A stretch of 34,677 nucleotides of DNA from positions 1 to 34,677 of the forward strand of contig CACWNQ010000021.1 in NCBI GenBank assembly GCA_902762385.1, read 5' to 3'. The notes beneath the pieces are model-generated. The model was not told the DNA's origin, searched no databases, and saw only the letters and a program-made list of their open reading frames with translations. Position numbers and translations under genes: made by a program. Positions 1 to 34,677 of the stretch are shown here, piece by piece. The stretch's first letter is position 1; each line of letters starts with the position of its first letter. The stretch is from an uncultured Bacteroidales bacterium. Its GTDB lineage: Bacteria > Bacteroidota > Bacteroidia > Bacteroidales > Muribaculaceae.

Positions 1-2
1 TC

Positions 3-86
3 GATGGTTTTAAGACTGCAGGAGAAAAGGTCTTTTTAATAAAAACTGACTATGAACAAATGATACAGTCTATTTTAGACTTATAA
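3..86 (+). CDS. 3' end of an unidentified gene (partial)
   Basis: An open frame enters from the left edge and ends at a TAA at 84-86, giving the last 27 residues of a protein. The peptide ends in MIQSILDL and shows no recognisable motif, so no function is offered. The frame is followed 20 bases later by a good bidirectional hairpin terminator, which supports a real gene end. The start lies outside the window. Confidence 0.45.
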   Translation, partial: DGFKTAGEKVFLIKTDYEQMIQSILDL

Positions 87-105
87 ATTCCAATTTATCG
101 AATAG

Positions 106-134
106 AAAAGCGAAGCCTATGGCATCGCTTTTTT
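106..134. terminator. Bidirectional hairpin terminator between convergent genes
   Basis: The arms AAAAGCGA (106-113) and TCGCTTTT (125-132) pair, and inside them GCC/GGC pair around a short loop. A-rich and T-rich arms flank the stem on both strands. It lies between the + strand gene ending at 86 and the - strand gene ending at 133, so it can serve both. Confidence 0.7.
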
Positions 135-384
135 AGTGATTTCGACTGAAATTTTTCTTGTCAAGGGCATCAGCAATTATTCCGCAGAACTGCCATTCGA
201 GGTTCTCTTCAAGGAACTCCTTCGTTCTCATGACGGAATAGCGATGAAGTATAGTGATCTTGTTCCAACGGAAAAGGCAGAAAGCCTTGACCTCATCGAT
301 GGAATACCCCTGCGAAAGCGAATTATATAAATCTTCCCATTGTGTGGGAAGTTTGAGGTCGATAGTCTTAGAGTCTTTATCCAT
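133..384 (-). CDS. Hypothetical protein, 83 aa
   Basis: A short frame with an ATG at 384 reads to a stop at the foot of the terminator hairpin. The product is soluble, mixed in charge and lacks a signal peptide. It has a tryptophan-containing LPTQWEDLY segment near residue 12 and a helix-rich middle (SIDEVKAF near residue 28). I do not recognise the family. Support for a real gene comes from its terminator, from a TACATTTG -7 element at 474-481 on the same strand, and from the long structured leader at 391-492 that ends seven bases before the ATG. The next gene upstream, at 500-1330, is co-directional. It may be a small orphan protein peculiar to Bacteroidales. Confidence 0.5.
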   Translation of the reverse strand: MDKDSKTIDLKLPTQWEDLYNSLSQGYSIDEVKAFCLFRWNKITILHRYSVMRTKEFLEENLEWQFCGIIADALDKKNFSRNH

Positions 385-390
385 AATAAA

Positions 391-492
391 AGCGGTTACC
401 GTACTGCAAAATTTCGGTTTAGCGAGGGCAGCGTCAAGCTTGCTTGAACATTGCCGAGCGCAAGAAATTTATGCAAATGTACGATAACCGCT
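391..492. repeat. 102-base imperfect palindrome in a gene leader
   Basis: The outer 14-base arms at 391-404 and 479-492 match at 13 of 14 positions as inverted repeats. Inward, further blocks still match in order (TGCA, AAATTTC, GGCA, TCAAGC), and the centre is the palindrome CAAGCTTG at 435-442. Small gaps separate the blocks. The whole element can fold into one long stem-loop. It fills nearly all of the space between two co-directional - strand genes. No clear target-site duplication flanks it. Confidence 0.75.
474..481 (-). promoter_or_regulatory. Putative -7 promoter element for the 133-384 gene
   Basis: On the - strand these bases read TACATTTG, matching the Bacteroidota -7 consensus TAnnTTTG. 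No clear -33 element is seen at the usual spacing. If used, transcription would start inside the palindrome at 391-492, so half of that element would be in the leader RNA. Confidence 0.4.
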
Positions 493-499
493 TCTATAC

Positions 500-1330
500 T
501 TAAAAGACATATTTTTGCAGGAAAAGCCAACTAACTGTAACAGACCAAATGAACCATGTATAAATGAGAACATTCTGTTTCCAATTCCATACGCCCTTAT
601 TATATGCCGAAGTCCAGAAAGGATTACCAGGATAACGATTGAGACCATGATGAACTTTTATTGCCCATCTGCGTTCTTTATTTATAAAGCGCAAAAAATA
701 GGCAGCAAAAATAATGATGGGTATAAATAAAAATGCCAAAGATATTTTAACACAGAATATAGAAGTGACGATAATTGGTAACAAGAAAATAAAGAAACGC
801 ATATAGCCATCGGAGCGAGGTAATTTTTGAGCAGAATATGCCTCCTCTTCTACCCATTCTCCGTCATACCAAATTAAGTCAAAGATATTGTAAGTGTATT
901 TCTTTTCAATCTCATCATTCTCTTTCATTAGTTTAAGTACATGCTTTTCATATTCATGTTCTGGGTCAAGACTTGATTTTGATTTAATCCACAATAAAAA
1001 TTGTTTGTCGGGAACAGTATCATAGTCAGCAACCTTTAAAGCGACAGTTGCATCATAACACTTGGTGTCAAACTTTCTCCCTCCTTGTGTTTTATCCTCT
1101 AAAATAGCTATGTGCTCTTGTGACAATTCACCGTTTGCTTCTGACTCATCTAGATAGCGCCTGATGTCACGTACTTCACATCCCAGCAATTTTGCCAATT
1201 CAAACTTGTCAAACCATGCAATACCTCGAACGTAACGTGTTTTTACAGGGCATGGAACTATTGATTGTTCCAATGGGAAATAATCAATGTATTCCCACTC
1301 GCCGTCTTTGTATTTATTCATCGTGCACAT
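500..1330 (-). CDS. RhuM-like N-terminal domain fused to membrane helices, 276 aa
   Basis: Residues about 30-120 resemble the Virulence_RhuM family. A helical block (FDKFELAKLLGCEVRDIRRY) and the word GEL are followed by a YDATVAL...DKQFLLWIKS pattern, comparable to RhuM's Y-x-LD-x-IISVGYRV...FRIWA. RhuM proteins are thought to be nucleic-acid or toxin-related, but their function is poorly known. The C-terminal part is different. Residues about 176-215 contain two hydrophobic helices, and a third lies at about 252-270, so the protein should sit in the inner membrane. The start is uncertain between ATGs at 1330 and 1321. A TATCTTTG -7 element lies upstream at 1401-1408. The RhuM call is by eye and moderate. 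The membrane prediction is firmer. Confidence 0.6.
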   Translation of the reverse strand: MCTMNKYKDGEWEYIDYFPLEQSIVPCPVKTRYVRGIAWFDKFELAKLLGCEVRDIRRYLDESEANGELSQEHIAILEDKTQGGRKFDTKCYDATVALKVADYDTVPDKQFLLWIKSKSSLDPEHEYEKHVLKLMKENDEIEKKYTYNIFDLIWYDGEWVEEEAYSAQKLPRSDGYMRFFIFLLPIIVTSIFCVKISLAFLFIPIIIFAAYFLRFINKERRWAIKVHHGLNRYPGNPFWTSAYNKGVWNWKQNVLIYTWFIWSVTVSWLFLQKYVF

Positions 1331-1400
1331 AGCCTAAGTCATGAATTATTTTTTAGTACTTTAAAGCTCTCGTTGACTCGTTGTGTTCAGTGATAGCATG

Positions 1401-1408
1401 CAAAGATA
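1401..1408 (-). promoter_or_regulatory. Putative -7 element for the RhuM-like gene
   Basis: On the - strand these bases read TATCTTTG, a full match to TAnnTTTG. They lie about 70 bases before the start codon at 1330. No convincing -33 element is present. Confidence 0.45.
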
Positions 1409-1520
1409 CAATATTTCTCAGAACCAGTATCCACATGCTCTCTTTTTATTCTCAAAAATCGGTGGGATGAATAGTTTCGCCGTGGCAGCAATCGTAAACG
1501 ACCAGTCAATGCCTACCACC

Positions 1521-1881
1521 TTCCCTCTCCTCTCTCCTCTCTCCTCTCCCCTCTCATCTCTTCCCTCTCATCTCTCCCCTCTCACCTCTTCCCTCTCACC
1601 TCTTCCCTCTCACCTCTCCCCTCTCACCTCTTCCCTCTCACCTCTCCCCTCTCACCTCTCCCCTCTCACCTCTCCCCTCTCACCTCTTCCCTCTCACCTC
1701 TCCCCTCTCTCCTCTCTCCTCTTTCCTCTCTCCTCTTACCTCTCCCCTCTCACCTCTCCCCTCTCACCTCTTCCCTCTCACCTCTTCCCTCTCACCTCTC
1801 CCCTCTCACCTCTCCCCTCTCTCCTCTTTCCTCTCTCCTCTTACCTCTCCCCTCTTACCTCTTACCTCTCCCCTCTCTCCT
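1521..1881. repeat. Pyrimidine heptanucleotide tandem repeat, about 360 bases
   Basis: The tract is built of about fifty 7-base units of the form CCTCTNN. They mostly alternate as CCCTCTC and ACCTCTT/C, giving a 14-base superperiod, with some irregular units near 1705-1735 and 1815-1850. The + strand is almost entirely C and T with an A about every 14 bases, and the complement is GA-rich. Because 7 is not a multiple of 3, all three frames give the same Ser/Pro/Leu/Thr periodic peptide without stops. The long open frame over the tract is therefore not evidence of coding. Confidence 0.95.
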
Positions 1882-1916
1882 ATTTTTTTAATATGGCATT
1901 CCCTTCCACAATGTCC

Positions 1917-1924
1917 TACCTTTG
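1917..1924 (+). promoter_or_regulatory. Putative -7 promoter element downstream of the heptad tract
   Basis: TACCTTTG matches TAnnTTTG and is identical to the elements before glyA, the GYF_2 operon and the gene at 33352. A transcript from here would start near 1931 and carry the mini-ORF at 1956 and the three hairpins at 1986-2049. Confidence 0.45.
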
Positions 1925-1955
1925 CGCACATACGTACATCTAAATATATAGCACC

Positions 1956-2003
1956 ATGAAAACAAAACCAACGAAAGAAATTTTAGCGACACTGTCGCCA
2001 TAA
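1956..2003 (+). CDS. 15-residue mini-ORF (possible leader peptide)
   Basis: ATG at 1956 opens 15 codons ending in TAA at 2001-2003. The peptide reads MKTKPTKEILATLSP. It follows a TACCTTTG -7 element by about 30 bases, and its last codons form the first of three consecutive hairpins. That arrangement resembles a translated leader, but no downstream structural gene is obvious before glyA at 2504. It could equally be chance or the remnant of a lost gene. Confidence 0.25.
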   Translation: MKTKPTKEILATLSP

Positions 2004-2049
2004 CAATTTTAGAGCAAAGCTCTTTAATTTCCACTCCGTTTAGGAGTGG
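1986..2049 (+). other. Three consecutive short hairpins
   Basis: Within 64 bases there are three perfect inverted repeats. GCGAC/GTCGC lies at 1986-1998, AGAGC/GCTCT at 2011-2023 with an AAA loop, and CCACTCC/GGAGTGG at 2031-2049 with a GTTTA loop. T-rich stretches separate the first two from their neighbours. It could be a REP-like intergenic element, an attenuator-like leader or a small structured RNA. The sequence alone does not decide. Confidence 0.5.
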
Positions 2050-2258
2050 CAAACCCTCCATGCGCAACCCACTTATAATTTATCACAATTGTCAGTGGCT
2101 GCTCGACAAAACAATTATTAAGCAGCACGCCCTAATTTACTTAACATCTAAAACAAATTCAACCAATGATAATCACAAACCCTCAAAGCACAAAAATAAA
2201 AAAAACAAAAAGTGTCCCATCTGTCCACATCCAGCAGGAAGGCAACTTACAATCCGAA

Positions 2259-2321
2259 ACTGAGTCAACTGAGTCAACTGAGTCAACTGAGTCAACTGAG
2301 TCAACTGAGTCAGGTGAGTCC
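2259..2321. repeat. 9-base tandem repeat ACTGAGTCA, six perfect copies plus one degenerate
   Basis: Six identical units run from 2259 to 2312, and a degenerate seventh (GGTGAGTCC) ends at 2321. Each unit contains the near-palindrome TGAGTCA, so both strands carry regularly spaced dyad sites. Being a multiple of three, the repeat gives open frames on both strands (Glu-Ser-Thr and Asp-Ser-Val triplets). I regard these as incidental. Confidence 0.95.
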
Positions 2322-2396
2322 AAAATCCAAATAATAAACAAAGAACTACGATTATCTACCCTCATACTCTCTCCTATCTTCTTTTTTATAAAAAAA

Positions 2397-2431
2397 CTGA
2401 CAACTAATTACTGATAACTGAAAACTATTTA
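2397..2431. repeat. CTGNNAA-type heptad repeat upstream of glyA
   Basis: Five consecutive 7-base units share the initial CT and an A-rich end: CTGACAA, CTAATTA, CTGATAA, CTGAAAA and CTATTTA. They directly precede the glyA -7 element at 2433. The same unit family occurs in reverse complement at 27613-27640. Confidence 0.7.
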
Positions 2432-2432
2432 C

Positions 2433-2440
2433 TACCTTTG
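2433..2440 (+). promoter_or_regulatory. Putative -7 promoter element of glyA
   Basis: TACCTTTG matches TAnnTTTG and lies 63 bases before the glyA ATG. The -33 position falls within the heptad repeat, where only a weak CTG is seen. Confidence 0.5.
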
Positions 2441-2503
2441 CCGAATAATTTAGAAAACCAATTTAGACTAGTCTATAAACAACATTAACATTATTCTTAA
2501 AAG

Positions 2504-3784
2504 ATGAAGAGAGACGATTTATTGTTCAGCATCATCGAGCGTGAACACCTGCGTCAACAACGTGGCATTGAGCTCATTGCCAGTGAGAATTTCGTAAGTG
2601 ATCAAGTTATGCAAGCTATGGGTAGCTGCCTGACAAACAAGTATGCCGAGGGTTATCCCGGCCACCGTTACTATGGCGGTTGCCAGGTGGTAGACGAGGC
2701 CGAGACTCTGGCACAGGAGCGCATCAAGCAGCTCTTTGGCGCCGAGTATGCCAACGTACAGCCACACAGTGGTGCACAAGCCAACATGGCCGTGTTCATG
2801 GCTTGCCTGAAACCCGGCGACAAGTTCATGGGTCTGAACCTTGCTCATGGTGGTCACCTATCACACGGAAGCCCAGTTAACTTCTCGGGTCTCGTGTTCC
2901 AACAGTGCGAATACAACGTTACCCCCGACACCAACATCGTTGACTACGACATGATGGAGGAGGTAGCTCTGCGCGAGCAGCCTAAGCTCATCGTGGGTGG
3001 CGCCAGCGCCTACAGCCGCGAGTGGGACTACGAGCGCATGCGCAAGATTGCCGACAAGGTGGGTGCTATCCTTATGATCGACATGGCTCACCCCGCAGGC
3101 CTTATCGCTGCCGGATTGCTCAACAACCCATTGAAGTGGGCTCATATCGTTACCAGTACAACTCACAAGACCCTGCGTGGTCCACGCGGTGGTATCATCT
3201 TGATGGGTAAGGACTTCGACAATCCTTGGGGCAAGACCACCAAGAAGGGCGTAGTTCGCAAGATGTCGTCGTTGCTCGACTCAGCAGTGTTCCCCGGTGT
3301 ACAGGGTGGTCCACTCGAGCACGTCATCGCTGCTAAGGCAGTAGCCTTCGGCGAGGCATTGCAACCCGAGTTCAAGGCTTATCAGCAGCAAGTTAAGGCC
3401 AACGCTCAAGCAATGGCTAAGGCTCTGCTCGACAAGGGTTACAAGATTGCCAGTGGTGGTACCGACAACCACTGCATCCTGCTCGACCTTCGTCCTAAGT
3501 ATCCCGAGCTGACCGGTAAGGTTGCCGAGAACGCTCTCGTAGCTGCCGACATCACTGTTAACAAGAACATGGTTCCATTCGACGACCGCAGCGCCTTCCA
3601 GACCTCTGGTATCCGCCTGGGTACTCCAGCCATCACTACCCGTGGTGCTAAGGAAGACATGATGGGCGAGATCGTTGAGCTTATCGACACCGTGCTCCAG
3701 AAGCCCGAGGACGAAGCCACTATCACCATGGTTCGCGAGAAAGTGAACAACATGATGAAGGACTTCCCAATGTTTGCCTGGTAA
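2504..3784 (+). CDS. glyA: Serine hydroxymethyltransferase
   Basis: This cytosolic pyridoxal-phosphate enzyme converts serine and tetrahydrofolate to glycine and 5,10-methylene-tetrahydrofolate, the main source of one-carbon units. The 426-residue length fits the family (about 415-430). Diagnostic segments are ELIASENF at 23-30, the [14 protein letters not shown] segment at 46-59, HSGAQAN at 88-94, IDMAHPAG near 192-199 and [13 protein letters not shown] at 218-230. Lys222 is the PLP-binding lysine. The ATG at 2504 gives the normal N-terminus. It appears monocistronic, with its own -7 element and a hairpin terminator at 3813-3845. Codon use is C/G-rich in third positions, as expected for a highly expressed gene, and differs from the AT-rich DNA to its left. 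Confidence 0.98.
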
Positions 3785-3812
3785 TCAATCAGCCACACTT
3801 TATCTACCACAA

Positions 3813-3845
3813 GGAGGGCACCCACACAGGGTGCTCTTCCTTTTT
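3813..3845 (+). terminator. glyA intrinsic terminator
   Basis: An 11-base stem with two G-T wobbles pairs 3813-3823 with 3829-3839 around the loop ACACA. TTTTT follows at 3841-3845. It lies about 30 bases after the glyA stop. Confidence 0.85.
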
Positions 3846-3902
3846 AGTGGGGAGTGGAAAGTTCTAAAATGTGTGAGTTGTATAAAATTCCTTAAATATG
3901 CC

Positions 3903-3931
3903 TTGGGGTTGAAAGTAAATCGTTATTTTTG
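3903..3931 (+). promoter_or_regulatory. Putative promoter of the ABC transporter operon
   Basis: TTG at 3903-3905 and TATTTTTG at 3924-3931 are 18 bases apart, close to the Bacteroidota arrangement. The leader that follows contains an 8-base inverted repeat (3939-3946 with 3952-3959, loop AACAA). It could be an operator or an RNA hairpin. Confidence 0.5.
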
Positions 3932-3978
3932 CAAATTATTTCTTGAAACAATCAAGAAACTGAGTAAAGGATAATGAA

Positions 3979-4623
3979 ATGAACACAATAACCCTTCACA
4001 ACACACTGCCCAAGGTGTTTGCTGGCCGCGCCGACACTGGCAGCGAGATATGGCTTCGCGAGGTGACCTTTGAGCGTGGCAAGCACTACCTGATAAGCGC
4101 CGAGAGTGGCACCGGCAAGTCATCGCTGTGCAGCTACCTATATGGCTATCGCACCGACTATAGCGGCACAATGGCTTTCGACGGCCGCGACATCAGGCAG
4201 CTCAGCGTTGCTGAGTGGTGCGAAGTGCGCACTCATCACATTGCCTATCTGGCGCAGGACATGAAGCTCTTTCCCGAGCTCACAGCTCTTGAGAACATCA
4301 TGCTCAAGAACAGCATCACTAATCACAAGAGTGAGCAGGAAATAGTGGCGATGATGAACATGCTAGGCATAGGCGAGAAGGTGAACAGCCTTGTGGCCAA
4401 GCTATCGATAGGACAGCAGCAGCGCGTTGCCATAGTGCGCACCCTATGCCAGCCATGCGACTTCATCCTGCTCGATGAGCCAGTGAGCCACCTCGATGAC
4501 CAGAACAACGCCATAGTGGCGCAAATGGTGATGGCCGAGGCTGCTCGACAAGGAGCCGGCGTGATATCGACCTCGGTGGGCAACAACGTAAAAATCAGTG
4601 TAGACAAGGAGTTTAAACTATGA
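3979..4623 (+). CDS. ABC transporter ATP-binding protein (LolD/MacB-like)
   Basis: This is the cytoplasmic ATPase of a two-gene ABC system. It shows a Walker A at 41-48 (AESGTGKS, first glycine replaced by alanine), a Q-loop glutamine at 93, the signature LSIGQ at 142-146, Walker B ILLDEP at 163-168 and a D-loop SHLD at 170-173. The switch-histidine position near 199 appears to be serine (VISTSVG), which is unusual and could slow or alter hydrolysis. At 214 residues it is a single minimal nucleotide-binding domain. Its last four bases overlap the start of the permease gene (ATGA), so the two are translationally coupled. The pairing with an FtsX-type permease suggests a lipoprotein-release or MacB-like mechanotransmission role. 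The substrate is unknown. Confidence 0.9.
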   Translation: MNTITLHNTLPKVFAGRADTGSEIWLREVTFERGKHYLISAESGTGKSSLCSYLYGYRTDYSGTMAFDGRDIRQLSVAEWCEVRTHHIAYLAQDMKLFPELTALENIMLKNSITNHKSEQEIVAMMNMLGIGEKVNSLVAKLSIGQQQRVAIVRTLCQPCDFILLDEPVSHLDDQNNAIVAQMVMAEAARQGAGVISTSVGNNVKISVDKEFKL

Positions 4624-5849
4624 GCAAAAGCAACAACAACTATAGCAGCAAACACCTGAAGTGGAAACTGCTGCGCAAGCACATAAGCCCCTCACAGCTA
4701 GTGGGATTTTCGCTCGCCAGCCTCATAGGCCTGACGATTGTGATACTTGCTGTGCAGTTCCACCAGGATGTGCGCCCCATCTTCAACGACGAGGAGAGCT
4801 TCATCAAGAAGGACTACCTCATCATCACTCGCGCCGTGTCGACTGCCGGCACCCTGCTAGGAGGCTCTAACGAGTTCACTCAAGCCGCCATCGACGACAT
4901 TCAGTCACAGCCCTGGTGCCGCAAGGTGGGCAAGTTCTCGAGCAATGACTACAGCCTGTATGCCACCATCTCGGTGGGAGGCTATGGCGGCAGCGCAATG
5001 GGCACGATGCTCTTTTTTGAGTCGATACCCACTGAGTTTATCGATGTTGCCGACAGCGAATGGAAGTTCGACCCCGAGAAGCCCGAGATACCCATAATCA
5101 TGTCGCGCGACTACCTATCGCTCTACAACTTCGGGTTTGCTGCCAGCCAAGGTCTGCCACAAGTGAGCGAGGGCATAATCTCTAAGGTGCCCATCGAATT
5201 CACCCTGCGAGGCAATGGCCACAACGACACCATGAAGGGTCGCATCGTGGGGTTCTCTAATCGCTTGAACACCATAGTTGTGCCACAGGAATTCATGAAG
5301 TGGAGCAATGAGCGCTACGGCAGTGGCTTAGAGCGCAATCCGTCACGCCTCATCCTGGAAGTGAACAGCCCCGGCGACGTGAAAATGCAGAACTACCTCG
5401 ACGACCATGGCTACCAGGTAGCAGGCGAGAAGATGCAGCAGGGCAAAGCCCAGTATTTCCTCACCCTAGTGGTGTCGATAGTGATTGTGGTGGGCATTAT
5501 TATAAGCTTGCTGGCATTCTTTGTGCTCATGCTCAGCATCTACCTGCTGCTGCAGAAGAACACCAAGAAACTGCAAGACATGCTGCTGCTAGGCTACTCG
5601 CCAAGTGAAGTGGCACGCCCCTACATCAACATGGTGCTTGCCATCAACGCTGTGGTGCTGGTTGTTGCCATAGTGCTGATGCTCCTGGCAAGAGCCTATT
5701 ACCTGCCAATGCTACAGGCAATGGGCACCCCGGGCGGCACAATAGTGATAGCGCTAGTGGTGGCTGTGATAATCATGGCCCTCATCAGCGTGGGCAACAT
5801 CATTGCCATAAGGCGCAAAATCAACGCTCTGTGGATACAACAGTCGTAA
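4620..5849 (+). CDS. ABC transporter permease, FtsX/MacB type
   Basis: The inner-membrane partner of the preceding ATPase has 409 residues. One helix lies near residues 26-46, followed by a periplasmic domain of about 230 residues and three C-terminal helices (about 278-310, 337-361 and 371-397). This four-helix MacB/FtsX topology belongs to transporters that transmit force to periplasmic partners rather than pump through the membrane. The segment between helices 2 and 3 (KKLQDMLLLGYSPSEVARPY) is the usual cytoplasmic coupling region seen in FtsX-like proteins. The start overlaps the ATPase stop by four bases. parA begins 30 bases downstream, so read-through into the partition genes is possible. 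Confidence 0.88.
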   Translation: MSKSNNNYSSKHLKWKLLRKHISPSQLVGFSLASLIGLTIVILAVQFHQDVRPIFNDEESFIKKDYLIITRAVSTAGTLLGGSNEFTQAAIDDIQSQPWCRKVGKFSSNDYSLYATISVGGYGGSAMGTMLFFESIPTEFIDVADSEWKFDPEKPEIPIIMSRDYLSLYNFGFAASQGLPQVSEGIISKVPIEFTLRGNGHNDTMKGRIVGFSNRLNTIVVPQEFMKWSNERYGSGLERNPSRLILEVNSPGDVKMQNYLDDHGYQVAGEKMQQGKAQYFLTLVVSIVIVVGIIISLLAFFVLMLSIYLLLQKNTKKLQDMLLLGYSPSEVARPYINMVLAINAVVLVVAIVLMLLARAYYLPMLQAMGTPGGTIVIALVVAVIIMALISVGNIIAIRRKINALWIQQS

Positions 5850-5879
5850 AACACACAATCTCAACCAAGAAGACAAATA

Positions 5880-6644
5880 ATGACAAAAACCATCGCAATA
5901 GCAAACCAAAAAGGCGGTGTGGGCAAAACCACAACAGCAATCAACCTAGCAGCATCACTTGCCAAACTAGGCAAGAAAGTGCTGCTCATAGATGCCGACC
6001 CTCAGGCCAATGCAACCTCGGGACTAGGCATTGACCCTCAACAACTGCAATCGTCGATATATGAATGCCTTGTCGACGACTACCCAATAAAGAGCGCCTG
6101 CACCAGCACTTGTGTTGAGAAACTCGACGTGCTGGGCTCGAGAATCGACCTTGTAGGCGCTGAACTTGAACTTATCAACAAGCCTAATCGTGAGAAGGTA
6201 ATGCAACGGCTGCTCAAGCAGGTGGAAGACGACTATGACTACATCTTCATCGACTGCAGCCCATCGTTGGGACTCATCACCGTGAATGCACTCACTGCAG
6301 CCAACAGTGTGATAATTCCTGTGCAAGCTGAGTATTTCGCCCTTGAGGGAATCAGCAAGCTGCTCAACACAGTGCGCATCATTAAGTCGAAACTCAACAG
6401 CGGACTGCGCATTGAGGGATTCCTAATCACCATGTATGACGCAAGACTGCGACTCGCCAACCAAATCTACGAGGAGCTCAAGAGCCACTTTGGCGACATC
6501 GTGTTCACTACTGTGATTCCACGCAACACACGCCTGAGCGAGGCCCCAAGTCACGGCCTTCCCGCCCTACTCTACGACCCACAAAGCAAAGGCGCAATCA
6601 GCCACCTGCAACTGGCTCAAGAACTCATCGAAAAGAACGCATAA
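5880..6644 (+). CDS. parA: Chromosome partitioning ATPase ParA (Soj)
   Basis: ParA is a deviant-Walker ATPase that binds DNA non-specifically and moves ParB-parS complexes during chromosome segregation. The 254 residues are the usual length for a chromosomal Soj-type protein without an N-terminal helix-turn-helix. It carries the deviant Walker A KGGVGKTT at 11-18, DADPQ near 40-44 and a [12 protein letters not shown] Walker B segment near 119-130. An AAGAAG purine stretch precedes the ATG. parB follows after 190 bases but has its own strong promoter, so the pair is linked but probably not solely co-transcribed. No canonical parS was noticed in the window by eye. Confidence 0.96.
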
Positions 6645-6735
6645 ACGCCCCCCTCACATTAAGCTCGCAAGACAAACGTTGATTTATAACTTGTTTATAT
6701 TATTACGCGCGAGTTGTTAATGTATTCAAAATAAG

Positions 6736-6765
6736 TTGATTTATCGTCGTTTTTTTGTAACTTTG
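6736..6765 (+). promoter_or_regulatory. parB promoter
   Basis: TTG at 6736-6738 and TAACTTTG at 6758-6765 are separated by 19 bases, a near-perfect Bacteroidota promoter. A GC-rich inverted repeat (CCCCGA 6768-6773 with TCGGGG 6786-6791) lies at the expected transcription start and could influence initiation or protect the 5' end. Confidence 0.75.
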
Positions 6766-6834
6766 CACCCCGAAAGCAATAATACTCGGGGCGCACCCCT
6801 TGTTGTAACCACTAAAATAAGTAACACTTAGTAT

Positions 6835-7716
6835 ATGAAGCGAAATGCACTAGGACGAGGACTTGACTCACTGATATCGATGGATGACCTGCAGGCGACT
6901 GCATCGTCATCGATAAGCGAAATCAGCATCAAGAACATCTCGCCAAACCCTGACCAACCACGCACCTCGTTTGACAAAGAGTCGCTCGAAGAGCTTGCCT
7001 CTTCGATTCGCGAGATTGGTATCATACAACCACTTACACTTAGAAAAACCGACGACGGCAAATATCAAATCATCTCGGGAGAGCGTCGCTACCGCGCAGC
7101 CAAGATGGCTGGACTAGAAACTGTGCCCGCCTATATCAGGGATGCCAGCGACACCGAGCTCACTGAGATGGCACTCATCGAGAACATACAACGCGAGGAC
7201 CTGAACGCCATAGAAATTGCCCTCACGTTTAAGAAACTCATCGACCAGTATAACCTCACTCAGGAACGCCTGAGCGAACGTGTGGGAAAGAAGCGCACAA
7301 CTATAGCCAACTTCCTGCGCCTGCTCAAGTTGCCCGCTGAGATTCAGCTTGGCCTTCGCGACCGCCGTCTCGACATGGGACATGCACGCGCGCTGCTGTC
7401 GCTCGATGACCCAGCATTGCAGTTAAAATTATATAACGAGACACTTAAAAAAGATTTATCGGTTCGCCAAGTAGAGCAACTTGCCAAAGAGTATCAGGAG
7501 AATGCAAAAAAGGTTGAAACATCGCAAGGTGGCACTAAAAGCAACCACGGCAACAACGATTTCGACATTCTTGCCAAGCACCTGGCTAAGGCATTTGGAG
7601 TTCCCGTGAAGTTTTCATGCAACACATCGGGTAAAGGAAAAATAACATTTGCCTTCAACAGCGATGATGACCTTGATAGAATAATTAGTATTTTTGATCG
7701 TTTAAAAGATAAATAA
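6835..7716 (+). CDS. parB: Chromosome partitioning protein ParB (Spo0J)
   Basis: ParB is the parS-binding CTP switch that loads onto centromere-proximal DNA and is moved by ParA. The 293-residue protein starts with the typical MKRNALGRGLDSLI. It contains the CTP-binding GERRYRA motif at 82-88, the ENIQREDLN box at 116-124 and a helix-turn-helix around 141-166. A charged linker and a dimerisation domain at about 240-293 follow. All key elements are present. It is followed after 16 bases by a DUF5683 gene, and the parA-parB-DUF5683-transglycosylase order is common in Bacteroidales. Its own promoter lies at 6736-6765. Confidence 0.96.
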   Translation: MKRNALGRGLDSLISMDDLQATASSSISEISIKNISPNPDQPRTSFDKESLEELASSIREIGIIQPLTLRKTDDGKYQIISGERRYRAAKMAGLETVPAYIRDASDTELTEMALIENIQREDLNAIEIALTFKKLIDQYNLTQERLSERVGKKRTTIANFLRLLKLPAEIQLGLRDRRLDMGHARALLSLDDPALQLKLYNETLKKDLSVRQVEQLAKEYQENAKKVETSQGGTKSNHGNNDFDILAKHLAKAFGVPVKFSCNTSGKGKITFAFNSDDDLDRIISIFDRLKDK

Positions 7717-7732
7717 TTTAGCCACCAGACTC

Positions 7733-8437
7733 GTGAGAACACGCCACACATCATCACAACTACTGAAGCACACAATGGCACTGCTATTGTGCGCTCTTGC
7801 GTCGGTAGCAGCAATCGCACAAAACAATGATGTGGCAATAAAGCGTCTCATATCTGAAGGCGACACCATAATGCTGGCAGATAGCACAGCACGCCTTACC
7901 GGGACCATAGAGGCGCCGAGCAAAAGCATGGACAAGACTTTGCGTTTCAACCCTAATCCGATGCGCGCCATGTGGCTGTCGGCACTGTGTCCTGGACTTG
8001 GGCAGATTTACAACCGCCGATACTGGAAACTTCCTATCGTGATTGGGGCGTTTGTGGGCCTTACCTATGGCACCACTTGGAACAATCGCATGCTAAACGA
8101 CTATTCCAAAGCCTACCGCGACATCACCGACAACGACCCTAACACACGTAGCTATATGGATTTCTATCCACCTACGGTGAAGGAAAGCGACCTCGACAAG
8201 TCGTGGCTAACCAACACACTCAAGAACAGGAAAGACTACTATCGACGCTACCGCGACATCTGCATCATAGCCACAGCAGCAGTTTATGTGCTCAACGTGA
8301 TTGACGCCTATGTGGATGCGTCGATGATGCACTTTGACGTGAGTCCTGACCTCTCAATGCGGCTGGGACCTGCTGTTATTGATAACCACCAGTCACCACT
8401 CCCCTCGATTGGACTGGGATGCACACTTGACTTTTAA
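7733..8437 (+). CDS. DUF5683 domain membrane protein
   Basis: The central motif CPGLGQIYNRRYWKLP (about residues 86-101), followed by hydrophobic stretches near 102-115 and 180-197, is typical of DUF5683. These Bacteroidota proteins are usually found next to parB and their function is unknown. A signal-like hydrophobic segment ending in AIAQ lies at residues about 15-30. The open frame begins with a GTG at 7733. An in-frame ATG at 7775 gives a 220-residue protein beginning directly with the signal peptide and may be the real start. The protein probably sits in the envelope. Its position between partition and cell-wall genes hints at a link between them, which is inference only. Confidence 0.85.
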   Translation: MRTRHTSSQLLKHTMALLLCALASVAAIAQNNDVAIKRLISEGDTIMLADSTARLTGTIEAPSKSMDKTLRFNPNPMRAMWLSALCPGLGQIYNRRYWKLPIVIGAFVGLTYGTTWNNRMLNDYSKAYRDITDNDPNTRSYMDFYPPTVKESDLDKSWLTNTLKNRKDYYRRYRDICIIATAAVYVLNVIDAYVDASMMHFDVSPDLSMRLGPAVIDNHQSPLPSIGLGCTLDF

Positions 8438-8485
8438 CGAAACCCCATATAATCGACAATATATAGCATTGAAAATAATGACATT

Positions 8486-10534
8486 ATGAAATATCGAGTA
8501 TTAATAACTATTTTAGCCCTATTGACCATCACGACCAGCTGGGCCGACAGCAAGAAGAAGAATATTCTCTCGCTCAAGGAGTCGATTACCGACAACGACA
8601 TCCAGTTCCCAGCAAGTTTTGATGCCAACAATGACATGATGAAGCAGTGGTACAATCAGTTCCACGAAAGCACCAACATCAATCAGGACAATGACCGCAA
8701 CTATGGCACAGTGAGCGACAGCGAGTACAAGAAACGTCTCCAGAACCTGTCGACCACCATAGAGATGCCATTTAATCAAATCGTGAAGAGCTACATCGAG
8801 CGATATGTGGTGAAAGGCCGCACACTGGTGGCACAACTCGTGGGAATGTGCCCATACTATATGCCCATCTTTGAAGCCGCTCTCGAGCGCCATCACATGC
8901 CACTCGAGCTCAAGTATATACCCATCATTGAGAGTGCACTTAATCCTAATGCTGTGTCGCCTGCCGGTGCAGGAGGCTTGTGGCAGTTCATGCCATCGAC
9001 AGCTAAGGGAATTGGCATGGAGGTGAACAGCTCGGTTGACCAACGCCGCGACCCATATGAGTCGAGCGAGAAAGCAGCCGTGTTCTTCCAGAAGCTTTAT
9101 GGCACCTATGGCGACTGGTCGCTAGCCATCGCAGCCTATAACTGCGGTCCAGGTAATGTAAACAAGGCCATCAAGCGCACAGGAAACGCCAATGCCGACT
9201 TCTGGGAAATATATAACTACCTGCCACGCGAAACTCGAGGCTATGTTCCAGCATTTATCGCAGCTTGCTATGTAATGACCTACTATAAGAGCCATGGCAT
9301 CACTCCATTGGTAACAAAAGATGCTCTTATGATTGACACCGTGCAAGTAAACAACCGCGTGTCGTTCAGACAAATCTCACAAGCTCTGAAAATACCCATC
9401 GAGGAGATAAGAATCCTGAATCCACAATATCGCAACGACGTGATTCCAGGTAATGTGCGCCCCTACACCCTTGCCCTTCCACGACAGATGCTGTATAGCT
9501 ACATCAAAAACGAGAAGTCGATAATCTCGAGTAGAGGATCTGATAGCAAGCCCGAGGACGATGGATTGTTTGCTGGCATGGAAATCATCAGACATGAAGT
9601 GCGTGACGGTGAAGATATTTATGACATCGCCGAGCTTTATGGCATGAAGGTGGAAGACATCATGAAACTTAACGAGATTCTCACTGCCGACACCTACTTA
9701 AGACCCAAAAGACTACTAAAGGTTGTTGATGTTAACGGTATCACTAATGGCGATGATAATGGCAACTTAGCAATGAACGACAACAGGCAAGGTGTTGACT
9801 CGCCAGGCCGTAGCAACTATGAGTATGCTCAAGCGGGCTCAATCAATGGCAAGGACTACAGGAATGTGCCTGATCGCCGCAAAGTGGATGACCAGCAACA
9901 AAACGTTCCTGAACGCAAGAACAAAGATGACGATGACTATGGATATAACAGCTACAACAGCAGTTATAACGACAATAACAGACGCAGCAGCAACTATGGA
10001 AACAGCAATGCTAGCTACGATAACGAAAATCAGGACTACGAAGAGGAACTAAGAGAGTATCGCGAAGCAAAGATAAGACAGCAGAAGCAACAAGAGGCCG
10101 AAGAACTGAAGGCTCAACAGAAGAAAGAGCAGGAACTGGCCGAAGCCGAGCGCAAGAGAGAGCTAGAAGCTGCCGCTGCTGCCAAGAAGAAACAACAACA
10201 AGAAGCTGCTGCCAAGAAGAAAAAACAGCAAGAGGCTGCTGCCAAGAAGAAGAGAGAGCAAGAAGCTGCTGCTAAGAAGAAGAGAGAACAAGAAGCTGCC
10301 GCCGCTGCTAAGAAGAAGAAAGAGCAAGAGGCCGCTGCTGCCGCCGAGAAGAAAAGACGTGAGGAGGCTGCAAAGCCTATTACCTACGAAGTTAAAGAAG
10401 GCACTAATCTTACCAAGATTGCCAAGCAATATGGCACTACACCCGATGCCATTCGTAAGGCTAATAACCTTAAGGGCGACAACATCAGGGCAGGACAAAA
10501 ACTCAACATCCCAAAGAATAAAGGACATAAGTAA
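8486..10534 (+). CDS. LysM-containing lytic transglycosylase (MltD-like), active form
   Basis: The enzyme cleaves the glycan strands of peptidoglycan in the periplasm, leaving 1,6-anhydromuramic ends. A signal peptide (1-20) precedes an SLT domain at about 110-270. That domain has the catalytic Glu149 in the ES-ALNPNAVS context, GLWQFMPSTAKGIG at 164-177 and AYNCGPGNV at 217-225. A LysM-like segment lies at about 290-330 and a LysM at about 368-412. A Ser/Asn/Tyr-rich linker and a long Lys/Ala/Glu/Gln coiled region of TolA type (about 510-630) lead to a C-terminal LysM at about 632-678. The 682 residues exceed MltD mainly through the linker. A tandem paralog follows after a short gap. Confidence 0.93.
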   Translation: MKYRVLITILALLTITTSWADSKKKNILSLKESITDNDIQFPASFDANNDMMKQWYNQFHESTNINQDNDRNYGTVSDSEYKKRLQNLSTTIEMPFNQIVKSYIERYVVKGRTLVAQLVGMCPYYMPIFEAALERHHMPLELKYIPIIESALNPNAVSPAGAGGLWQFMPSTAKGIGMEVNSSVDQRRDPYESSEKAAVFFQKLYGTYGDWSLAIAAYNCGPGNVNKAIKRTGNANADFWEIYNYLPRETRGYVPAFIAACYVMTYYKSHGITPLVTKDALMIDTVQVNNRVSFRQISQALKIPIEEIRILNPQYRNDVIPGNVRPYTLALPRQMLYSYIKNEKSIISSRGSDSKPEDDGLFAGMEIIRHEVRDGEDIYDIAELYGMKVEDIMKLNEILTADTYLRPKRLLKVVDVNGITNGDDNGNLAMNDNRQGVDSPGRSNYEYAQAGSINGKDYRNVPDRRKVDDQQQNVPERKNKDDDDYGYNSYNSSYNDNNRRSSNYGNSNASYDNENQDYEEELREYREAKIRQQKQQEAEELKAQQKKEQELAEAERKRELEAAAAAKKKQQQEAAAKKKKQQEAAAKKKREQEAAAKKKREQEAAAAAKKKKEQEAAAAAEKKRREEAAKPITYEVKEGTNLTKIAKQYGTTPDAIRKANNLKGDNIRAGQKLNIPKNKGHK

Positions 10535-10617
10535 AGCATAGTCTCCCTTGGATGTTCTACACTAACAGTTGCCAATAGCAGTAATTACAAAAAATGCGAA
10601 ATCACTATAACACAATT

Positions 10618-13155
10618 ATGAAATATAAAAACATAGTTTTAGCATCATTTCTCATCTTGTCGTCGGGACTTATAGGTAACGCTACAACCGACTCAAGGAA
10701 CAGCATCACCGACAGGTCGATAACACTGCCTGCCGGATTTAAGGTAAATCCTAAGCAGATGAATGAGAACTGGTATTTGAACAATTACACCAATGCTAGT
10801 TCACAAGACGCAAAAAAAGCAAACAATAGTGGCAGGCCAGCCAGCCAGCGCGACTATGAGAATCGACTTAAAACACTCTCAAAGAAGCTTGGCATTGATA
10901 TGCCTTACAACGATGTGGTGAGGACCTATATAGAGGAGTATGTAGTAAAGAACCCCACGCAAGTGTCGCAGATGCTTGGACTTTGGCCATACTACAAATC
11001 CATATTTGAAAAAGAGCTGAAAAAACACAAATCACTGCCCGAAGGCTTAAAGTACATACCTGTAGCCTGCTCTGCACTTAACCCAAATGCAGTGGCCGAG
11101 TCGGGAGCTGCAGGCTTGTGGCAGTTCATGATTTTGCCAGCCACGTCTAAGATAAAAGAAAATGGCGTAGTGCTTGAGGTAAACTCCCTTGTGGATGAGC
11201 GTCGCGACCCCTACAAGTCGACCGAGAAAGCAGCCGAACTTCTCGAGGCACTACACTTGTCTTATAAAGACTGGCTACTGGTGATTGCAGCCTTCAACTG
11301 TGGCATCAACAACGTTGATAAAGCCATGGTGCGCGCCAACAATCAAGGCATCAATAATCCTGATTTTTGGGATATATATAAATTCCTTCCCAAGCAGACT
11401 AGAGGCTATGTGCCTGCATTCATCGCAGCATGCTATGCTATGAACTACTATGCTGAACACGGCATTACTCCCGTGCTTATCACTCGCAGGCCAACCACAT
11501 CGACAACAAAGGTCTCAAAACGAGTTAGCCTGCATCAAATCTCAGAGATTTTGCGCATCGACCTCGATGAGCTGAAATTCTTCAACCCTCAGTATCGTGA
11601 GTTTGCTAATCCACAGTCGCTCGATGACAATGACGACATCCCTGCTATCACTGCAGTTATTCCAGGTAACATTCACGACTACACACTAACCCTGCCTAGC
11701 GGTCAAATCAAAAGTTACCGAATGGCCGAGGACAAGATTGCCGAGTACCATAAGGGCAAATTTGCACGCCGCGAGGAAGTTCAGCCTGGCGACATCAGGA
11801 GAATCGTGGGTGATAAAGACGACATAGACGAGACCGCCAAGAAAGGTATCACTTACCACACTGTAACCGACGGAGAAGACCTGTATGAAATTGCCAACAG
11901 ATTCGGTGTAGAAGCTGATGACATCCAAAGAATTAATCATCTCTATTCAGACAAGGTAAGCATTGGCCAGATTTTAGAGATTCAACAGAAAGGTGGCAAT
12001 TATCAACCCACAGCCTCGGTGAGCACACGCAGGCAAACAAATAGCAGTTACAACAGCAATAGCAGTAATAGCAGCAACTATAACTACAATAGTAGCAGTA
12101 ATAGCAGTAGCAATAGTAGCAGCTATTCAAGTAGTAGTAACCGTAGTTCTTATAGCAGCAACAATAATGGCAAGCACAATGGCTCAGACGTAAGAGATGT
12201 GCCCCTACCACCCAGCAATAACAACGACGAAGCTGAAGCATTAGCAGCTAAGAAGAAACAACAAGAAGCCGCTGCTGCCGCCAAGAAGAAGAGAGAACAA
12301 GAGGCTGCCGCTGCTAAGAAAAAGAAAGAGCAAGAAGCTTTAGCCGCCGCTGCCAAGAGAAAGAAAGAACAAGAGGCTGCTGCCGCTAGGAAGAAAAAAG
12401 AACAAGAAGCCGCTGCCCTAGCAGCCAAGAAAAAGAAAGAGCAAGAAGAAGCTGCTAAGCCCATCATTCATGAGGTGAAAGAAGGCAACAACCTCACAAA
12501 ACTTGCCGAGCAATATGGAACCTCAATTGCCGACATCAAGGCAGCAAATCCCGATTTGAAAGATGAAAACATCAAGATTGGCCAAAAGCTCAATATACCT
12601 AAAAAGGGTCAACACCCTGCTGCTGTTGCACAAGGTAGCAAACATGCTGCCGACAAGCAAGTTGCAACTGAACATAATAGTGGCAAACAGAGCAAGCACG
12701 CAGAACCAGTTAACAAGGACAAGAAGACTGGCAAGCAACTAACTGCTAAGGAGAAGAAGGCCAAGGCTGCCGAAGAGGCCAAGAAAGCCGCTGAAGAGGC
12801 AGCTAAGAAGAAAGCTGCTGAAGAAGCCAAAAGGAAAGCTGCCGAAGAAGCCAAGAAGCCCATTAGCCATGAGGTGAAAGAAGGCAACAACTTAACAAAA
12901 CTTGCTGCCCAATATGGTGTATCGCCCGATGAAATCAGAAAAGCCAACAACATCAAGGGCGACAACATCAGAATTGGTCAAAAGCTTATTATCCCTAAAA
13001 AGCATAGTGCGAAGCAAAACCATCAAGAACAACAACCAAAGGCACAACAGCAAGTGACCAGCAAACAAGCCAAGTCACAAGCTAAACAGCCTGCTAAGCA
13101 AGCAGCAAAGGCCAACAGCACTGTTACCCCTAAAAAGAGCAGCAGGAAAAAATAA
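10618..13155 (+). CDS. LysM-containing transglycosylase paralog lacking the catalytic glutamate
   Basis: The protein is a clear tandem paralog of the gene at 8486, sharing the MKY signal-peptide start, the domain before the SLT fold, the SLT fold itself and LysM repeats. The catalytic glutamate is replaced. The IPIIES of the neighbour is IPVACS here, with Cys151 encoded by TGC at 11068-11070. Two further motifs are altered: GLWQFM is followed by an Ile-Leu insertion, and AYNCGPGN is AFNCGINN. It has three LysM-like modules downstream of the SLT domain against two in the neighbour. A Ser/Asn-rich linker and two Lys/Ala-rich segments join them. I infer a peptidoglycan-binding pseudoenzyme. I chose the ATG at 10618 over 10594 because it starts the signal peptide directly and aligns with the paralog. 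Confidence 0.9.
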   Translation: MKYKNIVLASFLILSSGLIGNATTDSRNSITDRSITLPAGFKVNPKQMNENWYLNNYTNASSQDAKKANNSGRPASQRDYENRLKTLSKKLGIDMPYNDVVRTYIEEYVVKNPTQVSQMLGLWPYYKSIFEKELKKHKSLPEGLKYIPVACSALNPNAVAESGAAGLWQFMILPATSKIKENGVVLEVNSLVDERRDPYKSTEKAAELLEALHLSYKDWLLVIAAFNCGINNVDKAMVRANNQGINNPDFWDIYKFLPKQTRGYVPAFIAACYAMNYYAEHGITPVLITRRPTTSTTKVSKRVSLHQISEILRIDLDELKFFNPQYREFANPQSLDDNDDIPAITAVIPGNIHDYTLTLPSGQIKSYRMAEDKIAEYHKGKFARREEVQPGDIRRIVGDKDDIDETAKKGITYHTVTDGEDLYEIANRFGVEADDIQRINHLYSDKVSIGQILEIQQKGGNYQPTASVSTRRQTNSSYNSNSSNSSNYNYNSSSNSSSNSSSYSSSSNRSSYSSNNNGKHNGSDVRDVPLPPSNNNDEAEALAAKKKQQEAAAAAKKKREQEAAAAKKKKEQEALAAAAKRKKEQEAAAARKKKEQEAAALAAKKKKEQEEAAKPIIHEVKEGNNLTKLAEQYGTSIADIKAANPDLKDENIKIGQKLNIPKKGQHPAAVAQGSKHAADKQVATEHNSGKQSKHAEPVNKDKKTGKQLTAKEKKAKAAEEAKKAAEEAAKKKAAEEAKRKAAEEAKKPISHEVKEGNNLTKLAAQYGVSPDEIRKANNIKGDNIRIGQKLIIPKKHSAKQNHQEQQPKAQQQVTSKQAKSQAKQPAKQAAKANSTVTPKKSSRKK

Positions 13156-13203
13156 GGCCATTTCATAAGAATAAAGTAAGAACATTATAATGCATATTGA
13201 ACA

Positions 13204-13716
13204 ATGAACATCAAGCGGATTCTCACTTTAGCACTCATTATGACGCCAATGCTGATGATGGCACAAATAAAGATTGCCACCATCAACGTAAAAGATGTAT
13301 TCAACTCATTACCTGAGACAAAACTTGCAAATGACGAACTAGCCAACCTATCGGAGCAGTTCAGGGGCGAATATGAATTCATGCTAAATGAGTTCAACAA
13401 CAAATATGCCGCCTATCAGGCAATGTCGAGCGACAGCAAAGTGCCAGCAACAATCAAGGACCGCCGAGTTCAAGAGATTCAGGATGGTGACCGCGAGATC
13501 AACCAGTTTCTCGAGAAGAGCAAGGCCAACATCGAGGCGCGTCGCCAAGCCCTTGAGGCGCCTATTCGCGATAAAATCAATGCAGCAATCAAGCAACTGG
13601 GTGACACCGAAGGCTACACCTATATCCTAGATATCTCGGAGGCGCCAGTAGTATATAGCGGCCAGGGTGCTGTCGACCTTACTCAGCAAGTGAAGAAAAT
13701 TCTAGGAGCAGAATAA
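13204..13716 (+). CDS. Skp/OmpH-family periplasmic chaperone
   Basis: A 170-residue secreted protein with a signal peptide ending in MMAQ near residue 21. A short beta strand (IKIATINVKDVFNSLPE), a long charged helical hairpin at about 45-125 and a C-terminal strand region follow, which is the Skp layout. Skp trimers hold unfolded outer-membrane proteins in the periplasm. It is the third Skp-like gene in 2.3 kb. The two others lie on the opposite strand behind bamA, whereas this one follows the transglycosylase paralogs by 48 bases and ends at its own hairpin terminator. A role beside cell-wall proteins is possible but unproven. Confidence 0.85.
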   Translation: MNIKRILTLALIMTPMLMMAQIKIATINVKDVFNSLPETKLANDELANLSEQFRGEYEFMLNEFNNKYAAYQAMSSDSKVPATIKDRRVQEIQDGDREINQFLEKSKANIEARRQALEAPIRDKINAAIKQLGDTEGYTYILDISEAPVVYSGQGAVDLTQQVKKILGAE

Positions 13717-13724
13717 TTCTCATG

Positions 13725-13759
13725 CGGTCTCAACTTTATTGCTGAGACCGTATTTTTTC
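13725..13759 (+). terminator. Terminator after the + strand skp-like gene
   Basis: CGGTCTCA at 13725-13732 pairs with TGAGACCG at 13743-13750, and TATTTTTTC follows. It overlaps a possible upstream TTG start for vsr, which argues that vsr begins further downstream at 13796. Confidence 0.85.
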
Positions 13760-13795
13760 ACCCTATCTCAAGCACTAACAATTGTAACAACAGCC

Positions 13796-14293
13796 ATGGC
13801 CGACAAAATGACACCTGAGCAGCGCCACCGCTGCATGAGCCACATAAGAGGCAAAGACACTAAGCCCGAGCTTATAGTGAGACGATGGCTATGGCACCAA
13901 GGATACCGATACCGCCTTAACGTGAAGTCGCTGCCAGGAAAGCCTGACATCGTATTGCCACGTTACAGCACTGTTATATTTGTGAACGGGTGCTTCTGGC
14001 ATGCCCATGAGAAATGTGACAAATATAAAGTGCCGCTGACAAACCCCGACTTTTGGACTGCAAAGTTCAAGCGCAATCGCGAACGTGACGAGCGCAACTA
14101 CAAGGTGCTGCACAATATGGGATGGTATGTGCTTGTGGTGTGGGAATGCCAACTCGAAAAAAACTCTCGTCGCGAGACACTACTTGCACTATCACGTCGC
14201 CTGAGTCAAATATATCTCGACACACACAATGTAAATCTAAACACCCCCTACCCCACTATTGAAGATGAGATGCCAATTGCAGCAGAATCTTAA
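13796..14293 (+). CDS. vsr: Very short patch repair endonuclease Vsr
   Basis: Vsr nicks DNA 5' of the T in T:G mismatches left by deamination of 5-methylcytosine. The 165-residue product has the family pattern in order: MTPEQRHRCMSHIRGKDTKP at residues 5-24, YRYRLNVKSLPGKPDIVLP (the catalytic aspartate lies in KPDIVL), then VIFVNGCFWHAHEKCDKY with the zinc-binding histidines and cysteines. The family more often has VHGCFWHGH, so Asn and Ala here are small variations. The frame extends upstream to a TTG at 13739, but that lies within the terminator hairpin, so the ATG at 13796 is preferred. No cytosine-5 methyltransferase gene accompanies it in this window. Confidence 0.92.
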   Translation: MADKMTPEQRHRCMSHIRGKDTKPELIVRRWLWHQGYRYRLNVKSLPGKPDIVLPRYSTVIFVNGCFWHAHEKCDKYKVPLTNPDFWTAKFKRNRERDERNYKVLHNMGWYVLVVWECQLEKNSRRETLLALSRRLSQIYLDTHNVNLNTPYPTIEDEMPIAAES

Positions 14294-14295
14294 CC

Positions 14296-14323
14296 AATGT
14301 ACAATTAATAATGTACAATTAGG
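14296..14323. repeat. Heptad-phased repeat AATGTAC/AATTANN
   Basis: Two copies of a 12-base word (AATGTACAATTA) start at 14296 and 14310, exactly 14 bases apart, so the tract is four 7-base units. It begins two bases after the vsr stop codon and lies before the convergent terminator of the bamA-skp cluster. Confidence 0.7.
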
Positions 14324-14333
14324 CTACACTATA

Positions 14334-14375
14334 AAGAAAAAGCAAGCAGCTTGAGACTGATGCCTCAAGCTGCTT
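14334..14375 (-). terminator. Terminator of the bamA-skp-skp cluster
   Basis: A perfect 12-base stem pairs 14344-14355 with 14364-14375 around an 8-base loop. On the - strand it is followed by GCTTTTTCTTT, so it is oriented to end the - strand operon. Confidence 0.9.
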
Positions 14376-14404
14376 ATTATATTAATGTGTAGTATCTACA
14401 ATTT

Positions 14405-14908
14405 TTACTTAATACCGAGTTTAGCCTTTACCTTAGCGGTGATATCCTCGATGTTGTCGCCTTTGTAAAGGAGAGTGTTGGCGTCGATAATGCCAGCATA
14501 TCCACCTTCGGCACCAACGGCCTGAATAGCATTAACGAGTTTCTGCTGGATTGGAGCAAGCAGAGTTTCTTGCTGCTTTTGAATATCCTGCTGAGCAGTC
14601 TGCATGAAGGTTTGATAGCGAGTGTAAAGGTCCTCAAACTCCTTCTGCTTAGCCTCGAGAGTTGCCTCGGGAGCTTTGTTCTTAGCAAGGGACTCGATCT
14701 CGGCCTGCTTCTTCTGGAGCTCTTCCTGCAGAGGTTTAGCCTGTGCCTCATATTTCTCTTGAACGCCCTTGAGAGTGTTGTTTGCAGTAGCCACGTCGGG
14801 CATCACGTTAAACACCTCAGTTGGGTTCACTGTACCTAATTTCAAAGTTTGTGCGCTAAGGCACATGGGAGCAGCCACGAGAACTGCGAGTAAGATTTTC
14901 TTAAACAT
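14405..14908 (-). CDS. Skp/OmpH-family periplasmic chaperone, distal copy
   Basis: A 167-residue secreted protein starting MFKKILLAVLVAAPMCLSAQ, with a predicted cleavage after SAQ. The region after the signal has the Skp strand LKLGTVNPTEVFNVMP. A Lys/Glu/Gln-rich helical hairpin at about 45-120 and a C-terminal strand segment complete the fold. The ATG at 14908 is preferred to an upstream TTG at 14914. It lies 43 bases after the other - strand skp gene and before the operon terminator. In Bacteroidota two Skp genes commonly follow bamA. It probably escorts outer-membrane barrels to the BamA complex. Confidence 0.9.
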   Translation of the reverse strand: MFKKILLAVLVAAPMCLSAQTLKLGTVNPTEVFNVMPDVATANNTLKGVQEKYEAQAKPLQEELQKKQAEIESLAKNKAPEATLEAKQKEFEDLYTRYQTFMQTAQQDIQKQQETLLAPIQQKLVNAIQAVGAEGGYAGIIDANTLLYKGDNIEDITAKVKAKLGIK

Positions 14909-14951
14909 AATCAATTAATTGGTTATTTATATTAAAAATACTAATTTCAGT

Positions 14952-15467
14952 TTATTTAGAATATCCAAGTTTCTCAAGCACTTGGTTGCTGATGTCGATG
15001 TTAGGCGAAGCGAAAATGATGCTTTGCGACGACGCACGGTCGAATATTACCTGCAAGCCACGTTCCTCGCTTACTTTCTTTACAGCAGCATAGATATCGT
15101 CCTGAATGGGCTTCATGAGCGACTGACGCTTCTTGAAGAGCTCACCCTGTGGGCCAAAGTACTTGTAATTGAGCTGTGAAGCTTCTTTCTCCTTAGCTAC
15201 AATCTCTTCCTCTTTCTTCTTCTTTTGGTCGTCGGTAAGGAAAACCATGTCGCTCTGATAGTTCTTATACATAGTGTCGGCAGTCTTCTTCAGCTCGTCA
15301 ACCTCGCGTTGCCAACGCTGCGACACTTGATTTAATTGCTCGTTAGCCATTTCATAGGCTGGGATGTTCTTGAGGATATATTCCATATCAACAAGGGCAA
15401 ACTTTTGTGCACTGGCTGGTGCCATGCAGGCAACCATCGCCACTAGTAATAAAGCAAACTTCTTCAT
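14952..15467 (-). CDS. Skp/OmpH-family periplasmic chaperone, bamA-proximal copy
   Basis: A 171-residue secreted protein with signal peptide (1-20, ending in ASA). The Skp start FALVDMEYILKNIP is followed by a long charged hairpin at about 45-115, rich in Lys and Glu (a DDQKKKKEEE segment near the tip). The C-terminal strand pair includes GLQVIFDRASSQ. It follows bamA after 105 bases and precedes the second skp, the usual Bacteroidota order. The positively charged tips fit Skp's role in binding unfolded beta-barrel proteins in the periplasm. It is distinct in sequence from its two neighbours, so the three are old paralogs rather than recent copies. Confidence 0.92.
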   Translation of the reverse strand: MKKFALLLVAMVACMAPASAQKFALVDMEYILKNIPAYEMANEQLNQVSQRWQREVDELKKTADTMYKNYQSDMVFLTDDQKKKKEEEIVAKEKEASQLNYKYFGPQGELFKKRQSLMKPIQDDIYAAVKKVSEERGLQVIFDRASSQSIIFASPNIDISNQVLEKLGYSK

Positions 15468-15545
15468 ATTGTTTTCTATCTTGTTTTGTTAATATTGTGC
15501 TAGATTTGACTATTTTTTAAGTTAAAAGTTTAATCTCAGTTGTAT

Positions 15546-15567
15546 CTAGAAGATTCAGATATTCTAG
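15546..15567 (-). other. Intergenic hairpin after bamA
   Basis: CTAGAA at 15546-15551 pairs with TTCTAG at 15562-15567, and two more pairs extend it past one mismatch to a four-base loop. It lies just after the bamA stop on the - strand. No T run follows, so it may stabilise or partly attenuate the transcript rather than terminate it. Confidence 0.3.
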
Positions 15568-15572
15568 CTGGC

Positions 15573-18224
15573 TTAGAACTCTTGACCGAGCACGAAGTGG
15601 AAGTTGCTTCCACCCTTCTTGCCATAAACAGTGTCGAAGCCATAACCCCAGTCGATACCCATCATACCAATCATAGGCAGATATATGCGTGCACCCACAC
15701 CCACCGAGCGCTTGAGGTCAAATGGGTTGAACTTCTTCACGCTTGTCCATGCGTTACCAGCCTCGGCAAATACGAGCGGATAGATGGTAGCGCTGTTAGA
15801 GAGCATCAATGGGAAGTGAAGCTCAACAACAAAACGGTTGTAGGCATAACCTTCCTGTCCGTAAGGAGTGAATGCACCGTTCTCATAACCACGCAATGCG
15901 ATGGTCTCGGTAGCATAGGTATAGCTTCCACTCATGCCATCACCACCCACATAGAAGGTCTCAAATGGTGATTTCAAATGACGGTTCCAGCTGCCGAGCA
16001 GTCCAATGTCGGCACGTGTCATGAGCACGAGAGTCCATCGCCCATTGGGATCGGTGAGTGGAGTGTATGTCTTAGCCTGGAACTTGAGTTTCCAGTACTC
16101 AATCCATCGGTAAAGGTCTTTCTTGGCAGCCTCGGTATTGGTCTCGCTCAGAGTCTTCCAATCTTTCTTGCCAAAGAGGTTGGCAGGAGGTGTCGCGTGG
16201 AATGAGAGAGTGAACGAGCTACCACGACGAGTATAGAGTGGGTTGTCAATACTGTTGCGTGAGAGAGTCAAACCAAGCACAATAGAATTGCTGACACCGT
16301 TCTTCATGTAATACATGTACTCCCAGTTCTTGAGGCTGTACCACTGGTAACTGAGATCGGCCATAAGAGTGAAATAGTCATCGGGCCACTTCAAGCGTTT
16401 GCCAAATCCCACAGTAACACCCGCCATCTGCAGGTACTTGCCTGGGTCGTAAGCATTCTCGTAATAGTTACCGGTGTTGCCATAATAGCCATTATATCCA
16501 TTATAACCATTGTACATGCCATTATACAACGTGTTGAGGTAATAGTTCTGGTACTGACTGTTGTAGAACGAAGAGTTAATACCAGTGGTGCGGCTATAGA
16601 ATGCCGATACCGACAATGTGTTAGGACGCTTGCCACCAAACCATGGGTCAACAAACGAGAGGCTATAAGCCTGATAGTACTTAGCATTGGTCTGCGCGCT
16701 TATCGAGAATGTCTGTCCCTCCCCTTGAGGAATTATGCCTTTATAGGACGACGGATGGAATAGGTTCTTAATCGAGAAGTTGGTAAACTTAAGTGTCACC
16801 TTACCGATGATACCCGTCTGGCCCCATCCTGCCGACACCTCAATTTGGTCGTTGGCTTTCGACTCTAGGTTCAAGATAATATCAACAGTACCGTCCTCTT
16901 CATTAGGCTCGGGTCGGATGTCCATTTTCTCAGGGTCGAAGTGGCCGGTTTGAGCAATCTCACGAGCAGAGCGAACCAAGTCTTCCTTGCTGAAGAGCTC
17001 GCCTGGACGCACACGCAACTCACGGCGAACAACCTTCTCATAGAGGCGGTCGTTACCATTAATCACAACCTTATTGATGCGTGCTTGCTTGCCCTCATAA
17101 ATTCTCATCTCCAAATCGATAGAATCGCCCTCGATGTGAGTCTCGGTGGGAACAAGTTGGAAGAAGAGGTAACCATTGTTCATATACATATTGGCAACGG
17201 CATCGTCGTCCTCGATTGCGCGCTTATTGAGCAGTTTTTGATTATAAACATCACCCTTCTCAAAGCCCAAAACCTCATTCAGTACCGAGGTAGGATAAAC
17301 AGTGTTACCCACCCAGTTGATATTAGAGATATAATATTTCTTACCCTCGTCGATCTTGAGGTAGATGTCGACGCTCTTGTCGTTATAGTTGGCAACACTA
17401 TCCCACAAAATCACGGCATCACGATAGCCTTTCTCGTTATACTTGTCGATGATGCGCTGCTTGTCTTCCTCGAAATCGGAGCGCACAAATTTCTTCTGGC
17501 TAAACCACTTCAAGACGTTAAGGATACCGCTCTCGTTGGTCTTCTTCATTGTGCGTTTTATCTTGCTGTCGCTAAGCACTTCGTTGCCCTCAATGTAAAT
17601 CTTGTGCACATTAATCTTCTCATGCTTGTCGACAACAATATCAACAATCACCTCGTTCTGCTTACTTAGGTCTTCCTGCTGATTAACTTTGCAGGTTGCC
17701 TTCTCAAAGCCCTTAGCTGCATAATATTTCTCAATTATCTGCTCTATGCGACTAGCGATATTGGGAGTGATTTGATTTCCTACAAGGTTGCCAAGGCGTT
17801 CGGTAATATCCTTTTGCTCGCCTTTCTTCATGCCCAGATAGTTGACCTTAGAAATGCGAGGCTGCTGGCGAAGCACAAACTCAAGCCAAGCCTTACTGCC
17901 ATAGATTTTCTCAACCTTGATTTGAACCTTAGAAAACAGACCCTGACGCCAAAAACGCTTTGCAGCGTTCTTAAGCTCATTACCTGGAATATCAATTCGC
18001 TGACCTATCGACAGTCCCGAATAACCTATGATGATATAGTCTTCATAGTTATCTACTCCAGAAACCTTGATTCCCGCAATCTCATACTTTGATGGCGTAC
18101 CATTAAACACCAACTTTGGATTGAAAATGGTATCATTAACTGTGTAGGATTCTTGGGCCATCAGCATCGATGAGCCCACTACCAAGAATGAGAGAATAAA
18201 TAGTATTTTGTTAATATATCGCAT
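15573..18224 (-). CDS. bamA: Outer-membrane protein assembly factor BamA
   Basis: BamA (Omp85 family) inserts beta-barrel proteins into the outer membrane. The 883-residue product has a signal peptide at 1-23, about five POTRA domains between residues 25 and 455, and a C-terminal barrel ending in the expected phenylalanine (GQEF). Barrel landmarks are VDPWFGG at 525-531 and the LRGYENGAF form of the conserved VRGF motif. An insertion at about 551-597 is unusually rich in Tyr, Asn and Gly, with YNG repeats. The frame is open for another 324 bases upstream, but that part is uppS in another frame. The ATG at 18224 starts a signal peptide four bases after the uppS stop, so uppS and bamA are coupled. 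Confidence 0.97.
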   Translation of the reverse strand: MRYINKILFILSFLVVGSSMLMAQESYTVNDTIFNPKLVFNGTPSKYEIAGIKVSGVDNYEDYIIIGYSGLSIGQRIDIPGNELKNAAKRFWRQGLFSKVQIKVEKIYGSKAWLEFVLRQQPRISKVNYLGMKKGEQKDITERLGNLVGNQITPNIASRIEQIIEKYYAAKGFEKATCKVNQQEDLSKQNEVIVDIVVDKHEKINVHKIYIEGNEVLSDSKIKRTMKKTNESGILNVLKWFSQKKFVRSDFEEDKQRIIDKYNEKGYRDAVILWDSVANYNDKSVDIYLKIDEGKKYYISNINWVGNTVYPTSVLNEVLGFEKGDVYNQKLLNKRAIEDDDAVANMYMNNGYLFFQLVPTETHIEGDSIDLEMRIYEGKQARINKVVINGNDRLYEKVVRRELRVRPGELFSKEDLVRSAREIAQTGHFDPEKMDIRPEPNEEDGTVDIILNLESKANDQIEVSAGWGQTGIIGKVTLKFTNFSIKNLFHPSSYKGIIPQGEGQTFSISAQTNAKYYQAYSLSFVDPWFGGKRPNTLSVSAFYSRTTGINSSFYNSQYQNYYLNTLYNGMYNGYNGYNGYYGNTGNYYENAYDPGKYLQMAGVTVGFGKRLKWPDDYFTLMADLSYQWYSLKNWEYMYYMKNGVSNSIVLGLTLSRNSIDNPLYTRRGSSFTLSFHATPPANLFGKKDWKTLSETNTEAAKKDLYRWIEYWKLKFQAKTYTPLTDPNGRWTLVLMTRADIGLLGSWNRHLKSPFETFYVGGDGMSGSYTYATETIALRGYENGAFTPYGQEGYAYNRFVVELHFPLMLSNSATIYPLVFAEAGNAWTSVKKFNPFDLKRSVGVGARIYLPMIGMMGIDWGYGFDTVYGKKGGSNFHFVLGQEF

Positions 18225-18228
18225 AGTG

Positions 18229-18984
18229 TCAATTTTTCTCAGTTTCGCTAATTTGTTCACTGGTCTTTCCGAAACGACGCTCACGGCTCTGATAGTCGAC
18301 GATAGCCTCGCAGAAGTCCTCTTTGGTGAAATCGGGCCAGAATTTAGGTGTGAAATACAACTCACTATAGGCAATCTGCCATAGCAGGAAGTTGCTGATG
18401 CGTTCATCGCCAGCAGTGCGAATGAGCAAGTCGGGGTCGGGCATGTCGCGAGTAGCAAGAGCCGAAGCCACCATATCATCGTTGATTGTAGCTGGATCGA
18501 GCTCACCTGCAGCAGCACGCGTTGCCAACGACTTGCAAGCTTCAACAATCTCCCAGCGTGATGAGTAACTCAACGCCAAGCACAGCACAAGTCCTGTGCA
18601 GTGTGAAGTGTCGAGCATACACTTGTTTAATCGCTCACGCGCAAACTCAGGCATACGTTCAATGTCGCCTATTGTAGTGAGGCGCACATTGTTTTTAATA
18701 AGGTCAGGTGTTTGCTGCTCAATAGCCACAACCACGAGGTTCATCAGTGCATCAACCTCATCTTTTGGCCTGTTCCAGTTCTCGGTCGAGAAAGTGTAGA
18801 GAGTAAGATAACCAACACCAAGTTCACTAGCAATCTCGGTGATTTTGCGTACGGTAGTCACACCATTCTCATGGCCTATCGAACGAATGAACCCATGCTG
18901 CTTAGCCCAACGTCCATTTCCATCCATAATGATGGCCACGTGACGTGGAAGCCTTTCTCTATCTATTTTCTCAATCCAAGACAT
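18229..18984 (-). CDS. uppS: Isoprenyl transferase (undecaprenyl diphosphate synthase)
   Basis: The enzyme condenses isopentenyl diphosphate units onto farnesyl diphosphate to make the C55 lipid carrier for peptidoglycan and O-antigen synthesis. The 251 residues fit the family. The signature [10 protein letters not shown] is at 18-27 with catalytic Asp21. FSTENWNRP follows at 65-73. The second signature [20 protein letters not shown] is at 189-208. There Asp193 stands where I would expect glutamate in most family members, a conservative change near the metal site. It is cytosolic and membrane-associated. It sits four bases before bamA, the standard Bacteroidota pairing of lipid-carrier and outer-membrane assembly genes. 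Confidence 0.97.
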
Positions 18985-19017
18985 GATGTTTTGATATAAT
19001 CGTTTTTTTTTAATCTT

Positions 19018-19686
19018 TTATTCAATGTAGTGGCACTTCACACAACGCTTGCTAAACTCATAGGTGAGTGTGAACATGCCCACCGAATACCAATCAGTGT
19101 TTTTGGCAATTCCATGACTGTAGCCATAAAGGTCGGTAATGCCATCGACCTTGTCGCTAAACGACTTGCGCATCGTGAATTCAAAGCCCAAGTTCAGCCT
19201 CTCCTTCAAGCGAAACTTAACGCCTGCACCTAGAGGCAACACTGCACCGAAGGTGGTCTTGCCACCAACAAAAGAGAGTTCCATGCCCACACCGGCAACC
19301 ATGTAAGGACTGAGGCGCTTGTAATTCTTGTATCTAGCACCTTCTCCAAAGTGGAAGAAGTTGAACTCTACCTGTCCACCCAGGTCGACCACATGGGCCG
19401 AGAACTTATAGTGCTCGCCATGAGGGAACTGTGACTCGATGTTCTTGCTGTCGCCAGCGAGTCCCACATATAGCAGATTTCCCTTGAACGCCCAACGTGT
19501 GTTGAGATTATAGCGGAAGATGCCACCTCCTGCCACACGTGGCATCTTGTACATGTTGCTCGTGTTAACGTCGCCAAGATAACCCGTGATACCCAGCGCA
19601 GGTCCCACTTCGAAGCGGTATTCCTGACCCCAGGCACACGTTGTGGCTAAAACCATCAGCGTCAATATTGCAATTTTCTTTATCAT
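19018..19686 (-). CDS. Outer-membrane beta-barrel protein, DUF6089-like
   Basis: A 222-residue secreted protein with signal peptide (about 1-20, ending in WGQ). Alternating hydrophobic and aromatic strands form a small barrel, with segments such as YRFEVGPALGITGYLGDV and LSPYMVAGVGMELSF. It resembles the DUF6089 family, which in Bacteroidota is often found immediately upstream of uppS and bamA. The C-terminus ends in CVKCHYIE. Such a short cysteine-containing tail after the last strand is a family trait as I recall it. The gene lies 33 bases upstream of uppS and is probably in the same operon. The molecular function is unknown. Confidence 0.82.
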   Translation of the reverse strand: MIKKIAILTLMVLATTCAWGQEYRFEVGPALGITGYLGDVNTSNMYKMPRVAGGGIFRYNLNTRWAFKGNLLYVGLAGDSKNIESQFPHGEHYKFSAHVVDLGGQVEFNFFHFGEGARYKNYKRLSPYMVAGVGMELSFVGGKTTFGAVLPLGAGVKFRLKERLNLGFEFTMRKSFSDKVDGITDLYGYSHGIAKNTDWYSVGMFTLTYEFSKRCVKCHYIE

Positions 19687-19789
19687 GTTGTCAAGTGTGT
19701 GATGTGGTAATGATTAATATTAAAGAAAACGCATTATTGCAACTAAAAAGTATATTTCAATCGAGCAACTAGTCATTTATTAATTATTT

Positions 19790-21286
19790 TTAGAACACTG
19801 GTTTGAATGTCAACCCTGTGAGCACACCTTCCCAAATGCTGTTCAATGGTGTACCATTGTTGCCATAGCCACCAAAGATGTAAATGTAAGGGCACTCCCA
19901 CTCAGTGACAGGTGTCACATGACCAGGACTGTAGGCTCTAAGAGTTGATGATGAGGTGCGAGTGCGGTCATAACTATAGACCTGAGCACCATAGAACGCA
20001 GGCATGTAATCAGGCTGCTGAATAGTGCTCTCTCCCACGCTCCAGTTAATGCATTGGTTGCGCGAGACGTAGCTCTTGGTGTTGATATTGCCATCGCTGA
20101 GTCGGCCTCCCATTATCATCCAGGTCACCTTCTTCACGTAAGTTGTGCCGGTGGCGCTCTTCACCATTGTATAGTAAGGGAAGATTACAGCGTCGCTAAT
20201 TTCGGGCAGCACATTGCCGGAGCTTAGTGGAGCCCAAGTCTTTCCATCATAGCCCCACACCTTGTTTGAGAAACTGCCATCGGCAATAATGCCACCTACA
20301 ATCATGGCTTGCTGTGATGAAGTCCACTCATTGCTAGCCATAACCATATTGCTCATGCTCTCGACAGGGAAACCGTTGGGGATTTGAGAACCCACTATTG
20401 CTGCACCCTGAGCATACTCGGCATGCAGGTAATTGCCGTCAGCATCTTTCATAACGCCCATCAGCTTGTTGCCATAGACACCAATAATCGAGTGCCAAGC
20501 TACACCACAATCACTCCAGTTCTGACCCATGTCATCGCTCATGAAGAGCTGACCATTACCGTCGAGCAAATAAAGCGCATCGCTTGTTGCATTGAAGCTT
20601 TCTATCTGTGGAGTAAACGGCAACGGGAGCACAGCTTTTTCCCAAGTGCCAGCCAGCGGATCATCGCTGCGACTAAGCACATAAGAGCCGTTATCGTTAA
20701 CCAGGCACAAGAAATTGCCATCTTGCATCACAGTTTTTGACGCCCATAGGGTTGACATCACATTGGGGAGGTCACGACGGCGGCCAGGATCCCACACCAT
20801 GGCGTCGACATCCTGCTTGTGCACGTTGACCTTAACCTTATAGTCACGCACATGAGCCTTATCGTAGGATGTGATGCGAAGTGTAACATCGCCAGTAAAA
20901 TCGATGCTGTCACTCTTCGAACTATTGTAGGAAATTGTAGTATCGCGCTGAATGGTGCCGTTCTTAATAATGAACTCACGCGACGACACATTGGCTGCTG
21001 TTGAGAGATCAACCAATAGAGCGTTGATGCGAGTGCCACGAGGCAGTGAGTCGGCATTGTATATGATACCACGGTCCTGGTCGATAGTGAACTTCACCGA
21101 GTCGAGATGGGCCAATATCTTGGTGTTAGCCTTAAGCCCAAATGATGAAACAAGCGTACTTGCGCTTGAATAAACGTCATAGTCGGTAGTCGTCGATGCT
21201 GGTTCATCATTTTTCTTATTGCACGACGGCAAGCTCATGGCAGCCACCAGAGCCAGCACTAAATATATCGAGATGTATCTTTTCAT
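19790..21286 (-). CDS. DUF6242-like lipoprotein with beta-propeller
   Basis: A 498-residue protein with a signal peptide and lipobox (LPSC, Cys22), so it is predicted to be an outer-membrane or periplasmic lipoprotein. Residues about 45-155 form a beta-sandwich-like domain with repeated strand patterns. Residues about 165-498 contain repeated DDMGQNWS- and GYDGKTWAPL-type turns and IFGGYGNNGTP, consistent with a kelch/sialidase-like propeller. This matches the DUF6242 family of Bacteroidales as I recall it. It ends 103 bases before the DUF6089 gene. It has its own TAACTTTG -7 element at 21310-21317 and shares a divergent intergenic region with the GYF_2 operon. Ligand and role are unknown. 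Confidence 0.8.
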   Translation of the reverse strand: MKRYISIYLVLALVAAMSLPSCNKKNDEPASTTTDYDVYSSASTLVSSFGLKANTKILAHLDSVKFTIDQDRGIIYNADSLPRGTRINALLVDLSTAANVSSREFIIKNGTIQRDTTISYNSSKSDSIDFTGDVTLRITSYDKAHVRDYKVKVNVHKQDVDAMVWDPGRRRDLPNVMSTLWASKTVMQDGNFLCLVNDNGSYVLSRSDDPLAGTWEKAVLPLPFTPQIESFNATSDALYLLDGNGQLFMSDDMGQNWSDCGVAWHSIIGVYGNKLMGVMKDADGNYLHAEYAQGAAIVGSQIPNGFPVESMSNMVMASNEWTSSQQAMIVGGIIADGSFSNKVWGYDGKTWAPLSSGNVLPEISDAVIFPYYTMVKSATGTTYVKKVTWMIMGGRLSDGNINTKSYVSRNQCINWSVGESTIQQPDYMPAFYGAQVYSYDRTRTSSSTLRAYSPGHVTPVTEWECPYIYIFGGYGNNGTPLNSIWEGVLTGLTFKPVF

Positions 21287-21309
21287 TTTCTTTTTTAAAA
21301 AACAACTTG

Positions 21310-21317
21310 CAAAGTTA
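21310..21317 (-). promoter_or_regulatory. Putative -7 element for the DUF6242 gene
   Basis: On the - strand these bases read TAACTTTG, matching TAnnTTTG, about 25 bases before the start codon. No clear -33 TTG is seen upstream at the usual distance, because the region is an A/T homopolymer-rich stretch. Confidence 0.5.
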
Positions 21318-21393
21318 CAACAAAAAAAGCAAAAAACAGGACTGAATCACACCAATAATAAAGCAGAAGACTCAAATGTGCCCATTTTTTCAC

Positions 21394-21471
21394 GGTGTAA
21401 AATTAATATTAATACATTAATGAGCCTATATTAATTAAGATATTAAAAGGCAAAATCCCGTTTTTTACACC
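21394..21471. promoter_or_regulatory. Inverted repeat in the divergent intergenic region
   Basis: GGTGTAAAA at 21394-21402 and TTTTACACC at 21463-21471 are perfect 9-base inverted repeats flanking 60 AT-rich bases. The region lies between the divergent DUF6242 and GYF_2 promoters. It could be a pair of operator half-sites, though in AT-rich DNA this can arise by chance. Confidence 0.3.
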
Positions 21472-21521
21472 TTTTTAACGCACGAACATAGCTCTAAGGT
21501 GAAACTTTTGACGTTTTATTA

Positions 21522-21551
21522 TTGAAACTCTAATAAAACTCACTACCTTTG
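21522..21551 (+). promoter_or_regulatory. Promoter of the GYF_2/TPM operon
   Basis: TTG at 21522-21524 and TACCTTTG at 21544-21551 are exactly 19 bases apart, a near-consensus Bacteroidota promoter. It lies 20 bases before the first gene and probably drives the run of co-directional genes up to ribD. Confidence 0.75.
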
Positions 21552-21571
21552 TGAAAAAATAAACATAACAC

Positions 21572-22345
21572 ATGGATTACTACATTTCGAAGAACGACGG
21601 CAAGTATTACGGGCCATTCAAGAAAGACTCGTTAATTGCCAACGGGCTTGACCTTGACACCCTGGTGTGGAGAGAAGGGTTGCCTGCTTGGACTCAAGCA
21701 AAAATGCTGCCCGAACTAAGCGACATCATAGGCGATGTGCCACCACCCATGGAGATGACTCTAGGTCCTAGCAAAGTGATTCAACAACCTGTACAACAGC
21801 CTGTTCAGCAACCACAGCAAACCAACCAAGAGGTTGAGATGCAGAGGCAGCTGGAGCAACTCAACCATGAGAAAGAAGAGTTGAAGAAAATGCTTAGGCA
21901 AAAAAAAGAGCAAAAACTTGTTGAAGTCCGAAAGCAGAAGATTGCCGAGAAAAAAGAGGAGAAAAAAATAGAAGAGAAAAAAGCCCAAAAAGAAATAGCT
22001 AAGAACAAGAAGAAAACCAAATATGACCACCCAGTCGCTGACTGGTGCAACGAGTCGATATGGCTACTGGGGTTTGTCGTTTGTCACGCGTTGATGGCAA
22101 TATTCGACTGGACCACATTTGAATACCTCTACGTCGACATTGTGGGTGCTGTGTTAAGCATCACTGGCATCATCATAGGCATTAAAATCAGGAAACTAAA
22201 CAAAATCTCATATAAGAAAGGCAGTGAGACACGACTTAAGGCTGAGAAATTAGGCTACTTCAACGGATTTTTTGTGAGCACCATTGCTGCTATTGGTTTC
22301 ATAATCATTCTTATTCAATCGGCTCACTATGTTTTCGTTTGCTAA
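21572..22345 (+). CDS. GYF_2 domain membrane protein with coiled coil
   Basis: Residues 1-50 form a GYF_2 (DUF4339) domain, recognised by YYGPF near 12-16, TLVWREGLPAW at 30-40 and the following A-K-MLPEL. GYF-type domains generally bind proline-rich peptides. A Gln/Pro-rich linker (about 65-82) and a Lys/Glu coiled coil (about 85-145) follow. The C-terminal 100 residues contain about four hydrophobic segments. The domain would face the cytoplasm, tethered to the membrane. The C-terminal membrane block, including LNKISY and an IILIQS end, is shared with the protein at 23232. The TPM-domain gene follows after 13 bases. Function unknown. Confidence 0.85.
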   Translation: MDYYISKNDGKYYGPFKKDSLIANGLDLDTLVWREGLPAWTQAKMLPELSDIIGDVPPPMEMTLGPSKVIQQPVQQPVQQPQQTNQEVEMQRQLEQLNHEKEELKKMLRQKKEQKLVEVRKQKIAEKKEEKKIEEKKAQKEIAKNKKKTKYDHPVADWCNESIWLLGFVVCHALMAIFDWTTFEYLYVDIVGAVLSITGIIIGIKIRKLNKISYKKGSETRLKAEKLGYFNGFFVSTIAAIGFIIILIQSAHYVFVC

Positions 22346-22358
22346 CCCTTATCACACT

Positions 22359-23216
22359 ATGAAAAAGTTATATAAATCAAGATATTTTGCACTGGCGCTT
22401 GTGATGCTCACGGCAGCACTTACAATGAACGCTGAGATACCACCCCAGCCCAAGAACGCCAACGAGCTAGTGTATGACTATGCGCACGTGATTGATAGTG
22501 CTAACCTCGCAGTGATTAACGACTCGCTCAAGAACCTATATATCTACAACAAAACACAGGTGGTAGTCTTAACCGTGGAGTCGCTCGACGGGATGGAGAT
22601 TGAGGATTATTGCCAAGAAGTGTTTCAAAAATGGGGCATTGGCGACAAAAAGCTTAACAACGGTGTACTCATCGTTGTAAAACCCAAAACCGAGACTAGT
22701 GGAGGCAAAGTGCGCATTCACACTGGATATGGAGCCGAGGGTGCCTTGCCCGACTTGCTGTGCAAGATGATACAGACCGACTCGATGATTCCTGCCTTTA
22801 AGGAAAACAACTACGGACTAGCTATCAAGAAGGCTGTCAACCTTATCACACCGTCGATGAAGGGCGAATATCCTCAAAATGTTGCCACATTCCTGAAAGA
22901 GAAGCAAGAGGAGAAAGAGCGAGATTCATGGATTGCAGTAATAGTCTACGTTATACTTTACGTGTTGCTTTGTGGCTTGATTTGGTACTTCTTCTTCATG
23001 CCCACCAAGAAAGACTGGTACTCGATAATGGCATCACCCTTGATAGCAGCATCTATATCGCCATCATCGTCAAGCAGACGTTCGGGTGGCTCAAGTTGGA
23101 GTTCATCAAGAAGCAGTGGCTCCAGTTGGAGCTCAGGCTCTAGCTCCTCTAGCTCTAGCAGCTGGAGCTGGGGCGGCGGATCAAGCGGTGGCGGTGGTGC
23201 CAGCAGTTCATGGTAA
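22359..23216 (+). CDS. TPM-domain (YgcG-like) membrane protein
   Basis: A 285-residue protein with signal peptide (about 1-25) and a TPM domain at about 35-165. Markers are VYDYAHVIDSA, TQVVVLTVESLDGMEIEDY, a WGIGDKKLNNGVLIVV strand and RIHTGYGAEGALPD. One transmembrane helix lies at about 191-213. The tail is almost only Ser, Gly, Arg and Trp and ends in GGGGASSSW, the Gly-rich end typical of this family. TPM proteins are linked to membrane-protein quality control and phosphatase-like activity in other organisms. The exact role here is unknown. No LemA-type partner gene, a frequent neighbour, is present. I used the ATG at 22359 because it starts the signal peptide. Confidence 0.88.
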   Translation: MKKLYKSRYFALALVMLTAALTMNAEIPPQPKNANELVYDYAHVIDSANLAVINDSLKNLYIYNKTQVVVLTVESLDGMEIEDYCQEVFQKWGIGDKKLNNGVLIVVKPKTETSGGKVRIHTGYGAEGALPDLLCKMIQTDSMIPAFKENNYGLAIKKAVNLITPSMKGEYPQNVATFLKEKQEEKERDSWIAVIVYVILYVLLCGLIWYFFFMPTKKDWYSIMASPLIAASISPSSSSRRSGGSSWSSSRSSGSSWSSGSSSSSSSSWSWGGGSSGGGGASSSW

Positions 23217-23231
23217 ACATTTGTTTGATTT

Positions 23232-24230
23232 ATGGCTGACTACTATATAGCCCAAAACAATGGCACAAGCAGCGGACCGTTCAAAATAGACGAGCTGCTT
23301 GCCAAGGGACTCACTGGCGAGACGCTAGTGTGGCACCAAGGCATGAGCCAGTGGAAGGCAGCAAGTGCCATGCCCGAACTTGTTGCCCTTTTAGCCAGCA
23401 ACGAGGCTCCTCCACTTCCATATGCGAGTGGAGCCAACAACCTTTTGCAACAGGAGATTGAAAAGACAAAACTAGAGATTGAAGAACTCCGAAATAAAGT
23501 TGAAAAAATAGATCAAGGAGACATCGAAGACCTCGCTCGTAAGCCACTGGAATTCAAAGAAAAGACCCGTTACGACTTTCGTTGCCCCACATGGACCAAG
23601 GAAACATGGATGATACTGGCATGCGTGGCATGCCACTTCTTTCTTGGTGTGACAAAAATAACTACGTTCTCCTACATCTTCCTTGACCTGATTGGATTTG
23701 CATTGTGCTTTGCAGCCCTATATATTGGTAGCACTATTAATACACTGAATAAAGTGTCGTATGCCCATGGGACACCTACCCGCGAAAAAGCTGACAAACT
23801 AGCTCGAACCAACGGCTGGCTAGTGAGCATCACTGCACTTATAGGGATAGTTCTCATTCTGATTCAGTCGGGATTAGACATGTTTGGCGAAGGTATTGAG
23901 ACGGGAATCACTTATTCAGTCATTTATATCGTTCTTATGGGGCTTGCATGGTATGCCAATTTCAGGCCAATAAAACTCGACGGCTATTCCTTAATGGCAT
24001 CACCAACCCGTGCTGCAAACACCCGTATCAAAAGTTTGCAAGAGGATGAAAATCGTCGTTGGCGCAGGGAATGCCGAACCCTAGGCATTGAAGATGACAG
24101 CAGCAGCGACGACTATGACAGTGATAGCAGCGACAGTGATTGGGATTTCGACAGCAGCGATGATAATGATGGCGATTGGGACTGGGGTGGCGGCGACAGT
24201 GGCGGCGGTGGTGCCAGCAGCGACTGGTAG
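23232..24230 (+). CDS. GYF_2 membrane protein with TPM-type C-terminal tail (chimera)
   Basis: A 332-residue protein with a GYF_2 domain at 1-50 (GPFKIDELL, TLVWHQGMSQW), a short coiled coil at about 72-95 and a membrane block at about 122-212 homologous to that of the protein at 21572. A further helix at about 226-243 leads into FRPIKLDGYSLMASPTRAA, which matches MPTKKDWYSIMASPLIAA of the TPM protein. An acidic Asp/Ser tail ends in GGGGASSDW, against GGGGASSSW in the TPM protein. So it joins the front of the first gene to the rear of the second, without the TPM domain itself. It lies 15 bases downstream of the TPM gene, clearly in one operon. Confidence 0.87.
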   Translation: MADYYIAQNNGTSSGPFKIDELLAKGLTGETLVWHQGMSQWKAASAMPELVALLASNEAPPLPYASGANNLLQQEIEKTKLEIEELRNKVEKIDQGDIEDLARKPLEFKEKTRYDFRCPTWTKETWMILACVACHFFLGVTKITTFSYIFLDLIGFALCFAALYIGSTINTLNKVSYAHGTPTREKADKLARTNGWLVSITALIGIVLILIQSGLDMFGEGIETGITYSVIYIVLMGLAWYANFRPIKLDGYSLMASPTRAANTRIKSLQEDENRRWRRECRTLGIEDDSSSDDYDSDSSDSDWDFDSSDDNDGDWDWGGGDSGGGGASSDW

Positions 24231-24264
24231 TTGAGAATTTAATCTTTGAGACACATAAATAATC

Positions 24265-24657
24265 ATGAAACAGAAATTTACACCTGAATTTATCACTGAA
24301 TTGCAGCCTAACGAGATTTTCGTATTTGGTAGCAATCTTCAAGGAATGCACGCTGGTGGAGCTGCAAGGGTTGCCTACAACAAGTTTGGCGCAGTGTGGG
24401 GCAATGGAGTTGGACTTCAAGGCCAAAGTTATGCCATCCCCACTATGCATGGCGGCGTTGAAGCCATAAGGCCTTATACTGATGAGTTTATCAAGTTTGC
24501 AGCTCAACATCCAGAACTCACATTCCTAGTAACCCGCATAGGATGTGGAATTGCCGGTTTTGCCGATAAAGAAATAGCACCATTGTTTGCCAGCGCCCTT
24601 GATGCTCCCAATGTAATTCTTCCACAAAGTTTTGTTGAAATTCTTGAAGAGCAATGA
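24265..24657 (+). CDS. Macro-domain-like protein (A1S_2505-type)
   Basis: A 130-residue soluble protein. The segment FVFGSNLQGMHAGGAARVA near residues 19-37 is followed by FGAVWGNGVGLQGQSYAIPT, and a later TRIGCGIAGF element occurs near 90-99. These glycine-rich loops resemble macro or PARG-type ADP-ribose-binding proteins, in particular the phage-like A1S_2505 family. Family assignment is from memory and moderate. Catalytic activity cannot be assigned. The gene ends with a four-base overlap (ATGA) into the DUF2284 gene, so both are translationally coupled, and it lies 34 bases after the GYF_2 chimera. Confidence 0.72.
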   Translation: MKQKFTPEFITELQPNEIFVFGSNLQGMHAGGAARVAYNKFGAVWGNGVGLQGQSYAIPTMHGGVEAIRPYTDEFIKFAAQHPELTFLVTRIGCGIAGFADKEIAPLFASALDAPNVILPQSFVEILEEQ

Positions 24658-25211
24658 TTGTATATGAAGCTCAACAGGTAGAAGCCATTGTCGAGCGAGA
24701 ACGCTATGTGAGGGAGTTTCGTGATGTAGCAACCTTTGAAGCTTGCTGCCGCGAATGCCCGAATTATGGCGCTCGATGGGGATGTCCACCATTTGACCAC
24801 GATACACTTAACGACCTGTTGCCCTATAAAAAGGCAATGATAGTTGGCGTGAAACTGACTCCTCGCGACCAGCGAATGCCTATGGAACAAGTCTATGACC
24901 TCATGCGTCCTGAATTGGAAAGACTTAATGGTCGTCTACTTGAACTCGAACGTGAAAATCAAGGTTTTGCGCTAGGCTTTGTTGGCAAGTGCGAACGCTG
25001 TGGGAATGCCCCATGCGCCCGCAAGCAAGGTAAGCCATGCCGCCACCCCGATGTAGTGCGTCCATCGCTAGAGGCCTACGGTTTTAATGTGTCAAAAACT
25101 GCGAGTGAGTTGCTTGGCATTGATATGGTGTGGAGCATGGGAAAGAATGTGCCACGATATCTCACACTGGTGTGCGGTCTATTCTTCAACGGCCCAGACT
25201 TGAAGTGGTGA
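24654..25211 (+). CDS. DUF2284 metal-binding protein
   Basis: A 185-residue soluble protein rich in ordered cysteines. CCRECPNYGARWGCPPFDHD lies at about 31-50, with CERCGNAPCARKQGKPCRHP near 113-132. This two-cluster pattern is the hallmark of DUF2284, predicted to bind metal or an iron-sulfur cluster. Function is unknown. A third part near the C-terminus (LVCGLFFNG) has one more conserved-looking cysteine. The start codon overlaps the stop of the macro-like gene by four bases, and ribD follows 23 bases after the stop. Confidence 0.9.
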   Translation: MIVYEAQQVEAIVERERYVREFRDVATFEACCRECPNYGARWGCPPFDHDTLNDLLPYKKAMIVGVKLTPRDQRMPMEQVYDLMRPELERLNGRLLELERENQGFALGFVGKCERCGNAPCARKQGKPCRHPDVVRPSLEAYGFNVSKTASELLGIDMVWSMGKNVPRYLTLVCGLFFNGPDLKW

Positions 25212-25234
25212 GATTTTAAGGTTTTTGATTGGTG

Positions 25235-26281
25235 ATGGAGATTGACGAGAAATACATGCGGCGTGCGTTGCAACTGGCACGACAGGGAGGAGGCCACACC
25301 TCGCCAAATCCCATGGTGGGAGCTGTTGTGGTACACAACGGCATTATAATTGGCGAAGGGTTCCACCGTTGTTGTGGCAAGAGTCATGCCGAGGTCAATG
25401 CCATTTCATCAGTTCGAGACCAATCACTTCTTCCTGAAAGCACAATCTATGTCACTCTAGAACCATGCTCGCATTATGGAAAGACACCTCCTTGTGCTAA
25501 GCTATTGATAGAGAAAGGCATCAAACGTGTAGTGGTCGGCACTCTCGACCCATTTGAGAAGGTAAGTGGCCGTGGTGTGGCGATGCTTAGAGAAGTTGGC
25601 GCCGAAGTGTTAGTTGGTGTGCTTGAACAAGAGTGCCGAGAACTAAACCATCGTTTTTTCACAGCACATACTACCGGCAAGCCTTGGGTAATGCTCAAGT
25701 GGGCTCAGAGTAGCGACGGCTTCCTAGCTAGCAAAGATGGCAGAGTTGGTTTCAGCACCCCATTGACAAGAGCGTTGATGCACCGCGAACGCTCAATGGT
25801 CGATGCCATTGTAGTGGGAGCAAACACCGTTAAAATCGATAATCCAACGCTCACAGTTCGACATTGGAGTGGTAGTTCGCCATTGCGAGTAGTCCTTGAC
25901 CGGAAACTCACAATGCCAAGTAGCAGTGGTCTACTGAATGACGGAGGCAAGATTTTGATATACAATGACAAAAAGGAAGAAGTTAGAGGTAATATTGAAT
26001 GGGTTAAGCTCGACACGACTGAGCCACAGGCGTGGCTACGCGACATGTATCGACGCGGTATCACCAGCGTGATGATTGAGGGCGGCTATAATGTTCTCCA
26101 ACAATTGATTAATGCCAGTGCTTGGAACGAACTTCGCATCGAAGTGTCACCGATATTATTAGGAGAAGGAATTAAAGCTCCAATTATTGAAACGAGTCAA
26201 GCTAAATATCAAGAAGTTGATGGGAATGTGATTCTAACGCTAATTCTTGACTCCCATACTATTGAGAGCATGCAGGCCTAA
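25235..26281 (+). CDS. ribD: Bifunctional riboflavin biosynthesis deaminase/reductase RibD
   Basis: RibD carries out two consecutive steps of riboflavin synthesis, deamination of the GTP cyclohydrolase II product and NADPH-dependent reduction of the ribosyl side chain. The 348-residue protein has a cytidine-deaminase domain at 1-120 with zinc ligands His51 and Cys78/Cys87 and catalytic Glu53 (SHAEVNAI, EPCSHYGKTPPC). A RibD_C reductase domain follows from about 145 to the end (KWAQSSDGFLA, VGANTVKIDNPTLTVR, MIEGGYNVL). The frame extends six bases upstream with TTG-GTG, but the ATG at 25235 is the natural start. The 3' end overlaps the convergent MATE gene by 42 bases, with no terminator between them. 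Confidence 0.95.
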   Translation: MEIDEKYMRRALQLARQGGGHTSPNPMVGAVVVHNGIIIGEGFHRCCGKSHAEVNAISSVRDQSLLPESTIYVTLEPCSHYGKTPPCAKLLIEKGIKRVVVGTLDPFEKVSGRGVAMLREVGAEVLVGVLEQECRELNHRFFTAHTTGKPWVMLKWAQSSDGFLASKDGRVGFSTPLTRALMHRERSMVDAIVVGANTVKIDNPTLTVRHWSGSSPLRVVLDRKLTMPSSSGLLNDGGKILIYNDKKEEVRGNIEWVKLDTTEPQAWLRDMYRRGITSVMIEGGYNVLQQLINASAWNELRIEVSPILLGEGIKAPIIETSQAKYQEVDGNVILTLILDSHTIESMQA

Positions 26282-27598
26282 CGGGATTGCCAGCAGGAAC
26301 GACGCAGTATCGGCAACTGCCTGTGCAATCTCAACTCCCAAAAAATCAAGAATGAGATTTCCCAGGAACAATGCAGGGATGAGAAAAATTCCTTGTCTTG
26401 ACATCGCCATTATGGTGGCTGGCACGGTGCGGCGTATGTTCTGCAAGTACATATTGACCATAACCACATAACCAGTCAATGGGAATGCCAGGCACTGATA
26501 ACGAAGTATCTCAGTACCCATGCGACTAACCTCGGGGTCACTCTCTACGAACAGCGACACCAATTGCCGAGCGAAGATAAATCCTGCAACTGCAAGGATT
26601 GTGCAGTAGATTGTCGACACTTTGCAGCTGTGGATAAAGGCGGCTCGCACACGGTCGAACTTTCCTGCGCCATAGTTGAAACCACACACGGGTTGGAAAC
26701 CTTGTCCGTAACCTATCATCGCAGCGCTGGCAAGCATAGCGATGCGACTCACGACCGAAAAACTTGCGATTGCCGAGTCGCCATAGATACCTGCCACGTG
26801 GTTGAGGATAAGTGCTGAGATTCCCATCATCGACTGTCGTGCCAGAGATGGCAATCCACCTGCGGCAATGTCGCGATAGCGCTGCATTGTGGGTTTGAAC
26901 TGCGAGAGACGTATTGGCACCCCTCCCCTCTTTCCAGCGAGCATGAGCATGAGAGTGAAGCTCACCACCTGCGAGAGCGCCGTCGCCATGCCTGCACCTT
27001 TTACCCCCAGTCCCAATCCGAATATAAAGATTGGATCAAGAACCACGTTGAGCGCAGCTCCCGTCATGATGCCAAGCATCGAGAGCATTGCGTTGCCTTG
27101 ATGACGCATGAGGTTGTTCATGGTAAAGCAACTCATTATGAACGGTGTACCAAGCAAGATAAATGTAAAATAGTCGCAAGCATAAGGTAGAATTGTCTCG
27201 GTGGAACCGAAGAAGCGTAGCACAGGTTGCATGAATGTGAAACCTATAATAGCAATTATTGCGCCCGTGAGCCACGTCGAGACTAGTCCAACCGATGCCA
27301 TCACACTGGCATTGTGGCTGTCCTCATGGCCAAGCATGCGTGAGATGTAGTTGCCTGCGCCTTGGCCAAAGAAGAAGGCGATGCTCTGCACTATCGACAT
27401 ATACGAGAATACGATGCCAAGCGCCGCCACGCTCTGCGTATTGATTTGTCCAACAAAGAAGGTGTCAACCAGGTTGTAGATGCCCGTCACAAGCATACTC
27501 ACCATGGCAGGCACAGCAAGCCCGGTGACCAACCTGCCTACTGGCTGGGTGGTCAACTTCACAAATTTAGCATGCTGCGCTGGACTGTTGTTGTGCAT
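26240..27598 (-). CDS. MATE family efflux transporter
   Basis: A 452-residue inner-membrane protein with about twelve hydrophobic helices. Early MatE markers are LAVPAMVSMLVTGIYNLVDT and FFVGQINTQSVAALG, with a repeated counterpart in the second half (ASAAMIGYGQGFQPVCGFN). MATE transporters export cationic drugs, dyes or metabolites using sodium or proton gradients. The substrate is not predictable here. It lies 74 bases after the esterase gene, separated by heptad repeats, so it may be at the end of the radical SAM operon or separately expressed. The C-terminal coding bases overlap the end of ribD on the other strand. Confidence 0.93.
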   Translation of the reverse strand: MHNNSPAQHAKFVKLTTQPVGRLVTGLAVPAMVSMLVTGIYNLVDTFFVGQINTQSVAALGIVFSYMSIVQSIAFFFGQGAGNYISRMLGHEDSHNASVMASVGLVSTWLTGAIIAIIGFTFMQPVLRFFGSTETILPYACDYFTFILLGTPFIMSCFTMNNLMRHQGNAMLSMLGIMTGAALNVVLDPIFIFGLGLGVKGAGMATALSQVVSFTLMLMLAGKRGGVPIRLSQFKPTMQRYRDIAAGGLPSLARQSMMGISALILNHVAGIYGDSAIASFSVVSRIAMLASAAMIGYGQGFQPVCGFNYGAGKFDRVRAAFIHSCKVSTIYCTILAVAGFIFARQLVSLFVESDPEVSRMGTEILRYQCLAFPLTGYVVMVNMYLQNIRRTVPATIMAMSRQGIFLIPALFLGNLILDFLGVEIAQAVADTASFLLAIPLGLHALNSMGVKN

Positions 27599-27612
27599 TG
27601 GGGCTTAGTCGG

Positions 27613-27667
27613 TTTTCAGTAATCAGTTCTAAGTTTTCAGTTGGCTGAAGATATTATGCATTATGCA
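27613..27667. repeat. Heptad repeats between the esterase and MATE genes
   Basis: Four consecutive 7-base units (TTTTCAG, TAATCAG, TTCTAAG, TTTTCAG) run from 27613 to 27640. Their complement is the CTGNNNA family seen before glyA at 2397-2431. A second, unrelated heptad, TTATGCA, is perfectly duplicated at 27654-27667, just downstream of the esterase stop at 27673. Confidence 0.75.
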
Positions 27668-27672
27668 TCTGT

Positions 27673-29025
27673 TTATCCTTGTCCTTGGCTCTTGGGAGTG
27701 ACGCCGGGGCGCGGTGCAGTAATATGAAGATCTCTTGCAAATACTGTATTTCCCATATCTTCGTTCACCGTCACCAGCTCCACTCGTCCATCACAGATGG
27801 CGATGTTGCACACTTCCATCGCATAAACATCATCTGGCAGCATCAAAATGCCGCGCACACGACCGTTCTGATCACATATCTGAATGCCCGCATCGGTTAC
27901 TACCCACAAGTTGCCAGCTCCGTCAAATGCTATACACGAAATATAAGGATACGAGTTGCCATAGCTATGCAACCAGTAGAAATATTGCTTGTTTTGCCAC
28001 TCGCCATTATCAGCCTTAGTATACTGCACAAGACTATTATTCTTGTCTGCGACAACCATCAAAGTGCTGTCGGGGTAATAAACCATATGGGTGAAAGTGA
28101 ATGATTGAGTAGCATTATATCCATCCACCTTGGAAACTATCTTCCACTCGCTGTCGGCCACTAACATGGTGTCGAGCAGGTTGTTCTGCGTCTTGCCACA
28201 CTTAGGCGCTTCGGGCCAGCCTTGCCACATCCATTCCATGACTTCGGGGAAGATCTCGTTGGCGCGCTTCACGCCATGGTAGCAGTCGCTCCAGTCGTAA
28301 CGGGCGTCATAGCCAGCGAAGTCGAGTGCCGAGGCGAGCATGCGGTTACCCTCGTACCAGTGGCCGAACAATGGGTTCCACACATCGTTGGTGCCGTCTT
28401 GCAAGAAGATGCGCAAGGGGCGAGGCTCACTTTTTCGGACTATCGCCTGGAGGTCGTTGCCTCCACGCATCGCCACAAAGGTGCCCACACCGCTGAAAAC
28501 CCGACTGAACATGTCAGGGCGGTGCCAAGCCGCCGTGAACGCTGCTATTCCGCCACTGCTCAGTCCAAATATCATGGCGTCGGCCCCACGATGCGAGATT
28601 TTAACAGGGAGCCCACGGGCTGTGGTGAGGCTCTCCACCCAGGGCAGCACCTCGTCATTAATGAAGGAAGCAAACGTGGCAGTGGTCATGTCGAACTCGT
28701 TGCTGCGGTTGTAGCGCAGCACATTACCATCCTTGTCCTTTATGACACCAGGCTGCACGAATACGCCAATGGTCACTGGCATTTTGCCGGCAGTGATGAG
28801 ACTGTCCATCACATGTGGGGCGTTGCAAAGTATTCCATCGAGCCCTACATAGAGGCACGCAGGTTGCTTGCCGTCGTAGGCATCGGGCACGTAGACCTGA
28901 ATTTCACGCTCTGTGCCAGGATAGTGCCACTTGGCCTTGAGAGAGCCTTTTATTATTTCATGTGCGCTAGCATTTAAACACAAGGCAGAAAAAAGCAGAG
29001 TAATGATTAGGAAACGATGCTTCAT
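27673..29025 (-). CDS. Secreted esterase with C-terminal propeller-like domain
   Basis: A 450-residue protein with signal peptide (about 1-21). Residues about 25-270 form a CE1/Fes-like alpha/beta-hydrolase. The nucleophile elbow is GLSSGG (Ser156), an acidic residue lies in QDGTNDVWN (Asp210 or Asp214), and the histidine is His250 in CYHGVKRANEIFPEVM. Such esterases act on acyl or feruloyl groups of polysaccharides or on siderophores. Residues about 290-440 have repeated strand turns (FTHMVYYPDSTLMVVAD, ISCIAFDGAGNLWVVTD), similar to SMP-30/gluconolactonase-like propellers. It follows the radical SAM gene by 19 bases and is probably co-transcribed with it. Whether it belongs functionally to the lipoprotein modification system is unknown. 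Confidence 0.88.
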   Translation of the reverse strand: MKHRFLIITLLFSALCLNASAHEIIKGSLKAKWHYPGTEREIQVYVPDAYDGKQPACLYVGLDGILCNAPHVMDSLITAGKMPVTIGVFVQPGVIKDKDGNVLRYNRSNEFDMTTATFASFINDEVLPWVESLTTARGLPVKISHRGADAMIFGLSSGGIAAFTAAWHRPDMFSRVFSGVGTFVAMRGGNDLQAIVRKSEPRPLRIFLQDGTNDVWNPLFGHWYEGNRMLASALDFAGYDARYDWSDCYHGVKRANEIFPEVMEWMWQGWPEAPKCGKTQNNLLDTMLVADSEWKIVSKVDGYNATQSFTFTHMVYYPDSTLMVVADKNNSLVQYTKADNGEWQNKQYFYWLHSYGNSYPYISCIAFDGAGNLWVVTDAGIQICDQNGRVRGILMLPDDVYAMEVCNIAICDGRVELVTVNEDMGNTVFARDLHITAPRPGVTPKSQGQG

Positions 29026-29044
29026 ATTATAATGGAAATATTAA

Positions 29045-30109
29045 TCATTTTTGGGCAGCACAAATTGTAAGATAATTGCAGTGGAGCATCTCCCCGTCAT
29101 CGCCACGAAGGTGGAAAGGCCCACCAGCGCACCAGTCCCACGCTTTGCAGCGAGCACATTCATCACGTTTCATCCAGCGGCGGTTGCGCATTACCTCAAA
29201 TCGGTTTTGCCACACATCGCTGAAGCGATCATGATAAATATTGCCTTGAGCATAGTGCGCACGGATGCTCATGCAACCACTGATGTCGCCGTTGGCCAGC
29301 ACCGAGGCAGTCATGATTCCGGCATCGCAGCGATACATGTGTTTTCTCACAATGCCCTCATAGTCGCCCAAAAATCCCTCGCAGCTGTACGACAGATTGA
29401 TATCGCCCTTGTTGCGTGTGTCGGCAATAAACTCCATTAATGCCACATATTGCTCAGGCGACAGGAAAAGTTCGGGATTAAGCTTTGCGCGGCCTTGAGG
29501 GAAGATGGTGAAAATGCGCCATTTCTTCACCCCTGAATCAATGAGGAATTGCTTGAGCTGAGGCAAAGTCGAGAAGTTGCGCTGATTAACGCAAGTAATG
29601 ACATCCCACAGCAGATTGCGGGTGCGTGTGAGAAGGCCAATTGCGTTAATAGCGCCGTCGAACGAGTTGCCTCGCAGCCAGTTGTGCTCAGTTTCCAAAC
29701 CATCCAGGCTAATCGCCACCGTGCGAAGGCCTGCCTCCAAGATGTCATGGAGCAGAGACTCGGTAAGCAACACGCCATTTGTCACGAATCCCCACATAAA
29801 GCCACGCTCGGTAATTGCTTTGCCACAATCGACAATATCAGGTCGTACCAATGGTTCACCACCAACGGTGTTGACCAGCACACGGCGAGGATCGGTCATA
29901 GTTGCCACATCGTCGAGCACTGGAAGAAAATCATCGAGTGGCATATCGGGTTGTGTCGCAATCTTGCGACAGTCACTGCCACAATGCCTGCACGACAAGT
30001 TGCAACGCAACGTACATTCCCAAAACAGCTGTCGCAATGGGTGTTTCTTCTCGAGCTCTCGGCGCTCACGTCGCGTTTTTTCAAGAGCTATAAGCTGGCG
30101 AGTAGTCAT
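29045..30109 (-). CDS. Radical SAM/SPASM enzyme paired with lipoproteins
   Basis: A 354-residue cytoplasmic enzyme. The radical SAM cluster motif is CNLSCRHC, with Cys36, Cys40 and Cys43, and GGEP lies at 83-86. A SPASM-type auxiliary-cluster region is at the C-terminus, with cysteines at 261, 279, 318, 321, 327, 344 and 350 (CARCKAWDWC core). SPASM enzymes commonly modify ribosomal peptides, for example by crosslinks or epimerisation. The start codon overlaps the stop of the upstream lipoprotein gene by one base (TGATG), so expression is coupled to its probable substrate. I recall related rSAM/lipoprotein pairs in Bacteroidota (TIGR04133 with TIGR04134). The reaction is not known to me. The esterase gene follows after 19 bases. 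Confidence 0.92.
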   Translation of the reverse strand: MTTRQLIALEKTRRERRELEKKHPLRQLFWECTLRCNLSCRHCGSDCRKIATQPDMPLDDFLPVLDDVATMTDPRRVLVNTVGGEPLVRPDIVDCGKAITERGFMWGFVTNGVLLTESLLHDILEAGLRTVAISLDGLETEHNWLRGNSFDGAINAIGLLTRTRNLLWDVITCVNQRNFSTLPQLKQFLIDSGVKKWRIFTIFPQGRAKLNPELFLSPEQYVALMEFIADTRNKGDINLSYSCEGFLGDYEGIVRKHMYRCDAGIMTASVLANGDISGCMSIRAHYAQGNIYHDRFSDVWQNRFEVMRNRRWMKRDECARCKAWDWCAGGPFHLRGDDGEMLHCNYLTICAAQK

Positions 30110-30429
30110 CAGTTGCCTTTATTTTTTGCATTATTTCGCTTTACCTCATTGGGCACAGGCACAGTGTCGAGCATATCGGCAGGAGGACCATATACAACCT
30201 CGACCATTTCGGGATCAATCGTTGAGTCAATATCCTCGATGGGAGGTCCATAAACGTCTTCTACCACTTCCACTTCGGTAGAATCCTCCATCTCGGGTGG
30301 TGGACCATACACAGTCTCGTAAGGCGAGCTACAGCCACTAGAACCGCATGTCGAGAATCCCAGCATAGTACCTATAGCTACTAAGGCTCGTGCTGTCCAT
30401 TTTTTTATATGAAAAAACGTCTTATTCAT
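30109..30429 (-). CDS. Small VYGPP-repeat lipoprotein, likely radical SAM substrate (copy A)
   Basis: A 106-residue protein with a positively charged start (HIKKWTARA) and a hydrophobic segment ending in a lipobox-like FSTC (Cys28), so it is predicted to be exported and lipidated. The mature part carries three VYGPP motifs at residues 40-44, 59-63 and 79-83, about 20 residues apart and separated by acidic spacers rich in Glu, Asp and Pro. A short basic tail (KRNNAKNKGN) follows. The region before Cys28 closely matches copy B, including the identical KKWTARA. The ATG at 30429 (MNK) is chosen over an upstream TTG because copy B also starts MNK. The radical SAM gene begins on the last base of its stop codon. 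Confidence 0.85.
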   Translation of the reverse strand: MNKTFFHIKKWTARALVAIGTMLGFSTCGSSGCSSPYETVYGPPPEMEDSTEVEVVEDVYGPPIEDIDSTIDPEMVEVVYGPPADMLDTVPVPNEVKRNNAKNKGN

Positions 30430-30453
30430 AAGGTCCAATTATTTGGTGGGAAT

Positions 30454-30717
30454 TTAGTTTTCTTTTTCGTGCTTCAGAAGCGTTGCTTTCGATTGCTGAC
30501 CAACCGAATCGATTGCTATTTCCTCGACGGGAGGACCATAAACATCCTCAACAGCCTCAACTTTATTTTGGCTATAATTGGGTGGAGGGCCATAAACGCC
30601 AGCTGCAGGATTTGGGCCATTCTTTATCGTAGAACAAGCCGAAATCCCCAGTAATGCACCCAATGCAACAGCTGCCCTTGCAGTCCATTTCTTAACAGCA
30701 AAACTCACTTTATTCAT
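30454..30717 (-). CDS. Small VYGPP-repeat lipoprotein, likely radical SAM substrate (copy B)
   Basis: An 87-residue paralog of the next gene. The N-terminal segment (VKKWTARA, then a hydrophobic run) ends in the lipobox GISAC with Cys28 at the same position. Two VYGPP motifs lie at 41-45 and 59-63. The second is set in the same context as in copy A (VEDVYGPP followed by V/I-E and an acidic residue). The tail is Lys/Glu-rich. It is first in the operon, 24 bases before copy A's ATG, and has a promoter at 30757-30788. The ATG at 30717 is preferred to a TTG at 30723. Function is unknown. The paired enzyme implies it is modified at or near the YGPP sites. Confidence 0.83.
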   Translation of the reverse strand: MNKVSFAVKKWTARAAVALGALLGISACSTIKNGPNPAAGVYGPPPNYSQNKVEAVEDVYGPPVEEIAIDSVGQQSKATLLKHEKEN

Positions 30718-30756
30718 AGCCAACTACACTATTTTGGAGAGATTTATTACAACAAG

Positions 30757-30788
30757 CAAATTTACAACATTTCTAGCTCACATGCAAA
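30757..30788 (-). promoter_or_regulatory. Promoter of the VYGPP lipoprotein-radical SAM operon
   Basis: On the - strand TTTG (complement of 30785-30788) and TAAATTTG (complement of 30757-30764) are 20 bases apart, a good Bacteroidota promoter about 40 bases before the first lipoprotein gene. It is back to back with a + strand -7 element at 30807-30814. Confidence 0.65.
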
Positions 30789-30806
30789 TATTCGCTGAAA
30801 AAACGC

Positions 30807-30814
30807 TATCTTTG
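30807..30814 (+). promoter_or_regulatory. Putative -7 element for the small membrane protein gene
   Basis: TATCTTTG matches TAnnTTTG and lies 31 bases before the ATG at 30846. The -33 element is not clear. Confidence 0.45.
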
Positions 30815-30845
30815 CAAATCATAACTACTATTCAATCTAGAAAAC

Positions 30846-30998
30846 ATGGATGCATTTGTTTCATTCTGTAAAGAGAACTTTCAGTTAGTTTGCCTGCTTG
30901 TGGGCTTTTTGGGAGTACTCGTGAGTATAGTTTCAGTTGCTTATGAGATAAAAAAGAGAAAGCGCAGAAAAGACCAAAACAAAAAAGTAGACAAATAA
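30846..30998 (+). CDS. Small single-helix membrane protein, 50 aa
   Basis: ATG at 30846 opens 50 codons ending in TAA. Residues about 13-34 are strongly hydrophobic (FQLVCLLVGFLGVLVSIVSV). A very basic tail (KKRKRRKDQNKK) follows, predicting a single helix with the C-terminus in the cytoplasm. A -7 element lies 31 bases upstream, and the TfoX-N gene follows 14 bases after the stop, so it is probably the first gene of a two-gene operon. Its function is unknown. It is short but has promoter, composition and spacing in its favour. Confidence 0.55.
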   Translation: MDAFVSFCKENFQLVCLLVGFLGVLVSIVSVAYEIKKRKRRKDQNKKVDK

Positions 30999-31012
30999 AA
31001 ACATCATTCCAC

Positions 31013-31333
31013 ATGGCAAGCAATCAGGACTTTGTTCAGTATGTTGCCGACCAGTGCTCTGGTGCCGGTGATATAATCACCAAGAAAATGTTTGGCGACT
31101 ATGCCATCTATTGTGATGGCAAGATTTTTGGCCTTATATGTGATGATTGTTTATATTTGAAGCCAACCGAGGCTGTCAAACCCTTGCTACGAGAAATAGA
31201 CATGTGTCCTCCATATGAAGGGGCAAAAGCTTATTATCGCATAATCGACGTTGACGACCACGACTATCTGGCCTTGCTTGTTAGTGAAACATGCAAAGCC
31301 TTGCCCGAGCCAAAGCTCAAGAAGAAGAAATAA
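31013..31333 (+). CDS. TfoX N-terminal domain protein
   Basis: A 106-residue soluble protein consisting of one TfoX_N domain. It shows the conserved start (QDFVQYVADQ), KKMFGDYAIYCDGKIFGLICDD at about 24-45 and LYLKPTEA near 47-54. In gamma-proteobacteria TfoX/Sxy regulates competence, but stand-alone TfoX_N proteins in Bacteroidota have no established role. The C-terminal domain of full-length TfoX is absent, and the protein ends in a basic KLKKKK tail. It follows the small membrane protein gene by 14 bases. Confidence 0.9.
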   Translation: MASNQDFVQYVADQCSGAGDIITKKMFGDYAIYCDGKIFGLICDDCLYLKPTEAVKPLLREIDMCPPYEGAKAYYRIIDVDDHDYLALLVSETCKALPEPKLKKKK

Positions 31334-31398
31334 TAGTTTACTTTGAATAGGCACAATTAATTGCCAAACGATAATAAGCATTGTTAGAAAAAAAATTG

Positions 31399-31406
31399 TA
31401 TCTTTG
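31399..31406 (+). promoter_or_regulatory. Putative distal -7 element for the lipoprotein at 31532
   Basis: TATCTTTG matches TAnnTTTG and would give a leader of about 120 bases. A second identical element lies at 31494-31501, closer to the gene. Confidence 0.4.
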
Positions 31407-31493
31407 CTCCCTAATTGCTGATAAAAAATAATCCCTCTGTTCAAATCATCGGACAACAAACTCAATAAAACGATGAAAAGAGAAGTAATGATT

Positions 31494-31501
31494 ATCTTTG
31501 C
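31494..31501 (+). promoter_or_regulatory. Putative proximal -7 element for the lipoprotein at 31532
   Basis: TATCTTTG lies 30 bases before the ATG at 31532, the usual distance in this window. The -33 region is weak. With the copy at 31399-31406 it may form a tandem promoter. Confidence 0.5.
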
Positions 31502-31531
31502 AAAAATAACAATCACTAAAATCTTTAAAAT

Positions 31532-31897
31532 ATGAAGAAGATACTTTTATTAATGGCAATAGTGTTGCCACTGGTGCTCACATCGTGTGGAGACGATAAA
31601 GATGAACCAAAATCTCTGGAAAATCAGCTTATTGGCCAATGGGAAAGCTCATGGGAAATAGATGGAGACAGCTATCACAACATCGCCATTTTCGATTCGG
31701 ACCACCAGTTTTATCACTCTGGCTATAAGAATGACACCCAAATCATTCGTGTGTCATATACATGGGAGTTGAATGGTAACACTTTAAAACTTATTAGAAA
31801 TTACGACTCTGCCGAGACCTCACATGAGATAACTATTAAAGACAATGTGCTAACTATCAGTGGTTATAAAGAGACCTACCATAAGGTGGATAGTTAA
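31532..31897 (+). CDS. Small lipocalin-like lipoprotein, 121 aa
   Basis: A signal peptide with a clear lipobox (LTSC, Cys19) is followed by an acidic stretch (GDDKDEP), typical of Bacteroidota surface or outer-membrane lipoproteins. The remaining 90 residues alternate hydrophobic and polar positions. The QLIGQWESSWEIDG entry and later ITIKDNVLTISGY are reminiscent of small lipocalin-like beta-barrels. The exact family is not certain and no ligand can be proposed. It stands alone, with its own -7 elements upstream and a terminator at 31921-31957. Confidence 0.75.
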   Translation: MKKILLLMAIVLPLVLTSCGDDKDEPKSLENQLIGQWESSWEIDGDSYHNIAIFDSDHQFYHSGYKNDTQIIRVSYTWELNGNTLKLIRNYDSAETSHEITIKDNVLTISGYKETYHKVDS

Positions 31898-31920
31898 TCT
31901 CCCATATCTTTTATGAGCTA

Positions 31921-31957
31921 AAGCGGTTGAGTTACTTTGTGTAACCAATCGCTTTTT
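31921..31957 (+). terminator. Terminator after the small lipoprotein
   Basis: The stem pairs 31921-31935 with 31941-31954, with one bulged A and a G-T pair, around the loop TTTGT. A T run ends at 31957. It lies about 25 bases after the lipoprotein stop. Confidence 0.85.
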
Positions 31958-32057
31958 TATGATGCTTACTATCATTGGACAACAGGTAACAAAAGTTTAT
32001 CTATTGTTGATTAACAATAAGTCTCAAAAAAATAAACAGAAATAAGGAAATAATGCC

Positions 32058-32065
32058 TAACTTTG
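32058..32065 (+). promoter_or_regulatory. Putative -7 element of the CDF transporter gene
   Basis: TAACTTTG matches TAnnTTTG and lies 30 bases before the ATG at 32096. No clear -33 TTG at the usual spacing. Confidence 0.5.
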
Positions 32066-32095
32066 TAGTCAAATAACGAGTATTCTATTTTTCTT

Positions 32096-33196
32096 ATGGA
32101 GCGTAATTCTCAAATTATAAGAACCAGTGTCATTGGTATTGTCACCAATGTTCTGCTAGCTGCCTTCAAAGCAGTGGTCGGTCTTCTTGCCAGCAGTATT
32201 GCTATCATAATGGATGCCGTGAACAACCTGAGCGATGCTCTTTCAAGCGTCATAACGATTGTTGGCACTAAGCTCTCGGAGCGTCCTGCCGACCGCAAAC
32301 ATCCTTTCGGCTTTGGTCGAATCGAGTATTTCAGTGCCATCATTATTGCAGTCATCGTGTTGTCTACTGGTATCACGTCACTCATTGAGTCGGTAAAGAA
32401 GATTTTCAACCCAACAGAACCCTCTTACACAACAACTACTCTGATTGTAATCATAGTGGCCATCGTAGTAAAAATTGTGCTTGGACAATATGTCAAGAGT
32501 AAGGGAAAACAACTCAAAAGCGATGCTTTGATTGCGTCGGGTGCCGATGCTTTGTTTGACGCTGTCATCACACTTGCCACACTTGTTTCGGCTGGAGTGA
32601 TGTTGCTATGGCATGTCTCGTTGGATGGCATACTTGGCGCCCTCATTTCATTGGTTATCATCAAAGCTGGTGTTGAAATGCTTGCTTCGCCCGTGAATGA
32701 GCTACTTGGTGCAAGAGTCTCGCCCGAGCTTATTGACGACATCAAACGTGAGATAAACGCCCTTGACGGAGTGCATGGAGTGTATGACATCACACTTCAC
32801 AACTATGGCCCAAATGTGATGATAGGCTCGTTGCACATCAACGTGCTCGACACTTTGTCGGCACATGACATACATGGACTTACACGCAAAATCTCCACTA
32901 TGATGTACGAAAGTCATGGCATTATTCTTACTGTCGGTGTGTATGCACTAGCAACTGGAGAGAACCGACGAGCTGAACTGCAAAATAAGGTAATGCAGAC
33001 TTTGGCCGCCAATAAGGACATTGTTCAGGTGCATGGTTTTTATTATTCAGAGAAAGATCAAATGCTTTCGGTCGATGTCGTGCCCGAAATTTCGGTTCAC
33101 GATGATGAATCGCTAGTCAAACAACTCGTGAGCGACATTCAGCCTCTGGTGCCAGGCACTAAAGTTGCCATAGTTGTGGACCACAATTACAGCTAA
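32096..33196 (+). CDS. Cation diffusion facilitator metal exporter
   Basis: A 366-residue inner-membrane metal/proton antiporter of the CDF family. About six helices occupy residues 10-200, followed by a cytoplasmic ferredoxin-like dimerisation domain and a C-terminal extension to 366. In helix 2 the metal-site motif is N43-x3-D47 (DAVNNLSD) and in helix 5 D151-x3-D155 (DALFD). Zinc-type CDFs typically have histidine (HxxxD) in one or both helices, so this site fits better with manganese or iron. That is inference from known groupings. RKHPFGFGR near 68-76 is the usual CDF cytoplasmic loop. Its own -7 element at 32058 suggests a single-gene unit. No known metal-riboswitch was recognised in the leader. 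Confidence 0.93.
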   Translation: MERNSQIIRTSVIGIVTNVLLAAFKAVVGLLASSIAIIMDAVNNLSDALSSVITIVGTKLSERPADRKHPFGFGRIEYFSAIIIAVIVLSTGITSLIESVKKIFNPTEPSYTTTTLIVIIVAIVVKIVLGQYVKSKGKQLKSDALIASGADALFDAVITLATLVSAGVMLLWHVSLDGILGALISLVIIKAGVEMLASPVNELLGARVSPELIDDIKREINALDGVHGVYDITLHNYGPNVMIGSLHINVLDTLSAHDIHGLTRKISTMMYESHGIILTVGVYALATGENRRAELQNKVMQTLAANKDIVQVHGFYYSEKDQMLSVDVVPEISVHDDESLVKQLVSDIQPLVPGTKVAIVVDHNYS

Positions 33197-33311
33197 TAAG
33201 TTGCTGGCTTGTTACAAACGTGTCTTTTTTGGATTATAGGCGGCAGTTTTTACTTAAGTCAATCACTTTACTTTTTTCGCTATATTATAGAGCGGAAATA
33301 AAGAAAAACAC

Positions 33312-33319
33312 TACCTTTG
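33312..33319 (+). promoter_or_regulatory. Putative -7 element for the secreted protein at 33352
   Basis: TACCTTTG matches TAnnTTTG and lies 33 bases before the ATG at 33352. It falls inside the apparent upstream extension of that reading frame, supporting the shorter start. Confidence 0.5.
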
Positions 33320-33351
33320 CTATAATTATTAATCTCACAATCCTTTTAATC

Positions 33352-33831
33352 ATGAAGAAGTTATTACTGCTTGTAGCGGTATTGATGTTGAATATGGCTG
33401 CACACGCCCAGGAGTTTAAGACCTATGAGAACAGAGCGTTCTCGATTGAATATCCTGCCGACTGGGAAATAACATGGGACAGCTACACATTTGTAAACAT
33501 GGCAACCGAAGATGAAGACATACGCTTCGACATTAGTTTCAACGAAGAGGGGCCTATGAAAGCACAGTTACAGGACTGTGTAGAGAACTGGGAGTTGATG
33601 AAAAAAGGTCAAGGACACAAGATTGACCAGAAGTTGGTAAGAGATGACTATGCACTTGTGCGCTCTATCGAGACCAACAAGGATGACGGCAAGCAAAATG
33701 TAGTGGTATGGTTTATCATGATCTCATCAGAGCCACAGTGCTTCACCGGGACGATACAGAGCTCACCCAAGCGTGCCAACGAGGCCATTGACATCCTCGT
33801 CAAGATGCTTGCGACATTGAATCCTAAATAA
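33352..33831 (+). CDS. Small secreted protein, PsbP/DcrB-like, 159 aa
   Basis: Starting at the ATG at 33352, the protein has a clean signal peptide (MKKLLLLVAVLMLNMAAHAQ, cleavage near residue 20). The frame is open to 33220, but the extra 44 residues overlap the promoter and are not plausible. The mature part begins with YENRAFSIEYPADWEITW. This is the FS-x-xYP-x-DW pattern of PsbP-like and DcrB-like periplasmic proteins. A mixed alpha/beta domain to residue 159 follows. The assignment is only by pattern. Partners are unknown. Confidence 0.72.
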   Translation: MKKLLLLVAVLMLNMAAHAQEFKTYENRAFSIEYPADWEITWDSYTFVNMATEDEDIRFDISFNEEGPMKAQLQDCVENWELMKKGQGHKIDQKLVRDDYALVRSIETNKDDGKQNVVVWFIMISSEPQCFTGTIQSSPKRANEAIDILVKMLATLNPK

Positions 33832-33910
33832 GAATATGATGATTCTAATCATTGGCGCTTAACACACCGGAAAGACCTTTCATTCACTGATAATAATTAC
33901 ACTCAAGTTT

Positions 33911-34675
33911 ATGAACATTAAACTACACACTCCCAAGTCTATGCAATCAGGCAGTGGGCTAACATCAACCAAGCAGTTTCTGCTCTCACTCATTGCTACC
34001 ACAATATCAATTATACTCACTTTTGGAACAGCAGCTCTCATCGACCACTTTAAGAAAGAAGCAGCAAAGAAAGAGATGGTAATGATGGTTATCAGTGACT
34101 TTGACAAGACTATAGATAAAGTGCAGAAAGTCGATACTGCGCTACGCGAGTCTAGGCGTCGACAGCTCGAAGTAGCCAATAATCCTGAATTATTAGATAG
34201 TCTGAAATATAGTTTTTTCCCAGTAATGACTTTGATGGTTGAGGAATTCCCCGAAACTACCGAGAAGATTTTCTCTACAAGTATTGAGACATTCAATACT
34301 ATTGGCAACGTCAACTTTGTCAATGAAGTGTCTTCGTTCTATTTAACTCGTCACAAATACAAGGAGATGTTGATCGAGAAACTTAGAGAAGATTTGGAAA
34401 AGAAACCAGTAACACAATCTTTAAACACGCTGTTAAGCATCGATTTCCCTATTTATGTTTACGAAAATTCAGCATTCCTGGAAGATTTAAAAGAGGTTCG
34501 CGACAAGTGTATGCACATGATGAAAGTGAGTGAAGAGGATTTAATCAAGTTCAATCAGAAGCATATGGATAAAAATGACAATCCTGAGAGAGAATCCTCA
34601 CGCAATAAGATAGCAGAAGAATATAAGAATTACAGCTCTCAGCTTGACCAGGCAAAGAAAAAACTCAAGGACTAA
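33911..34675 (+). CDS. Unidentified membrane-anchored coiled-coil protein, 254 aa
   Basis: One hydrophobic helix at about residues 22-44 follows a short polar N-terminus. The rest is predicted mostly helical, with heptad-like charged runs (KKEAAKKEMVMMVISDFDKT, LREDLEKKP, and a Lys-rich C-terminal end). This fits a single-pass membrane protein with a large soluble helical domain. I do not recognise the family. It is complete, with TAA at 34673-34675 just before the window edge. It follows the secreted protein gene by 79 bases, which hold a short AT-rich dyad but no convincing terminator or -7 element. Confidence 0.68.
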   Translation: MNIKLHTPKSMQSGSGLTSTKQFLLSLIATTISIILTFGTAALIDHFKKEAAKKEMVMMVISDFDKTIDKVQKVDTALRESRRRQLEVANNPELLDSLKYSFFPVMTLMVEEFPETTEKIFSTSIETFNTIGNVNFVNEVSSFYLTRHKYKEMLIEKLREDLEKKPVTQSLNTLLSIDFPIYVYENSAFLEDLKEVRDKCMHMMKVSEEDLIKFNQKHMDKNDNPERESSRNKIAEEYKNYSSQLDQAKKKLKD

Positions 34676-34677
34676 AC

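Follow-up and report, generated by a model that had tools for sequence, protein, structure and literature searches.

A TIGR04133 radical SAM/SPASM enzyme paired with Tyr-Gly lipoproteins in an uncultured Muribaculaceae bacterium: a candidate backbone-splicing system

Few known protein modifications are as odd as backbone splicing by radical SAM enzymes, which has been studied chiefly in RiPP clusters. Published work describes PlpX(Y) as splicing X-Y-G, with MYG and LYG as natural sites (PMC10533398), and PlpX as a member of IPR026482 (PMC11002830) that was studied together with its partner PlpY (PMC10533398, PMC11002830). According to such work one precursor can undergo several splicing events and a short tag is enough inside other proteins, many splice-tag positions in FtsZ having failed (PMC10533398, PMC10373908, PMC11002830), and spliceotide products are protease inhibitors (PMC11117315). 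Another SPASM enzyme, MftC, acts on Tyr next to Val (PMC8326336), an arrangement recalling the VYGPP motif treated below; unlike the system described here, it carries out a decarboxylation and a cross-link on a small peptide.

The pairing of a radical SAM enzyme with a lipoprotein is already catalogued by NCBI as TIGR04133 (rSAM_w_lipo) and TIGR04134 (lipo_with_rSAM, radical SAM-associated putative lipoprotein), model names that state no chemistry. No paper naming either family was found in the literature searched. The 2022 splicease survey of Scott et al., whose title reportedly speaks of widespread ribosomal beta-amino acid peptides and proteins, lies outside that search; it may already include both families and is the main limit on a claim of novelty. 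We take IPR026482 to be TIGR04103, which would make TIGR04103 the family of PlpX.

The locus and its two lipoproteins

The window, by which we mean the whole 34,677-nucleotide stretch analysed here, carries on its minus strand, in order of transcription, the genes for lipoprotein B, lipoprotein A, the enzyme and an esterase-like protein (Table 1). Base 30109 is common to the stop of lipoprotein A and the ATG of the enzyme, confirming the one-base overlap with a radical SAM/SPASM gene that an earlier note on this DNA had described, and translation upheld its account of two small paralogs that share Cys28 and repeat VYGPP.

Table 1. Features of the locus, with positions in the window.
Feature	Position	Strand	Description
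Esterase-like protein, exported	27673..29025	-	Pfam Esterase E 1.9e-13; 19 bases 3' of enzyme gene
Enzyme gene	29045..30109	-	Radical SAM/SPASM, TIGR04133 family, 354 aa; candidate splicease-like Tyr-Gly modifying enzyme
Lipoprotein A	30109..30429	-	106 aa; lipobox Cys28; VYGPP starting at residues 40, 59 and 79; candidate substrate
Lipoprotein B	30454..30717	-	87 aa; lipobox Cys28; VYGPP at residues 41 and 59; candidate substrate
Promoter-like site TTTG-N20-TAAATTTG	30757..30788	-	Upstream of lipoprotein B; Bacteroidota-style pattern
TfoX N-terminal domain protein	31013..31333	+	Divergent from lipoprotein genes

The promoter-like site follows the Bacteroidota-style consensus and is only suggestive, because the window holds two such patterns against 1.01 expected from shuffles. 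The esterase-like gene is possibly co-transcribed with the enzyme; in one relative, a 71% identical gene adjoins YGPP lipoproteins, the enzyme being elsewhere in the genome. In several relatives (L064-L066, L082, L126, L162) the TfoX N-terminal gene has likewise stayed close to lipoprotein genes. Relatives of the locus come from assemblies labelled Muribaculaceae, Bacteroidales, Prevotellaceae or Porphyromonadaceae, many of them from rumen.

By pattern and hydropathy, the hydrophobic stretches of A and B are followed by the lipoboxes ISAC and FSTC, ending at Cys28. The earlier note had called these lipoproteins surface-type; acidic residues following the lipobox Cys form the surface-export signal of lipoproteins, and since none occurs among the five positions after this Cys in A or B, that label is not supported. 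Neither protein matches an NCBIfam family at E up to 1, and hence no known RiPP leader family, and Pfam returned nothing but a sub-threshold EpuA match for A.

The Val codons of the five VYGPP sites are GTG, GTT, GTA, GTT and GTT, and the Pro codons vary too. This use of differing synonymous codons indicates that the motif has been kept as protein sequence, and a recent DNA duplication is ruled out as the origin of the repeats. A degenerate DNA pattern for YGPP matches the whole genome eight times, five of them within the two lipoprotein genes; the reversed control gives seven matches, so that it is the clustering alone, and not the total, that is unusual. In an alignment (A1) of 26 of the 27 collected window-type copies (L042:1138-1455 was left out), the full invariant set is M1, K10, R14, G20, G24, C28, Y41, G42 and P43. 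The linker, by contrast with Cys28, Tyr41, Gly42 and Pro43, is variable. In one further copy, L161:2564-2908, the usual lipobox position is not a Cys and VYGPPP is kept; a Cys in a lipobox-like setting lies eight residues before that position.

Partner proteins across the enzyme family

We compared 45 TIGR04133 loci: the window (L001), a set of 20 (L002-L004, L033-L049), 21 from assemblies (L062-L082) and 3 from plasmid records (L083-L085), among which one species may in some cases be represented twice. L005, a repeat of L002, was dropped, and loci from the genus co-occurrence search (see below) were excluded. At 44 of the 45 loci the gene cluster encodes, on the same strand as the enzyme, a protein with an X-Tyr-Gly (XYG) site, and at 43 the site has the stricter form YG-x(0-3)-P, L079 having the looser form only. 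The directly adjacent ORF, as called, is the XYG protein in 40 cases; in L044 and L077 this protein is one ORF away, in L036 and L073 it was identified in the cluster by inspection and not by the automated chain, and in the enzyme's gene cluster of L062 there is none. Among 186 control ORFs (the other ORFs of 60-300 aa on both strands of the 42 non-plasmid loci, real or not), 52 contain YG and 10 contain YG-x(0-3)-P, counts of single ORFs, some of them not genes, whereas 44/45 and 43/45 are counts of loci.

The 67 partners that we collected were hand-picked, partly for YG, which makes the frequency of YG among them circular and the per-locus counts the fairer measure. Sixty-three of them contain 108 YG-x(0-3)-P sites in all, with one to three XYG sites per partner. 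The residue X before YG is V at 59 sites, M at 15, K at 9, L at 8, E at 5, R at 5 and others at 7, and Pro is found at +2 from Tyr (taken as 0) in 68 and at +3 in 87. This composition rules out VYGPP as a fixed unit, which is how the earlier note had treated it: M, L, K, E, R and other residues take the place of V, the Pro position shifts, and L046 has YAPP and YAGP beside one YGGP. Nor is lipidation essential or a surface lipoprotein the constant feature, as 26 of the 67 partners have no lipobox by pattern, including the tail-anchored ones of L036 and L037 and that of L043, which is without a hydrophobic segment.

The partners comprise repeat lipoproteins of the window type and others that contain a CarboxypepD_reg-like domain, exported proteins whose end is formed by an ACP-like PF00550 or a TonB C-terminal PF03544 domain, long acidic proteins in which a hydrophobic stretch lies at the N-terminus, the tail-anchored proteins of L036 and L037, and the soluble-type L043. 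The recurrence of YG across such otherwise unlike proteins, at 44 of 45 loci, bears out the linked pair of enzyme and YGPP proteins proposed earlier; that the enzyme and the YG sites belong together is well supported.

Some loci have features of their own. A second TIGR04133 paralog (L002 1501-3157, G000:C12; also L038-L041 and L044) is followed by exported XYG proteins with an ACP-like end, the PF00550 match being found in L002, the first copy of L039 and L041, and a DS(L/I) serine motif in these three and L044 (not in L038, L040 or the second copy of L039). In L076-L080 the XYG sites lie in exported proteins, of which the two tested (L079, L080) end in the TonB C-terminal domain; an N-terminal stretch that they share, TAAEVVAIDG...FDELYAMQ, might be a recognition sequence. 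In the partner L085:3562-3951, on a Treponema saccharophilum plasmid, the lipobox Cys is itself the X of a C-Y-G site.

An enzyme match at E 1e-60 or better is present in 39 of 61 genomes of the genus, and the subtype of the window enzyme (at least 72% identity) in 20. The identical 20 carry window-type lipoproteins, with a best E per genome of 2.7e-15 or lower; the 41 genomes without the subtype have no strong lipoprotein match, two of them giving weak ones (E 4.2e-5 and 6.0e-4) that were counted as misses. The earlier note had named YGPP lipoproteins commonly found without the enzyme as evidence against the link; these 61 genomes do not show that pattern. The Fisher p for this co-occurrence, 1.6e-16, ignores shared ancestry. 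Among 149 genomes of the same family, the lipoprotein model matched 6, all of the genus, plus four marginal cases (E 2e-4 to 8e-4) within frames of 561-627 aa. Unlinked extra copies of the lipoproteins also occur, with strong matches in enzyme-bearing genomes only (of the 61). One of the 20 genomes (G551, the source of L062) has the enzyme standing alone and six lipoprotein matches on three other contigs, from which it follows that substrates can be in trans. Two of these copies adjoin homologues of esterase and efflux genes that the window also has, two lie near an OPT oligopeptide transporter, and two adjoin a TfoX_N gene, as in the window. In two genomes, a membrane transporter gene stands directly beside unlinked YGPP lipoproteins (L161:578-2557 and L164:3329-5305); it belongs to the OPT family by Pfam in the former and is alike by sequence in the latter.

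The enzyme and its relatives

With 497.2 bits against a cut-off of 425 and with Radical_SAM and SPASM domains in Pfam, the window enzyme is a TIGR04133 member and of the kind that the earlier note had recognized. The family exceeds its cut-off in 3 of 395 Bacteroidota genomes and in 18 of 149 genomes of the same family, and is well delimited, the scores falling from 458.6 bits for its members to 181.2 for the next radical SAM proteins among the matches listed. A second paralog, 56% identical to the window enzyme, is encoded elsewhere in the same genome. In the 45 aligned members, C243, C261, C279, C318, C321, C327 and C344 are kept throughout, and C36, C40 and C43 in 44, one row being N-truncated. 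Cys243 is an extra invariant cysteine. These 45 members lack the final Cys of the canonical CX2CX5CX3C, and no alignment column between CX2CX5C and C344 holds 10 or more Cys. Among solved structures, searched by sequence, there are 9 relatives of a general radical SAM kind, the best being 7vob (E 9e-13).

Like PlpX, the window enzyme is a SPASM radical SAM protein with an XYG partner (five VYG sites) and several sites per protein. It differs in scoring 121.6 bits with TIGR04103, far below the cut-off of 725 and level with the NirJ2 model (120.6); for a Treponema member TIGR04053 and three other models, and for a Parabacteroides member TIGR04053 and two others, outscore TIGR04103. Further differences are the missing last Cys of CX2CX5CX3C, kept in the PlpX-family row, the invariant Cys243, and substrates that have signal peptides or membrane anchors in place of the Nif11/NHLP leaders. 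No counterpart of PlpY, or RRE protein, was noticed in the ORF lists inspected for the neighbourhoods. At a Nostoc plasmid locus with a TIGR04103 enzyme (853 bits), whose splicease role is predicted, the Nif11 precursor ends in ALYGLPPELF; the window has TVYGPPPEM.

A phylogenetic analysis placed TIGR04133, TIGR04103, TIGR03913 and a few related enzymes on one branch with support of 100/99 once long branches had been removed. NirJ, NirJ2-like, MftC, an MftC-like row, TIGR04053 and TIGR04347 fall outside it; the branch covers no comparison with X_Indio2, PqqE, R_L061 (DynA-like), R_L051 (ACGX) or X_Indio1, which were dropped from this tree together with the N-truncated T4133_L036. In the first tree, with very long branches included, support was 92/90 and the PqqE, ACGX-like and DynA-like rows were also excluded. 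A narrow clade of TIGR04133, TIGR04103, TIGR03913 and L091 was not recovered (lnL 10.4 lower when forced, p-AU 0.094), and the trees, which contain one TIGR04103 sequence only, show neither a narrow sister relation of TIGR04133 and PlpX nor a firm branching order within the 100/99 branch. The TIGR04133 stem is long, at 2.5 changes per column. The motif G-x-x-G-x-Y-E before the SPASM cysteines, a further likeness to a TIGR04103 member besides the shared wider clade, occurs in the TIGR04103 row, in 5 of 5 TIGR03913-type rows and in 18 of 20 TIGR04133 rows (L034 and L035 lack this form), and in none of the 19 other rows of the 45-row tree.

Other members of the wider clade vary in their partners. 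The TIGR03913 GDL-motif maturases resemble our family in having partner peptides upstream of the enzyme, of which 6 of 11 contain X-Y-G (LYGG, PYGP, PYGV, PYGA, AYGA, LYGV), but these are small DUF1843 peptides without a membrane anchor and the remaining 5 have YA or YM. In an Agathobacter relative, an unannotated upstream frame ends in PVMYGTGVRM. The enzymes of L007-L010 and L014 have a conserved partner of ~99 aa (LDPSVVMYLVI...) without YG, and L006, L015 and L091 have no clear XYG substrate at the locus. Because some clade enzymes have partners without XYG, membership of the clade alone does not fix the chemistry. On the Tropicibacter plasmid of L091 (1206-4982), the PlpX-like enzyme adjoins a phosphotransferase of the APH family that has FYGLPPG close to its start, and the neighbourhood also holds a gene annotated as trypsin-like peptidase.

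The catalogued TIGR04134 proteins carry YG sites as well. The partner in Parabacteroides distasonis (207.1 bits) has CEYGSP and that in Treponema saccharophilum (43.7 bits) CYGMP, both adjoining a TIGR04133 enzyme. The window lipoproteins differ from them in repeating VYGPP and in matching no NCBIfam model, the P. distasonis partner having CarboxypepD_reg-like domains. A TIGR04134 search of the window's genome gave no matches, nor did its controls.

Candidate chemistry and possible roles

Taken together, the gene pairings and motifs make it very probable in our judgement that a modification takes place at the YG sites. For its nature, on which the earlier note was silent, we give about an even chance to a splicing reaction at the XYG sites of these proteins. 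The TIGR04133 enzyme would excise tyramine (C8H9NO) from the backbone at X-Tyr-Gly, in the cytoplasm and before export, after which lipoproteins A and B, with three and two sites, would undergo export and lipid anchoring and carry electrophilic ketoamides in their flexible tails. We infer the modification itself, this chemistry, its order and any biological role from the genes. Splicing predicts a calculated mass loss of 135.068 Da per XYG site (PMC10533398 gives -135.0757), or at most 405.2 Da for A and 270.1 Da for B.

The recurrence of Tyr and Gly as a pair favours splicing because the pair is the splicease signature, yet a different SPASM chemistry on Tyr or its neighbours, yielding a mature group in envelope proteins, is a real if doubtful possibility. 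It could be a cross-link from Tyr, a Tyr decarboxylation such as MftC performs beside Val, or another change, and the same pairing and motifs speak for it. TIGR04133 has its own auxiliary-cluster Cys pattern and a long stem, so the chemistry may have moved away from splicing, and the frequent Pro at +2 (68 of 108) and +3 (87 of 108) lies outside the XYG rule. Besides the Tyr-Gly signature, such a chemistry has against it that MftC and NirJ lie outside the 100/99 branch and PqqE outside the 92/90 one, and that DynA, at 59 bits, is the only member of the darobactin/dynobactin cross-linking group among the best 25 of 67 NCBIfam matches.

We regard it as unlikely that the enzyme makes a small molecule or acts on some other protein, with the YG proteins binding it or sharing its pathway. 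The NirJ2 and AhbD models, small-molecule SPASM relatives, do score about like TIGR04103, modification is here a prediction from the genes, and YG could be a docking site; but the unlike partner classes share little other than X-Y-G with a nearby Pro and have one to three sites each, and unlinked extra copies of the lipoproteins gave strong matches only in those of the 61 genomes that bear the enzyme. Mere coincidence, with unrelated lipoprotein genes for proline-rich tails beside a radical SAM gene, could appeal to YG being common (52 of 186 control ORFs). It is highly improbable and already contradicted by the counts at loci (44/45), in the genus (20/20 vs 0/41) and in the 26 lipoproteins with invariant Y41-G42-P43.

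Were splicing the reaction, its products suggest several roles. A ketoamide that follows Val, Met or Leu is a warhead often met in inhibitors, and as candidate roles we infer that the modified proteins might display an inhibitor binding proteases covalently and reversibly, act as a tether that proteases do not cut, or offer a point for covalent attachment; the beta-residue might protect the flexible tail from proteases. The tail-anchored partners of L036 and L037 have a basic stretch before the membrane segment, so by the positive-inside rule their sites would stay cytoplasmic, and inhibition of outside proteases therefore cannot explain all cases.

More broadly, and with rather less than even confidence, we propose a general protein-modification system in which one cytoplasmic splicease-like enzyme would rewrite the backbone at X-Tyr-Gly tags, in part acting in trans, in dispersed envelope proteins (lipoproteins, TonB-like, ACP-like exported and tail-anchored proteins). 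If this is true, the envelope of gut Bacteroidota itself contains alpha-keto-beta-amino acids. The finding supplies a mass prediction per site and cultured relatives for testing it. If the TIGR04133/lipoprotein pairs are spliceases, the envelope proteins of gut genera like Parabacteroides and Phocaeicola, in which members were found, would bear electrophilic ketoamides whose part in inhibiting proteases or resisting them could be tested, and the pairs would be a possible source of new short splice tags for protein labelling.
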